From an uncultured bacterium (GTDB taxonomy: Bacteria; Actinomycetota; Coriobacteriia; Coriobacteriales; Coriobacteriaceae): a stretch of 64,000 nt of DNA. The position numbers were made by a program, and so were the translations under genes. Below are positions 1 to 64,000 of the stretch, piece after piece; the stretch's first letter is position 1, and every line of letters begins with the position of its first letter. The stretch covers positions 1 to 64,000 of the forward strand of contig CAJMKK010000002.1 in assembly GCA_905214105.1 (NCBI GenBank). Direction: 5' to 3'. The notes beneath the pieces are model-generated. The model made no database searches, was not told where the DNA came from, and saw only the letters and a program-made list of their open reading frames with translations.

Positions 1-295
1 CATCCGGTCCGACCGGGCCGCGCGGCAAGGAGATATATTGCCAGACCGGAGGGGCCCCGTGGGCGGGAATCGCGCACTCCATATTTTGTTCACAAATGAA
101 TAGGTCCCTCAGTCGCATCACTGAGGTTAAAACTGAAGCATTGGCTTCTGATATTGGCGATGACCAGCTGTTTTATGAGTATTGAGACATCGGTCATCTC
201 TGGAGCGCTACTTTACTCCAAAGGCATCAGCTATTTGTTTCCCATCGGTAAAAGGCGGGTTTTGTTCGCCAAGCGTTCTTATATATAGATAGATA

Positions 296-487
296 CGGGT
301 TCGAACCCATGCACCGGCAACAAAAAAGCGACCAACCGGAGTTGACCGTCTCAACAATCTTTGGGTGGGCCGTCAGGGGTTCAGCCTGCTTCGCACGCGA
401 ACGCTGCGGCGCTTTCGCGCCTTGCGCGCTGCGCTGACAAACACTCACGCGTTTACTCAGCTCCTCGCCCTTTCGGGTTCGAACCCG
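296..487 (-). repeat. tRNA-Lys tail-derived repeat element
   Basis: Read on the minus strand, downstream of tRNA-Lys and its terminator, this holds a T-arm-like palindrome GGGTTCGAACCC (476-487), a roughly 90-base insert rich in small stems, then a second copy of the tRNA-Lys 3' end at 364-382, which repeats 19 bases of the real gene (541-559). A second terminator-like stretch with a T tract follows, and then another GGGTTCGAACCC (297-308). The second terminator-to-T-arm junction resembles the first, so the unit looks duplicated. The same architecture is found beside tRNA-Gly. Whether it is mobile or functional is unknown. Confidence 0.6.
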
Positions 488-499
488 TGCCGCGGTAAC

Positions 500-531
500 A
501 AAAAAGCGGCCGGCATCCGCCAGTCGCTTTT
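500..531 (-). terminator. Terminator of tRNA-Lys
   Basis: An imperfect GC-rich hairpin followed on the minus strand by six T residues lies directly behind the tRNA-Lys 3' end. Confidence 0.6.
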
Positions 532-539
532 CTATTCTA

Positions 540-615
540 TGGTGGGCCGTCAGGGGTTCGAACCCTGGACCTTGGGATTAAAAGTCCCCTGCTCTGCCAG
601 CTGAGCTAACGGCCC
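540..615 (-). tRNA. tRNA-Lys (anticodon TTT)
   Basis: The minus strand folds into a complete 76-base tRNA with encoded CCA. The acceptor stem is GGGCCGT/ACGGCCC, the anticodon loop is CTTTTAA giving anticodon TTT, and the T arm carries GGTTCGAACCC-type bases. Its 3' 19 bases recur downstream at 364-382 as part of a repeat element. Confidence 0.97.
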
Positions 616-643
616 GCGGGTGGCATTGTACCACGGTCTGGGA

Positions 644-1924
644 CTATTCCCAACTCCATTGACCGTTCTGGAAAATCACAACTTCACGTCCATCAGGCGT
701 AATGCCCGTAATATCGATGTCGTCCGTGCCGATCATAAAATCGACGTGCGTGCTCGAGACGTTAACGCCATGCTCCAGGAGCTCCTCCTTGGACATGTCA
801 TACCCACCCTCGATGCATTCGGGGAAACCGACACCTAGCGCGAGATGGCAGCTAGCGTTCTCGTCATAGAGCGTATCGTAGAACAGAACACCACTTTCTC
901 GGATCGGCGTGTTCTTGGAAATGAGCGCGACCTCACCCAGATGAGCGGCACCTTCATCGGTGTCAATAATGCTCGCAAGCGTCGCCTTGCCCACGCGGGC
1001 ATCGTAGTCCACTACGCGGCCGCCCTCGAACTTAATCCAAAAATCGTCGACTTTATTGCCGTGGTGGATGAGCGGCATGGCCGAGTACACGATACCGTCG
1101 GCGCGCATGCGATCGGGCGAAGTGAAGACTTCCTCGGTGGGAATGTTGGGGAAGAAGGGGTGCCCTTCGGGCGTCTTGCCCTTGCCGCCGGCCCACTCGT
1201 GACCTTTCGTCATGCCAATCGTCAGATCGGTTCCATTTGCCGCGGTGTAATGCAGGTAGTCGAAACGATTGTCGTTCAGGAAACGCAGGTTCTTTTCGAA
1301 TGCGGCGTCATGGAGTTCCCAGTCGCTCTCTGGGTCCTGGCCATCGGCGCGAGCGGTATGCAGAATCGCATTCCACAGCTTATAGATTGCAACCTCATCG
1401 GCGTCTCCCGGGAACACCTCGTGCGCCCAAGCCACGACCGGAGCGCCGGCGATGCACCACGGATTGATGTTGTAATCCAGTCCACGGCGGAAAACTTTGC
1501 ACTGCGTATTCCTCGCCTTGGATGCCGCGGCCGGCTTGGCGGGATCGATACCCTTGAGAGCTGCAGGGTCCGCACCCTCGATAAAGATAAAGCAGGCACC
1601 ATCTTGGGCCAAAGAATCCAGCTGCAGGCGCTTCCACTCGGGCGTCTGCTCAAAATAGCCTTTCTCGACATGCTCGTACGTGAGCCTCGTCACGGTATCA
1701 TCGGCCCAGATGACCGTCACGTGGCCGGCGCCGGCAGCATAGGCCTCCGCGACCACCACGCGCGCAAACGGCGCGCACTCGACCGGAGACTGAACGACGA
1801 CCTCCTGGCCGGGCTTAACGTTTACGCCCTTGCGGACGACTAGGCGCGCGTAGTTTTTAATCTTGGGCTCCAAGGCCTTCATGCTCTCCAGAGCCTCTTC
1901 GACCGTCAGGGCAGCTCGAATCAT
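644..1924 (-). CDS. M29-family aminopeptidase
   Basis: A 426-residue cytoplasmic metallo-aminopeptidase of the AmpS/AmpT/PepS (M29) family, which removes N-terminal amino acids from peptides using two metal ions. The usual metal-binding positions are visible in the C-terminal half: Glu in EEVFTSP, Glu in HLGEVAL, Tyr and His around DTLYDENASCHLALG, and the His-x-Asp of STHVDF. Length is close to the family norm of about 410. An upstream in-frame ATG four codons earlier lacks a ribosome site; the chosen ATG sits six bases after GGAG. A terminator separates it from the gene upstream, so it is probably transcribed alone. Confidence 0.93.
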   Translation of the reverse strand: MIRAALTVEEALESMKALEPKIKNYARLVVRKGVNVKPGQEVVVQSPVECAPFARVVVAEAYAAGAGHVTVIWADDTVTRLTYEHVEKGYFEQTPEWKRLQLDSLAQDGACFIFIEGADPAALKGIDPAKPAAASKARNTQCKVFRRGLDYNINPWCIAGAPVVAWAHEVFPGDADEVAIYKLWNAILHTARADGQDPESDWELHDAAFEKNLRFLNDNRFDYLHYTAANGTDLTIGMTKGHEWAGGKGKTPEGHPFFPNIPTEEVFTSPDRMRADGIVYSAMPLIHHGNKVDDFWIKFEGGRVVDYDARVGKATLASIIDTDEGAAHLGEVALISKNTPIRESGVLFYDTLYDENASCHLALGVGFPECIEGGYDMSKEELLEHGVNVSSTHVDFMIGTDDIDITGITPDGREVVIFQNGQWSWE

Positions 1925-1952
1925 GTGCCACTCCATCTATCTATAGAACAGT

Positions 1953-1984
1953 AAAAAGGCGCGCCGCAAAAACGACGCGCCTTA
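1953..1984 (-). terminator. Rho-independent terminator after the 2-TM protein gene
   Basis: A stem AAGGCGCG/CGCGCCTT followed on the minus strand by a T-run lies between the membrane-protein gene and the M29 peptidase gene. Confidence 0.75.
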
Positions 1985-2013
1985 TATCTTAGCGATAAGT
2001 ATGTATGCAAACG

Positions 2014-2589
2014 CTACTTCTTCTTGGAGTCCTTCTTGTCCTCCTCGGCAGCTGCGCGCTCGATAAGAGCGTTGAGCTTGTTCTCGGACATGCCCTCGGC
2101 CTGCGCGCGGTACATGTTGCGCAAGGGACGAATACGAGCGAAGTCGTAGATAAAGTCACCTAGGATGATGACATAGGACAAAACGATGCCGACCATCTGG
2201 ACAGGGCTGGACACCATGCCAGCGGGAGCGAAGTACAGCGAGGCCCAAATTGCCACGACGAGCACCATGCCAATGGCGAGCACAATCCACCAGATGCGAC
2301 GGCGCTTGGTGTAGTCCTCGTCCTGCTTGAGGAGGATATTTGACACCGTATAGATGCGGTCCTCCTTGGCGCGCTGCTTAGCCTTGCGGGCGCGCTTCTC
2401 CTCTTTAGAGAGGCCCTCGAGGTTCTCGCCCTTCTCGAGCTCTTTGCGGCGTGCCTTAGACGAAGCCGGCACGACGCGAACGGAGCCCGCTGCTTGGCGG
2501 GCGGGCTTAGCAGATGCGGCAGACTTGCGCGCAACCCCGGTAACTTCGTGGGATTGCGTGCGCTTGTTCGTGGCGCTACGGGTACTCAC
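2014..2589 (-). CDS. Two-TM membrane protein with basic N-terminal region, function unknown
   Basis: A 191-residue protein. Residues 1 to about 95 are strongly basic, Ala/Lys/Arg-rich and probably disordered or coiled (KEEKRARKAKQRAKED). Two hydrophobic segments follow at about 103-125 and 130-148, then a short charged tail ending in Lys. It resembles the actinobacterial DUF3043-type small membrane proteins in layout, but I do not recognise the family for certain. It starts with GTG directly after the purC stop, with GGAG at the end of purC as ribosome site, so it is probably cotranscribed and coupled with purC. Confidence 0.75.
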   Translation of the reverse strand: MSTRSATNKRTQSHEVTGVARKSAASAKPARQAAGSVRVVPASSKARRKELEKGENLEGLSKEEKRARKAKQRAKEDRIYTVSNILLKQDEDYTKRRRIWWIVLAIGMVLVVAIWASLYFAPAGMVSSPVQMVGIVLSYVIILGDFIYDFARIRPLRNMYRAQAEGMSENKLNALIERAAAEEDKKDSKKK

Positions 2590-3477
2590 TTATGCGTTCT
2601 CCTTCATGCTTGTGAACTGGGAGCCCGTGATGATCTGGAAGGCCTCGCGATAGCGCTCGGACGTGCCATCGATGACCTCGGCGGGCAGGTGCGGGGTCTC
2701 CCCCGTCATATCCCAGTTGGCCTTGAGCCAATTGCGGACGAATTGCTTGTCGTAGCTAGGCTGGATCTTGCCCTCCTCGTAGCTGGCAGCAGGCCAGAAA
2801 CGGCTGGAGTCGGGCGTGAGGCACTCGTCGATCAGCGTGACCTTGCCATCAATAACACCAAACTCGAACTTGGTGTCGGCAATGATGATGCCACGGGTCG
2901 CGGCGTACTCGGCAGCGGCCTTGTAGATCTTGAGGGAAAGGTCGCGAATCTGCGTGGCGATGTCCTCGCCCACGATCTCGCAGCAACGCTCGAACGAGAT
3001 ATTCTCGTCGTGGTCACCGATCTCGGCCTTCGTGGACGGCGTGAACAGCGGCTCAGGAAGCTTGGAAGCCTCGGTCAGGCCCTCAGGCAGCTGGATGCCG
3101 CAGACGGTGCCGTTCTCGTCGTAGGTCTTCTTGCCCGAACCGGTCAGATAGCCGCGGACGATGCACTCGATAGGAATCGTCTGGGCCTTCTTAACCAGCA
3201 TGGCGCGGCCAGCGAGATAGTCACGATACTCGGCAAACTCCTCGGGGAAATCCGCCGGGTCGATGGAAACGAGATGGTTGGGGACGATGTCGGCAAACTT
3301 ATCGAACCAGAATGCCGAGATGCGATTGAGCACCTCTCCCTTAAACGGAATCTCGTCGGGAAGAATGAAGTCGAACGCAGAAATGCGGTCGGTGGCGACC
3401 ATCAGCAGGTTTTCACCGGCATCGTAGATATCACGAACCTTGCCACGGGAATCCGGACGACGCTCCATCGTTGTCAC
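2590..3477 (-). CDS. purC: Phosphoribosylaminoimidazole-succinocarboxamide synthase
   Basis: SAICAR synthase of about 295 residues. It joins aspartate to CAIR using ATP in purine synthesis. The N-terminal GKVRDIYD motif, the ATDRISAFDFILPDEIP stretch and the IVRGYLTGSG segment are all characteristic, and the length matches the single-domain bacterial enzyme. The GTG start was chosen because AAGGAG lies eight bases upstream; an ATG three codons later is the alternative. It is followed without a gap by the two-TM protein gene. It is one of four scattered purine genes here (purC, purB, purA, purD), which are not in one operon. Confidence 0.96.
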   Translation of the reverse strand: MTTMERRPDSRGKVRDIYDAGENLLMVATDRISAFDFILPDEIPFKGEVLNRISAFWFDKFADIVPNHLVSIDPADFPEEFAEYRDYLAGRAMLVKKAQTIPIECIVRGYLTGSGKKTYDENGTVCGIQLPEGLTEASKLPEPLFTPSTKAEIGDHDENISFERCCEIVGEDIATQIRDLSLKIYKAAAEYAATRGIIIADTKFEFGVIDGKVTLIDECLTPDSSRFWPAASYEEGKIQPSYDKQFVRNWLKANWDMTGETPHLPAEVIDGTSERYREAFQIITGSQFTSMKENA

Positions 3478-3504
3478 GTGAGTCACTCCTTACCTAAATA
3501 CGAC

Positions 3505-3529
3505 AGAAATGCGGGTTCTTTCCCGCATG
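3505..3529 (-). terminator. Possible terminator after the histidine kinase gene
   Basis: A perfect 7-bp stem ATGCGGG/CCCGCAT with a six-base loop and a partly T-rich tail on the minus strand lies between the kinase stop and purC. The T tract is poor. Confidence 0.4.
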
Positions 3530-3586
3530 TTTTCGCAAACTCGGAGCGGCAGGGACGCAGCCCCTCCTTCACCGAATAGCGAAAAG

Positions 3587-5152
3587 CTAGTGCTCCATTG
3601 TAGTAGATGCCGCGTCCGCCGTGTGCTCGCGGGGCAGATGAATTGTAAAAGTCGTACCCTTTCCAAGCTCCGACTCCACGGATATGTAGCCATGGTGACG
3701 CTCGACGATCTGCTTGGTCACGGCGAGGCCAACGCCCAGGCCGCCAGCTTCGCGGGCGCGGCTGGCATCGGCGCGCCAAAACCGCCCGAAGATGCGCGAC
3801 AGATCGTCCTTGGCAATACCGATACCGGTATCCGAAACGGCAATACTGACATGCTTGCGGTCACTGAGCACCGACACCACGACCCAACCGCCCTCGGGGG
3901 TGTAGCGCATGGCGTTGCTCATGAGGTTGATGACGCATTGCGTGATCATGTCGGGATCGGCTTCGACGACATCGTCGTGCCCCTGGGTTTCATCTGCAAA
4001 GCGAAGACGAAGGTCACGGTCGGCAAACAGACGCTCCTGGCCGTTCACAATCGATCGCACGAACGGAACCATGTCCACCGGTTCTAGATTGAGCGGAGCC
4101 GTGCTGTTTTCCATACGCGATAGGTCGAGCATCTGCTGCACCAGACGAGCCAGGCGACGCGTCTCGGAAGCGACCGTCTCCAGGTGTTCGTCGTCGGTGG
4201 GATACACACCGTCTTGCATGGCCTCGACCGTTGCAAGCATGGCCATGAGCGGCGTGCGCAGCTCGTGGGCAACATCAGAGGTCAGGCGCTTCTCGTGTTT
4301 CATATCCTTCTCGAGCGAAGTGGCCATCTCATCGAAGGTCTCACCCAGCTGATCAATCTCGTCATCACCGCGCAGTCCCGTGCGAGCCGACAGGTCGCCG
4401 TCACGGATTTGCTTTGCGGTACTGGTGATGCGATGAATCGGCTTGGTGAGCATGCGCGACACGAGCGATCCGATAACGACCGAAATGCAGATTGCAACAA
4501 CCGCGGCGAGGGCCATGGCGTTAAAGGTCTTCTCCCTAAACGCAGAGTCCGCCTTGGTGAGCAGCGCGTCGGAGCCGATGGCCCACAGCTTTACCTGTCC
4601 GACATGCTCGCCGGAAGACGTTACAATCTCGACGTTAGCAACGCTATCGGAGTCGGTTGGAGCAGACGAGACCGGGCTATGCGATGCCCTCTTGCCGCTC
4701 GTGTCGTCGGTCGTAGCCTGGTTTTCGCGTACATCGGCGGTGGCGCTTGCCGAGGGCCAGGAATCGTCATAAACGATCACGCCCTTTTTATTGACGACCT
4801 GCATACCCAGATCGTCGGAAACCAAACTCGACGTTGCGACCGTGCGCAGTTCCCCCGCGGTCCAAGAGCCGTTTTCCTCATATGAGGTTGCCAACTTCTC
4901 GGCAGCGGAATTTGCGATTTCGACGATATTGGAGCGTGTGTAATCCGAAAAGACCGTGCCCCACACAACAGAGACAACGCCCACCAGCACCAATACTGTC
5001 ATGAGCGATGTCAGAGCAAAAGCAAGTGCCATGCGCGAGGGATAGCTCATCGTTGGCCGTGAATCGGAACGAGGCGTGTTCCAACTAGCCTTGGAACCCG
5101 CCTCGCTCTCCTGCTTGTGCTTTTGTCCGATTTCAAAGCGCGCAGGTGTCAT
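3587..5152 (-). CDS. Sensor histidine kinase
   Basis: A 521-residue membrane kinase, partner of the response regulator immediately upstream. Order: cytoplasmic basic N-terminus, TM1 at about 41-67, an extracytoplasmic sensor region of about 140 residues, TM2 at about 211-234, HAMP linker, HisKA with phospho-acceptor His296 in SDVAHELRTP, and an HATPase domain with N box (NLMSNAMRYTP), DTGIGI and GGLGVGLAV. The start lies 12 bases after the regulator stop, with an AGGG-type ribosome site in between, so the two form one operon. The signal is not evident from sequence. The layout resembles BaeS/PhoR-type kinases, but no specific identity is claimed. Confidence 0.93.
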   Translation of the reverse strand: MTPARFEIGQKHKQESEAGSKASWNTPRSDSRPTMSYPSRMALAFALTSLMTVLVLVGVVSVVWGTVFSDYTRSNIVEIANSAAEKLATSYEENGSWTAGELRTVATSSLVSDDLGMQVVNKKGVIVYDDSWPSASATADVRENQATTDDTSGKRASHSPVSSAPTDSDSVANVEIVTSSGEHVGQVKLWAIGSDALLTKADSAFREKTFNAMALAAVVAICISVVIGSLVSRMLTKPIHRITSTAKQIRDGDLSARTGLRGDDEIDQLGETFDEMATSLEKDMKHEKRLTSDVAHELRTPLMAMLATVEAMQDGVYPTDDEHLETVASETRRLARLVQQMLDLSRMENSTAPLNLEPVDMVPFVRSIVNGQERLFADRDLRLRFADETQGHDDVVEADPDMITQCVINLMSNAMRYTPEGGWVVVSVLSDRKHVSIAVSDTGIGIAKDDLSRIFGRFWRADASRAREAGGLGVGLAVTKQIVERHHGYISVESELGKGTTFTIHLPREHTADAASTTMEH

Positions 5153-5163
5153 ATGTGATTTCC

Positions 5164-5886
5164 CTATTTCTCGTCCGACTTATCGGTCTTGGCCGGAGCC
5201 TCGAAGCGATAGCCGACACCATGGACGGTGTAGAGCCACTTGGGCTTCTTGGGATCATCGCCCAGCTTGGCGCGAAGATTCTTCACGTGGCTATCGATGG
5301 TGCGCTCATAGCCCTCAAAGTCATACCCGAGCACTTTCTCGACCAGCTCCATGCGGTTATACACACGGCCGGGATGGCGGGCGAGCGTGGTGAGCAGCTT
5401 GAACTCGGAAGCCGTCAGATCGACTTCCTTGCCCTCGACCAAGATCTTGTGGCCCGAGATATCGATGACAAGATCGCCGAAGTCGAGCACCTCGACGGCG
5501 GGCTCGTCGGCCTGATGGGCACGGCGGAACAGAGCGCGAACGCGGGCGACGAGCTCGCGCGGCGAGAACGGCTTAATCAGATAGTCGTCGGCGCCGAGCT
5601 CAAGACCGATAATACGGTCCTCGATCTCGCCCTTAGCCGTCAGCATGATGATGGGGACATCCGAGGTATCGCGAATGGTGCGGCAAACGCGCTCGCCGGG
5701 AATCTTGGGGAGCATAAGGTCGAGCACGACCAGGTCGAACTGATGCTTCTCGAACTCCTCGATCGCGGACTGGCCGTCGCCGACGCCCACAACCCAGTAG
5801 CCTTCGCGCTCGAGATAGGCAGCGACGGCGTCACGGATTGCCTTCTCATCCTCGACCAGCAGAATCTTTTTTGCATCTGAAGCCAT
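5164..5886 (-). CDS. OmpR/PhoB-family response regulator
   Basis: A 240-residue two-domain transcription regulator. The receiver domain spans residues 8-120, with acidic pocket Glu12/Asp13, phospho-acceptor Asp56 in VVLDLMLP, and conserved Thr/Lys (MLTAKG; Lys105 in YLIKPF). The C-terminal winged helix (about 140-232) carries the TASEFKLL, RTIDSHVKNLRAKLG and TVHGVGYRF motifs. The ATG was chosen over one seven codons earlier because a G-rich ribosome site (AGGGGGG) precedes it by a normal distance. First gene of a two-gene operon with the kinase. Confidence 0.95.
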   Translation of the reverse strand: MASDAKKILLVEDEKAIRDAVAAYLEREGYWVVGVGDGQSAIEEFEKHQFDLVVLDLMLPKIPGERVCRTIRDTSDVPIIMLTAKGEIEDRIIGLELGADDYLIKPFSPRELVARVRALFRRAHQADEPAVEVLDFGDLVIDISGHKILVEGKEVDLTASEFKLLTTLARHPGRVYNRMELVEKVLGYDFEGYERTIDSHVKNLRAKLGDDPKKPKWLYTVHGVGYRFEAPAKTDKSDEK

Positions 5887-5942
5887 AACACGGCCCCCCT
5901 GTCTCAATTAGCTAAGAACAAGCCCATTTTAACGCACCTGAG

Positions 5943-5979
5943 CCCGCCGGATGCCGCTATGACGCGGCAGCTCGGCGGG
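5943..5979. other. Strong nested hairpin between the lipoprotein gene and the regulator gene
   Basis: A GC-rich stem CCCGCCG/CGGCGGG encloses a second stem TGCCGC/GCGGCA. Neither side has a good T tract, so it could be a weak terminator of the upstream lipoprotein gene or a leader structure of the two-component operon. Confidence 0.45.
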
Positions 5980-6039
5980 CGGTACTCACAATTACAACGC
6001 GTTTATTCCCCTGTTGGCGCCTTTTTAACCCCTCTAAGC

Positions 6040-7251
6040 TTAAAGAGAGAATAGGCGTGCCGTGACCGTCTCTGGTATACCCTGGCTGTTGCGCACCGTG
6101 GCGTACGTAAGGAATGAGTCCGATTTTCCCGCCGTAGCTGGATAATCGCCATACTCCAAAGCGCGGTCGGGCGACAGCAGCGAGCCATAGGTCTTGGCAG
6201 AGGTGTCGATCAGGAAATGCGACGCCTGTACCTTAACAAGGTATTTATTCTTCTTGCCCGCCGCACATGCGAGCGGCTCGCGTGACAGGAAGAGGTACGG
6301 CCCTCCCTCATTACCGATATACGTGCCCATATTGCCCAGGCTGCCCACGCCACTATAGGCCGCCTCGATAGAAAACACGAAGGTATCGCCCATATATACG
6401 GCCTCGAAAGGCGAGACTGACGAGGGAAGGACTAGCTGGGCACGTTTGGTGTTGTTGCCGTCGGTCAGATCGATTGCCGTTATGCCGTAGTAGACACCCT
6501 CGTCGTTGCGGACACGCGGCGAGATGGTCAAAATGCCGTCGCTCGCGCGCGGGGCCGATGCAAAGCGGCCCGTCGATTTCCAAATTGTCTCGGCCTTGGA
6601 TTCATCAAGCGAGCGACGATAGCAAAACGAATCACTACTCGTTTTATTGCCGCCTGCCGAAGGCATTTTATACCAGATGACTGATGACCCGAACGCCGTA
6701 AATTGGGGCGGATCATAGTCCTTGCCACCTCGATCGAGCTCAACCATGTCGCCAGAGAGCGAAGCGCCCGATAGATTTTGAGCGTAGAGCTTCCACGATG
6801 AATTGGCAAAGTTCATCTCAACCCACGCGAATACGCCGTCGCCGGCACGGACATCGTAGAATGCATATCCCGTGCCTTCGATAGGATCCTCGATTAATGT
6901 GGTAAGCGAGCCATCGCCCAGGTTAAGCACACCGAGTGTGTTGGCGTGCAGTGCCGATGCGGGCGCCATCATCGCCGCGGCGTAATCGCCGTCGCAGTAG
7001 TACAGCAGCGTACCCAGAGGCAGCGTCCACGACGCCGCCGGCTCAAGATCGATGTCGACTGCCTCGTACTCATCCGTAATCGAGATGATTTTGGAATCGT
7101 CCTTGATAACCTGCGGCTCGCCGGCGGCATCATCGCTGGTGCCCGTTTTTTTCGAGCATCCGGCAAGCACCGTGGCAGCGCCCGCGGCAGCCCCACCGAG
7201 TACAAAGCCGCGACGCGATATTCCGTTCTTGATGTGATCGGCGATACCCAT
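6040..7251 (-). CDS. Tat-exported lipoprotein, function unknown
   Basis: A 403-residue protein with a twin-arginine signal (ISRRGFVLGGAAAG, residues 12-25) and a lipobox LAGC near residue 32. It is therefore predicted to be exported folded and lipid-anchored outside the membrane. The mature part repeats short beta-rich segments with aromatic and Asp/Gly-rich turns, suggesting a beta-propeller-like fold, but I recognise no enzyme motif. Its ATG overlaps the stop of the upstream TSCPD gene as TAATG, indicating translational coupling. Confidence 0.8.
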   Translation of the reverse strand: MGIADHIKNGISRRGFVLGGAAAGAATVLAGCSKKTGTSDDAAGEPQVIKDDSKIISITDEYEAVDIDLEPAASWTLPLGTLLYYCDGDYAAAMMAPASALHANTLGVLNLGDGSLTTLIEDPIEGTGYAFYDVRAGDGVFAWVEMNFANSSWKLYAQNLSGASLSGDMVELDRGGKDYDPPQFTAFGSSVIWYKMPSAGGNKTSSDSFCYRRSLDESKAETIWKSTGRFASAPRASDGILTISPRVRNDEGVYYGITAIDLTDGNNTKRAQLVLPSSVSPFEAVYMGDTFVFSIEAAYSGVGSLGNMGTYIGNEGGPYLFLSREPLACAAGKKNKYLVKVQASHFLIDTSAKTYGSLLSPDRALEYGDYPATAGKSDSFLTYATVRNSQGIPETVTARLFSL

Positions 7252-7514
7252 TAGGCGATCTCGGCGCGAGCGGCCTCGATAGCGCGCGTAAGCTGGTCGG
7301 CGCAGGAAGTCTTTTTCATACCGCAGGTATTACCGGCGAGAACCTCGATTACCCGATCGGCAGGAGCACCCTCGACCAGCTTGGAGATGGCCTTGAGGTT
7401 ACCATCGCAGCCGCCGGTAAACTCAACGCCCATCACCTTGTTGCCGTCATCGGAAAGGTCAAGGTGAATATTGCGAGCACACACGCCCTGAGGCTTGTAA
7501 TCAAACGAAATCAT
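7251..7514 (-). CDS. TSCPD-domain protein (TIGR03905 type)
   Basis: An 87-residue protein with four conserved-looking cysteines: one in GVCAR, one in GGCDGN, and two in NTCGMKKTSCADQL. The last segment is the TSCPD motif, also found at the C-terminus of some ribonucleotide reductases. Length matches the stand-alone family. The cysteines suggest metal or Fe-S binding, but the role is unknown. It is the first gene of a pair with the Tat lipoprotein, with one-base overlap. Confidence 0.85.
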   Translation of the reverse strand: MISFDYKPQGVCARNIHLDLSDDGNKVMGVEFTGGCDGNLKAISKLVEGAPADRVIEVLAGNTCGMKKTSCADQLTRAIEAARAEIA

Positions 7515-7642
7515 GCGATCCCCTCTCAGAATGTTATTCGAGACGACTATTATCCCCGTCTTTCCCTAAATGCAACGAGGCGCTTTACCGGCAACACACA
7601 TTACCAGCAAAGCGCCCTAAAAAGCTAACGTTATGCCCGAAC

Positions 7643-8989
7643 CTACTCGAAGCTCAGCTGCTCCAGACGATCAAAGACTGTGTCGATACGGGTGAGGAAG
7701 TCCCACGGATCAAAAATCTCGTCGAGCTTCTCCTGGCTGACGGTGCAGCGCGGGTCGGCCTCGAGACGTTCCTTAAAGGTGGGGCCGGAGACACAATCCT
7801 GTACCTCGTGCCAGGTTGCCATGGCGTTCTCCTGCACAATGGCGTACGCGTCCTCGCGGGTGATGCCCGTGTCGACGAGGGCGAGCAGCACCTTGGAGGA
7901 GAAGATGAGGCCGCGGGTCTTATTGAGGTTGGCCATCATGCGAGCGGGATACAGCTGCAGGCCGTCGATAACGCGGATGAGGCACTGGAACATGTGGTCG
8001 AGCGCGATGAAGCTATCGGCCTGGGCGACGCGCTCGGCAGAGGAGTGCGAAATGTCACGCTCGTGCCACAGGGCGACGTTGTCGAAGGCAACCTGCGCGT
8101 TGGCCTTCACGACGCGCGACAGGCCGCAGACCTTCTCCATGGTGATGGGGTTGCGCTTGTGCGGCATGGCGGAGCTGCCCTTTTGACCCTTACGGAACGG
8201 CTCCTCGGCCTCGAGTGTATCGGTCTTCTGCAGATTGCGAACCTCGGTAGCGATGCGCTCACAAGTGGCCGCGGTGGTGGCAAGAACGCCGGCGAGGTAG
8301 GCGTGATGATCGCGGCTAATAACCTGCGTTGACAGCGGGTCGTGAACCAGGCCCAGGTGCTCGCAGACATATTCCTCGACAAACGGCTCGATGGAGCTGT
8401 ACGTGCCGACAGCGCCCGAGATAGCACCGAAGGCAACATTCTTGCGGGCGTCCTCAAGACGGTCCAGATCGCGCTTGAGCTCCCAGGCCCAAGAGCCAAA
8501 CTTCATGCCGAAGGTCATCGGCTCGGCATGGATGCCATGAGTACGTCCGGCACAGAGCGTGTTGCGCTCCTCAAAGGCGCGACGCTTGCAGATCTCGCCG
8601 AGTTTCTTGACGTCCTCGATGATCAGGTCGCAGGCCTGGGTGAGCTGGTAGCACAGGGCCGTGTCGCCCAGATCGGAGCTGGTCATGCCATAGTGAACCC
8701 AGCGGCTGGGCTTGGGGTCGCCCTCGGGAACATCGGCATCGATGTACTCCTTCATGTTGGTCAGGAAGGCAATGACGTCGTGGCGCGTGACTTCCTCGAT
8801 CTCATCGACCTTCGCCTTCTCAAAGTTGGCATGGTCGCGGATCCACTGGGCCTCGTCTTTGGAAATACCGATCTTGCCGAGCTCCGCCTGGGCCTCGCAG
8901 GCCAGAACCTCGATTTCCTGCCAAATGGCGTACTTGTTCTCGAGGGAGAAGATGTGTCCCATCTCCGGGCGGGTATAGCGATCGATCAT
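7643..8989 (-). CDS. purB: Adenylosuccinate lyase
   Basis: A 448-residue homotetrameric lyase of the fumarase/aspartase superfamily. It releases fumarate from SAICAR and from adenylosuccinate in purine synthesis. The superfamily signature SSAMPHKRNP is present, with GRTHGIHAEP as the catalytic-His region. The start is the ATG before IDRYTRPEMGHIFS, preceded six bases upstream by AAAGGAG; the frame stays open further upstream but without another site. It is flanked by the TSCPD gene and a tRNA-Gly repeat region. Confidence 0.97.
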   Translation of the reverse strand: MIDRYTRPEMGHIFSLENKYAIWQEIEVLACEAQAELGKIGISKDEAQWIRDHANFEKAKVDEIEEVTRHDVIAFLTNMKEYIDADVPEGDPKPSRWVHYGMTSSDLGDTALCYQLTQACDLIIEDVKKLGEICKRRAFEERNTLCAGRTHGIHAEPMTFGMKFGSWAWELKRDLDRLEDARKNVAFGAISGAVGTYSSIEPFVEEYVCEHLGLVHDPLSTQVISRDHHAYLAGVLATTAATCERIATEVRNLQKTDTLEAEEPFRKGQKGSSAMPHKRNPITMEKVCGLSRVVKANAQVAFDNVALWHERDISHSSAERVAQADSFIALDHMFQCLIRVIDGLQLYPARMMANLNKTRGLIFSSKVLLALVDTGITREDAYAIVQENAMATWHEVQDCVSGPTFKERLEADPRCTVSQEKLDEIFDPWDFLTRIDTVFDRLEQLSFE

Positions 8990-9091
8990 AGCGGCTCCTT
9001 TTTGGTTATTGGCACGTTGGTCGTAACCCAACCATTGTACCGTGCGCAGGTGCAAGTATGGGCAGTAGGCATTAACCTAACATTTTGGAAT

Positions 9092-9142
9092 TGGAGCGGG
9101 CAACGGGACGTCCGCGTATTTGCTTCGCAAATCCGCACCGGC
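9092..9142 (-). repeat. Distal tRNA-Gly tail copy with shared insert
   Basis: Bases 9092-9109 repeat exactly the CCA-to-T-stem end of tRNA-Gly (TGGAGCGGGCAACGGGAC). They are followed by about 33 bases containing the hairpin TTGCTTCGCAA, nearly identical to 9241-9273. It is exactly 131 bases from the second copy. Confidence 0.8.
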
Positions 9143-9222
9143 TTCAGGCGAGCCCCTCACCTTCACGAAGCCGAAGGGGAAGACTTTGTTGAATTAGCCG
9201 TCCCCATGTCTCCCGTGCTCGA

Positions 9223-9360
9223 TGGAGCGGGCAACGGGACATCCGCGTATTTGCTTCGCAAATCCGCACCGGCTGCGGTCGCCTATCGGCGACCTTGCCT
9301 GCTCGCTATAAACGCTTCGCGTTTATTTAACGCTCGCACCCTGTCGGGTTCGAGTCCCGG
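9223..9360 (-). repeat. Proximal tRNA-Gly tail copy with complete insert
   Basis: The same 18-base tRNA-Gly tail (9223-9240) is followed by an insert of several small stems (TTGCTTCGCAA; GGTCGCC/GGCGACC; AAACGCTTCGCGTTT) and ends in a T-arm-like GGGTTCGAGTCCC at 9346-9358. The layout parallels the element behind tRNA-Lys. Confidence 0.8.
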
Positions 9361-9369
9361 CACTTTATT

Positions 9370-9404
9370 GAAAAAAAGCACGGCACCGTGATGGTGCCGT
9401 GCTT
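9370..9404 (-). terminator. Terminator of tRNA-Gly
   Basis: A strong stem GCACGGCACC/GGTGCCGTGC followed by a run of seven T on the minus strand, just downstream of the tRNA. Confidence 0.9.
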
Positions 9405-9415
9405 GTGCTCTTAAC

Positions 9416-9490
9416 TGGAGCGGGCAACGGGACTCGAACCCGCGAGTGTCAGCTTGGGAAGCTGATGCCTTACCACTTGGCGATGCCCGC
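9416..9490 (-). tRNA. tRNA-Gly (anticodon CCC)
   Basis: A 75-base tRNA with acceptor GCGGGCA/TGCCCGC, U discriminator and encoded CCA. The anticodon loop TTCCCAA in a TCAGC/GCTGA stem gives anticodon CCC. Two extra copies of its 3' tail lie downstream. Confidence 0.96.
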
Positions 9491-9787
9491 TTGTGTGTTG
9501 GCTAGTATAACGCGGTTGTCTTGTTCGATACAAGGGTGTCGATGCTTGTTTTAGCTGTGGAGAATCGTTTGAAAACCGCGCCAATTGTGGAGATGAGGAC
9601 CTTTGTCTTTCTTTTCTTACCATCTTCTACCTGCATTTTTATCTGATTGTTGTATTTGAGCTCGATTTGCCAGAAATCGGGCAAGCTTTTGGTCAGCTTC
9701 TGGTACTTACCCGCATGAACCATGGCGGTAGCCTCATCCCAAGCGCCGCGGCCTCCCCGTGCGGCGCACGAGGGATAAGGAGCAGCC
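9491..9787. other. Spacer between tRNA-Gly and the surface adhesin
   Basis: Less GC-rich than its neighbours. On the minus strand a 72-codon frame from about 9720 down to 9505 contains LTKSLPDFW. A very similar peptide (LTKSLTDLW) is encoded on the minus strand near 48,715, which may indicate a dispersed repeat or a small gene family. No ribosome site supports it as a gene. The adhesin ribosome site AAGGAG lies at the right end. Confidence 0.4.
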
Positions 9788-12700
9788 ATGTCCAACGCAC
9801 CCACGCACTCTGTCCACAGCGCAATCGCAACAGGTCCGCTGCTCCTGCTCCTCTTCCTGCTTTTCGGCTGCCTGGCACCGGGAGCCGCATTTGCCGTCGA
9901 TGGCTACGACCAGCTCGGCTTCCGCACTATTAGCGATGATTGTGGGCCCTTCTTCATCGGCAAGTATGAAGCTCAAGACGCCTCAATTGCCTACTGCATG
10001 AACCAGGAGCGCCCCGGCCCCACCAAGCCGGGCGGCCCATGGCTCAACTTTGATCAAGGCTGGGTGTGGCTCGACGACGAGTTCGCGGCAATCGTTTGTC
10101 ACGGATATCCTACCGCCACGTCATTTGGCGGTTACCATCTTTCACCCGATCGCGCCCGCGCCGCCACCCAGCTTGCCGTATGGATGCTCAACGGCACTAC
10201 CCATGTCGACGGCACCTACTCCTACACGACCGCTCAGGGCAAAACCAAGAGTGGACACTTTACCGCCGACAATGAAGTCGTGGCGGCTGCGCGATGGCTC
10301 CACGACAGCGCAAAATCAGGAAGCATCAAAGCCGCTCCGCACCGCGCGCGGCGCTATCTAGGGGCCGTATCGGGCGGCAGCAAACGTCAAGACATGCTCT
10401 ATGTACTGCCGGCGGTCTCTGTTTCCTTCCAAAAGCAGTCTGCAAACGCTGCCATTACCAGCGGAAACAATACTTATCAGTTTGACGGGGCAACGTTCGA
10501 TGTTTTTGAGAGCGCCAGCGGCGCGCGTGTCGGCACCATCAAGATGGACAGCAACGGTCAAGCGCAAGCAACACTTCTGCCCAACACGGCATACTACCTA
10601 GTTGAAACGAAGGCGCCGACCGGCTATGTCCCCCGCCACGATCGCATTGCCTTTACCACGGGGAATGACGGCGGGCAGGTCGCCATCGATGAACAGCCCG
10701 GCACCATCAACCTGCGTATCGTAAAACTCGATGCCGCGACGAATGCCGGCCCCCAGGTGGGATCTTCACTCGCAGGAGCAGAGTTCACGTGCGTGTCGCA
10801 ATCAACCCCTGGATGGGCACAGACCCTCACGACCGACGAAAGCGGTCGGGCCACCCTCGCCGATGTCCCCTTAGGAACCTTTACCATCTACGAATCAAAA
10901 GCCCCCGAGGGCTACCTGCCATCCAACGACAGCTGGACCTATACCGTTGGAGCCGACCAGCTCGGCGATTCAGGCGTGGTCGAGATCGAATCTCGCGTTT
11001 CCGATATCCCCATTGCGTTTGACCTTGAGATTTCCAAATTCAAGGATTACGGCAATAGCGACCAATCCGGCCTGGAGCAGCCGGCGGGTGGTGTTGTCTT
11101 TGAGGTTGTCAGCAACAGCTCTCAGCAGGTTGTTGGCACACTGACCACAAACACCTATGGCTTTGCCTCCACCAAAGATCAGCCCGAAGCATGGTTCGGC
11201 ACAGGCAAGCGACCCGCCGGTGTCCACGGAGCCGTCCCATACGACCGTGCCGGCTACACGGTTCGCGAGGTTCCGGAAACCGTCCCCGAGGGTTTTAAAC
11301 GTGCAGGGGAATGGACCGTCGGGGCCAATCAGATTTCCGACGGCACCGAGCTTCAATATATCGTGGACAACCACGCTCTGTCGACGCATCTCCAGATTGT
11401 AAAACGCGATGCCCAAACAGGCGCTTCTGTTCCCCTAGCCGGATTCACCTTCCAACTCCTCGACAGCAATCACGAACCTGTCTCACAAACTTGCTGGTAT
11501 CCAGCACATAACGTAATGGACACCTTTACGACTGACGCGACCGGGACCGTCACACTGCCCGAATCGCTCGTGCCGGGCACCTATTATGTACGCGAAACCT
11601 CGGCCAAAGAGCCCTATCTTGTCGGCGAAGAAATCGAGGTAAACATACCCGCCGACATGAACCTAACGCCCGTTGCAATCGCCTCGTATTATGACCACGC
11701 CGCGACCGGAAATATCAGGATCGTTAAAACCGATGCCGTAGACGGCAGCAGCCTCGCGGGCGCCATCTTTGAGATCCGTGCCTCGGGTGATATCGTGCGC
11801 CCCGACGGTAGCATTGCCGCACTCGACGGTGAGACTGTCGCTACCGTCACGACGGATGAAACTGGAGAAGCACGCGCGGACGACCTCCCGCTGGGATCTG
11901 GCACCGCACGCTACGAGGTTGTCGAGACTCAAGCGCCGGCAGGCTTCTTACTCGATCGGACATCCCATATTGTCGACCTTACTTATGCCGACCAGAAAAC
12001 ACCCGTTGTAGAAGCACGGCTTAACGTATCCGACGATTACACCAAGGTAGATATCTCCAAGGTCGATGCAAGCGGCGAGCAGGAAGTGGAAGGCGCACAG
12101 CTCACCTTATATGGTCCCGATAAAACCGAAATAGACTCCTGGACCTCATCCGACAAGCCACACCGCGTCGAACATCTTGCACCCGGCACCTACTCGTTGC
12201 GCGAAATGATGTCTCCGCGGACCTATGACCTTGCCGAGGAGATAACGTTTGAAATAAAAGATACGGGAGAAGTCCAATCCGTCGCGATGAAGGATGCGCC
12301 CATCGAGATCAAGGGGCAGGTCGACAAGCGTCAGGAACTTGTCCAACCTATCGAAAAGGGCCTGTTGGCTAACGGCGATGGTAAAAACCGCGCCACGACG
12401 CAAACCAATAGTGATGGGCTTTTCTCCTATACCATCGATGCTCGAAACGATTCCGCTACTTGGGTTGATGAGTTTACGATTATCGATGATCTTGAGTGCG
12501 CCAAAGACGGCACGGCGAGATTCATCTCAATCGAAACCCCCGTCGCCATCGGCGACCTCAACGGTCTGTGCAACGTGTGGTATCGCACGACGCCGTTGGA
12601 CTCGACAGACGTCGATGAACCGGCGAACGCGACACTTGACGATGGACACGAAAATCCTTGGCTTGAGTCCGACGAAGTAAAAGAGAGCCTTGGTGAGGAC

Positions 12701-13219
12701 TGTCGCCTCGTCGATTACGACGGCTGGCGCCTCTGGAAGGCGGATGTCTCGACCACGGAATCCACCACACTCGAGGCGGAAGAGCTCGACCTTACACCCA
12801 ATACCGTCGTAACGGGCATTCGAATTGAATACGGTGCGGTAGCCGCCGACTTTACGACTCGAAGCGATGCGGATTCTTGGACCCGCGATGATCTCAAAGA
12901 TGAGCACGACGACCTTGACGATGCCAAAGCAATCCTTGGCACAGACGCTCGGGGCGCAATCGTGCACATGCAGGCGACGTCGGCTTATACGCCCCAAACC
13001 GCACTCACCAACAGCGCACGCGTCGATCTTTGCCGCAACGGCGGCGGCGATAAACTTGAGTCACATGACGAGGACCGTGTCATTCAACGCTGTACCCTAC
13101 TGCAGGACCTACCGGCAACAGGATCAGTTCCCATCGCCGCTTGCATCACCGCGCTCCTGACCTCGGGTGCCGCAGCCCTATGGTTCGCTCGCCTTAGGTC
13201 GACCCCAAAGAAGCGCTAG
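9788..13219 (+). CDS. LPXTG-anchored adhesin with thioester (TQXA) domain and SpaA-like repeats
   Basis: A 1,143-residue cell-wall surface protein. It has a signal peptide with probable cleavage after AAFA (about residue 36). An N-terminal thioester domain has Cys70 and the motif TQLAVW (residues 127-132), whose Gln can form a Cys-Gln thioester able to bind host targets covalently. About six SpaA/Cna-B-like beta-sandwich repeats follow, each opening with a Lys motif such as IVKLDA, IVKRDA, IVKTDA or ISKVDA. A C-terminal Asp/Glu-rich domain precedes sortase signal LPATG (1108-1112), a hydrophobic segment and a basic tail. AAGGAG lies five bases before the ATG. No sortase gene is in the window. 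The gene runs against replication and ends at a strong terminator. Confidence 0.9.
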   Translation: MSNAPTHSVHSAIATGPLLLLLFLLFGCLAPGAAFAVDGYDQLGFRTISDDCGPFFIGKYEAQDASIAYCMNQERPGPTKPGGPWLNFDQGWVWLDDEFAAIVCHGYPTATSFGGYHLSPDRARAATQLAVWMLNGTTHVDGTYSYTTAQGKTKSGHFTADNEVVAAARWLHDSAKSGSIKAAPHRARRYLGAVSGGSKRQDMLYVLPAVSVSFQKQSANAAITSGNNTYQFDGATFDVFESASGARVGTIKMDSNGQAQATLLPNTAYYLVETKAPTGYVPRHDRIAFTTGNDGGQVAIDEQPGTINLRIVKLDAATNAGPQVGSSLAGAEFTCVSQSTPGWAQTLTTDESGRATLADVPLGTFTIYESKAPEGYLPSNDSWTYTVGADQLGDSGVVEIESRVSDIPIAFDLEISKFKDYGNSDQSGLEQPAGGVVFEVVSNSSQQVVGTLTTNTYGFASTKDQPEAWFGTGKRPAGVHGAVPYDRAGYTVREVPETVPEGFKRAGEWTVGANQISDGTELQYIVDNHALSTHLQIVKRDAQTGASVPLAGFTFQLLDSNHEPVSQTCWYPAHNVMDTFTTDATGTVTLPESLVPGTYYVRETSAKEPYLVGEEIEVNIPADMNLTPVAIASYYDHAATGNIRIVKTDAVDGSSLAGAIFEIRASGDIVRPDGSIAALDGETVATVTTDETGEARADDLPLGSGTARYEVVETQAPAGFLLDRTSHIVDLTYADQKTPVVEARLNVSDDYTKVDISKVDASGEQEVEGAQLTLYGPDKTEIDSWTSSDKPHRVEHLAPGTYSLREMMSPRTYDLAEEITFEIKDTGEVQSVAMKDAPIEIKGQVDKRQELVQPIEKGLLANGDGKNRATTQTNSDGLFSYTIDARNDSATWVDEFTIIDDLECAKDGTARFISIETPVAIGDLNGLCNVWYRTTPLDSTDVDEPANATLDDGHENPWLESDEVKESLGEDCRLVDYDGWRLWKADVSTTESTTLEAEELDLTPNTVVTGIRIEYGAVAADFTTRSDADSWTRDDLKDEHDDLDDAKAILGTDARGAIVHMQATSAYTPQTALTNSARVDLCRNGGGDKLESHDEDRVIQRCTLLQDLPATGSVPIAACITALLTSGAAALWFARLRSTPKKR

Positions 13220-13225
13220 CGCGAT

Positions 13226-13265
13226 GAAAAAGCGGGCGAGCCAGTCCCCTGGCTCGCCCGCTTTC
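13226..13265. terminator. Bidirectional terminator between convergent genes
   Basis: A near-perfect 16-bp stem (AAGCGGGCGAGCCAG and complement) has A residues before it and T residues after it. It serves the adhesin gene and the convergent small membrane-protein gene. Confidence 0.9.
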
Positions 13266-13285
13266 AATCATGTAAATCGCCGTAT

Positions 13286-13504
13286 CTACTCTGCAGACGA
13301 AGATCCACCATCAACGATTGCCTGCTCGGACTCAGGAATCCCATCGGCACCCGTACTCTGTTCTTGCTCCACCTCTTCGCTGATTGCGGAGGCGGGGGTC
13401 GAGCCCTTTGCACCCACGATGTAGGCAGCCCCAAATCCTAACGCAATGGCAATCAAGGTCAAAATCACGTAGACAGGCCAATGGCGCTTAATATACGAAA
13501 ACAC
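13286..13504 (-). CDS. Small single-TM membrane protein
   Basis: A 72-residue protein with one membrane segment (about residues 10-31) after a short basic start, then an acidic Ser/Glu-rich tail. The GTG start has AAGGAG five bases upstream, just behind the stop of the preceding large gene, so the two are probably cotranscribed. No recognised domain; function unknown. Confidence 0.65.
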   Translation of the reverse strand: MFSYIKRHWPVYVILTLIAIALGFGAAYIVGAKGSTPASAISEEVEQEQSTGADGIPESEQAIVDGGSSSAE

Positions 13505-13525
13505 GTTGACTCCTTAGAGCTCCGT

Positions 13526-16500
13526 CTACGAACGGCGGATAACCTCGGTCACGACCTCGGATACCGTGGCAATGTTCGTCGGGTTGACATTGTGGGGCAG
13601 GTCGTCCTCGGTACGAGCGCAAGCCAGACGCGTGCCGTCCACGCCGGCGATGGTGAGGGCTCGGCGGCTCGCCTCGAGCGCGGCATAGGCATCGGTCTTG
13701 GCATAGGGCATCTCGAGCGCGCCACAATCGACATGGAACGACTTGCACACCTTGCTGACCAGGTTCATGATGCGGCGATCGCCCTTGAGCAGCTGCTGTT
13801 CGCCCTCGACCGTCACCACCGAAAGCCTACCGGCGCCGACGGATTCAAGATTGATGAAGAATACGCCGCGGAGTTTATCGCGATGCGAAGCCAAGAAGGC
13901 CTTCATGCCGGCGCCATCACAATCCGAGGCGCCCGTTGCCACAAACCAGATATCGTGACCGAGCAGCTCATCATCGCCCATAGAGGCGACAGCCGAGAGC
14001 ATATCTTCGGAAGAAGCGCCATCGGAAGACGTAGCGCCGCCCTTCCAGCCATCGTTATCGTCCTCGAAGTTATCCCACGAACCGATACCGCGACCGGACT
14101 TCTTGGCATCGTAATCGTCTTCGACGCCCAGCCAATCACTCATGCTGTCCTGCTCGTTTTTCCTTTTACGACCGAACAGGCCACCCAGGCCGCGTTTGCG
14201 AGACTTGGGTGCCGCCGGGGCGGGAGCCGAAATGGTCTCGATCGGCTGCGCGCCCGACGCAACGGGCATAGAAGGCGCAACGGGTGCCGATGTGGGTTCG
14301 GGACCCTGGGCAGTAGCAAAGGGGTCGTTGACCTGGGCAGAGGGATCGGGAAGGTCGAACAGCGACGTGCGAGACGCAACGTTTGCCTGCTTCATAGACG
14401 GCAGCGACGGATCGGGGACCGAAGCCAGCGGAGACGAGGAAGGTGCAGGCGACGGTGCCGACGCCGGATCGGGAACATTCATCTGCGGACGCGGCGATGC
14501 CTGGGAGGAAATCTGGGCCATAAGGGAATCGACCGTTTCGTCCTGGGTGGGAGCGACATTGGCAACCGTGGCACCGGAACCACTCGGGGTCGGCATGGTG
14601 AAAATCTGCGTGGAGTAAGGCCTCGACTCATCCGTCTCGGGAGTCTCGGAAACCGCAGGCACTTCCTCCTGCTCGACCTCGGTCGAATCACCTTGATCGG
14701 CTGCCGCGTATTGCTCTTCGTCAGAGTTGGCCTCGACGGACTCGTCCTCGGCGGCATCTTGGATTTCGGCAGCATCAATGGGCTCGTCATCGTCTGCCGC
14801 GTCGCCCTGCTCATCGGAAACAGGAAGGGGCTCGGCAATTGCGGTGCCTTGCTTTTCAAACGTTATCGTGGAATCGAACTGCGCGGCATCAAACGACATG
14901 GTGCTATCGACGTGCTGCTGAGCCTCGAAAGACGTTGTTGCCTCAACAACATCCGCTGACGTCGGTTGCTGGGACTCAAAGGACGTCGTAGCTTCGGCAG
15001 CGTCGACGGGCCCGGACTGCATAGCCTCGTTCTGCTCGAACTCTTGCGCCGCGCGCTCACGTGCCGCCTCGGCTGCCTGCTGCTGAGCGATAGCCTCCTG
15101 CTCGGCAGCCTCGCGTGCGGCAGCGCGCTTCTCCTCGAAATCGTCGACAAATTTCCTGCCCTTTGCAAGCGCACCCTTAAAGAAGCTGGAAGCGCTGGCG
15201 CCAATCGAAGAGAACGCGGATGCAATATCGGCATGGGGCGTTGCCGCGGGAATCTCGGCAGAGAAATCAGTATCGCTCTCGTAAGACACGCGCCTCGGCT
15301 GTTCAACGTAATCGTCGTCAGACTCGTCCGCAACGTCTTGCGCCGGCGCGGCGGGAGCCAAAATGTCCAGTCCTGCCGCGGGATCGATCGCGGACACCGC
15401 CTCGGGCTCGGCAACGGCAGCGGTAACCGCGGCAGACTCATCATCCGCAGTGACAACGGGCGCAGGCTCGGGCTCAAACGTCGGCTCCTCGCCCTCCTCG
15501 TAATCGAGCGTGCAGGACTCGGGAAGCATTCCGAGTGCACGGATGGCATCCGAACCAAAGCGAATGTTGCCGGCGGCGTTGCGATAGAGCTTGGGCTCGG
15601 GCTCGGCCGCGGCAGGCTCCTCCGCCGGCTCAGCAGCGGGAACCTCGTCATTGAACTCTTCGGCCTGGACAGCCTGATTCTGATCCTCGGGCACGATGGC
15701 GCCAATCAGCGTCTCGTCGGCAGACGCACCCTCAAAGCCCTCAATCTGCTCGTCAAAAGCCTCGCCCTGTTCGGGCTCGGTTTGAGCGTCGGGAGCAATC
15801 GGCTGACCGAACTCGTCCTCGGCGTAGGTAGGCTCTTCGTACTCGATGGTGTTGCCGTAGTCGTTTTGCTGCTGGGCCGCGGCATACTCCGCCGCCGCGC
15901 GCGCCATTTCCTCGGCACGACGTTTCTGCTCCCCAAAATAGGTATCGAACGGAACATCGTCGGGAAACTCGTTCTCGCCCTGGAAGGGAGCAACGTTGTC
16001 CATAACGCCGAGCATAGCGGCGACAGAAGACTTGTTGCACACCGCGCCGGACGTATAGGGAAGAACGTGGCGGTTAGAGATGATGTTTGCCGCGTTGGCA
16101 AGTGCAACGAGGGAAGCGAGGATCGCGACAATCCACAGCAGAACCTTGAGCGCGCCGGGGAGCGGCAGGATACGCAGGATGGCAACGGCAGCAGGGGCAA
16201 TCGTGGCAACGGGCAACAGCTTGGCGATGAGCGCACGATACGAAGCATAGGGCTCGCGGGCGAGCAGCTCAGCACGGGGAGAGTCGTAGTGTGCGACAAC
16301 GACCACCGGGCGGTTGCGCGGAGACGCGAGCGGGCCCGAGGCCTTGTGGTAGGCGATGACATTTTGGCTCACGCCCGTCTTGCCCAGGCGCGAAACCACG
16401 GGGTGGCCCGTGCGCTCGAGCACGTAAAGAACGGCGCCGACAATGGCCAGCAAGGTGCCGACCAAGCCGATACCGCCGCCGATGCCCATCAGCAGGGCGC

Positions 16501-16702
16501 CGGCAAACGCAAGAATACCGGTAACGGCAAATGCCAATCTACTGGGCGCCGGGGCATTGAACTCCTGAACCTCGGGGTCAAAGCCGTGGTTGCGGAAGAT
16601 CTGAGCGATATCCTCGGCAGCCAAGCGCTCTTCTTCGCTGCATGCCGGCGTAATGCCGGTGTTCTGCAGCAGGTGGTTAATATAGTTCTGGGTGTTCGCC
16701 AT
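13526..16702 (-). CDS. M28-peptidase-like membrane protein with long acidic insertion, probably inactive
   Basis: A protein of about 1,058 residues. The first part has hydrophobic pairs at about 57-95 and 180-220 around a peptidase-like strand VVVVAHYDSPRAE. The C-terminal 180 residues continue the fold (FVATGASDCDGAGMKAF, FINLESVGAGRL, VNPTNIAT). Between them lie roughly 550 residues, rich in Glu, Ala, Pro and Gln, that look disordered. Compared with M28 enzymes, the metal-bridging Asp region reads GAVCNKSSVAAML (Cys instead of Asp) and the catalytic Glu pair reads SD, so hydrolysis is doubtful. The ATG before ANTQNYINHLL was chosen because GGAG precedes it by five bases. Confidence 0.7.
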   Translation of the reverse strand: MANTQNYINHLLQNTGITPACSEEERLAAEDIAQIFRNHGFDPEVQEFNAPAPSRLAFAVTGILAFAGALLMGIGGGIGLVGTLLAIVGAVLYVLERTGHPVVSRLGKTGVSQNVIAYHKASGPLASPRNRPVVVVAHYDSPRAELLAREPYASYRALIAKLLPVATIAPAAVAILRILPLPGALKVLLWIVAILASLVALANAANIISNRHVLPYTSGAVCNKSSVAAMLGVMDNVAPFQGENEFPDDVPFDTYFGEQKRRAEEMARAAAEYAAAQQQNDYGNTIEYEEPTYAEDEFGQPIAPDAQTEPEQGEAFDEQIEGFEGASADETLIGAIVPEDQNQAVQAEEFNDEVPAAEPAEEPAAAEPEPKLYRNAAGNIRFGSDAIRALGMLPESCTLDYEEGEEPTFEPEPAPVVTADDESAAVTAAVAEPEAVSAIDPAAGLDILAPAAPAQDVADESDDDYVEQPRRVSYESDTDFSAEIPAATPHADIASAFSSIGASASSFFKGALAKGRKFVDDFEEKRAAAREAAEQEAIAQQQAAEAARERAAQEFEQNEAMQSGPVDAAEATTSFESQQPTSADVVEATTSFEAQQHVDSTMSFDAAQFDSTITFEKQGTAIAEPLPVSDEQGDAADDDEPIDAAEIQDAAEDESVEANSDEEQYAAADQGDSTEVEQEEVPAVSETPETDESRPYSTQIFTMPTPSGSGATVANVAPTQDETVDSLMAQISSQASPRPQMNVPDPASAPSPAPSSSPLASVPDPSLPSMKQANVASRTSLFDLPDPSAQVNDPFATAQGPEPTSAPVAPSMPVASGAQPIETISAPAPAAPKSRKRGLGGLFGRKRKNEQDSMSDWLGVEDDYDAKKSGRGIGSWDNFEDDNDGWKGGATSSDGASSEDMLSAVASMGDDELLGHDIWFVATGASDCDGAGMKAFLASHRDKLRGVFFINLESVGAGRLSVVTVEGEQQLLKGDRRIMNLVSKVCKSFHVDCGALEMPYAKTDAYAALEASRRALTIAGVDGTRLACARTEDDLPHNVNPTNIATVSEVVTEVIRRS

Positions 16703-16900
16703 GTGCGCTCCACATCCATAATCCGACAAATAGGCCCAATGCATGCACATTAGAACCGTATATAGTCGAAAGTATACCCCGAGCGAGCGCAAACGACCGA
16801 ATTCGGGCCATCTTAACGCCTCGAGCGGACAAGGATATAGCCTAATCTCCATATCGGACTAAAATCATGGCAGCAAACCACCTTCTCATGCGAGGACTCT

Positions 16901-17923
16901 ATGACGGCAAGCGACGCGACCGCGACAATTAAAAAGGGGAATTCGGAGCCCGGTTTCGATAAAACGGCTCAGCGCATCCTCAATCTTTTCTTTGTGCTCA
17001 ACAGCTCCCCCGAACCGCTGACGACCGAGCAGATCGTCTTGGATTCTGACCTGGGATATGGCTCGGGCAATATCGACTCGGATAAGCGCAAGTTTCGGCG
17101 CGATCGTGACAAACTGCTCGAGCGTGGCATCTTAATCAAGGAGGTTCGCCCCGCCGGTGCGCAGGAGACCGAGGAAAGCTCGTGGACAATCGACCGCGAG
17201 CACACGTTTGCTGCAGGCGGCCTCATCACCGCAGACGACGCCGATATCCTACTCAACGCCATCGACCAGACGCTAGCGGCCGGCTCTTCCACCTTTGCCG
17301 CGCCGCTTGCCGATATTCGCTCCAAAATTGCCTACCTCACCGGCAGGACGACGGTGGACGAAGTACCGATCCGCCGCTCTCCCACCGTCGATGCGGTATG
17401 GAGCGCCTTTGCCGAGCGATGCGCGCTGCGATTTTTATATCAGAACGGACGCGGCGAGCAGAAAGAACGTACCGTCTGTGTCTACGGCATGTTCGAACGC
17501 GAGGGCGTGGCGTACTTCTGCGGCCTCGACAATGTCACCGACGACATCAGGACATTCCGCTGCGACCGTATCGTTCGCGCTTGGCGTCCTTCGAAGGCCT
17601 ACGCCATCCCTGCGGACTTCAATCTCAATGACTATCTGTTCTTTGAATTCGATTTCGCCGACCGACCGACCGTTGCAGCCACGTTCTCGTTCGCCCCTCA
17701 GACGCAGATCGATATGATCAACGGCCTCACGCGCGGACGAGGCGAGCTCGCACACACCGATTCGGGATGGACTTGGACCGTTGACGTGCGCAATCTTGAA
17801 GCCGCCGCCTCATTTTGCATGGCCCACGCCATGGACGGCATGAGACCCGTGGCCCCCAAATCGCTCAAACAGGCGTGGAACCACCTCATCGAAAGGACGG
17901 TGCACGAGCATGCCCGTGCGTAA
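16901..17923 (+). CDS. WYL-domain transcription regulator (PafB-like)
   Basis: A 340-residue regulator: an N-terminal helix-turn-helix (about 25-85, with QRILNLFFVL and SDKRKFRRDRDKLLERG), then a WYL domain (about 170-250: ALRFLYQNGRGEQKERTV, FRCDRIVRAW) and a C-terminal WCX-like part. It overlaps the next gene, also a WYL regulator, by 14 bases. Such tandem pairs in actinobacteria are PafB/PafC, which act as a heterodimer activating DNA-repair genes in response to single-stranded DNA. That role is inferred from arrangement. GAGG lies six bases before the ATG. Confidence 0.85.
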   Translation: MTASDATATIKKGNSEPGFDKTAQRILNLFFVLNSSPEPLTTEQIVLDSDLGYGSGNIDSDKRKFRRDRDKLLERGILIKEVRPAGAQETEESSWTIDREHTFAAGGLITADDADILLNAIDQTLAAGSSTFAAPLADIRSKIAYLTGRTTVDEVPIRRSPTVDAVWSAFAERCALRFLYQNGRGEQKERTVCVYGMFEREGVAYFCGLDNVTDDIRTFRCDRIVRAWRPSKAYAIPADFNLNDYLFFEFDFADRPTVAATFSFAPQTQIDMINGLTRGRGELAHTDSGWTWTVDVRNLEAAASFCMAHAMDGMRPVAPKSLKQAWNHLIERTVHEHARA

Positions 17924-18827
17924 ACTCACCAGCGAGCAGAGGCTCTCTCGCGCCATCGACATCATGGAGGCCCTCTACGCCGCCGGCGAGAGCGGCATGA
18001 CACGAACCGAGATTTGCAGCCGCTTTGACATCACAGGGGTGTCGCTCGATGAGATTCTCGAGATCGTCTCGACGCTCGCGGACCGAGAATCGGGCGCGCG
18101 CATCATCTGCGAATGCCGCAACGAGCGTGTGGCCCTCACCGGTGACGCCGGGCGTGTGCTACCGCTGCGCCTGAGTGCCGCCGAGGGCGCTGTGCTCAAC
18201 CATGAACTTGAATCGTTGGGGATCGAGCCACAGACGGCAGCTCGGATTCGACACGCCCTTCTACCCGAAGAACTCGGCTATAACCAGCGCGTCTTTGACA
18301 CCGTCAACCACGGGTCGCACTGGCAGCAGCTGAGCTGCGCCATTCAGGACGGCGTTCGCTGCCGCATCTCGTATCGCTCGATGGACGATGCGCGGCCACG
18401 CGAGCGTCTGGTCGACCCCTTGCACATTACGGCAAACGGCGACCAAACATATCTGATTGCCTGGGACATCGCGGTCGATGAGCAGCGCACCTATCGCATG
18501 GATAAAATCGAGGGACTCACCTTGACGGAAGACTCCGTCGTGCCTCACGCACCGGACGTCGCATCCCTCCACGATTCCCTTGCCCGGACGCAGCATAGCG
18601 CAAAGCTCTTGATGTCATTCGATATGGCGGAGCATCTGGACTGGGCCGGCATCACCCTCATCGAGCGCAGCGGGGCAGACACGGCAACGGTAACCGTGCA
18701 TTACGGCTCCGAGCGTTGGCTACTGAGCCAGATAATCGCAGAGGGCGGAGCCATCCGCATCTTGGATGACCCCGCCCTGTCAAAGCGTCTGTGCGATATG
18801 GCAAAAACCCTCGTCTGTCCGCTTTAG
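17910..18827 (+). CDS. WYL-domain transcription regulator (PafC-like)
   Basis: A 305-residue second member of the WYL pair. An N-terminal helix-turn-helix (about 8-60: SRAIDIMEALYAAGESGMTR) is followed by a WYL domain (about 145-205: VRCRISYRSMDDARPRERLV, TYRMDKIEGL) and a C-terminal extension. Overlap with the first gene points to coupled translation and a heteromeric product. Its last four bases overlap the end of the convergent dinG-like gene, leaving no room for a terminator between them. Confidence 0.85.
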   Translation: MPVRKLTSEQRLSRAIDIMEALYAAGESGMTRTEICSRFDITGVSLDEILEIVSTLADRESGARIICECRNERVALTGDAGRVLPLRLSAAEGAVLNHELESLGIEPQTAARIRHALLPEELGYNQRVFDTVNHGSHWQQLSCAIQDGVRCRISYRSMDDARPRERLVDPLHITANGDQTYLIAWDIAVDEQRTYRMDKIEGLTLTEDSVVPHAPDVASLHDSLARTQHSAKLLMSFDMAEHLDWAGITLIERSGADTATVTVHYGSERWLLSQIIAEGGAIRILDDPALSKRLCDMAKTLVCPL

Positions 18828-21718
18828 CGCCGCCGCTCGTGACGTGCGCGCCACAGTTGCAGATAGTGACCGATCTGCGCCGATTCGATGCGCTGGTAGG
18901 AGCTCGTGGGCAGCGACGTTAAGAACTTCTTCCCGTAGCCCTTCGTCACCAGGCGCGGGTCGGCCAGAATCAGCACGCCGCAATCGGTCGACGAGCGGAT
19001 AAGGCGGCCGGCCGCCTGCTTAACCTCGAGCACCGCCTCGGGCAGCGAATAGCGCGCCCAAGCGCGGTCTTCGCGCAGGTTGCGCTCGCACGAGAGCGGG
19101 TCCGTGGGGCTCGAGAACGGCAGCTTGGGAATGATGACGCAACGCAGCGTCTCGCCGCTGGCGTCAAACCCCTCCCAGAAGGCCTTAAGCGCAAAAAGCG
19201 ACGAGGTCGGCTCGTTGATAAACCGGTCGCGCAGGCGACGAGGAGATGAGTTGCGCTGCTGGCAGTTGAGCTCCAGACCCGCACGGGCCATCTTGGGCTC
19301 AACGCGGGCGTACAGGTCTTCCATGTCGCGCCGATTGGTGAACAACGTGAGCACCGATCCGCCCATGGCAAGATGGGCGTCGACCAGCACGCGCTCGAGC
19401 GCCGTAAGATAGCTCTCACGATCGCGCGGATCGGGGATATCGCCCGCAACGACTACAGCCATGTTCGAATCGAAGTCGTAGCTCGAGTCCAAGTGCAGCG
19501 ATGAGGATGTTGAAGCACCGATGCGATCGAGGCCGACCGCGTGGTTAAAGTGTTCAAAGCTTTTGGACACCGTCATGGTCGCCGAGGCAAAGATAGCCGT
19601 GTGAACCTCGGGCAGCCATTCGGTTGCCAAGGCCTCGCCAATGTCGATGCGCTCTGCGGTCATTGACTCTCCGCCGGCACGCAGCCTGCGATTGACCTGC
19701 AGCGAATACACATAGTGTTCATCGGTGCCATCAATGATGAGTTTGAGGTTCTCGGCCAGCTCGTGCAGGCGGCGCGAGATATCACCCAGGTCGACAACAA
19801 CCTCGGGCTTGTCGCCGGCGACGGCTTGTACCAGCGCGTCGACGCTCTTGTCAGCCTGTTCCAATGCGTCGATGGCAGTGTAGGCCGACTGCAAGAAATC
19901 ATGCCAGTCGTCAGATTCGCGCAACTCGGGGCCAATCCATAGATTGGCATTGTCATAACCCCCACGGGCACGGCGACCGAGCTCGCGAACGCCATCGAAC
20001 ACGTCGGCAATCGCCATGCTCGCACGTACAACCGTCGACGTCGCCTTGGCGGTAAGACCCAGGTAGAGTGTAGAGCCCTCCGAGGTTGCCAAATCGCGGG
20101 AAACCTGGCTCAGCGCGCCGGCGCTCGAGCCACCCAGGCGCTCAAACAGAACGCGCGATTCATCCGCCGACACCACGCGCGCCCATTGACGGCGTGCCTC
20201 ACGCTCGATGGAGTGGGCCTCATCGATCACCCAGTGACGAATCGGAGGCAAGATTCTGCCCTCGGCCGCAACATTGCGGAACAACAGGGAATGGTTGGTG
20301 ACCACCACATCAGCATGCGCCGCGCGGCGGCGGGCGCCGTGGACCAGGCATTTATCGGGGAAAAACGGGCAGAGGCGACGGGCGCACTCGCGCGACGCCG
20401 TCGTAAAGTCGGGACGGTTGACGCTGCGCCAGCGAATGCCGAGCGAGTCGAGGTCGCCATCGGCCGACTGACACACGTACGCCATGATGACCGCGACTGC
20501 CGTTAGCGTATCGGCAGGATCACGCTTGGTGGTAATCTCGACCTGGCTGCGGCTCATGCGCTCAAGCTTGCGCAGGCACGGATAGTGGTCATAGCCCTTG
20601 AGAGCGCAAAATGACAGACCACCGTCCAGTTGCTCGGCAAGTTTTGGCAGCTCATGGTACATGAGCTGGTCGGCAAGATTGTTCGATTTGGTCGCAATGC
20701 CAACCGTGATGTTGTTACGGCGCGCTGCCTCGGCAAAAGGCACCAGATAGGCCATCGATTTGCCGACGCCCGTGCCCGCCTCAATTACACGATGAGTGCC
20801 CGTGACTAGCGCATCGCGGACCTCGAGTGCCATCGCGATCTGCTCATCACGCGGCTCGTAGGTGGGATACATGCGATTGACCAGGCCACCTGGCGCATAG
20901 TCTGCCTCAATCTCCTCACGACTCGGCATCTTGAGGACCGGCAGTTCGTCGGCGTCCACCCGATCGTCGGCGCGATCGGCCTTGAGGACGTCAGCACGAG
21001 CGGCGCTGAGAGAAAAGATAGAACCAGGGTTCTGCCCTGCCAAGAATGAGAAGATAGGACGATAGGACCAAGGCACGTCCGGATGCATGTCGGCTAGGCG
21101 CGCCATAAGGCCCTGAGGCAAGTCGGTGAGCGCCACGAGCAACACGCGCCATACGCCACACAGGGCGTCGACGTCGGCATTGGCACGGTGTGATACCGAG
21201 TCACAGCCAAACAGATCGGCCATAAAAGACAGCTTGTGCGAGGCCAGGCGCGGAAGCGCGATGCGCGACAGCGCCAGCGAATCGATCCAGATATCGCTCA
21301 CGTTGACGCCGCCTTTGACCGACTCGATAAACGAGCGGTCGAACGTGACGTTATGTGCGATCACCGGGCAACCACCGACAAAATCGGCGAGAGCGGCGAC
21401 GGCCTCAACGGCCGACGGGGCATCTGCCACATCGGCATTTGTAATGCTCGTGAGCTCGGTAATCTCGGCGGGAATCAGCTGTTTGGGATGCACGAAGGTA
21501 TCGAAGCGGTCGACGACCTCGCGGCCCGAAAGACGGGCCGCCGAGATCTCGATCAGCTCATTGTCCTGCACCGAAAGACCCGTGGTCTCGGTATCGAGGA
21601 CAATCACATCTTCCTCGATAAGGCCGAAGGACTGCGTTTTGGCGCGTTCGGCAAGCGCGGCATAGGAGTCGATGACAAACTGCGGCGTTCCTGACGAAAC
21701 CGCGTCCTCGATTAGCAT
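18824..21718 (-). CDS. dinG: DinG-family helicase with N-terminal DnaQ-like exonuclease
   Basis: A 964-residue fusion. Residues about 35-200 form a DEDD 3'-5' exonuclease (VLDTETTGL, then HNVTFDRSF and a later His/Asp region). The rest is an XPD/DinG-type superfamily 2 helicase: Walker A GTGVGKSMAYL, DEAH box VIDEAHSIE, cysteines CLRKL and CARRLCPFFPDKC that probably hold an Fe-S cluster, and a final QAAGRLIRS motif. This is the Gram-positive type of DinG, which resolves blocked DNA or RNA-DNA hybrids. Its start overlaps the end of ddl by seven bases. The neighbouring WYL pair may link it to DNA repair, but that is inference. Confidence 0.92.
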   Translation of the reverse strand: MLIEDAVSSGTPQFVIDSYAALAERAKTQSFGLIEEDVIVLDTETTGLSVQDNELIEISAARLSGREVVDRFDTFVHPKQLIPAEITELTSITNADVADAPSAVEAVAALADFVGGCPVIAHNVTFDRSFIESVKGGVNVSDIWIDSLALSRIALPRLASHKLSFMADLFGCDSVSHRANADVDALCGVWRVLLVALTDLPQGLMARLADMHPDVPWSYRPIFSFLAGQNPGSIFSLSAARADVLKADRADDRVDADELPVLKMPSREEIEADYAPGGLVNRMYPTYEPRDEQIAMALEVRDALVTGTHRVIEAGTGVGKSMAYLVPFAEAARRNNITVGIATKSNNLADQLMYHELPKLAEQLDGGLSFCALKGYDHYPCLRKLERMSRSQVEITTKRDPADTLTAVAVIMAYVCQSADGDLDSLGIRWRSVNRPDFTTASRECARRLCPFFPDKCLVHGARRRAAHADVVVTNHSLLFRNVAAEGRILPPIRHWVIDEAHSIEREARRQWARVVSADESRVLFERLGGSSAGALSQVSRDLATSEGSTLYLGLTAKATSTVVRASMAIADVFDGVRELGRRARGGYDNANLWIGPELRESDDWHDFLQSAYTAIDALEQADKSVDALVQAVAGDKPEVVVDLGDISRRLHELAENLKLIIDGTDEHYVYSLQVNRRLRAGGESMTAERIDIGEALATEWLPEVHTAIFASATMTVSKSFEHFNHAVGLDRIGASTSSSLHLDSSYDFDSNMAVVVAGDIPDPRDRESYLTALERVLVDAHLAMGGSVLTLFTNRRDMEDLYARVEPKMARAGLELNCQQRNSSPRRLRDRFINEPTSSLFALKAFWEGFDASGETLRCVIIPKLPFSSPTDPLSCERNLREDRAWARYSLPEAVLEVKQAAGRLIRSSTDCGVLILADPRLVTKGYGKKFLTSLPTSSYQRIESAQIGHYLQLWRARHERRR

Positions 21719-22677
21719 GCAATGCCCGCTCGACGAAGACCCATACGGATCAGGCTGTCACAGACCTGCGGGAACGTCATGTCGTCGGTGTGGCGGATCT
21801 CATCCGGATACAGCGACGTATCGGTCATGCCGGGAATGGTATTGGTCTCGAGGATAACGGGGCCGTCCTCGCTCACAATAAAGTCGCTGCGCGAGATGCC
21901 CAGGCAACCGAGGGCCTTGTGAGCGGCACAGGCAAGCTCCTGGGCACGAGCATAGTTCTCGGGTGAAATCTGCGCCGGAATGCGATGGATGTCCGTAGGG
22001 TCGACATATTTCACGTCCAGATCGTAGAACTCGCAGTCCTCGGGCTTACGGATCTCGACAATCGGCAGGGCGCGCACGTCATCCTCGCCGTATACGCCGA
22101 CGGTGATCTCGGTACCCTCGATGCACTTCTCGACCAGCACTTTGTCGCCGTACTCAAACGCCTTGGCGATTGCCGCGGGCAGCTCGGAGGGCTCATGGAC
22201 CAGGGAAATGCCATAGCTGGAACCGTTGACGGCCGGCTTCACAAAGCAGCGCTCACCACAAACCTCGACGATATGGTCGATATCGACTTCATCACCCACC
22301 TCGAGCGCGAGGCCGGGGGCAATGGGAATGCCCGCCTTGGCGTACAGGAGCTTAGAGACCTCCTTGTCGGCACCGCAGGCGCTGGCAAGCACGCCCGAGG
22401 CCGTGTAGGGAATACCCAGGGTCTCCATGGCGCCCTGCATGGCGCCATCCTCACCGCCGGCACCGTGCATGGCGATAAACGCCACGTCAAAGCCGCCGGT
22501 CGCCATGGTTACCATAAAGTCATCGGCGGCCGTGTCGAGCAGCTCCACCGAGGTGTAGCCGGCTTCCTTCAGGGCCACCACGACGTTCTTTCCTGAATTG
22601 AGCGAGATCTCGCGCTCAGCGGAATGACCGCCCGCCAAGACCGCTACGTGCATGTTCTCTAGGCTTTTACCCGGCAT
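21712..22677 (-). CDS. ddl: D-alanine--D-alanine ligase
   Basis: A 321-residue ATP-grasp ligase that makes D-Ala-D-Ala for peptidoglycan. AGGHSAEREISLNSG at the N-terminus, KPAVNGSSYGIS (ATP lid region), EKCIEGTEITVGV and the C-terminal ILETNTIPGMTDTSLYP metal-binding stretch are diagnostic. AGGAGGAG lies seven bases before the first ATG, favouring it over the one eight codons in. It is divergent from rlmN, with 85 bases between holding both promoters. Confidence 0.96.
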   Translation of the reverse strand: MPGKSLENMHVAVLAGGHSAEREISLNSGKNVVVALKEAGYTSVELLDTAADDFMVTMATGGFDVAFIAMHGAGGEDGAMQGAMETLGIPYTASGVLASACGADKEVSKLLYAKAGIPIAPGLALEVGDEVDIDHIVEVCGERCFVKPAVNGSSYGISLVHEPSELPAAIAKAFEYGDKVLVEKCIEGTEITVGVYGEDDVRALPIVEIRKPEDCEFYDLDVKYVDPTDIHRIPAQISPENYARAQELACAAHKALGCLGISRSDFIVSEDGPVILETNTIPGMTDTSLYPDEIRHTDDMTFPQVCDSLIRMGLRRAGIAC

Positions 22678-22762
22678 GGGCAGACTCCTCCTCTATAATT
22701 TCTGCAGCTGATACCATATTGTAGCGATACCCTCTACGTTTCCCCAAAATCGAAAGGCTTCC

Positions 22763-23815
22763 ATGAATCCCAGGACTAAATCTCAGGACATTCGCGACTT
22801 GAGCCAAAACGATATTCGCGAGCTCGTGGCCGAACTTGGCCAGCCCGCCTTCCGCGCGAAGCAGCTTATCGAATGGGTCTTCGAGAAGAACGTTTGTTCG
22901 TTTGACGATATGACCAACCTTCCCAAGGCTTTCCGCGAGCAGCTTAAAGAGGCTTTTGCCTTTGAAACGCCCACCGAACTCACCAAGCAGGTTTCCAAAG
23001 ATGGCTCGCGCAAGTATCTGCTCGAATACCACGACGGCGTTTCCGTCGAGACTGTCGGCATGCCCCGTCGTAACAAGCTTTCCGTCTGCGTTTCCACCCA
23101 GGCAGGCTGCGGCATGGGCTGTGCCTTTTGCGCTACCGGTCTCAACGGCCTCAAGCGCTCTCTGACCGCTCAAGAGATCGTCGACCAGGTACTTCATGTA
23201 TCCAACGACTTTGGCGAGCGCGCCACGAGCGTTGTCTTCATGGGCCAGGGCGAGCCGTTTGCCAACTACGACGAGGCTCTCAAGGCGCTGCGAATCCTCA
23301 ACGACCCCGATGGCATCGGTATCGGCGCTCGTCACCTCACCGTCTCTACCAGTGGCGTTATTCCCGGTATTCGCAAATTTGCCGACATCCCCGAGCAGTT
23401 CACGCTTGCTGTTTCACTGCATTCCGCCATCCAGTCGACGCGCAATAAGCTCATGCCCGGTGTTGAGAAGTACACGCTGCTTCGCCTTCACGAAGTGCTT
23501 CAGCTCTACACCGAGAAGACTGGCCGCCGCCCGACCTATGAGTATGCCATGATCGAAGGCGTCAACGATACGAATCCCGAGATGCAGGCGCTCTGCGACT
23601 TCTGCGAGGGAACGCTGTGCCACGTTAACCTCATTCAGCTTAACGACATCGAGGGTAGCCCGCTCAAGCCGTCGCCGATTCATAAGGTTGAGGATCTTCA
23701 GCGTCGTCTTGAGTCCCGTGGCATCGAGACCACGATTCGTAACTCCCGTGGTAACGATATTGACGCCGCTTGCGGACAGCTGAAGCAGCGCTTCAAAGTT
23801 CAGAAGAACGCATAG
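22763..23815 (+). CDS. rlmN: 23S rRNA (adenine2503-C2)-methyltransferase, dual-specificity RlmN
   Basis: A 350-residue radical-SAM enzyme that methylates A2503 of 23S rRNA and A37 of some tRNAs. The Fe-S cluster cysteines Cys116, Cys120 and Cys123 lie in GCGMGCAFCATG, and the second catalytic cysteine is in the C-terminal NDIDAACGQL. A helix-hairpin-like N-terminal domain occupies about residues 15-70. It reads against replication, unlike most neighbours, and ends at a strong terminator. A parS-like sequence lies just past its stop. Confidence 0.96.
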   Translation: MNPRTKSQDIRDLSQNDIRELVAELGQPAFRAKQLIEWVFEKNVCSFDDMTNLPKAFREQLKEAFAFETPTELTKQVSKDGSRKYLLEYHDGVSVETVGMPRRNKLSVCVSTQAGCGMGCAFCATGLNGLKRSLTAQEIVDQVLHVSNDFGERATSVVFMGQGEPFANYDEALKALRILNDPDGIGIGARHLTVSTSGVIPGIRKFADIPEQFTLAVSLHSAIQSTRNKLMPGVEKYTLLRLHEVLQLYTEKTGRRPTYEYAMIEGVNDTNPEMQALCDFCEGTLCHVNLIQLNDIEGSPLKPSPIHKVEDLQRRLESRGIETTIRNSRGNDIDAACGQLKQRFKVQKNA

Positions 23816-23833
23816 GGGAGTCGCACCCCAAAA

Positions 23834-23849
23834 CGTTTCATGTGAAACA
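23834..23849. promoter_or_regulatory. Degenerate parS-like site
   Basis: CGTTTCATGTGAAACA matches the consensus parS palindrome at 14 of 16 positions. It lies between the rlmN stop and its terminator, about 2.1 kb from the perfect parS cluster. Confidence 0.5.
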
Positions 23850-23851
23850 TC

Positions 23852-23893
23852 GAACGACCCCGGTTGCAGAATATGCAACCGGGGTCGTTTCAT
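23852..23893 (+). terminator. Terminator of rlmN
   Basis: A perfect 16-bp stem beginning AACGACCCCGGTTGCA, with a five-base loop and T-rich tail. Confidence 0.92.
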
Positions 23894-23948
23894 TTATTGA
23901 CCTTAATTTGAATCAGCTGCTACCTGTCCCATTTTTTACGGCCAAAAT

Positions 23949-23986
23949 AAGGGGTCCTTGTCTCATGAATCAGACAAGGACCCCTT
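23949..23986 (-). terminator. Terminator of the parAB cluster
   Basis: A 15-bp perfect stem AAGGGGTCCTTGTCT and complement, with a T-rich stretch on the minus side. It lies behind the last gene of the leftward parA-parB cluster. Confidence 0.88.
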
Positions 23987-24005
23987 AGAATATGCTGAGT
24001 AATTG

Positions 24006-24017
24006 TTAGGTACCTAA
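24006..24017. repeat. Perfect 12-bp palindrome TTAGGTACCTAA, copy 1
   Basis: It overlaps the stop of the small YtxH-like gene. An identical palindrome, also preceded by G, is at 27493-27504. Confidence 0.55.
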
Positions 24018-24268
24018 TAGCCTACATTTTCCCATTGGTTACTAACCCAGCCTTGATTAATCTTGGGATTCTTCGTTACCTGAGCAGTTCGCATGGCAAC
24101 ATCTTCTGTCATAACATCCATTTTCTTCTTGGACGTATCGACGATATCTTGCGCACCACGAAGCAAACGACCTCGGAGCTCATCGTCTGTCGCGATTTTA
24201 TAGCCAGCAAAGGCACCAGCCGCGACAGTCGTCGCCAATGCAATCGCAGTTAAAATCTTATTCCTCAT
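24014..24268 (-). CDS. Small YtxH-like membrane protein
   Basis: An 84-residue protein with one N-terminal membrane segment (ILTAIALATTVAAGAFAGYKIA) followed by a charged helical region, the usual layout of YtxH-type proteins. The ATG is chosen for AAGGAG six bases upstream. It overlaps the end of parB by 11 bases, so it is translated from the parAB transcript. Function unknown; the tight coupling to parB is the only functional hint. Confidence 0.7.
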   Translation of the reverse strand: MRNKILTAIALATTVAAGAFAGYKIATDDELRGRLLRGAQDIVDTSKKKMDVMTEDVAMRTAQVTKNPKINQGWVSNQWENVGY

Positions 24269-25145
24269 CTTGGTCTCCTTGATCAAACTGAATCATTTCA
24301 CCAAGAATACGAGAGAGTTCTTCCTCGTCTTTAAACTCAATCTCAATCTTATTCTTTCCACGTGAGCTCTTCACACGTACGTTGGTATTAAATACCTGAC
24401 GAAGTACACGGGCAGCCTTTTTAAAAGACTGAGGCGTTGCAGGCCTCGACGTTTTAGGCGTCTCTCCGGCAGAAAACAACGGAGCAAGATTTTCTGTCGC
24501 TCTTACGGAAAGGCCCTCTGCAACAACTTTCTCTGCAAGTCGAATACGCGCGTCTTCATAGGGAACAGCAAGAATCGCACGTGCATGACCAGCAGTAAGT
24601 TTACCCTCAAAAATCATCTGCTGAACAACTTCGGGGAGATCGAGAAGACGCAGCGAGTTTGTAATTGCAGAGCGTGACTTGCTTACTGCCTTCGACAATG
24701 CCTCCTGGGTCATACCGCTGGCATCAATGAGCTGGCGGTACCCCTTGGCCTCTTCAACGGGATTCAGATCAGAACGCTGAAGGTTTTCGATAAGTGCAAG
24801 GGCCAGCATCTCTTCATCATTAACATCTTTAATGATGACAGGCAGTTCATCAAGACCAGCAAGCTTTGACGCCTGGTAACGACGCTCACCAGCGATGATC
24901 TCATAGCCGTTTCCATGCTTGCGAACCAAAAGCGGCTGCAAAACGCCATGTTCTTGGATTGACTCGCTCAACTCGCGAAGTTCAGTTTCGTTAAAGTGAA
25001 TTCGCGGCTGGTTAGGGTTGGGAACAATATCCTCAATAGGTAGTTTCGTTTCGGATGCAGCCGAACCACCGGTCTCATACTCGGCCTCTGAGACCAAAGC
25101 ATTGAGTCCACGTCCCAATCCGCCACGTTTCTTTACACTAGGCAC
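24258..25145 (-). CDS. parB: Chromosome-partitioning protein ParB
   Basis: A 295-residue DNA-binding CTPase that loads at parS and spreads on DNA. Residues 35-125 are the ParB/Spo0J N-terminal domain with the CTP-binding box GERRYQASK (86-94). A helix-turn-helix (GMTQEALSKAVSKSRSAITN) and a C-terminal dimerisation region follow. The Lys/Arg-rich MPSVKKRGGLGRGLNAL start is typical of the ParA-interacting N-terminus. It overlaps parA by eight bases. GC content is visibly lower than in flanking genes. Confidence 0.97.
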   Translation of the reverse strand: MPSVKKRGGLGRGLNALVSEAEYETGGSAASETKLPIEDIVPNPNQPRIHFNETELRELSESIQEHGVLQPLLVRKHGNGYEIIAGERRYQASKLAGLDELPVIIKDVNDEEMLALALIENLQRSDLNPVEEAKGYRQLIDASGMTQEALSKAVSKSRSAITNSLRLLDLPEVVQQMIFEGKLTAGHARAILAVPYEDARIRLAEKVVAEGLSVRATENLAPLFSAGETPKTSRPATPQSFKKAARVLRQVFNTNVRVKSSRGKNKIEIEFKDEEELSRILGEMIQFDQGDQDEE

Positions 25146-25938
25146 GCTTGATCACCTCTTTTGCAAGGTTCATATACGCTTTTGCACCCTTATTTTGAGG
25201 TGCATAGGTAATTACCGGTTCTCCAAAAGACGGAGCTTCGGAGATTTTAACCGTACGGGGGATCAGCGTCTTAAACGCCTTATCACCAAAGTACGATTGA
25301 ACTTCCTCAACAACCTGATTCGATAGAGAAGTACGCGAGTCATACATGGTCATAAGCACACCATAGGTGTCTAAGCCCTTGTTCAGACGTGATTTAACCA
25401 TCTTCATTGACTCAAGCAGCTTTGTAACGCCCTCGAGTGCATAATACTCGCACTGGATCGGAATCAAAACGCTGTCTGCCGCGGTCAAGGCGTTGATAGT
25501 AAGCAGGCCGAGCGAAGGGGGACAGTCAATGAAAATAAAATCGAACTCGTCCTGAATCGGCTCAAGCAAATCTTTAAGGCGGGTTTCACGAGCGATTGCG
25601 CTTACGAGCTCAATTTCCGCGCCTGCAAGCTGAATGGTAGCCGGAATTACGAATACCTTTTTGCAATTTGTATCAAGAACAAGTGATTCTGCCGGCACAT
25701 CATTCAACAATGCATCATAGATGCAGCGATCAAGGTCTTCTTTTTCAATTCCGAATCCACTGGTACTGTTTCCCTGCGGATCAAAATCGACAATCAGTGT
25801 CTTACGACCCTGCTCACCCAGTGCTGCTGCAAGGTTTACAGCCGTCGTCGACTTACCGACACCGCCTTTTTGATTGATGATTGCAATGATACGCGTGTCT
25901 TTTGCGCTCTTAGAACGCTTAACGTCGCGAAATCCCAC
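25138..25938 (-). CDS. parA: Chromosome-partitioning ATPase ParA (Soj)
   Basis: A 266-residue Walker-type ATPase that positions origins together with ParB and, in other bacteria, also regulates DnaA. The deviant Walker A KGGVGKST is at residues 24-31, with FDPQGNSTSG and IDCPPSLGLLT further on. The GTG start has GGAGGG just upstream, and a 12-residue basic N-terminal extension precedes the usual start of the fold. Three perfect parS sites lie immediately upstream. Confidence 0.97.
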   Translation of the reverse strand: MGFRDVKRSKSAKDTRIIAIINQKGGVGKSTTAVNLAAALGEQGRKTLIVDFDPQGNSTSGFGIEKEDLDRCIYDALLNDVPAESLVLDTNCKKVFVIPATIQLAGAEIELVSAIARETRLKDLLEPIQDEFDFIFIDCPPSLGLLTINALTAADSVLIPIQCEYYALEGVTKLLESMKMVKSRLNKGLDTYGVLMTMYDSRTSLSNQVVEEVQSYFGDKAFKTLIPRTVKISEAPSFGEPVITYAPQNKGAKAYMNLAKEVIKRA

Positions 25939-25977
25939 GGTCCCTCCTGGTGTGTATTAAAGCTGTCAAACGGAGGA

Positions 25978-25993
25978 TGTTTCACGTGAAACA
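25978..25993. promoter_or_regulatory. parS site 1 (perfect)
   Basis: TGTTTCACGTGAAACA, identical to the consensus ParB-binding palindrome, between parA and rsmG. Confidence 0.95.
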
Positions 25994-26016
25994 TTCCGAT
26001 TCGATATCAACCGCCA

Positions 26017-26032
26017 TGTTTCACGTGAAACA
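26017..26032. promoter_or_regulatory. parS site 2 (perfect)
   Basis: A second identical palindrome, 39 bases from the first, measured start to start. Confidence 0.95.
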
Positions 26033-26055
26033 CTGCAAGTTGTTAGTATCCATTA

Positions 26056-26071
26056 TGTTTCACGTGAAACA
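26056..26071. promoter_or_regulatory. parS site 3 (perfect)
   Basis: A third identical palindrome, again 39 bases on. It ends two bases before the rsmG stop codon. Even spacing puts all three near the same phase of the helix (39/10.5). Confidence 0.95.
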
Positions 26072-26072
26072 T

Positions 26073-26810
26073 CTAGGCAAGCGGATTCTTCTTTGCCATG
26101 CCATTTGCACGAGGCAATGAGACAGATGCTGGATGACTCTTCTTAAGAACAATGAACTCCCTGTGGCCCAAGCCCTCAGGCAAATCGATTGCGTCATTCA
26201 GAAGCAAAGTAAAACCGCAAATCTTAGCTGCTGACATGCCAGAAGCAAGCTCCTCATCCGAAGGATTGCCCTTGGTGATAACAAATAGCCCTCCATCCTT
26301 GAGGAACGGAGCCGCATACTCAACAAGAATCGGTAGAGGGGCCAGTGCGCGGGCGGTTACGACAGAGAACTGCTTCTTATGGCTTCGAGCATATTCTTCA
26401 AGACGATTATGAACCGCATGAGCATGTTTCAATCCAAGAGCATGGACAAAGGAATTGACAGCATCAACCTTCTTGCCAACAGAGTCAATATAAGTAGCTT
26501 TACGATGCGTGGCTATGGTTAACGGAATACCAGGGAAGCCCGCACCTGTACCCATATCGAGCAAAGCTCCCTCAGGAGCCTTATTGATATAGGGGAGTAA
26601 AACAAGTGAGTCGAGGATATGAAGTACTGCAGCATCTTCTACGTTGAGAATACGGGTGAGATTGGTTGTCTTATTTGTTTCCAAAACCAAATCCAAATGC
26701 TTGATACATTTCCTCAGCTCAACATCAGTTACGCTCAAGGAATACTCTTTGCAATAGGAAGTTAGGCGACTCAACATCTCGTCAGCTTGCTGCTCAGTAA
26801 GTACTAACAA
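26073..26810 (-). CDS. rsmG: 16S rRNA (guanine527-N7)-methyltransferase
   Basis: A 245-residue SAM-dependent methyltransferase of 16S rRNA G527. SAM-binding motif LLDMGTGAGFPGIPL and motif VTARALAPL are characteristic. The start is set at TTG because AAAGGAG lies six bases upstream; the frame continues 16 codons further to an ATG with no ribosome site. A terminator separates it from jag, so rsmG-parA-parB probably has its own promoter between them. The region is relatively AT-rich. Confidence 0.93.
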   Translation of the reverse strand: MLVLTEQQADEMLSRLTSYCKEYSLSVTDVELRKCIKHLDLVLETNKTTNLTRILNVEDAAVLHILDSLVLLPYINKAPEGALLDMGTGAGFPGIPLTIATHRKATYIDSVGKKVDAVNSFVHALGLKHAHAVHNRLEEYARSHKKQFSVVTARALAPLPILVEYAAPFLKDGGLFVITKGNPSDEELASGMSAAKICGFTLLLNDAIDLPEGLGHREFIVLKKSHPASVSLPRANGMAKKNPLA

Positions 26811-26856
26811 CGAAAGCTCCTTTCTGACAAAAATCAGTGTATCGAGAACTTTTGAC

Positions 26857-26889
26857 AAAAAAAGGGGACGTGGAAACCACGTCCCCTTA
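26857..26889 (-). terminator. Terminator after jag
   Basis: A perfect 12-bp stem AAGGGGACGTGG and complement, followed by seven T on the minus strand. Confidence 0.92.
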
Positions 26890-26906
26890 GCATAAGCTCG
26901 AGTAGA

Positions 26907-27476
26907 TTATCGAGCAACAATCACCACATGGCGATCAGGGTCAGAACCCTCAGAATGAGTATCGACGGCATCATTGCCACGAAGAGCAATGTGAACCAGT
27001 CGGCGCTCATAGGCATTCATGGGCGGAAGCGAAACACTCTTATGAGTGCGGATGGCACGCTCGGCAGCAGACTGAGCCATGGAGGCAACCTTGTCCTGAC
27101 GGCGGCTCTTGTATCCCTCGACGTCCACTACAACCGGATACCTAAAGCCAAGCTTGCGGCTCACCAGCAAAGAGAACATAACCTGAAGGGCATCAAGGGT
27201 GCGACCATGACGGCCAATGAGAACAGCAAGATCGGGAGCCGTTACATCCAAAATCAGCTCACCCTCGTCACCCTCATACTCATCGATAGGAGAGTTGGCG
27301 GCATCGAAGTGCGAAAGGATGGAACGCAGGATGGAAATCGCAACATCGGCAATGGTGTCGAGCTCCTCATCGGTCAGCTCTTCACCAGCCTTGTAGCGCT
27401 GTGCAATCTCGGGATAATCGCCCACAACCTGCGGGGCAACCTCCTCAAGCATATCCTCGACGATCTCTTCAGACAT
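26907..27476 (-). CDS. jag: RNA-binding protein Jag/KhpB (KH and R3H domains)
   Basis: A 189-residue RNA-binding protein. After an acidic N-terminal region comes a KH-like domain (about 75-135: LILDVTAPDLAVLIGRHGRT) and an R3H domain (about 140-185: SLPPMNAYERRLVHIAL). It lies downstream of yidC as in most Gram-positive origins. The ATG five codons inside the frame is preferred, with GGAG six bases upstream. KhpB-type proteins bind small RNAs and affect cell-wall growth in other species; the role here is not known. Confidence 0.93.
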   Translation of the reverse strand: MSEEIVEDMLEEVAPQVVGDYPEIAQRYKAGEELTDEELDTIADVAISILRSILSHFDAANSPIDEYEGDEGELILDVTAPDLAVLIGRHGRTLDALQVMFSLLVSRKLGFRYPVVVDVEGYKSRRQDKVASMAQSAAERAIRTHKSVSLPPMNAYERRLVHIALRGNDAVDTHSEGSDPDRHVVIVAR

Positions 27477-27492
27477 AACGTACTCCAAAAAG

Positions 27493-27504
27493 TTAGGTAC
27501 CTAA
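27493..27504. repeat. Perfect 12-bp palindrome TTAGGTACCTAA, copy 2
   Basis: It sits between the yidC stop and the jag start, about 3.5 kb from an identical copy. It could be an operator or RNA-level signal; this is unproven. Confidence 0.5.
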
Positions 27505-27521
27505 ATAAGATTGATATCCCG

Positions 27522-28292
27522 CTACTTCTTCTTGTGCGGGCGCGGCTTCTTCTCTCGACGAGTGACCTCAACCTGCAGCGGCGCGTTCTTAAGACGCTCC
27601 TCCTCATCGGCCTTCGCCTTGTCGATGACCTTCTGCGTCACAAAAATCTGCTGGATAACCTGCCAAGCAGACGAGACGTCGTAGTACAGCAGAACACCAA
27701 CGGGAAGGCTCCAGCCCATCCAAAGCATCATGACCGTCATGACAACGGCCATCATACGCATGCTCTGGGCCTGCTGGCCGGTCTGGTTGCGCGACATATA
27801 GAGCTGCGGAATCAGGGTCAGGACGGCGAACAGGATCAGGCAGACCAGCGCAGGCAGTGCAACCATAAAGCCATCGGCAAAGGAAGCGCTCGGCGTGGTG
27901 GTCAGGTCGGGCAGGATGTTGAAGAACGAGAACGTGCCCTCGTTAAAGTACTGCGGCAGGTTACGAAGCAGCGTAAACAGGGCAAACAGGATAGGCATCT
28001 GAATCAGAAGCGGCAGGCAGCCGGACAGCGGATTGAACTTGTTCTCGCTGTAGAACTTCTGCATCTCCTCGGCCTGACGCTGAGGATCGTCGGCATAGCG
28101 CTCCTGGATCTCGAGCATCTTGGGCTGCAGCACCTGCATGCGAGCCGTCGACTTGGTCGACTTGAGCATGAGCGGCGTCAGCAGCAGACGGATGATGACC
28201 ACCAGGATGATGATGGACAGGCCCCAGTCGACCGCAAAGGTCTGGATGAGCTTGAGCAGCTCGAAAAGGATGTTAACGATCCAATCCCACAT
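27522..28292 (-). CDS. yidC: Membrane protein insertase YidC/Oxa1
   Basis: A 256-residue five-helix insertase that folds proteins into the membrane with or without SecYEG. The conserved Arg of the hydrophilic groove is in VVIIRLLLTPL. The large cytoplasmic hairpin (MQVLQPKMLEIQERYADDPQ) and the Lys/Arg-rich tail are typical of the short Gram-positive form. No lipobox is present. It lies between jag and yidD in the conserved rpmH-rnpA-yidD-yidC-jag order. Confidence 0.96.
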   Translation of the reverse strand: MWDWIVNILFELLKLIQTFAVDWGLSIIILVVIIRLLLTPLMLKSTKSTARMQVLQPKMLEIQERYADDPQRQAEEMQKFYSENKFNPLSGCLPLLIQMPILFALFTLLRNLPQYFNEGTFSFFNILPDLTTTPSASFADGFMVALPALVCLILFAVLTLIPQLYMSRNQTGQQAQSMRMMAVVMTVMMLWMGWSLPVGVLLYYDVSSAWQVIQQIFVTQKVIDKAKADEEERLKNAPLQVEVTRREKKPRPHKKK

Positions 28293-28321
28293 GTAAGTTT
28301 TCCTCCGATAGCGAGTGCCCG

Positions 28322-28546
28322 CTAGGGCACAGGGTCATAACCGCCGACGTGCAGGGGATTGCAGCGAGCGATGCGCCTCACGGCAAGCCAGCAGCCTCTC
28401 AAAACACCGTGCTTCTCAATCGCCTGGACGGCGTATTGCGAGCACGTTGGGTAATAAATGCAGGCGTCAGGCAATAAGGGCGAAATAACCTGTTGATATA
28501 TGCGAATAGGAGCGATGGCAACACGTCGCAAAACGTGATTGCTCAT
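28322..28546 (-). CDS. yidD: Membrane protein insertion efficiency factor YidD
   Basis: A 74-residue member of the UPF0161 family with all hallmarks: [26 protein letters not shown], then the conserved cysteine region and GGYDPVP end. It overlaps rnpA by four bases and is probably translated with it. Confidence 0.96.
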
Positions 28547-28881
28547 CGCTCCTCCCCGGCAACGCCGGCGCGCTTCATAAGCGAACGCAACGCCTTGTCC
28601 ATCTCCTGCGGCGAGGAAACCCTCGTCTTGGGAGTTGCAAACAAGATGATGTCATAACCCGCAACGGGAAATCCGCAGCTGCGGGCGGCCTCGCGCATCA
28701 CACGCTTAGATCGGTTGCGCACGACGGCACAACCGAGTCGCTTAGCACCAACGAAGGCGACCCTTCCGGAGTCGCCTTCGCCAACCGATTCACATATGGT
28801 CATTCGAATCAGAGGGTGATTGAAACGACGCCCCTGACTGAACACATGCTCGAAATCTTGCCGAGACTTAATAGTCTTCAT
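28543..28881 (-). CDS. rnpA: Ribonuclease P protein component
   Basis: A 112-residue basic protein cofactor of RNase P, which trims tRNA 5' ends. The RNR motif region [12 protein letters not shown] and the N-terminal [15 protein letters not shown] are diagnostic. Its start lies 20 bases after rpmH, with no obvious strong ribosome site, so coupling to rpmH is likely. Confidence 0.96.
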
Positions 28882-28901
28882 GCGAGATGTGTGTATCGCT
28901 G

Positions 28902-29036
28902 CTAGACAGTGAGACGCTTGCGGCCCTTGGCGCGACGACGGGCGAGCACGGCACGACCACCCTTAGTGGCCATACGGGCACGGAAGCCATGGGTCTTGGC
29001 ACGCTTACGCTTATTAGGCTGATACGTACGCTTCAT
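28902..29036 (-). CDS. rpmH: Large-subunit ribosomal protein L34
   Basis: A 44-residue, strongly basic protein beginning [20 protein letters not shown] and ending in the usual [17 protein letters not shown] lies eight bases before the ATG; the frame extends upstream but is not coding. It is the first gene of the leftward cluster that starts at the origin. Confidence 0.97.
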
Positions 29037-29108
29037 CTTAAGTTCCTCCTGCTGCATTTCGAGTGTCCGCGGGGACGCGGACGCAGATATAGACACGTGA
29101 GCTTGAAG

Positions 29109-29138
29109 ATTGTAGGGAAATCAATGTTCAAATGTCAA
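29109..29138 (-). promoter_or_regulatory. Probable promoter of the rpmH cluster
   Basis: On the minus strand, TTGACA and TACAAT are separated by 18 bases, about 73 bases upstream of the rpmH start. Confidence 0.75.
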
Positions 29139-29381
29139 GAAATCAAAGGTAAAAGGTTGCGCAGTTCACACGGTTCCCCCATAAGCCAAGCTCGATTTGG
29201 CGGTGCATGGCAACTTTTCACGATATTTCATCGAGTTTTCAACAGGTCATGTTGGCAATGTTGAGAACTTTTCGTCCGTTTTCCAAAGTTTTCAACAGGT
29301 TTTGAAAAGTTGTCGAAAGATGAGAAACATTGCACGGTGAGCTACTATTTGTTCGAAACCTTTTGGAAGATTGCGAGTGGC
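29139..29381. other. Left part of the replication-origin region
   Basis: Gene-free stretch between rpmH and the GHKL ATPase gene. GTTTTCAACAGGT occurs exactly at 29235-29247 and 29288-29300, and a third exact copy lies in reverse orientation after dnaA. A related GTTGTCGAAA is at 29309-29318. The core TTTTCAACA differs little from a DnaA box (TTATCCACA), so these are candidate DnaA-binding sites. Confidence 0.6.
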
Positions 29382-30734
29382 ATGTCTGACGACTTTTACA
29401 CCATGGTCGATTCCGGAGACCCGGCACCCGACAACGAGCACATCACCGGCGTGCGCGAAGAGCGTGACGAAGGTGAACAGACGACCACGCAGGGGCCGAA
29501 AGCCATGTACGCTGCGCGCATCGCCGTCTATGACGACATGTTGTCGACACCGCGTGTGATCGTCATTGATCCGCAAGATGTCCGCACGTATTTGGAAGAG
29601 ACGACCAACACCGTCTACCAGTGCATGAAAGAACAAGGCGGCCATATCTCGCTCATGGTCATCCGCGAGATTGTCGAAAACTTTATCCACGCACACTTTG
29701 CCGAGCCCATCATCTCGATTCTGGACGGCGGAGACACCATCCGCTTTGCCGATCAAGGACCAGGCATCGACGACAAGGAGCGCGCTTTCGACTTTGGCGT
29801 TACCAGCGCAAACAGCAAGATGAAGCGCTATATCCGTGGAACCGGAGCAGGGTTTCCCATGGTGCAAGAGTATTTGGAAAACGCCGGCGGCGCCGTATCC
29901 ATCGAGGACAACATGGGCAACGGCACCGTGGTTACGGTAAGCCTGAACCCTAAACGCGTGCAGGAAATCGAGCGTGCCGGCGGACGCGGTGCTGCTGTAC
30001 GGCCCGAGACGGAGCATCCCACATATCCCCTGCCGGGAGCTTTTGCGCAGCAGCCCATGGCAACGCAGCAGATGCAGCCCCCCGTGGAACAGATGCAGCA
30101 GCCCGGAATGCTTCCTACACAAGAGCCCCAGGCGGCATCGATGTCGATGCCGCCAAACATGCCAGAGGCCATGCCGCTGGCGGATCAGGATGCAGCAACA
30201 ATGCAGCAGACGACGGGGGCACCGGGTGGCCAGCAAATGGGCTATCAGCCGTACCAACAGGGATATCCATATCAGCAGATGCCGCCACTGGGGTATGGCC
30301 AGCAGTTCCCGCAGCAGTACCAGCAGGGATATCAGCAGCCGTACCAGCAGATGCCGCAGCAGCAGTACAACCTCTGGGCCCAGCAGATGCCTCCGCAGCC
30401 TTACCAACAGTGGCCTCAAAGTTTTCAACAGCAAATGCCGCCGATGCAGAGTTCTCAACAACCAGCAGCTCAAATGATGTATCCTAATGCAGCAAATCAG
30501 TATGCGCAGCCACAACCGGACGTGTTCGTAAGCGATCGCGGCAACGCCGCGCTGGGCTATCTGGCGCAAAATCAAGCGTGCGGTGCGACCGATCTGGCGA
30601 GGGCGTTTGGAAACTCGGCCCCCACTTGGTCACGCACGCTCAATGACTTGGCGCAGGCCGGCTTGGTCATCAAGCATGGCCAGAAATACCATCTGACCGA
30701 ACTCGGCGCCGCTCGCGCGCGAGCTCAGAGCTAA
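29382..30734 (+). CDS. GHKL ATPase-like protein with Gln-rich linker and winged-helix end, function unknown
   Basis: A 450-residue protein 15 bases upstream of dnaA. Residues about 50-190 form an HATPase fold: N-box-like VIREIVENFIHAHF, G1 box FADQGPGID, G2-like GTGAGFPMV, then NGTVVTVSL. There is no HisKA domain or phospho-acceptor His. Residues 215-380 are low-complexity Gln/Pro/Met/Tyr (many YQQ and QQM units). Residues 383-450 look like a winged helix (ATDLARAFG, SRTLNDLAQAGLVI). The ATG before SDDFYTM is preferred to one 24 codons upstream. Its position suggests cotranscription with dnaA. The role is not known to me. Confidence 0.75.
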   Translation: MSDDFYTMVDSGDPAPDNEHITGVREERDEGEQTTTQGPKAMYAARIAVYDDMLSTPRVIVIDPQDVRTYLEETTNTVYQCMKEQGGHISLMVIREIVENFIHAHFAEPIISILDGGDTIRFADQGPGIDDKERAFDFGVTSANSKMKRYIRGTGAGFPMVQEYLENAGGAVSIEDNMGNGTVVTVSLNPKRVQEIERAGGRGAAVRPETEHPTYPLPGAFAQQPMATQQMQPPVEQMQQPGMLPTQEPQAASMSMPPNMPEAMPLADQDAATMQQTTGAPGGQQMGYQPYQQGYPYQQMPPLGYGQQFPQQYQQGYQQPYQQMPQQQYNLWAQQMPPQPYQQWPQSFQQQMPPMQSSQQPAAQMMYPNAANQYAQPQPDVFVSDRGNAALGYLAQNQACGATDLARAFGNSAPTWSRTLNDLAQAGLVIKHGQKYHLTELGAARARAQS

Positions 30735-30749
30735 AGAACGGGAGAGACA

Positions 30750-32474
30750 GTGGACGAGGAAGCAAGCATCATCCTGGGGGATGCCATCGCCTTTTGTCAG
30801 CGCGACGGCCAAGATGCACGCCTCATCAACATGCTGGGGCAATCGCGCGCCATAAGCCTGACCGAAGATACGCTCACGATCGAGGCCCCCTCGCGCTTTG
30901 CCATCGCGCAGCTCAAAAAGCATCAGCCGACTATTGAGGCCTATCTGGAAGAAATCGCCTTTGCACCGATTGCGCTCGACATCGTGGCACCGCAAGGCGC
31001 CGCGACGGAATCCGCTGTCGCGACGGCGGCCGCCGCGGCTCCCGCTGCTTCCCCGGCGGTGCCGGCCTCCGCAGGCGACGTGCCGACAATCGAGCACCAG
31101 CACAGCGATGTTTCCCGTGAAACCATGGCACCGTTGCCGACCGCGGCGGCGGCGCCAGCGAACGCACCCGTCACGCACATGCCCATCGCTCACGACGCAG
31201 CGGCGGGCGCTGATTCGGGCATTGCAATCAAGAACACGCTCTCGGCCGATGATTTTCGTCGCATGATGAACCAGATGAAGGGCGGAGCGTCGACTAAATC
31301 CACGCAAGCTGTGACCCCCGCTTCACCCATGCCAGCACCGACCGTGCCGGCCGAGCAGAATACGGATGGAGCCCCACTCGCCGCGAACTCAAAATTTACC
31401 TTTGAGAACTTTGTCTACGGCCCCGAGAACAGCCATGCCTATCGCTCGGCACTCAAGTTTGCCGCCCTTGCGGACGAGCGCGGCACGTGCACATCGCTGT
31501 TCATCTACGGAAAATCGGGCCTAGGCAAGACGCACCTGCTGCTTGCCATCAAAAACGAGCTCGCCGAGAAGTCGCCCGAGATCAAGGTCAAGTATGCCAA
31601 CTCCCAGGCATATCTGGACGACCTGATGACCGAGTTCGACCGCCAAAAGAAGAGCAACGCCCCCATCATGCAGGCGTACCACGGTGTGGACGTGCTCATC
31701 ATCGATGACATCCAAAACATCATCGGCAAGCGCGCGAGCGTGGACTACTTTTTCCAGCTCATGGACGAGTTCATCCGCAACAACAAGAAGGTCGTCATCG
31801 CGGCAGACCGCGCCCCCAAGGACCTGAGCATGGACGAGCGTCTGACCAGCCGCTTCAACGCCGGCATGCTCTGCCTGGTCGCAGAGCCCAGCTACGAGAT
31901 GAAATACAAGATCTTGCAGCGCTATTACGAGAACACCATCGTCGCCGCTCCCGAGGCAGGCGACGACTCGCTGCTGGCGGCCTATGGGGGCGACGGCGGA
32001 CACCTGACCGATGAGCACTTTAAACACATGGCCGAGGTCTCGGGCACCAACATCCGCGAACTCGAAAGCTTTTGCGAGCGCTGCGCCGGCGAGGCGGGCG
32101 ACCGCGAGCGCGAGGGCGGGGAGCTCACCTTTGACGATATCGACGCCATCGCCAGCCAGTACTTCGACACATCGGCCAAAAAGATCAACGTCCAGACGGT
32201 TCAGTCTGTCATCGAAGAGCAGTACGGCGTGACGCACGAGGAGCTCATCGGCCCGCGTCGCAACGCCAATATCGCCAAAGCACGCCACATTGCCATCTAT
32301 CTGGCCATCGAGATGTGCGAGATGACGACCACGGCGGTGGGCGCCGAATTTGGCAACCGCAACCACTCGACCGTCAGCACGAGTTACAAAAAGGTCCAGA
32401 AGATGATCCAGGAAGACCGCACCGTCACCGAAGACCTCAAGTCGCTGCGCGATAAAATTACACTGCGCTCGTAG
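30750..32474 (+). CDS. dnaA: Chromosomal replication initiator DnaA
   Basis: A 574-residue AAA+ initiator. Domain I covers about 1-75. A long Ala/Pro/Thr-rich domain II linker runs to about 205, with a short conserved-looking DDFRRMMNQMKGG inside it. The AAA+ core has Walker A GKSGLGKTH and Walker B VLIIDDIQNI. The C-terminal DNA-binding domain carries GNRNHSTVSTSYKKV. The start is GTG after GGGAGAG. It is longer than the typical 450 residues because of the linker. The DNA encoding that linker contains a near-consensus parS sequence. Confidence 0.98.
   Translation: MDEEASIILGDAIAFCQRDGQDARLINMLGQSRAISLTEDTLTIEAPSRFAIAQLKKHQPTIEAYLEEIAFAPIALDIVAPQGAATESAVATAAAAAPAASPAVPASAGDVPTIEHQHSDVSRETMAPLPTAAAAPANAPVTHMPIAHDAAAGADSGIAIKNTLSADDFRRMMNQMKGGASTKSTQAVTPASPMPAPTVPAEQNTDGAPLAANSKFTFENFVYGPENSHAYRSALKFAALADERGTCTSLFIYGKSGLGKTHLLLAIKNELAEKSPEIKVKYANSQAYLDDLMTEFDRQKKSNAPIMQAYHGVDVLIIDDIQNIIGKRASVDYFFQLMDEFIRNNKKVVIAADRAPKDLSMDERLTSRFNAGMLCLVAEPSYEMKYKILQRYYENTIVAAPEAGDDSLLAAYGGDGGHLTDEHFKHMAEVSGTNIRELESFCERCAGEAGDREREGGELTFDDIDAIASQYFDTSAKKINVQTVQSVIEEQYGVTHEELIGPRRNANIAKARHIAIYLAIEMCEMTTTAVGAEFGNRNHSTVSTSYKKVQKMIQEDRTVTEDLKSLRDKITLRS
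31109..31124. promoter_or_regulatory. parS-like site inside dnaA
   Basis: TGTTTCCCGTGAAACC matches the parS consensus at 14 of 16 bases and lies within the codons of the disordered DnaA linker. Confidence 0.5.
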
Positions 32475-32712
32475 GGAAATAGAGACACCTGTTGAAAACT
32501 TGTCGAAACCACGGGCATAAGGTGTCTAAAACCCAACCCGCGGTGATGAAAAGTTTTGCGCAGGTTTTGAACGTGGAAAACCACCCCCGTTGCACACAGG
32601 TTGCTGTCGATTCTCTTTTTGGGTCTGACCTGCGTCTTTGGGAGTAATCAACAGTTTCGTCAGTGCTATTACTATTATTAAGATATTTATATCTATAGAA
32701 AGGTATTAAAAG
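32475..32712. other. Origin of replication, probable unwinding region (dnaA-dnaN intergenic)
   Basis: Contains a reversed copy of the origin 13-mer (32487-32499), DnaA-box-like CGTGGAAAA (32572-32580, reverse), TTGCACACA (32590-32598) and TAATCAACA (32645-32653). Twelve bases after the last comes CTATTACTATTATTA (32666-32680), a run of DnaA-trio units in the same orientation as in Bacillus subtilis, and then an AT-rich stretch up to the dnaN ribosome site AAAGG. This order (box, trios, AT-rich DNA) matches the known bacterial unwinding module. The dnaN promoter must also lie here. Confidence 0.8.
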
Positions 32713-33816
32713 ATGAAGTTCACCGTCAGCCAGAGCTCGCTTACACAAGCCATCGGCGTCGTTATGAAGGGTGTCGCTTCGGCATCCACCCTTCCCATCC
32801 TGTCGGGCGTGCTCGTTAAGGCCCAAGACGGCATCTTGGAATTCCAGACCTCTAACTACACCATCTCGATCCGTCATCGCATCGCGGCGCATGTCGAAGA
32901 AGAGGGCGAGATGGTTATCCCCTGTAAGATGCTCTCCAATATCACCAAGACCCTCCCCGATGCTCCGGTCACCTTTGAGCTGTCCGAGCGCCAGGTGCTG
33001 ATTAGTTGCGAGAAGAGCTCGTTCCGCCTGAACACGCTCGATGCCAATGACTTCCCCGAGTTTCCGGCCTATGCCATCGAGAGTGCCGTGGAGCTGCCGA
33101 CCGATATCTTGTCCGAAATGGTCGGCCGCGTGTGGCGCGTCACCTCGACCGACAAGGCCCGCCCCATCCTGGGCGGTGTGCACATGAAGGTCGAGAACAA
33201 CACCGTGCGCCTGGTGGCGACTGATTCCTTCCGCTTGGCCGTGTGCGATACGCAGGTCGAGACCTCGACCCTCGAGGGCTCCTTTGAGCTCAACGTTCCA
33301 GCCGACGCCTTTAACGACGCGCTGAACATCATGGCCAGCCAGGCGACCATTATGATCGGGGCTACCGACACCCAGGTCGTCTTCGAGGCCGGCAACACCA
33401 CCTACGTGTCGCGCCGCATCGAGGGCGTGTACCCCAACTACAAGCAGCTCATCCCCGATTCGTGCGTGACGAGCGTCAAGATCGACGTCGCCGCCTTTAA
33501 CGCCGCCCTCAAGCGCGTGGCCGTTATCGCGAGCGCCAACCCCGCCGTCAAGTTCGAGATCGATGTCGAGAACGGGCAGATGGGCCTGTCCTCCATTTCC
33601 AATGACCAGGACCTTGCGCAGGAGACGATCGATGTCGAGGCCGAGGGCGAGTCGGGCACCATCGCCTTCAACTACCACTACATCTTTGGCTGCCTCAATG
33701 CCCTGTCCAAGGAGAAGGAGATCACACTGGAGCTCAAGAGCTACTCGCAGGCGGGCATCTTCAAGTCCTACGACAAGATCAACTACCTGTACCTAGTCAT
33801 GCCGGTCCGCATCTAG
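32713..33816 (+). CDS. dnaN: DNA polymerase III beta subunit (sliding clamp)
   Basis: A 367-residue clamp that forms a ring dimer around DNA. Three repeated clamp folds are visible at about 1-120, 125-245 and 250-367. The C-terminus ends YLYLVMPVRI, matching the conserved MPVR/L end. Length is standard. AAAGG precedes the ATG. Followed after nine bases by recF. Confidence 0.98.
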   Translation: MKFTVSQSSLTQAIGVVMKGVASASTLPILSGVLVKAQDGILEFQTSNYTISIRHRIAAHVEEEGEMVIPCKMLSNITKTLPDAPVTFELSERQVLISCEKSSFRLNTLDANDFPEFPAYAIESAVELPTDILSEMVGRVWRVTSTDKARPILGGVHMKVENNTVRLVATDSFRLAVCDTQVETSTLEGSFELNVPADAFNDALNIMASQATIMIGATDTQVVFEAGNTTYVSRRIEGVYPNYKQLIPDSCVTSVKIDVAAFNAALKRVAVIASANPAVKFEIDVENGQMGLSSISNDQDLAQETIDVEAEGESGTIAFNYHYIFGCLNALSKEKEITLELKSYSQAGIFKSYDKINYLYLVMPVRI

Positions 33817-33825
33817 CGCTGCGCC

Positions 33826-34932
33826 ATGACCATGTTCGCCCGCGATCTTTCCGTCGCGCACTACCGCAGCTTCGATAGCTATCGCCTTGCCCTGGGGGAG
33901 GGCGTGACGATACTTGCGGGACCCAACGCGGCGGGAAAGACCAATCTCATAGAGGCGCTGCAGCTGCTGACGAGCGGCGCCTCGTTTAGGCATCCGACCG
34001 CAGCCGAGCTCGTCCATGATGGCGTGGGCTCGTGCAAGGTCGAGCTGAGGCTCGAGGGCGACGGCCGCGTGCTTGATATGGGATTGAGCGTGGAGGACGG
34101 TAAACGCTCGTTTGGCCGCAACGGCAAGAGATGCTCTGCCGCCGGTGTGCGCGGGGTTCTGCCGAGCGTGCTGTTTTGCCCCGACCATCTGGACATGGTT
34201 AAGCGAGGCGCCAGTGTGCGCCGCGCCGCCCTCGATGACTTTGGCATGCAACTGAGCGCACGCTATGCCGATCTTGCGAGCACCTATGGGCGCTGCGTGA
34301 CTCAACGTAACGCCTTGCTCAAGGAGACCTGGTGCTGCCGCGAGATGCTCGGCGCGTGGAACGATTCGATTGCCCGCGCGGGCTCGGCCCTGCTTGTGCA
34401 CCGGTTGGCCCTGCTCGACCGGCTGGCGGGCCATGTGCGCACTGCCTACGGGCAAGTGGCGTCCGGCGAGGCTGCCAACGTGTCCTATACGTCTACGCTG
34501 GGGGATTTGCCCCAGGTCGAGGATCGCGAAGAGCTGAAGGACTGGGCGTACGAGCGCATGCTGGCTGCGCTTGACGAGCACGCCGACGAGGAAATTCGCC
34601 GCGGCGTGACGTTGGTGGGACCGCATCGCGATGAGATTGAGTTTACCGTGGCGGGTCGTTCCGCCCGTTCATTTGCCAGCCAAGGTCAGCAGCGAACGTT
34701 GGTGCTTGCCTGGAAGGTGGCAGAGGTGGCGGTGGCGCGCGATATCCTGGGCACCGCCCCACTGCTGCTTTTGGACGACGTGATGAGCGAGCTCGACGGC
34801 GAGCGTCGCGGCGCTTTCCTGCGGCTGATCGGCGATGATATCCAGACGGTCATAACCACGACCAACCTGGGGTATTTTACCGACGACCTGCTTGATCGAG
34901 CCAAGGTGGTGAGCATGGGTGAGACGTGCTAA
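33826..34932 (+). CDS. recF: DNA replication/repair protein RecF
   Basis: A 368-residue SMC-like ATPase that loads RecA at gaps. Walker A GPNAAGKTNLIEAL is near residue 35, signature region FASQGQQRTLVLAWKVAE is near 285, and Walker B is in LLLLDDVMSELDGERR. No clear ribosome site is seen, so it probably depends on dnaN translation. The DciA-like gene overlaps its end by 14 bases. Confidence 0.96.
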   Translation: MTMFARDLSVAHYRSFDSYRLALGEGVTILAGPNAAGKTNLIEALQLLTSGASFRHPTAAELVHDGVGSCKVELRLEGDGRVLDMGLSVEDGKRSFGRNGKRCSAAGVRGVLPSVLFCPDHLDMVKRGASVRRAALDDFGMQLSARYADLASTYGRCVTQRNALLKETWCCREMLGAWNDSIARAGSALLVHRLALLDRLAGHVRTAYGQVASGEAANVSYTSTLGDLPQVEDREELKDWAYERMLAALDEHADEEIRRGVTLVGPHRDEIEFTVAGRSARSFASQGQQRTLVLAWKVAEVAVARDILGTAPLLLLDDVMSELDGERRGAFLRLIGDDIQTVITTTNLGYFTDDLLDRAKVVSMGETC

Positions 34933-35482
34933 TTACGAGCGCGAGAGCGAAACGGTCGCCTTCAGTGGGTTTTTGAACGCAGAGCGCCAGCGCATCCTGG
35001 CGGCTGCAACGCCTGAGCGCCGTGCGCAGATGGAGGCCGCCGAGGAGTCGCGCGCGGTCTATCGCGCGTGGAACGCGGTGTGCTCGGGCACGCGCGAGGG
35101 GCGGCATGTGACGGGCTTGCGCTACCTGCCCGAGTCCAATGAGCTGCTGGTATATCTCGATTCGCCCTCGTGGACGCAGGAAATGACGCTGTTGCGCGAG
35201 ATCATTCGCGCGCGCATGGAGCGCGCCGGTGCGCATGTGGACGGCCTGGTGTTCAAAACCACCGCGCCCGGTCACACGCCGCCCGCCGCCAAGGAGCGCC
35301 TGCGCCCGGCCGTGACCGAGCGCTCGCCGGCCCCGCACGCCGACCTAAGTGAGGCCGAGCGCATCGAGATTGAGCGCCAAGTGGCGCCCATCGAAGACCA
35401 AAAACTGCGCGAGGCCCTCGAGAATGCCATGAGAGCCAGTGCCGAGTGGGCCAAGGGCGTGCAAAGCAAAAAAGAGCCTTAA
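34919..35482 (+). CDS. DUF721 / DciA-like protein
   Basis: A 187-residue protein. The central part (about 40-110: AVYRAWNAVCSGTREGRHVTG, LLVYLDSPSWTQEMTLLREII) has the DUF721 pattern shared with DciA, the replicative-helicase operator found in bacteria lacking DnaC or DnaI loaders. The C-terminal 75 residues are Pro/Ala/Glu-rich and probably flexible. It starts at GTG inside recF, forming a dnaN-recF-dciA unit that ends at the terminator below. No DnaC/DnaI gene is seen near dnaB, which fits a DciA role, but this is inference. Confidence 0.75.
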   Translation: MRRANYERESETVAFSGFLNAERQRILAAATPERRAQMEAAEESRAVYRAWNAVCSGTREGRHVTGLRYLPESNELLVYLDSPSWTQEMTLLREIIRARMERAGAHVDGLVFKTTAPGHTPPAAKERLRPAVTERSPAPHADLSEAERIEIERQVAPIEDQKLREALENAMRASAEWAKGVQSKKEP

Positions 35483-35508
35483 ATCGCATCTGGTGGCCTT
35501 GTAGAGCC

Positions 35509-35538
35509 AAATACCCTCGTTCCCGAGGGTATTTTTTT
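35509..35538 (+). terminator. Terminator of the dnaN-recF-DUF721 unit
   Basis: A perfect 10-bp stem AATACCCTCG and complement, with a four-base loop and seven T. Confidence 0.92.
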
Positions 35539-35545
35539 ACGATAA

Positions 35546-37618
<2,073 letters not shown>

Positions 37619-37716
37619 CTTTCCCAGGCACCCCATCTTGCCCTTCAGGATTTCGGGCGCCGCACGCAAGGCGTGCACCCTCATCCTTCAGGGCAACCTG
37701 GGGCACCTGGAAAACC
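37619..37716. repeat. Long imperfect palindrome between gyrB and gyrA
   Basis: An approximately 96-bp inverted repeat. The outer arms TTTCCCAGGCACCCC and GGGGCACCTGGAAAA pair with few mismatches, inner arms TTGCCCT/AGGGCAA and CAGGAT/ATCCTTC continue the pairing, and the tip is GCACGC/GCGTGC. There is no T tract, so a simple terminator is unlikely. It could be an RNA processing or attenuation structure in the gyrBA transcript. Confidence 0.75.
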
Positions 37717-37796
37717 TAGGAGGGTTATCCGGTGTTCTCGGTAGTCCGTCTCCGTGGTAGGGAACTAATGGACCACGCAAACCATGAGGAGGTAAC

Positions 37797-40538
37797 GTGG
37801 CAGACGATATCAACAACAATGAGGGTATGGGCGAGGCCGGCGATGCCGGTATGCCCGACGATCTGAAGCGCCTGCTTGCCCGTGCTGAGCAGGGCGAGGA
37901 CGGCGATCCGGACGCCTATAACCCCGATGCCGATGATGAGGAGGAAGAGGACGACGACGCCGAGCTCGAGGAGAGCTTTGGCGAAGTCGACCGTGGCGCC
38001 TCGGCCGGCGAGGATATCAACGGCGGCCAGCTCCAGATTTCGGAGTTCGGTCGCGAGATGAAGCAGTCGTTTATCGAGTATTCGATGTCGGTCATCACGG
38101 CGCGCGCCCTGCCGGACGTGCGCGACGGCTTAAAGCCGGTGCACCGCCGCATCCTGTACGCGATGAACGAGAGCGGCATCTACCCCAACCGCCCACATAA
38201 GAAGTCGGCCTGGACGGTCGGCGAAGTTATCGGTAAGTACCACCCGCATGGCGACTCCGCGGTCTATGAGGCCATGGTCCGCCTGGCGCAGTGGTTCTCC
38301 ATGCGCACGCCGCTCATCGACGGTCACGGCAACTTCGGCAACATCGACGGCGACGGCGCGGCAGCCATGCGTTACACCGAGAGCCGCCTGGCCAAGCCCG
38401 CCATGGAACTGCTGCGTGACTTGCAGAAGGACACCGTCGACTGGCAGCCCAACTACGACGAATCGCTCGCCGAGCCCGTGGCGCTGCCTGCGCGCTTCCC
38501 CAACCTGCTGGTCAACGGTAGCCAGGGCATCGCCGTCGGCATGGCCACCAACATCGCCCCGCATAACCTTACCGAGGCGATCGAGGCCACCTGCTACCTG
38601 ATCGACAACCCCGACGCCACCGTCGACGAGCTCATGCAGATCATGCCCGGTCCGGACTTCCCCACCGGCGCCATCATCATGGGCAGCGCCGGCATTAAGC
38701 AGAGCTACGAGACCGGCCGCGGCTCCATTACCGTGCGTGCCAAGGCCCACGTGGAATCCACCAAGACCGGCCGCAGCCGCCTGGTCTTTACCGAGATCCC
38801 CTACATGGTCAACAAGGGCACCCTGCAGGAGAAGATCGCCCAGCTCGTCAACGACAAGCGCATCGAGGGCATCTCGGACATGCGCGATGAGTCCAACCAG
38901 AAGGGCATCCGTCTGGTCATCGAGCTCAAGAAGGGCGTCATTCCGCAGGTCGTGCTCAACAACCTGTATAAGTACACCTCGCTGCAGACGACCTTCGGCG
39001 CCAACAACCTGGCGCTTGTCAACGGCGTGCCCAAATGCCTGAGCCTGCGCGAGATGCTGCAGCACTACATCGACCACCAGGTCGACGTCGTCACCCGCCG
39101 CACCCGCTTCGACCTTAAGAAGGCCCAGGCCCGCGCGCATATCCTCGAGGGCTACCTGATGGCCCTTGACCATATCGACGAGGTCATCAGCATTATCCGC
39201 TCCTCGCAGACCGACTCCGAGGCCAGCAGCCGCTTGATCGAGCGCTTTGGCTTTACGCCCGAGCAGACCACGGCCATCCTCGAGATGAAGCTGCGCCGCC
39301 TGACCGGCCTGGAGCGCGACAAGATTCAGGAAGAGCTGGACGGCCTGCGCCGCGCCATCGCCTACTACGAGGACCTGCTGGCACATGAGGAGAAAATCCT
39401 GGGCGTCATCAAGGAAGAGATGCGCGAGATCTCCAAGAAGTTTGGCGACAAGCGCCGCACCGAGATCAGCCAGGTTGAGAAGGACCTGGATGTCGAGGAC
39501 CTCATCGCCGACGAGGACATGGTCGTGACCATCACCCACACCGGCTATGTCAAGCGCATTCCGGTGGCCGCCTACCGTGCCCAAAAGCGCGGCGGCAAGG
39601 GCGTGTCGGGCGTCAACCTCAAAGAGGACGATGTCATCGATGAGATGTTTATCGCGTCCACGCACGAGTACGTGCTGTTCTTCTCGAGCAAGGGCAAGGT
39701 CTATCGCCTGAAGGTGCACGAGCTGCCGGTGGGTACGCGCCAGGCGCGCGGTACCGCGATCGTCAACCTGCTGCCCTTCGAGGAGGGCGAGAAGATCGCG
39801 AGCGTCATCAGCTGCCGCGAGTTCCCTGCCGACGAGTACCTGATGTTTGCCACCAAGAGCGGCATGGTCAAGAAGACCGTAATGAGCGCATATGACCGCA
39901 GCCGCCGCGACGGCCTGATCGCTATCAACCTGCGTGACGACGACGCGCTGCTGAACGTGCGCCGCGTGCGCGAGGGCGACAAGATTATCCTGGCCACCAC
40001 CGCGGGCAAGGCGATCATGTTCTCCGAGGAGCAGGTGCGCGCCACCGGCCGCGACACCAGCGGCGTTCGCGGTATCGGCATGAAGGACGGTGTGAGCGTT
40101 CTGGGCATGGAAGTCACTAACGGCAACGGTGATCTGTTCGTCATCACTGAGCGCGGCTACGGCAAGCGCACGCCGGTCGCGGACTACCCGGAGCAGAATC
40201 GCGGCGGCCAGGGCGTCTACACCATCCAAATGACCGAGCGTAAGGGCAACCTCGCGGCCATGAAGACGGTGGGCCCGCAGCACGAGTTGTTCATCGTGAC
40301 GGAGGGCGCGACGGTCATTCGCGTCAAGACCGATGAGATTAGCCAGACTGGCCGCGCTACCCAGGGCGTCAAGATGATGACCGTCGACGACAACGACCGC
40401 ATCTGCGCCGTAGCCCGCATGACAGCCGCCAAAGAGAAGCCCGAGGGCGAAGCCACAGAAGACGGCTCTGCCCCCGAAGAAACCCCTGTCGATCTAGGCG
40501 ACGACAACGACATGCCAGAAGATCTCCTAGACGAGTAA
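37797..40538 (+). CDS. gyrA: DNA gyrase subunit A
   Basis: A 913-residue gyrase subunit that cuts and religates DNA. An acidic N-terminal extension of about 75 residues (runs of Asp/Glu) precedes the usual start near [19 protein letters not shown]. The quinolone region reads [12 protein letters not shown], so the Ser equivalent to E. coli Ser83 is present and position 87 is Glu. The active Tyr lies in [10 protein letters not shown]. The C-terminal beta-pinwheel carries the GyrA box QKRGGKG, and an acidic tail ends the protein. GTG start after GAGGAGG. Confidence 0.98.
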
Positions 40539-40579
40539 GAGGCCCTAGCTGGTAAAAAAATATCAGACCCCATATATCG

Positions 40580-40612
40580 GCGGTCGGCGCACTGCGCGCC
40601 GACCGCTTTTTT
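40580..40612 (+). terminator. Terminator of gyrBA
   Basis: A perfect 11-bp stem GCGGTCGGCGC and complement, followed by six T. The T tract is also the outermost part of the large palindrome that follows. Confidence 0.93.
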
Positions 40613-40792
40613 GAAAACCTTTGAACCCCACGTCGGCCCCGGCTGCCCGGCGGCATGCGAAGTCGATCGCGAGTTCCGCACGAGCCGGAGAGCACTTAAT
40701 GTGCTCTCCGTGCGAGCAGGACTGTCCGAGCAGGCGACTTCGCATGCCGCCGGGCAGTCGGGGGCGACACCCCTCAAAGATTTTCAAAAAAG
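40606..40792. repeat. Very long imperfect palindrome between gyrA and tRNA-Ile
   Basis: About 187 bp. The outermost 19-base arms (40606-40624 and 40774-40792) match at 18 positions. Next come GC-rich arms that include 23 consecutive paired bases from CTGCCCGG to GAAGTCG. The centre is GGAGAGCAC/GTGCTCTCC with loop TTAAT. It ends four bases before the tRNA promoter. The transcribed RNA would be an almost unbroken hairpin. Nature unknown. Confidence 0.85.
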
Positions 40793-40795
40793 TTG

Positions 40796-40825
40796 TTGAC
40801 GCGCGCGTAACGACTCGTCTAATAT
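40796..40825 (+). promoter_or_regulatory. Promoter of the tRNA cluster
   Basis: TTGACG and TAATAT are separated by 18 bases, with the -10 ending 15 bases before tRNA-Ile. Confidence 0.8.
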
Positions 40826-40839
40826 ATCCCTTGCGCGAT

Positions 40840-40916
40840 GGACCTGTAGCTCAGTTGGTTAGAGCGTCCGGCTGATAACCGGGAGGTCACAAGTTCGAAT
40901 CTTGTCAGGTCCACCA
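40840..40916 (+). tRNA. tRNA-Ile (anticodon GAT), copy 1
   Basis: A 77-base tRNA with acceptor GGACCTG/CAGGTCC, anticodon loop CTGATAA and encoded CCA. Identical to the second copy 224 bases downstream. Its own terminator follows. Confidence 0.97.
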
Positions 40917-40927
40917 CTTTCTTTCGC

Positions 40928-40973
40928 AATAAACACCCCAGCGAGAGCCGAGTCGCCGCTGGGGTGTTTATTA
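40928..40973 (+). terminator. Terminator after the first tRNA-Ile
   Basis: A 14-bp stem TAAACACCCCAGCG and complement. It separates the first tRNA-Ile from tRNA-Ala; the A/T ends would suit either strand. Confidence 0.75.
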
Positions 40974-40983
40974 CTGTCTCCGT

Positions 40984-41059
40984 GGGGGTTTAGCTCAGCT
41001 GGGAGAGCGCGGGCTTTGCAAGCCTGAGGTCAGGGGTTCGATCCCCCTAACCTCCACCA
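40984..41059 (+). tRNA. tRNA-Ala (anticodon TGC)
   Basis: A 76-base tRNA with acceptor GGGGGTT/AACCTCC (one G-U pair), anticodon TGC and encoded CCA. Four bases separate it from the second tRNA-Ile. Confidence 0.97.
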
Positions 41060-41063
41060 TGAT

Positions 41064-41140
41064 GGACCTGTAGCTCAGTTGGTTAGAGCGTCCGGCTGAT
41101 AACCGGGAGGTCACAAGTTCGAATCTTGTCAGGTCCACCA
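41064..41140 (+). tRNA. tRNA-Ile (anticodon GAT), copy 2
   Basis: Base-for-base identical to the first tRNA-Ile in this window. Ala-Ile neighbours usually occur in rRNA operon spacers, but no rRNA is present here. Confidence 0.97.
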
Positions 41141-41152
41141 TCAAAACTGTGA

Positions 41153-41185
41153 AGAGCCTTGGGGCGTTGCCTCAGGGCTTTTTTC
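41153..41185 (+). terminator. Terminator of the tRNA cluster
   Basis: An imperfect stem AGCCTTGGGGC/GCCTCAGGGCT followed by six T. Confidence 0.8.
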
Positions 41186-41298
41186 TTGTCTGCGATAAAT
41201 CTCATTTTGGTTTTGTGTGCTGTGCGAAAGATTGGGTAGTATAGCTATTCAATGCGGCGGGCTGCCGCGTGTTAACCGCTACGTACCGGAGGTGTTCC

Positions 41299-41799
41299 AT
41301 GGTTCGTGTCGACATAGAGACCATCGTCATGGCCGCCGGTCCCGTGCCATCGCTTATCGTGCTTCGCGAGCGCTGCAGCAAATCGGACTCGCCCGCGCCG
41401 CTGCGTTCCCTTTCCATTCAGACTGGTTCGTTTGAAGCTGCTGCCATCAGCCGCGGCATCGATAGCGGTCGCGCCGAGCGCCCGATTACCCATGACCTGT
41501 TGCTCGATACCGTTGACGCCTTGGGCGCCAAGCTCGAGCGCATCGAGATCGTTCGCGCCGAGCCGCCGGTGTTTTACGCGACGATTGTCGTACTGGCCGA
41601 TGGTGACGAGCGCAAGATCGATGCCCGCCCCAGCGATGCCATCGCCCTTGCCGTGCGCAGCAATGCTCCCATGTTTGTGGAGGACGACATCATGAATCGC
41701 CTGGGCACCGTTTCTACCCATGCCGAGGAAGTCGACGACGAGCAGGAGTTCGAGAAGTTCGACGAGTTCGTCCATACGCTCTCCCCCGATGACTTCTAA
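41299..41799 (+). CDS. Bifunctional nuclease (BFN/DUF151) family protein
   Basis: A 166-residue protein of the DUF151 fold, described in other organisms as a nuclease with DNase and RNase activity. Family features are RVDIETIVM at the start, the YATIVV strand and the RPSDAIALAVRSNAPMFVEDD segment. An acidic tail follows. The ATG has GGAGG six bases upstream; the frame extends ten codons further without a site. The next gene starts directly at its stop. Confidence 0.88.
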   Translation: MVRVDIETIVMAAGPVPSLIVLRERCSKSDSPAPLRSLSIQTGSFEAAAISRGIDSGRAERPITHDLLLDTVDALGAKLERIEIVRAEPPVFYATIVVLADGDERKIDARPSDAIALAVRSNAPMFVEDDIMNRLGTVSTHAEEVDDEQEFEKFDEFVHTLSPDDF

Positions 41800-42189
41800 A
41801 TGCGGGGCGTCCAGGTTGCGGAGCGTTCGCTGATGGCCGGTGGCATGTCGGCTGAGGCGGCCGCCATCGCGCGTGAAGCCCAGATGCGCTCGGAAGCATC
41901 CGAGGCGGCCCGCCTCGCCTATGTGACACAGGCCCGTACGCTTCGCGAGCGCCGCGGCTCGTTTATCAAGATGGTTGTCATCTCCGCCCTTGTCGCGGCA
42001 ATCTGCTCGCGCCTTCGTGGTACAGTTGGTGCGCTTGGGTTTTCGATCTCTACGGGCCTGGTGATCTGGGGCGTGGTCGACGCGGTAATGCTGACCAGTC
42101 AGATCAAGGTGCTCGACAAGCGTGCGGTGGATATGATGCACGCCCGCGACGCTGCCGCCAAGATCGCTGCTGAGGCACAAGAACTGTAA
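41800..42189 (+). CDS. Small membrane protein, function unknown
   Basis: A 129-residue protein with an Ala/Glu/Arg-rich helical N-terminal part and two membrane segments at about 58-70 and 77-97, then another charged helix. The ATG adjoins the stop of the BFN gene, so it is probably coupled; an ATG 11 codons later is an alternative start. I recognise no family. Confidence 0.65.
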   Translation: MRGVQVAERSLMAGGMSAEAAAIAREAQMRSEASEAARLAYVTQARTLRERRGSFIKMVVISALVAAICSRLRGTVGALGFSISTGLVIWGVVDAVMLTSQIKVLDKRAVDMMHARDAAAKIAAEAQEL

Positions 42190-42219
42190 CGACGCCGGAC
42201 TCGATGGGAAGGTCTAAAG

Positions 42220-42669
42220 ATGGCACAGGATATGCAGGACGCCGGTAACGTCTCCGCCGAGCTCGACGCCATGGTGTGCGATCTGATTGGCGCCTTCTTG
42301 GACGACCTGGCCGCGGGCGAGAACCCGGGCGTGGTTGTGGCAATTGAGGACGCCGCTTCCAACCGTTATCTGGCCGCACTCGACGAAGATGGCGAGGAGG
42401 CATGCCTGGAGGCTGCCACCAACTTTATCTCCGAGCACAAGATGGGTCTTAAGGACGAGGGCCTGGGCCGTATCGCCCGCTATGCCATCGGCTACACCGG
42501 CTGCGTCGAGATTGACGGCGGCTATCACGATGCTCTGCTCGTGAGCTTCTTCGAAACCACGCTCGAGAGCGGTTTTTCGGCATACGTGCTGTATGAGGGC
42601 ATGGGTGCCGGCGATGGTTTTATGTGGAGCGACCCTGAACCTGCAGGTGAGGAAACCCCTCTTATCTAA
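42220..42669 (+). CDS. Conserved-looking acidic protein, function unknown
   Basis: A 149-residue soluble acidic protein without cysteine clusters or transmembrane segments. The composition (mixed alpha/beta, VVVAIEDAASNRYLAALDEDG) and a good ribosome site GGAAGG suggest a real gene. It lies between the membrane protein and typA, in the same direction. No domain recognised. Confidence 0.65.
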   Translation: MAQDMQDAGNVSAELDAMVCDLIGAFLDDLAAGENPGVVVAIEDAASNRYLAALDEDGEEACLEAATNFISEHKMGLKDEGLGRIARYAIGYTGCVEIDGGYHDALLVSFFETTLESGFSAYVLYEGMGAGDGFMWSDPEPAGEETPLI

Positions 42670-42786
42670 AATCGCTAAAATAAACGAGTTTTCGGTAAAA
42701 GGCTCAATATTCCCGCTGAGCGTTGTATCGCTGGGCGGGTCGCATACGCGTGCCGTTTGTATATGGATAGAAGATAGGGGAACTAC

Positions 42787-44625
<1,839 letters not shown>

Positions 44626-44652
44626 GCGCTGGGGCTTATAGCGTCTAACAAG

Positions 44653-44687
44653 AAAGGGCGCCGACCGAGATGGTCGGCGCCCTTTTT
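44653..44687 (+). terminator. Terminator of typA
   Basis: A 14-bp stem AAAGGGCGCCGACC and complement, with a short loop and T-run. Confidence 0.93.
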
Positions 44688-44748
44688 GGTGCAAGGGGGA
44701 CAGGTTCGCTTGCACCACCACAAAGGTGCCTGTCCCCTTTGTGGTGGT
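44688..44748. repeat. Set of three competing inverted repeats
   Basis: Three arm pairs overlap: GGTGCAAG/CTTGCACC (44688/44709), GGGGACAGG/CCTGTCCCC (44696/44729) and ACCACCACAAAG/CTTTGTGGTGGT (44714/44737). The first two interlock, so they cannot form together in a simple fold. It lies between convergent genes. Confidence 0.7.
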
Positions 44749-44754
44749 TGGCGG

Positions 44755-45900
44755 CTAGGCGGTGGGGAGTTCCGGCGTATTAGCCGGCTGTTGCGACTTG
44801 AGGTGAGCGTTGCGCCAGATGATCTGGATAACATAGCCGAGCGTGAAGACAAAGGCCACGCCGCTGATGAAATCGCCTACGAGGGGGATTGCCGTAAGTG
44901 CACCTGCGATCACGCCGCCGGCGGCCGCCATGGCGTAGCGGTTCTGGCTGTGTCCGACCATGCGCGCGATCGCGCACCCTGCAAAGGCACTCGACACCAG
45001 CGCGATGCCAATAACACCGCACATGAGGGCTCCGGCAAGCGACAGACCAGCGATAGAGATAATTAGCAGTAGGACGGCGGGGACGATAGCAATCGTGCCC
45101 AGAAGACCGCTCACCCACAGGGGCATGGGGCGCTGGTGGAGCATGCCGGCGGCGCTGACGGTTGCGCGCGGAAAGACGAGTTCGAGCAGTAGGGCGACAA
45201 AGCAGGCCGAGAGTGCCGCGGCGACGATACCGCCGATGACATCGTTAACGGTGGAAGTATCCTCGCTCTCGGTGCGGTCGATCTTGAGCGCGCCGACCTC
45301 GGCTCCCGCGGCGCGCTCGGGGTCCTCGGAGACGTGCGCGTTCACGGTGCCGGTGATGTGGGCGTTCTTGCCCAGGATGAGCTTATCGGCCCAAACCTCG
45401 ACATCGCCCTCGACGGTGCCATCGATAGTCACCGTATCGCCCGCAAGCGCTGCCGACTTGGTAGAGCCGCGCAGGGCAACTGTCTCGCCTATCGCATAGA
45501 AACAGTTGGCGGTGCTGTCGGAATTGAGCACGACATGCTGGCCGGCAACGGTCACGCTGCCATCAACCGTAGTCTTGGCAATGTCGATGGTGCGCGCCGC
45601 CAAGCGTACGGCGCCGCCCACCGTGCAGTCGCGGATGGAGAGGCTCTCGCCTGCTGCAATTATGTCGCGGCCGATGGACGCATCGTCCAAGTTGAGGGCC
45701 TGACCTGCCCAGTACAGGTCACCTTCGACGCCGGACGAATTGGCGTCATTGTCGGTCGCAAGTACGTTGCCTGCGGTGTCTGTGCCGGCGAACGACGCCG
45801 TGGGAAGTGCGGTGACCGCTAGGGCGACGAGTGCGAATAGGATCGTGATGCGGCCCCACGCTTTACGGCGCTGGGTCGACGGGAATTGATTACAGGGCAT
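44755..45900 (-). CDS. Bactofilin-like beta-helix protein with polytopic C-terminal membrane domain
   Basis: A 381-residue protein. A signal peptide or N-terminal anchor (ILFALVALAVTALPTASFA) is followed by about 150 residues of repeated short beta strands (RDIIAAGESLSIRDCTVGG, TIDIAKTTVDGSVTVAG, TVEGDVEVWADKLILG), a pattern shared with bactofilin (DUF583) beta-helices. Four or five membrane segments occupy about 220-365. Bactofilins are normally cytoplasmic scaffolds, whereas this domain would lie outside. The ATG before PCNQFPS has an AAGGA site. Function unknown. Confidence 0.75.
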   Translation of the reverse strand: MPCNQFPSTQRRKAWGRITILFALVALAVTALPTASFAGTDTAGNVLATDNDANSSGVEGDLYWAGQALNLDDASIGRDIIAAGESLSIRDCTVGGAVRLAARTIDIAKTTVDGSVTVAGQHVVLNSDSTANCFYAIGETVALRGSTKSAALAGDTVTIDGTVEGDVEVWADKLILGKNAHITGTVNAHVSEDPERAAGAEVGALKIDRTESEDTSTVNDVIGGIVAAALSACFVALLLELVFPRATVSAAGMLHQRPMPLWVSGLLGTIAIVPAVLLLIISIAGLSLAGALMCGVIGIALVSSAFAGCAIARMVGHSQNRYAMAAAGGVIAGALTAIPLVGDFISGVAFVFTLGYVIQIIWRNAHLKSQQPANTPELPTA

Positions 45901-46006
45901 AGTGAATCCTTCGTCAGATGCTCGACATACACCTAACAGGGTACCCAACGCGTGGGCGCTCTAAAAGAACCTCTCGGTTGCATTTCGAAGGGTCGTGCCG
46001 TGCTGT

Positions 46007-46696
46007 TTACTTTTTACGGTGCAAGAAGCGCGCGATATCTTCTTCGGTGGGGCTTTTGATGTCAAAGCGCAGCGAGAGCCAGCGCAGACCCATGGTCACG
46101 ACAACGCATACGACCAGCGCGGCGACATTGCTCATAATGCCGCTCATAACGAGACACACATAGCTTGTCGATCCGGCGATGGCGGCGATGGCATAAAAGT
46201 TAGTACGTTGGAAAATGCCCGGAACCACGCCCATAAAGCCATCGCGCAACATGCCGCCGCCCACCGCGGTGAAAAAGCCCATCATGATGCACACCGCCGG
46301 TGCAAAGCCGTAAACCAGCGCCTTGTCTGCGCCGGTTGCCGCATAGATGCCGACCGAGATGATGTCGAGCAAGGGGATGAGTTTTTCGGGCTTGTCGACG
46401 ATTGCCGGGAAAATGTAGATGATGGCTGCCGTGGCGATGGAGAGCGGCAACGCCATTGGCTGGTTGAGGATGTAGACGTTGCCCACCTGCAGCGTCATAT
46501 CGCGCAAAAGACCGCCGCCCAGACCGCAGACCACCGCGAGCGCAACTGCACCCACCAGGTCGAGCTTGTGCTCGCGCGCAACCAACACACCCGAGATCGA
46601 TGCAGCGACAACAGCGAACATCTCGAGCCAAAACGGAATGGCGACCATGGCATCCGATGCATGTGAGGTAATGGTCATAGCGGCGACGACGGGCAA
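46007..46696 (-). CDS. Trimeric intracellular cation channel (TRIC/UPF0126) family protein
   Basis: A 229-residue polytopic membrane protein with seven predicted helices and the family's internal duplication: GLGGGLLRD in the first half and AVGGGMLRD in the second. Bacterial TRIC homologues conduct potassium-like cations. The TTG start is favoured because AAAGGA lies seven bases upstream; an ATG six codons later is an alternative. It is followed by the bactofilin-like gene in the same direction. Confidence 0.88.
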   Translation of the reverse strand: MPVVAAMTITSHASDAMVAIPFWLEMFAVVAASISGVLVAREHKLDLVGAVALAVVCGLGGGLLRDMTLQVGNVYILNQPMALPLSIATAAIIYIFPAIVDKPEKLIPLLDIISVGIYAATGADKALVYGFAPAVCIMMGFFTAVGGGMLRDGFMGVVPGIFQRTNFYAIAAIAGSTSYVCLVMSGIMSNVAALVVCVVVTMGLRWLSLRFDIKSPTEEDIARFLHRKK

Positions 46697-46831
46697 GATG
46701 GGGTCCTTTGGATCGTGGGTTTAGACAATGCCCGTACATAGTACATGTTCGGCGCCGATTGCGACCCTATTGCTCGGCAAACGGTCGGGACTGGGTGGGG
46801 GCGTGGCGTTGCTGGAATGCCAGGGGTCCAG

Positions 46832-46907
46832 AACATGTACGTCACGCTCCAAAAACGACATTTTCCGACATCTTTGAAGGCTGACGTACATGTTTGGATT
46901 GAGCTCA
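46832..46907 (+). repeat. Left copy of a 76-bp inverted repeat
   Basis: It matches the reverse complement of 48020-48095 at 71 of 76 positions. The unit is itself a hairpin, with perfect 12-base arms ACATGTACGTCA/TGACGTACATGT at either side of its core and an outer GGATTGAGCTCA facing the gene. Confidence 0.93.
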
Positions 46908-47000
46908 CAGCATGAGTGAGTTGATTTACTCACATCCGGTATATTTCCCCACTTCAACGGACATAAGAGTTGGATACCGGCTCAGAGCGAGAGGCCCTCA

Positions 47001-48008
47001 ATGGATACCCCTGTTCTCATTTCGCATAAAACCGCATGGCTTGTCCATCATGCACCCCAGAATTTGGTTCAGTCTCTTGCGCGGCACGACTACCAGATAG
47101 GCGCACAAGGCATCTCCACCCAGCAACGCGTTGCGCGCGTACGACAGGCCCTTATCGACTGCGGCATTCCGTCCGATATGCTTAAGACTATCGATATCGC
47201 GGTTGTATTCGAATTCGAGCGAATTCGCACCAAAGGCGTCATTTGCCACATGCTTGGACAAAATCTTCCCTACGAGCATATTAACGAGTTGACGCCCGGA
47301 GTCTTCATCACCGACGAAGCCTTCACCTTCGTGCTCGCTGCCGAGTGGATGGATAGGATCGAATATCTCGAATATGGCTATGAAGTTTGCGGCGATTATC
47401 GCATGAGGCTCAATCCCGCCGACCCTTATACCGAGCAACCAGCCACCACCTCCAAGGATGAAATAACCGAACTGCTCGATCGGCACCCCGGCAAACCCGG
47501 TGCCACACGTGCACGGCTCGCGCTCAGGCACATCTACGATCACTCGGCCTCGCCTATGGAGACCGCTTCGGCAATTGCCCTCTCGCTCCCAACAAGCGAA
47601 GGCGGCGTTGGCATTCGAGGTATCGAACTCAACAAACCGCTCGAGATCCCTCAACGTCTCTGGCATTGCGCCAAAGCTCGAACACTCAAAATCGATGCGC
47701 TCGTGACCTATAAGCGCAGGGGGCTCGGTATCGAATATAAGGGCGGTTTTCACGATGAGCTCGAGCGCAAGGGAGCAGATGCGGAGCGAGAGGCCGTTCT
47801 CTCCCAAATGGGATATCGAATCGTTACGCTCACTTCGGCTCAGTTCGGCAGCCAGCTCGCCTTTCACCGCGCCATGAACAACATTCGCGAAGCGCTCGGC
47901 ATGCCTCGCTGTACCGACACCGGTTACCAGCGAGAGCAAAACGAACTACGCAAGGCGCTAATCCGCAACTGGAAAGGCATGCGAGACGAAGAGGCGCCTT
48001 CCGAATAG
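47001..48008 (+). CDS. Predicted PD-(D/E)XK (DUF559/Vsr-like) nuclease-type protein inside an inverted-repeat cassette
   Basis: A 335-residue protein. Residues 1-75 look like a DNA-binding helical part (TQQRVARVRQALIDCGI). The middle carries GATRARLALRHIYDHSASPMETASAIAL, a segment shared by AbiEi-like/DUF559 proteins. The C-terminal region LKIDALVTYKRRGLGIEYKGGFH has the spacing of a PD-(D/E)XK core (Asp, then E-x-K), followed by VLSQMGYRIVTLTSAQ as in very-short-patch-repair-type nucleases. GAGAGG lies before the ATG. It is the only gene between two 76-bp inverted repeats. Activity is a prediction. Confidence 0.75.
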   Translation: MDTPVLISHKTAWLVHHAPQNLVQSLARHDYQIGAQGISTQQRVARVRQALIDCGIPSDMLKTIDIAVVFEFERIRTKGVICHMLGQNLPYEHINELTPGVFITDEAFTFVLAAEWMDRIEYLEYGYEVCGDYRMRLNPADPYTEQPATTSKDEITELLDRHPGKPGATRARLALRHIYDHSASPMETASAIALSLPTSEGGVGIRGIELNKPLEIPQRLWHCAKARTLKIDALVTYKRRGLGIEYKGGFHDELERKGADAEREAVLSQMGYRIVTLTSAQFGSQLAFHRAMNNIREALGMPRCTDTGYQREQNELRKALIRNWKGMRDEEAPSE

Positions 48009-48019
48009 TGCCACTCCCG

Positions 48020-48095
48020 TGAGCTCAATCCAAACGTGTACGTCAGCCTTCAAAGATGCCGAAAAATGTCGGTTTTGGAGGGTGACGTACATGTT
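48020..48095 (-). repeat. Right copy of the 76-bp inverted repeat
   Basis: It begins 11 bases after the nuclease-like gene stop and mirrors the left copy with five mismatches. Without a long T tract it is not an ordinary terminator, though it may stop transcription from either side. Confidence 0.93.
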
Positions 48096-48130
48096 TGGGG
48101 AAGCGTGGGATCGAGATGTATTTCGATAAC

Positions 48131-48158
48131 AAAAAAGCTCCCATTCTTGGGAGCTTTC
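48131..48158 (-). terminator. Terminator after tRNA-Ser(CGA)
   Basis: A perfect 10-bp stem AAAGCTCCCA and complement, followed by a T-run on the minus strand. Confidence 0.92.
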
Positions 48159-48168
48159 TCAACCAAAA

Positions 48169-48259
48169 TGGCGGAGGAGGAGGGATTCGAACCCTCGTGA
48201 CCTTATACAGGCCAAACGGTTTTCGAGACCGCCGCATTCAACCACTCTGCCACCCCTCC
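48169..48259 (-). tRNA. tRNA-Ser (anticodon CGA)
   Basis: A 91-base tRNA with the long variable arm of serine tRNAs, acceptor GGAGGGG/CTCCTCC, anticodon loop CTCGAAA and encoded GCCA end. Confidence 0.96.
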
Positions 48260-48270
48260 GCGTGGGGTAA

Positions 48271-48302
48271 AAACAAAGCAGGCTCGAAGGCCTGCTTTGG
48301 AA
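48271..48302 (-). terminator. Terminator between the two tRNA-Ser genes
   Basis: A 9-bp stem CAAAGCAGG/CCTGCTTTG followed on the minus strand by a T-rich stretch, placed after tRNA-Ser(GGA). Confidence 0.85.
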
Positions 48303-48307
48303 TTAAC

Positions 48308-48398
48308 TGGCGGAGAGTCAGGGATTTGAACCCTGGAGACGCTTTTGACGCCTACACGATTTCCAATCGTGCTCCTTCGGCCACTCGGACAACTCTCC
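48308..48398 (-). tRNA. tRNA-Ser (anticodon GGA)
   Basis: A 91-base class II tRNA with acceptor GGAGAGT/ACTCTCC, anticodon loop TTGGAAA and encoded CCA. Shares direction and layout with the adjacent tRNA-Ser(CGA). Confidence 0.96.
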
Positions 48399-48903
48399 GT
48401 TAAATGCGAAAGTCAGTATACACGAGGAATCGCAAAGTGCAAACAGAAAAGTTGGCATTTTTTAAAACGCTTGGCCGCGCTTGTCGTTGCAGTGGGGTTT
48501 GAGGTGCCAAAAAAACGGCTTCCGACCAGCGTGGTTGATTAACTCAATTGTTCAAAAGGGGTATTCATAAGCGACTTGGCAATGAATTTAAAAATCTTTG
48601 GGTGGCGCTGTGGACCACTGGTATGCATTTTGCGACCACAGCCTTGTGCCCGTTGGCCTGCGGCTTGGCTCAGCTTGTCCCCGCGGCATCGTATCTTGTC
48701 CACAGATCCGTCAAGCTTTTGGTCAGCATTTGGTTGGAATGTGCATGAAACGCCGTGCGAGTATGGACATATGTGGAGGTCATGAGGTTGTAGCTGCATA
48801 TTCTTGCGGCCTGGGAGGTTGAAAGATATTATTACCAAGTCTTTTCCTGCTTCAGGCGCACCTTCACGACCTGAAGCCACATTTGCCCAGAGGAGGTGAC
48901 AAT
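48399..48903. other. Long leader/intergenic region before rpsF
   Basis: No supported gene. It contains a perfect DnaA-box consensus TTGTCCACA at 48696-48704, and on the minus strand a frame encoding LTKSLTDLW, nearly the same peptide as in the spacer at 9.7 kb. The region probably also holds the tRNA-Ser promoter (left end) and the rpsF promoter and leader. Confidence 0.5.
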
Positions 48904-49197
48904 ATGAAGGCTTATGAACTGCTGTTCTTTGTTGACCCGTCGCTCGACCCCGAGACTCGTCTCGCTGTTATGAAGCGTATCGATACCACGATCGCTGAGG
49001 GCGCTGGCAAGGTCGACTCCGTTGACGAGTGGGGCAAGCGCAAGCTCGCCTACGAGATCAACGACCTCACCGATGGTGACTACACCCTCATCAACTTCCA
49101 CGCAGATCCTACCCAGATCGCCGAGCTTGATCGCGTCCTGCGCATCACCGACGCTGTGGTCCGCCACATGATCGTCCGTCGCGACGACCAGGAGTAA
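48904..49197 (+). CDS. rpsF: Small-subunit ribosomal protein S6
   Basis: A 97-residue S6 protein (MKAYELLFFVDPSLDPE, GKRKLAYEINDLTDGDYTLI). AGGAGG lies just before the ATG; upstream in-frame codons are not used. First gene of the conserved rpsF-ssb-rpsR-rplI unit. S6 binds 16S rRNA as a dimer with S18. Confidence 0.97.
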   Translation: MKAYELLFFVDPSLDPETRLAVMKRIDTTIAEGAGKVDSVDEWGKRKLAYEINDLTDGDYTLINFHADPTQIAELDRVLRITDAVVRHMIVRRDDQE

Positions 49198-49245
49198 GAC
49201 TGTCGTTTTGGACTGGGCTTGTGCCCCAAGAGGAAGTAGTGAGTT

Positions 49246-49698
49246 ATGAGCATCAATCGAGTGAACATCACCGGTAACCTCACCCGCGATCCTGAACTGC
49301 GCGCCACCGCCGGCGGAACCCAGGTTCTGTCCTTTGGCGTCGCTGTGAACGATCGTCGCCGTAACGCGCAGACTGGCGAGTGGGAGGACTATCCCAACTT
49401 TGTCGACTGCACCATGTTCGGCACCCGCGCCGAGGCCGTGAGCCGTTTCCTGGCAAAGGGAAACAAGGTCGCGATCGAGGGCAAGCTGCGCTACAGCTCT
49501 TGGGAGCGCGACGGCCAGCGCCGGAGCAAGCTTGAGGTCATCGTCGATGAGATCGAGTTTATGAGCTCCCGTGGTGGCCAGGGTGGCTACGATCAGGGCG
49601 GTTACGCCCCCGCAGCTCCCGCGCCTGCAGCACGTCCTGCCGCACCGGTGGCTACGCCGCCCGCGGTCGACGTCTACGATGAGGACATCCCGTTCTAA
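49246..49698 (+). CDS. ssb: Single-stranded DNA-binding protein
   Basis: A 150-residue SSB. The OB fold covers about 1-108 (NRVNITGNLTRDPELRATAGG, KGNKVAIEGKLRYSSWE). A Gly/Ala/Pro linker leads to the acidic tip EDIPF that recruits repair and replication proteins. Placed between rpsF and rpsR as in most bacteria. Confidence 0.97.
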   Translation: MSINRVNITGNLTRDPELRATAGGTQVLSFGVAVNDRRRNAQTGEWEDYPNFVDCTMFGTRAEAVSRFLAKGNKVAIEGKLRYSSWERDGQRRSKLEVIVDEIEFMSSRGGQGGYDQGGYAPAAPAPAARPAAPVATPPAVDVYDEDIPF

Positions 49699-49770
49699 GG
49701 GTTGTTCACCTATTTTTGAGTGAGAGGCGGCTTCGGTTCGCCGAAGTTGCCAAATGAAAGGTATTTTGAC

Positions 49771-50037
49771 ATGGCTAATGATTTTTCTGCACGTCAGCCG
49801 CGTCGTAAGTACTGCCAGTTCTGCAAGGAGAACACTGAGTTCATCGACTATAAGGACACTCAGCTTCTCCGTAAGTACATGACCGACCGTGGCAAGATCA
49901 AGCCCCGTCGCGTCACTGGCGCTTGCACGCAGCATCAGCATGACATCGCCAACGCCATCAAGCGCGCCCGCGAGATGGCTCTCCTGCCGTACACCGTCCC
50001 CGTGGTTTCCTCTCGTGGCAACCGCGACCGCGGCTAA
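49771..50037 (+). CDS. rpsR: Small-subunit ribosomal protein S18
   Basis: An 88-residue S18 with [29 protein letters not shown] and [20 protein letters not shown]. The cysteines CxxC plus later Cys/His resemble the zinc-binding form of S18. The ATG has GAAAGG upstream. Confidence 0.97.
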
Positions 50038-50052
50038 GAAGGGAGACGCATC

Positions 50053-50592
50053 ATGAAGGTTATTCTTCTCGATGAGATCAAGGGCAAGGGCGGCGAGGGT
50101 GACGTCGTAGAGGTCGCTCAGGGTTACGCTGAGAACTTCCTGTTCCCCAAGAAGCTCGCTGTTGCCGCCACCAAGGGCAACCTCAAGCAGCTTGACGAGC
50201 GTCGCAACAACATCGCCAAGCGCGAGGCCGTCCGTCTGGCTACCGCCAACGAGACCAAGGCTGCCCTCGAGGGCAAGCAGGTCACCGTTGACGTCAAGGT
50301 CGGCGACGAGGGCATCCTCTTTGGCTCTGTTACCGCCGCTATGATCGCTGACGCCATCAAGGATCAGCTCGGTATGGACATCGACCGCAAGCGCGTCGAG
50401 CTCGGTAAGCCCATCAAGGTTGCCGGTGCCCACACCGTTGCCATCTCGCTGTACCGCGAGATCAAGGCCGAGGTTGTCGTTCTCGTCGGCGTTACCGCCG
50501 AGGAGCTCGCTGCCGAGGCTGAGGTCGAGGAGGCCGCTGAGGCCGCCGAGGCCGAGACCGCCGAGGTCGAGACTGAGGCTGCTGCCGAGTAG
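50053..50592 (+). CDS. rplI: Large-subunit ribosomal protein L9
   Basis: A 179-residue L9. The N-terminal domain reads MKVILLDEIKGKGGEGDVVEV and YAENFLFPKKLAV. A central helix and C-terminal domain follow. About 30 additional residues at the end are Ala/Glu-rich, an extension beyond the typical 150 residues. GGGAG precedes the ATG, and a terminator follows. Confidence 0.97.
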   Translation: MKVILLDEIKGKGGEGDVVEVAQGYAENFLFPKKLAVAATKGNLKQLDERRNNIAKREAVRLATANETKAALEGKQVTVDVKVGDEGILFGSVTAAMIADAIKDQLGMDIDRKRVELGKPIKVAGAHTVAISLYREIKAEVVVLVGVTAEELAAEAEVEEAAEAAEAETAEVETEAAAE

Positions 50593-50624
50593 CATTTGCT
50601 GCAACGCAACAATCTTGTTCTAAG

Positions 50625-50656
50625 AAGGGCGCTCTGGGAAACCAGGGCGCCCTTTT
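50625..50656 (+). terminator. Terminator of the rpsF-ssb-rpsR-rplI unit
   Basis: A 13-bp stem AAGGGCGCTCTGG and complement (one mismatch), GAAA-type loop, T-rich tail. Confidence 0.93.
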
Positions 50657-50816
50657 GTTTTTTGCGCTGAGTGAGTGTCATGGTGAACGTTGCGTCGAAG
50701 TCCTATATACAGGACCGTTCATCCGTTTGGTTCGGTGATGATTGGCGGCGCGCGGCGCGTTTTGGGACCGTGGCTGATACTATGGATGCTCGCAAGCGAT
50801 ATGAATGAGGATGCTC

Positions 50817-52208
50817 ATGGCATATGACGATAGGGAGACCGGGCTGACGGTCGAGGACCGCGGCTCAAAGTTGGGTCTTCCCCAAAACCAAGATGCAGAG
50901 GCCAATGTACTGGCCGCTATGCTGCTATCGCCCGAGGTGGTCGAGGAGGCCCAGGTCGAGCTGCAGCCCGATGACTTCTACCGGCCCATTCATAAGACCA
51001 TCTATACCGCGATGGTCGATATGTACAACAGCCGCATTCCCATCGACTCCATCTCGCTGATCGATTACCTGCGCAGCATCAACAAGCTCGATGCCGTGGG
51101 CGGCGAGGCCTACATTTTGGAGCTGATGGGTCAGACCCTGTCGCTCGTGAACTGGCAGCACCATGCCGCCATCGTCCGTCGCGACTCGATGCTGCGCGAG
51201 CTGATCGGTGCCACCAACGAGATCAACGCGCTGGCCTATAACGCCCCTACCGACACCAAGGAGGTCGTGGAGCTGGCCGAGAGCAAGCTGCTCAAGGTCA
51301 CGGCGCGCGAGGTCAAGTCGAGCTACAAGACGTTGACCGAGTTTATGGTCGAGGCCTATAACGAGGCCGAGGAAGTATGCCAGGCCGGCGGCCAGGCTGC
51401 GGGCGTGCCCACGGGTTTCCCGTCGCTCGACCGCATGCTCATGGGTTTTCGCGAGGGCCAGCTCATCATTATCGGCGCCCGTCCTGCTGTAGGTAAGACG
51501 TCGTTCGCCCTGAATCTGGCGCTCAACGCTGCCGCCGCTGGTTATACCGTCGGCTTCTTCTCGCTGGAGATGTCGGGCAAGGAAATTGCCCAGCGTCTGA
51601 TCTGCGCCTACGCCATGATCTCGATCAGTGACTTTCGCATGGGCCGCATTAGCCCCGAGCAGTGGGCCAATATCAACGAGGCCACGCAGACGCTGTCCAA
51701 GCTCGATATTCTGATTGACGATACGCCCGGCACCACGGTGACCGAGATTCGCGCCAAGAGCCGCCGTATGCTCCACAACAAGGAGAAGGCCATCATCATC
51801 CTGGACTACCTGCAGCTGGTGAGTCCTCCGCCGGGACGTCGCTCCGAGAGCCGTACCGTCGAGGTCTCCGAGATGTCGCGTGGTCTGAAGATCATGGCCA
51901 AGGAGCTCAAGATCCCGCTCATCGCGCTGTCGCAGCTCTCGCGTCAGGTCGAATCCCGTACCGGCAAGCGTCCGCAGCTTTCCGACCTTCGTGAATCGGG
52001 CTCCATCGAGCAAGACGCCGATATCGTTATGTTCTTGGACCGCTCCGCCGACGAGGCCGAGGCCTCGCGCGACGATCGACCCGACGAGGGCGTTACGCGT
52101 ATCGTCGTGGCCAAGAACCGTTCGGGCCCGATCGGCGACGTCGACCTGATGTTCCTGCCGGCATCCACCAAGTTCTATGAGCTTGATGGGGCACATGCCG
52201 AGGAGTAG
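50817..52208 (+). CDS. dnaB: Replicative DNA helicase DnaB
   Basis: A 463-residue hexameric helicase of the fork. The N-terminal domain (about 20-125: PQNQDAEANVLAAMLLSPE) is followed by a RecA-like motor with Walker A GARPAVGKTSFALN, Walker B IIILDYLQLVSPP and the arginine-finger region VAKNRSGPIGDV. No intein or fusion is seen. The ATG four codons inside the frame was chosen because GAGGA precedes it at a normal distance. Confidence 0.97.
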   Translation: MAYDDRETGLTVEDRGSKLGLPQNQDAEANVLAAMLLSPEVVEEAQVELQPDDFYRPIHKTIYTAMVDMYNSRIPIDSISLIDYLRSINKLDAVGGEAYILELMGQTLSLVNWQHHAAIVRRDSMLRELIGATNEINALAYNAPTDTKEVVELAESKLLKVTAREVKSSYKTLTEFMVEAYNEAEEVCQAGGQAAGVPTGFPSLDRMLMGFREGQLIIIGARPAVGKTSFALNLALNAAAAGYTVGFFSLEMSGKEIAQRLICAYAMISISDFRMGRISPEQWANINEATQTLSKLDILIDDTPGTTVTEIRAKSRRMLHNKEKAIIILDYLQLVSPPPGRRSESRTVEVSEMSRGLKIMAKELKIPLIALSQLSRQVESRTGKRPQLSDLRESGSIEQDADIVMFLDRSADEAEASRDDRPDEGVTRIVVAKNRSGPIGDVDLMFLPASTKFYELDGAHAEE

Positions 52209-52292
52209 GACAGGCGCCCGTTGCACGGGTATACTGGGAATGTTTTGTGCTTCTGCGTGCCGGCGTGGCGCGTAGACAGTCCATGAATGTAA

Positions 52293-53588
<1,296 letters not shown>

Positions 53589-53607
53589 TCGGGACTATTT
53601 GGTTATT

Positions 53608-53653
53608 GCGATATACCCCTTTGCAGCCCGGACGGGCGGCCGAGGGGTATATT
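53608..53653 (+). terminator. Hairpin after purA, possible terminator
   Basis: A perfect 10-bp stem ATATACCCCT/AGGGGTATAT around a GC-rich loop between purA and purD. The T tract is short, so read-through into purD is possible. Confidence 0.55.
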
Positions 53654-53706
53654 TGCTTGCAAAGGGCTCGCGCGGAGCGGGCTATTCATCCATAGAGGAG
53701 GCACCC

Positions 53707-55011
53707 TTGAAGGCGGACACTCAAACCATCGACATCCTGTTGTTGGGCAGCGGCGGCCGCGAGCATGCTTTGGCAGCAAAGCTCGCAGCATCACCGCGCG
53801 CCGGCAAGCTCTACATCGCGCCGGGCAACGGCGGCACCGCGAGCTGCGGCGAGAACGTTGTTCTCGATGACTGCGATCCTGCGGCCGTGGCGGCGTTTGC
53901 TCAGAGCCGCGGATGCGGACTCGTGGTAATTGGCCCCGAGGCTCCGCTTGTGGCGGGCGTTGCCGACGCCGTGCGCGCGGCGGGTATTCCCTGCTTTGGC
54001 CCGGGTGCCGAGGGTGCCCAGATGGAGGGCTCCAAGCTATTCTCCAAGCAGCTCATGCAGCGTGCCGGCATTCCGACGGCCGCCTACGGCTCGTTTACTG
54101 ACGAGGCTTCGGCTCTTGCCTATGTGCGTGAGCAGGGCGCTCCGCTGGTCGTCAAGGCCGACGGCCTTGCCGCGGGCAAGGGCGTTATCGTGGCGACCGA
54201 ACTTGAGCAGGCCGAAGAGGCCGTGCGCGAGTGCTTTGGCGGCACCTTTGGCGATGCCGGCAACACGGTGGTTATCGAGGAGATGCTCGTTGGCCCCGAG
54301 TGCTCGCTGCTGGCCTTTACCGACGGCAAGACCGTGCGCCCCATGGCCACTTCGCAGGACCACAAGCGTGCGCTCGAGGGCGACCTTGGCCCCAACACCG
54401 GCGGTATGGGCGTTTACAGCCCGGTGCCCATCGTGACCGACGAGGAGCACGCCACCATGGTGAAGGTCATGGAACAGACCGTGGCCGAGCTTGCTGCCGA
54501 GGGCATCGACTACCGCGGCTGCCTGTACGGCGGCTTTATGCTCACGCCTGCCGGTCCCAAGGTACTGGAGTTCAATGCCCGCTTTGGCGATCCCGAGACG
54601 CAGGTCGTGCTGCCGCGCCTTAAGAATGACCTGGTCGAGGTCATGCTCGCCTGCGCCAACTGCGAGCTCGATCAGATTGAGCTCGACTGGCGTGACGAGT
54701 GGGCCGTGGCCGTTGTCCTGACGAGCGCGGGCTATCCCGGCAGCTACGAGAAGGGCAAGGTCATCACCGGTATCGCCGATGCCGAGGCCATGGAGAACGT
54801 GACCGTGTACCACGCGGGCACTGCCGTGGTGGACGGCCAGCTCGTGACCAATGGTGGCCGCGTGCTTGCCGTGACCGCTCTGGGCGACACGTTTGAGAAC
54901 GCTCGCAACCTTGCCTACGAGGCTTGCGAGAAGATTGATTTTGAGGGCAAGACCCTGCGTCACGACATTGGCCTGCGTGCGCTGCGTGGCCGCGACGCCT
55001 GGGATGCCTAA
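53707..55011 (+). CDS. purD: Phosphoribosylamine--glycine ligase
   Basis: A 434-residue ATP-grasp GAR synthetase. [56 protein letters not shown] and [12 protein letters not shown] are all present. The start is TTG with AGAGGAGG upstream; the frame is open another 56 codons into the end of purA but without a site. It is followed 21 bases on by the NUDIX gene. Confidence 0.97.
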
Positions 55012-55032
55012 AATCCGAGAGGAATGAGACGG

Positions 55033-55728
55033 ATGGACGAGAAGAACGAAGAACTCGTGGACGCGCAGATCGTCGAGGAGGACAGCCGCATGTATGGGCA
55101 CGCCGAGGGCGAGCCTGGTGGCGAGGTCGCTGACGAGCCGGCGCTGGTGCTGGGCGACGACGACCCGCACGATGCCGAGCTGCACGAGAAGATTCTTTCG
55201 GAGGAGTGCGCCTGGAAGGGCAAGATCCTCGACGTCCACCGTCTTGAGGTTGAGCTGCCCAACGGTCGCCGCAGCGCCCGCGATATCGTTCGCCATCCGG
55301 GTGCGGCGGCCGTTGTGGCACTGACCGAGAGCGGCAAGATCGTACTGGTGCGTCAGTACCGCACCGCCATCGACCGCGTGACGGTCGAGATTCCCGCCGG
55401 CAAGCTCGATCCAGGCGAGGACCCGCTCGATTGCGCCAAGCGCGAACTGCATGAGGAGACGGGCTTTAGGGCTGGTCGCATTCGCTTTTTGACGTCGATT
55501 GTCACGTCCTGCGGTTTTTGCGATGAGATTATCCACATCTACTTGGCTACCAAGCTCGAGTTTGATGCGCCCAACCCCGATGATGACGAGTTTGTCAACG
55601 TGGACCTGGTGCCGCTGCACGAGCTGATCGACGCCGTACTCGACGGCAAGATCGAAGACGCCAAGACCGTCGTAGGCGCCTTGGCCTGTGATAGCATCGC
55701 GCACCGCCTTGGGGGCGCGGAGCTTTAA
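55033..55728 (+). CDS. NUDIX hydrolase, probable ADP-ribose pyrophosphatase
   Basis: A 231-residue protein. An acidic N-terminal extension of about 50 residues precedes the NUDIX domain. The box reads GEDPLDCAKRELHEETG, matching G-x5-E-x7-REL-x-EE-x-G, and the upstream VRQYRTAIDRVTVEIPAGKLD is typical of the ADP-ribose pyrophosphatase subgroup (NudF). Substrate is inferred. The ATG three codons in has AGGA at better spacing than the first. Probably cotranscribed with purD. Confidence 0.88.
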   Translation: MDEKNEELVDAQIVEEDSRMYGHAEGEPGGEVADEPALVLGDDDPHDAELHEKILSEECAWKGKILDVHRLEVELPNGRRSARDIVRHPGAAAVVALTESGKIVLVRQYRTAIDRVTVEIPAGKLDPGEDPLDCAKRELHEETGFRAGRIRFLTSIVTSCGFCDEIIHIYLATKLEFDAPNPDDDEFVNVDLVPLHELIDAVLDGKIEDAKTVVGALACDSIAHRLGGAEL

Positions 55729-55739
55729 CGAGTGGGGAT

Positions 55740-55782
55740 AGCCCTGGGACAAATACTACTGATTGTTTTGTCCCAGGGCCTT
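55740..55782 (+). terminator. Terminator-like hairpin after the NUDIX gene
   Basis: A 13-bp stem GCCCTGGGACAAA/TTTGTCCCAGGGC with a 13-base loop, followed by CTTAC and no long T tract. Confidence 0.6.
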
Positions 55783-55810
55783 ACGTTGCTGACATTTCTT
55801 TGAGGATCAC

Positions 55811-57583
55811 ATGCTGAAGAGGTTTCTTTCTTACTACAAGCCCCAGATGGGGCTTTTTGTTGCTGATACTGTTTGCGCCCTGGTGCTTGCCGCCATTGAC
55901 CTGGCGTTCCCCATTATCCTGCGCAATTTGACCGGTGGACTGTTTACTCAGGGTCAGACCGCCATTATGCAGGCGCTCGGCATGATCGCGGTGGGCTTGG
56001 TGCTGATGTATGCCGTCCGCTGCGCTTGCCGCTACTTTGTGAGCTATTGGGGTCACGTGATGGGCGCGCGCATGGAGTCCAAGATGCGCGAGGACCTGTT
56101 CGACCAGTATGAGCGCTTTAGCTTTGCGTACTTCGACCGCAACAGCTCGGGCGACATGATGAGCCGCGTGGTCAACGACCTGTTCGATATCTGCGAGGCG
56201 GCGCATCACGTGCCCGAGTGGATCATCATCTGCGGCATCGAGATTATCGGCTCGTTTGTGATCCTCTTTACCATCGCCCCGGTGCTGGCGCTCGCCATGG
56301 CCGTGGTGACGGCGGCGTTTGCGGTCGTCATGTTTTGGCAGAACATGCGCATGCGCGAGGTCTTTAGCGACAACCGCAAAAAGATCAGCGGCATCAATGC
56401 GCAGCTGCAGGATTCGCTGGCGGGCATGCGCGTGGTCAAGAGCTTTGCCAATGAGGAGACCGAACGCTTCAAGTTCCGCGCCTCAAACAATCGCTATCTT
56501 TCGTCCAAGGAGAACATGTATCACGCCATGGGCGTCTATACCGCGACGTATGGCCTGCTTTCGGGTGTGCTCTATGTGATCGTGGTGCTGCTGGGCGGCT
56601 GGCTGGTTGCCCAAGGCCAGCTGCAGGCGGTCGATATGGCAACCTTCGCGCTCTACATTTCGCTGTTCTGCACGCCGCTCGAAACACTCGTCAATTCGGC
56701 CGAAATGTATCAGAAGGCTATCGCCGGCTTTAAGCGTATGGACGAGGTACTCTCGACCGCGCCGGATATCCAGGACAAGCCGGGCGCTACGGATCTGCAG
56801 GTGACTGCCGGCGCCGTGGAGTATCACGACGTGTGCTTTAACTACGAGGATGTCGAGCTGGGCGAGGGCGATGCCGACGAGCGTCCCGTTATCGACCATA
56901 TGGACCTGTCCATCAAGCCCGGGCAGACCATCGCTTTGGTTGGTCCTTCGGGCGGTGGCAAGTCCACGACCTGTTCGCTGCTGCCGCGCTTTTATGACGT
57001 GGCCGCCGGATCCATTAGCATCGACGGCCAGGACGTGCGCGATGTGACGCAGCAGAGCCTGCGTCGCGCCATCGGCCTGGTGCAGCAGGATGTCTATCTG
57101 TTTGACGGCACGATTGGCGAGAACATCGCCTACGGCAAGCCGGGCGCTACGGCGGAAGAGATCGCCGAGGCCGCCCGTCGCGCCAACATCGATGCCTTTA
57201 TCGAATCGCTTCCGCAGGGCTACGACACCGTGGTGGGCGAGCGCGGCAGCCGTCTTTCGGGCGGACAGAAGCAGCGCGTTGCCATCGCGCGCGTGTTTCT
57301 CAAGAACCCCAAGATCCTGATTTTGGACGAGGCGACGAGCGCTTTGGATAACGAGAGCGAGGAGGCAGTGCAGGAGTCACTCGAAGAGCTGGCACGCGGC
57401 CGCACCACGATTATCATCGCCCACCGTCTTTCGACCATTAAGCATGCCGACGAGATTGCGACCGTTGAGCATGGTCGCGTTGTGGAGCGTGGCACGCACG
57501 AGGAGCTTCTCGCCCGTGGCGGCACCTATGCCCGTTACTATCGAATGCAGTTCGAAGGTGCGCGTGCGCACGAGCTCGACTGA
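55811..57583 (+). CDS. ABC exporter half-transporter (ATP-binding and membrane domains fused)
   Basis: A 590-residue type IV ABC exporter half, expected to work as a dimer. The membrane domain (about 1-305, six helices starting VADTVCALVLAAIDLAF) includes the coupling region SFANEETERFKFR. The nucleotide-binding domain has Walker A GPSGGGKST, Q loop LVQQDVYLFD, signature LSGGQKQR, Walker B ILILDEATSAL and the switch His in IIAHRLST. It resembles lipid or multidrug exporters; the substrate cannot be told. A possible partner gene follows. Confidence 0.92.
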   Translation: MLKRFLSYYKPQMGLFVADTVCALVLAAIDLAFPIILRNLTGGLFTQGQTAIMQALGMIAVGLVLMYAVRCACRYFVSYWGHVMGARMESKMREDLFDQYERFSFAYFDRNSSGDMMSRVVNDLFDICEAAHHVPEWIIICGIEIIGSFVILFTIAPVLALAMAVVTAAFAVVMFWQNMRMREVFSDNRKKISGINAQLQDSLAGMRVVKSFANEETERFKFRASNNRYLSSKENMYHAMGVYTATYGLLSGVLYVIVVLLGGWLVAQGQLQAVDMATFALYISLFCTPLETLVNSAEMYQKAIAGFKRMDEVLSTAPDIQDKPGATDLQVTAGAVEYHDVCFNYEDVELGEGDADERPVIDHMDLSIKPGQTIALVGPSGGGKSTTCSLLPRFYDVAAGSISIDGQDVRDVTQQSLRRAIGLVQQDVYLFDGTIGENIAYGKPGATAEEIAEAARRANIDAFIESLPQGYDTVVGERGSRLSGGQKQRVAIARVFLKNPKILILDEATSALDNESEEAVQESLEELARGRTTIIIAHRLSTIKHADEIATVEHGRVVERGTHEELLARGGTYARYYRMQFEGARAHELD

Positions 57584-57602
57584 TTGATATGACAGGAAGT
57601 TT

Positions 57603-58568
57603 ATGGCTGACAAGAACCCTTTGACTCCGGAAGAAGTGACGGAGTTATTCTCCGAAATCGATGCATCCGGTGTCTTGGATCCCACGCTTGCCAAAAAGCG
57701 CACCGAGCGCATGCGCGAGAAGGAGGCGGCGGCCAAGCGCGGTGACAAAGCGGCGCTAGCGCAGCTGCGCAGCGAGGACCGCGCGAGCCAGGCAAAACAT
57801 ATCGACCCGCTGTCCGAGGACGATCCTTCGGGCTCGCAGGTGAGCCATACCATTACGAAGACCGCGATGGCTGTGGTCATCGGTATTTTGGTGCTGATCG
57901 TGGGCATGCAGATCGGCTACGGCGTGATGCGCCGTCTGAATACCGCCAACCTGTCCGAGAGCGTTTCGGTCGATACCGTTTCGACGGCGCTGAAGGGCGG
58001 CCTTGAGTGGGGCAACGGCTTTACGCAGTTCCCGCTCGACTTTACCGTCGATGAAGCCGATGAGCGTACGGGCACGGTCGAGGTGACGGTGTTGGACACA
58101 TCGTCTGCCAACGAGCTCGAGCTGCTGTCCAACGGGCAGATTCAGGCCGCGGCGCTTGCGACCAACGCGTTGCTCAACGATAAGATCGACCGCGTGGTGT
58201 ATAACGTTCACGCCTATATCGACGAGGATAGCAACATTCAGCACGATTCCTTCTTTGGCATGTTTCCCGCCCAGGGCCACCAGAGCGCCATCCTGACGTT
58301 CGTGTGGACCAAGAGCTCATCCAACGCTACGAGTATCGACTGGAAGATGCGCATCGTGAGTATGGATGACACCATCGCCGAGCGCATTCAGAAGCAGGTG
58401 AACTCGGTGTCGTCGTTGATTGAGGACCCGGTGGTGAGCCAGACCAAGATTGACGAGGAAAAGGCCGAACGTGACCTGGAGCATCGTCTGCATGGCCGCG
58501 AGATTTTCCGCGGCGGCAAGCCCGACCGAACGCCGTCCGATCTGCTGGGACAGGACAAGAAAAAGTAA
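57603..58568 (+). CDS. Single-pass membrane protein, function unknown
   Basis: A 321-residue protein. Residues 1-80 are charged and soluble (PEEVTELFSEIDASGVLDPT, then Lys/Glu-rich). One membrane helix at about 88-108 (MAVVIGILVLIVGMQIGYGV) follows, and the C-terminal 210 residues are probably outside the cell. That region looks alpha/beta without known motifs. It begins 19 bases after the ABC transporter, so it may be part of the same operon. Not recognised. Confidence 0.7.
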   Translation: MADKNPLTPEEVTELFSEIDASGVLDPTLAKKRTERMREKEAAAKRGDKAALAQLRSEDRASQAKHIDPLSEDDPSGSQVSHTITKTAMAVVIGILVLIVGMQIGYGVMRRLNTANLSESVSVDTVSTALKGGLEWGNGFTQFPLDFTVDEADERTGTVEVTVLDTSSANELELLSNGQIQAAALATNALLNDKIDRVVYNVHAYIDEDSNIQHDSFFGMFPAQGHQSAILTFVWTKSSSNATSIDWKMRIVSMDDTIAERIQKQVNSVSSLIEDPVVSQTKIDEEKAERDLEHRLHGREIFRGGKPDRTPSDLLGQDKKK

Positions 58569-58574
58569 GACGCC

Positions 58575-58615
58575 ATCATCCCGCGTGAGCCACAAGCCCC
58601 GCGGGATGATTTTTC
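58575..58615 (+). terminator. Terminator before the carAB leader
   Basis: A perfect 11-bp stem ATCATCCCGCG and complement, followed by TTTTC. Confidence 0.88.
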
Positions 58616-58738
58616 TGGGACGGGGATTAAAAAATCATTATGCATAGAAAGTCATAATTATCATTTCGTAAACATTTCGATGAAATTAACGCCATGAGGC
58701 ATGCTTGCGGTTACAATACCGCGAGGCCTAACTACACA

Positions 58739-58770
58739 CCTTTAAGCCGGTCCTGTGAGACCGGGAAGGA
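58739..58770 (+). promoter_or_regulatory. PyrR-type RNA-binding element over the carA ribosome site
   Basis: CCTTTAAGCCGGTCCTGTGA followed by GACCGGGAAGG forms a short hairpin with the CCTTTAA and GTCCTGTGAGAC sequence hallmarks of PyrR-binding RNA. Its 3' half includes the AAGGAG ribosome site, so binding by PyrR with UMP could block carA translation, as described for mycobacterial pyr leaders. A TACAAT that could be the -10 lies at 58712-58717. Confidence 0.7.
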
Positions 58771-58775
58771 GAATT

Positions 58776-60206
58776 ATGGCGAACAACCATACCGCGGGCG
58801 CTGCCGCCCGCACCTTCGCGCCCAGCGAGCTTTGCCAGCGTATGCTGGCCAAAACCAGCAAGGGCACCTGCGGTCCCTGTATCCTGTATCTTGAGGATGG
58901 GACCATTTTTTATGGACGTGCATGCGGCGCCGAGGGCACCGCGACCGGCGAAGTCTGCTTCAACACCTCGCTCGAGGGCTACTTTGAGGTCATGACCGAC
59001 CCGAGTTATGCCGGCCAAATTGTAACCATGACCTATCCGCAGATCGGCAATTACGGTATCGACGAGACCGATGTCCAGTCGGCCTTCCCCGGCGACGCCG
59101 TGCGCCCTGCGAGCGCTCCGGCTATGCGCGGCATGATCGTTCGCGATATGTGCGCCACGCCTTCTAACTGGCGCTCGGCCGTCAGCGTGCCGGAGTACCT
59201 GCGCGCTCACGGCATCGTCGCTATCGAGGGTATCGACACCCGCGCTCTGGTGCGCCATCTGCGCGACAATGGTTCCAAGATGGGCATTATCTCGACCGAG
59301 ATCTTTGACGTCGAAGAGCTTGCCGAGCGTCTGGCCGCAGCGCCCACGCTGGTAGGCGAGAACCTGGTCAAGACCGTAAGCTGCCCTGAACCCCACGTCT
59401 TTGTCGCGAGCGATCTGCCTGCCACGCATGACTTTGCGCTGGCTCCTGCTGCTCCCGCCCGCCACAACGTGGTCGCCTACGACTGCGGTGTGAAGCGCGG
59501 CATCCTGGAGGGGCTGGTCCGCGCCGGCTGTGACCTTACCGTCGTGCCGTGGGATATGCCCGCGAGTGAGGTGCTCGACATGAATCCCGATGGCGTCTTT
59601 TTGTCCAACGGCCCCGGCGACCCTGACGCCGTGGTGGAGACCTACGAGCAGGTGCAGCAGCTGATCGGCAAGGTGCCGGTCTTTGGTATTTGTCTTGGTC
59701 ACCAGATGATCAGTCTGGCCTGCGGCGCCCAGATGGAAAAGCTTAAGTTCGGTCACCGCGGTGGCAACCAGCCGGTCATGAACCTGGTAAGCCGTCGCGT
59801 GGAGATCACCGCGCAAAACCATGGCTTTGGCCTGCTGTTCCCCAGCTTGGGCAAGCTTGTCCCCGAGCTTTCCGGCGGCGAGACCGAGCATGCGGCCGAC
59901 GGCGACCTGCGCGTCTGGGTGCGCCGCGGAATCGCGCCGGTCGTGATGAATGAGCGCTTTGGCCGCATTCGCCTAACACATGTGAACCTCAACGACGGCA
60001 CCGCCGAGGGCGTCCAGCTGCTCGACGCCCCGTGCTTCTCGGTCCAGTACCACCCCGAGGCCTCGCCTGGCCCCACTGATGCCCACTATCTCTTTACCGC
60101 CTTTACGCGACTCATGGACGGCGAGGAGAACTACCTGGACATCGACACCGCGAAGGACCGTCTGGCTGGCTGGAATTTCGCCGAGACTGAGACCGAGGAG
60201 AACTAA
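58776..60206 (+). CDS. carA: Carbamoyl-phosphate synthase small (glutaminase) subunit
   Basis: A 476-residue glutamine amidotransferase subunit that supplies ammonia to CarB. The CPSase small N-terminal domain (about 35-185: [20 protein letters not shown]) is followed by a class I amidotransferase with nucleophile Cys in [14 protein letters not shown] and the His/Glu pair in [10 protein letters not shown]. It is nearly 100 residues longer than usual: about 30 extra at the N-terminus and an insertion of about 45 residues (Glu-rich, starting [13 protein letters not shown]) before the last His. AAGGAG lies before the ATG. Confidence 0.96.
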
Positions 60207-60207
60207 C

Positions 60208-63522
<3,315 letters not shown>

Positions 63523-63533
63523 TTGACCTGGCC

Positions 63534-63618
63534 GGCCGGGGCGGCAGCCGGACACTTTCTCTCGGAAACTGGGCTTCGCGAAGTTTTCCGAGAGAAAGGA
63601 CCGCCTCCCGCCCCGGCC
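63534..63618. repeat. Long imperfect palindrome after carB
   Basis: About 85 bp. Outer arms GGCCGGGGCGG/CCGCC-CCCGCCCCGGCC and inner arms CTTTCTCTCGGAAA/TTTCCGAGAGAAAG pair around a CTTCGCGAAG tip. No T tract follows. Similar in size and form to the palindromes after gyrB and gyrA. Confidence 0.75.
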
Positions 63619-63690
63619 TACGGTGACTCGGCTGCACCGTGTGCTGCCGAAGGGGCTTTGCGCGATGACTAGGGCTGAATAAAAAGTGAG

Positions 63691-63728
63691 TGTGGGCTCC
63701 GCCGTTCGTTCGAACGGCGGAGCCCACG
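63691..63728. terminator. Bidirectional terminator between carB and the GntR-type gene
   Basis: A perfect 16-bp stem TGGGCTCCGCCGTTCG and complement, with a two-base tip. It is followed by T residues on the plus strand and AT-rich DNA on the minus strand. Confidence 0.85.
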
Positions 63729-63736
63729 TTTTGGAT

Positions 63737-64000
63737 TTATTGGGCTGTGGCGGTGAAGGTTGTTTTGTCGGCGGCGATGTGCACGTGCAGCTTTGCCTGA
63801 CCGTCGCAGCTGATGAGCACGCCTACCTCGAACGGGGTCCCCGTCTTGTCGTAGGTCGAACGCACGATGCGCATCGCCGCCTTACCGGTGTTCTGTCCCA
63901 AAAGGCGCGCCTCATGCTTGTCGAGGTTGACCGCCTCGTAGACGGCATCGACGCTTGCGGGCAGGATGCCGGTCTTTTCCGCGATGTAGGCGTAGAGCGA
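63737..64000 (-). CDS. C-terminal end of a GntR/HutC-family regulator (UTRA domain), partial
   Basis: The last 87 residues of a leftward gene whose start lies beyond the window. The segment has the UTRA ligand-binding pattern: VDAVYEAVNLDKHEARLLG, then MRIVRSTYDKTGTPFEVGVL, ending in a final beta strand (LHVHIAAD). UTRA domains sense sugars, amino acids or similar small ligands. The winged helix-turn-helix would be upstream and is not visible. Ligand unknown. Confidence 0.75.
   Translation of the reverse strand, partial: SLYAYIAEKTGILPASVDAVYEAVNLDKHEARLLGQNTGKAAMRIVRSTYDKTGTPFEVGVLISCDGQAKLHVHIAADKTTFTATAQ

Follow-up and report, generated by a model that had tools for sequence, protein, structure and literature searches.

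Within the window (the whole 64,000-nt stretch of DNA that was analysed), a single gene encoding 335 aa lies between the two arms of an inverted repeat, in the interval separating a Gly_transporter gene from a pair of tRNA-Ser genes (Table 1). Repeat search of the window delimits the inverted pair to 46832-46908 and 48019-48095 (77 nt, 94% complementary, spacing 1110 nt), bearing out the original prediction of 76-bp arms that match at 71 of 76 bases and enclose one gene. Each arm contains a hairpin, as also predicted, with a stem of 22 nt on the left and 25 nt on the right and 19 nt between. Folded as RNA, the left arm has an MFE of -28.8 (z -3.9) and the right arm one of -51.0 (z -9.0), and for neither arm did any of 200 shuffles fold equally well. 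On the gene side, 13-14 nt of each arm lie outside the hairpin. Because the left arm of genome G011 has a different inner flank, the arms may owe the full length of their 77-nt match to exchange at a later stage. The motif TGACGTACATGTT, at up to two mismatches, occurs seven times in the window against 0.88 expected, and four of the seven are arm ends. If the promoter of the gene is inside the arms, it would lie in the leader.

The organism is of the Collinsella aerofaciens type, order Coriobacteriales; the seven named contigs with close copies belong to C. aerofaciens or Collinsella sp., and the genome nearest to the window, G001, has 57% of sampled 31-mers in common with it. The two tRNAs are the only known RNA families in the window above their gathering scores. 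A match of the right arm to mir-160 was rejected at 23 bits (gathering score 48).

Table 1. Positions of the cassette and its neighbours in the window
Feature	Position	Strand	Basis or remark
Gly_transporter (PF03458) membrane protein, left neighbour of slot A	46007..46696	-	Pfam; used as anchor
Left arm: palindrome 46832-46894 (type-1 hairpin) and about 14 nt of shared inner flank	46832..46908	-	Repeat search, folding; 97% identity with the G001 left arm
Leader, left hairpin to ATG	46909..47000	+	98.1% mean identity in 7 genomes vs 90.4% just outside the arm
Putative nuclease gene, 335 aa	47001..48008	+	ORF listing, Pfam, relatives
First part of the gene, ahead of the nuclease domain	47001..47546	+	
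Predicted nuclease domain, residues 184-301, Vsr/EDxHD/DUF559 type; D232, E245, K247, H251, D260	47550..47903	+	
Right arm: palindrome 48030-48098 and inner flank	48019..48098	+	Repeat search, folding; one of the sequences behind model R1
tRNA-Ser(cga), right neighbour of slot A	48169..48259	-	
tRNA-Ser(gga)	48308-48398		Beyond tRNA-Ser(cga)

In Pfam the protein matches MTES_1575 (E 4.4e-5, below the gathering score) and DUF559 (E 0.09). Structure comparison finds the nearest solved fold to its nuclease domain in the EDxHD homing endonuclease I-Bth0305I, and the domain model has an EDxHD/PD-(D/E)XK core in a Vsr/EDxHD-like fold. The Pfam matches, and then the structure, support reading the protein as a nuclease, in keeping with the PD-(D/E)XK-type core first proposed. 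With Foldseek alone, neither the whole model nor the N-domain matched a PDB entry at E <= 0.001. In structural alignment the N-domain could be matched to the C-terminal domain of AbiEi alone (6y8q, 64-195), with no match to the AbiEi winged-helix DNA-binding domain; the idea of an AbiEi winged helix reading half-sites was dropped for this reason. The AbiEi/DUF559-type assignment that had been offered as a guess nevertheless fits a model with one AbiEi C-terminal-like and one DUF559/EDxHD-like domain. Lack of conservation of the catalytic residues had been named as grounds against the original prediction, but all 10 close copies have the same nuclease-type residues. The copy in G008 differs from that in the window by 8.1, 5.7 and 28.7% at codon positions 1, 2 and 3, so the gene appears to be under purifying selection.

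Alleles of the tRNA-Ser slot

The interval from Gly_transporter to tRNA-Ser (hereafter slot A) was examined in 19 genomes, namely the window and 18 hairpin-carrying genomes of the genus; the further hairpin carriers are G027, whose contig ends there, G036, G042 and G043. The cassette lies forward, as in the window, in seven of the 19 and is reversed in three (G005, G008, G037). Four genomes have one hairpin and no gene (G012, G029, G039, G041), and five have neither hairpin nor gene, with only a short remnant (G007, G018, G019, G024, G031). The search for occupied and empty sites suggested at the outset thus finds nine of 19 genomes without the gene at slot A. A locus at the same place in all strains would have counted against mobility; the 10 close copies do share slot A, but those nine genomes lack the gene there. 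A classical TIR transposon would have terminal inverted repeats with a target-site duplication and would move to new sites; as the original prediction had remarked, no duplication is seen at slot A, and the 10 close copies are all in one slot. On the tRNA side, about 200 bp are missing from the cassette alleles and present in seven of the nine cassette-free alleles, so the swap is not clean there and, on this comparison, the slot has undergone more change than a simple replacement.

An inverted fragment of the tRNA-Ser 3' end (GGCGGGTTCGAA...) is found about 60 bp from tRNA-Ser in all nine cassette-free alleles (G007, G012, G018, G019, G024, G029, G031, G039 and G041). It is absent from the right flanks, read up to the tRNA, of nine cassette alleles.

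Among the seven forward copies the gene differs at 3.5% of four-fold sites (21 pairs). Measured likewise in the same genomes where the stretch was covered by sequence, eight of 10 neighbouring genes (named by Pfam) diverge by 6.5-19.6%: orf149 19.6%, orf397 17.8%, Gly_transporter 16.4%, dnaB 14.4%, typA 10.5%, purA 9.1%, gyrA 8.7% and ssb 6.5%. Only the ribosomal-protein genes rplI (0.9%) and rpsF (0.6%) fall below the nuclease gene. Forward and reversed gene copies differ by 30.7% at four-fold sites, whereas for the neighbours the same comparison reaches at most 22.3% (Gly_transporter), with dnaB at 11.7%. With the reversed copies so diverged, mere conservation of the gene is an unlikely cause of the low forward divergence. 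Nor do the reversed copies form a single allele: the gene is the same in G008 and G037, and G005 differs from both by 33.1%.

Non-coding identity falls from 98.1% inside the arms to 90.4% outside on the left and 90.5% on the right, the arms themselves being 92.1% and 95.9% identical among forward carriers. Identity is 95.7% over the near half of the Gly_transporter gene, 100% in the tRNAs and 97.7% over the 102 nt past the tRNAs, so the right side has no sharp identity edge. The left outer flank is 90.6% identical among forward carriers, 88.0% among hairpin-free genomes and 87.5% between these groups. These values are read here as transfer between genomes of a unit whose limits lie at the hairpins or close to them. 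Comparison of the alleles shows a cassette that has been exchanged between genomes, that occupies one slot in both orientations and that collapses to, or starts from, a single palindrome. The minimal mobile or selfish cassette of the original prediction gains support from its presence and absence and its two orientations in one slot, from a similarity beyond that of eight of 10 neighbour genes, and from the hairpin pairs that relatives of the gene have of their own.

Hairpins at other sites and across the family

Arm-like DNA occurs in 16 of 58 relatives, all within the genus. A covariance model of the type-1 hairpin, built from 32 copies with 17 pairs, finds it under strict filters in at least 22 of 43 genus genomes, at about 2-6 places per genome (4-13 matches, most places being counted on both strands). 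Arms that are ordinary strain-wide repeats would have counted against the original prediction, and this applies in part, in that arm-like hairpins occupy other conserved sites of the same genomes. Placed copies fall into four orthologous slots: A, that of the nuclease cassette; B, at dus/glutaredoxin; C, at PHP/nickel-insertion protein; and D, upstream of CDP-alcohol phosphatidyltransferase, with a coaBC-like DFP gene adjoining in some genomes and another gene pair in others. Three further hairpin loci were left unplaced by anchor genes. In stretches of 2 to 7.5 kb, slot D has one hairpin in 18 of 18 genomes and slot C, where it sits between divergent genes, has one in 17 of 18; the remaining genome, G039, has two hairpins there around a 1185-aa double ABC transporter (L128 1674-6044). 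No nuclease of the window's family was seen between solitary type-1 hairpins outside slot A in the stretches examined.

Slot B often has two hairpins flanking an RHH gene, and some genomes carry different cargo there. The RHH gene has diverged to the same degree as dus (23.4% and 22.6%, respectively) and so is probably old, with loss where one hairpin remains; the notion that all slot cargo is mobile was abandoned on these figures. Between two slot-B hairpins, G039 carries SIR2-like (below cut-off) and Macro-domain genes together with a PNPOx/ferredoxin-like gene and a radical SAM/SPASM gene (L127 1689-5846), and a similar radical SAM gene lies just outside the hairpin pair in G018 (L126). A Mutator-family transposase gene interrupts the second slot-B hairpin of G011 (L133 2634-4144). 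In G008 a similar long ORF is found at each slot-B hairpin (L129 1989-3278 and 7051-8223); it is not a second dus copy, there being a single dus around this slot. At slot-B loci (L004 and others) the short motif AGTCATTTAAGAACGTCCCCAATGACT and its variants stand ahead of many hairpins and are repeated with them.

Within the type-1 stem, four pairs show paired changes, with 24 cells changed on both sides, and the covariation score is 0.165 against 0.094 in shuffles (0/500; for the number of pairs, 17/500), counts that related copies inflate. As judged from these counts, pairing in the stem is maintained through changes on both sides. Template-switch repair of imperfect palindromes could yield such changes without selection.

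A second hairpin type (ACCATCACAACATTCGA...) accompanies a 345-residue paralog (355-aa open frame), with copies in 21 of 29 genomes searched. Two type-2 hairpins flank the paralog gene in G001, and in G007, whose best family match is another paralog, one such hairpin joins exactly the outer flanks to give a one-hairpin empty site. The standard hairpin is found with nine of 12 proteins (95-98% alike), G024 having one copy in the stretch examined. Proteins L024 and L027, which are 95% identical to one another and 90-94% identical to the nine, have ACCGTCCCAACATTCGA instead, with two exceptions: downstream of L027 the hairpin is the standard one, and upstream of L024 the match is only partial. 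The L216 protein (84-88%) has ACCGTCCCAAAAATCGATG on both sides, and the standard stem, save for single changes, is retained by the two further hairpin copies that this genome has in the same stretch. Since hairpin variants follow protein variants, the type-2 hairpins appear to travel with the gene, a pattern that linkage alone could also yield. At L260 (13238-14563), direct copies of another small hairpin (ACCACCACAAAGGTGCCTGG...) stand on either side of an MFS gene that adjoins a solitary type-2 hairpin.

At other loci too, relatives of the nuclease gene are enclosed by matched hairpins, whose sequence is different. For 91 members, the 500 nt ahead of the gene were compared with the 500 nt behind it and the best match was scored; 70 of the members came from a first relative search (30 loci and 40 hand-picked in rough order from the matches listed, near copies omitted) and 21 from 30 loci of a phylum profile search with duplicates dropped. 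Under thresholds fixed after the first loci had been viewed, which makes the counts descriptive, strict hairpin pairs are found in 33 of 87 Coriobacteriales members and 3/4 outside the order, and lenient pairs in 41/87 and 3/4. The strict rule was used because the lenient one passes barely palindromic repeats (L230, L272, L286). Control genes gave 0/225 strict and 4/225 lenient pairs, the four being one MFS gene (Pfam) in four genomes beside a solitary type-2 hairpin. These controls were ORFs of at least 200 aa, taken longest-first (some possibly antisense; 72 clusters) from the surroundings of slot A, of the second-type slot and of Gly_transporter loci. Not included among them are the slot-cargo loci L211-L215, where four genes scored 52-80 for matched flanks. 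When the upstream flank of a member was set against the downstream flank of another cluster, 0/1500 pairings gave a strict pair.

The members form 65 protein clusters at 60% identity, of which 26 have a lenient pair and 19 (three outside the order) a strict one, leaving 46 without a strict pair within 500 bp. Among the 12 clusters at least 34% identical to the window protein, 10 have a strict pair, L036 has a lenient pair only and L037 lacks both. Palindromes span 56-80 bp in 13 of 26 representatives, the others being longer or barely palindromic. Hairpin similarity follows protein similarity weakly over the clusters (Mantel r 0.13, 313/5000), and the close relatives L032, L033 and L025 have hairpin ends in common. 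Short DUF559 proteins gave 0/15 strict and 1/15 lenient pairs and long ones from other actinobacteria 2/15 and 4/15, low scores that argue against a pattern general to DUF559. In Pfam the family belongs to MTES_1575/DUF559, with no Transposase_17. The A2 profile places it in 17 of 198 genomes of the phylum, 13 in the same order and four, as weak matches, outside. A phage origin was rejected, with no arm DNA match or protein match in phages and none in viral contigs, and so was a plasmid origin, as two plasmid-collection matches are only 31% and 27.5% identical; the first agrees with the G008 contig in length and in match position.

Possible origin and spread of the cassette

The preferred reading, at a probability of about 0.5, is a hairpin-bounded nuclease cassette, one of a family with lineage-specific palindromes, that spreads in a homing-like manner within a RAYT/REP-like layout. 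The unit would run palindrome, leader, nuclease gene, palindrome. A nuclease dimer would recognise the palindrome of about 60-75 bp, either as an extruded hairpin or as a pair of inverted half-sites, and would nick or cut it within the spacer; with a palindrome-gene-palindrome donor as template, repair would then copy the cassette into a one-palindrome site. Because the site is symmetric, entry could take place either way round, and recombination between the two palindromes of a cassette would delete it and leave one palindrome behind. This account draws on the states of slot A, the low forward divergence and the drop in identity from 98.1 to 90.4% at the arms. It draws equally on stem covariation, matched pairs across the family as against controls, purifying selection, the second-type empty site of G007 and the hairpin variants that follow protein variants. 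The nuclease core is also nearest to a homing endonuclease, of an EDxHD family described as dimerising on nearly 60 bp (PMC3943268).

Several observations sit less easily with homing-like spread. Two intact palindromes remain beside the gene, and solitary hairpins occur at conserved places without a family nuclease. The site of a homing enzyme is normally destroyed by insertion. The RHH cargo has not spread recently, the swap on the tRNA side of slot A is not clean, the reversed allele of G005 is distinct, hairpin and protein similarity are only weakly correlated over clusters, and 46 of 65 clusters lack a strict pair; moreover, of AbiEi only the C-terminal domain, and not the winged helix, is matched.

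Several of these points are expected if the repeats are passive, i.e., old REP-like palindromes at a few intergenic sites whose contents are gained, lost and inverted by ordinary homologous recombination and the frequent gene exchange of this species complex, the nuclease having no part. Such recombination is a serious rival, unlikely as it seems overall: it accommodates hairpins without nuclease at conserved sites, non-nuclease cargo between two hairpins at slots B and C, RHH cargo as diverged as dus and the matched flanks of the four genes at L211-L215. It leaves unexplained why the members of a single nuclease family, at loci that are unrelated and also in other genera, have matched pairs of unrelated sequence around them, when the 225 controls have none under the strict rule, and why hairpins track protein variants, although linkage could bring that about.

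Could the palindromes instead be operators of the gene they enclose? The protein would then be a repressor, like AbiEi on the inverted repeats of its own promoter, and would loop upstream and downstream copies together, with solitary copies forming a small regulon, and the intergenic position of the latter beside conserved genes would suit this, as would an upstream hairpin about 80-125 nt ahead of the start in several close groups. AbiEi and Rv2827c are reported to bind 23-bp inverted repeats (PMC7319586). Autoregulation is nonetheless improbable here, as it requires neither the second, downstream hairpin nor a single-hairpin empty site, does not explain exchange and reversal, and meets upstream distances of 184-368 nt in other members. 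Still more remote is an AbiEi/DUF559-like defence gene insulated by paired terminators, the alternative of the original prediction. The AbiEi-like domain speaks for it, as do weak PADLOC matches in other members (mREase_II 3/44, best E 3.7e-6; DpdF 5/44, best E 0.0018), but the window protein has no PADLOC match and the arms enclose no second gene, hence no AbiEii partner. The terminator part is weak, since neither arm hairpin is followed by a T-run, the slot-C hairpin lies between divergent genes and terminators would not need matching sequence.

As a mobile cassette, the unit resembles RAYT/REP most closely in layout, with an unrelated nuclease. RAYT genes are described as always flanked by two inverted REPs; there too the gene for a DNA-processing enzyme lies between two matching palindromes that are lineage-specific yet still palindromic, and further copies are scattered in the genome (PMC2817692). 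REP palindromes usually number more than 100 per genome. Unlike RAYTs, which are IS200/IS605-type tyrosine transposases (Transposase_17), the enzyme here is PD-(D/E)XK/Vsr-like, its palindromes are mostly about 56-80 bp, few per genome and paired directly or inversely, and the cassette shows reversal and one-palindrome empty sites. I-Bth0305I provides the nearest solved fold and has a long reported target of nearly 60 bp (PMC3943268), but no intron or intein is seen around the gene here, two whole palindromes remain beside it and its N-domain is AbiEi-like. For AbiE (type IV), it is reported that AbiEi binds inverted repeats and that full-length protein, including the C-terminal domain which the N-domain resembles, is needed for autoregulation (PMC7319586). 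In contrast to AbiE, no AbiEii nucleotidyltransferase gene lies between the arms, the neighbours being Gly_transporter and tRNA-Ser, the AbiEi winged helix is unmatched, and a nuclease is fused.

Integron gene cassettes with attC hairpins are likewise single-gene cassettes bounded by imperfect palindromes; here, unlike there, hairpin pairs vary between members of one gene family. No account of such a hairpin-bounded nuclease cassette was found in the open-licence literature, and the cassette looks like a small mobile gene unit of a kind without a description there. More tentatively, at somewhat under an even chance, the family may constitute a new selfish class. Each nuclease, an AbiEi-like module joined to an EDxHD core, would read its own palindrome of about 60-75 bp, cut solitary palindromes and copy the cassette in either orientation, and the palindromes left over would then offer other genes, in Coriobacteriales and outside the order, a place to land or be exchanged. 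Should the enzyme read its own hairpins, a layout like that of RAYT/REP would have arisen a second time with an unrelated nuclease. This would give the functionally obscure DUF559/MTES_1575-like proteins of the group a testable job, and would help to account for the gain, inversion and loss of single genes at fixed positions in common bacteria of the human gut. For specificity tests, the 19 clusters with strict hairpin pairs of their own form a ready set.
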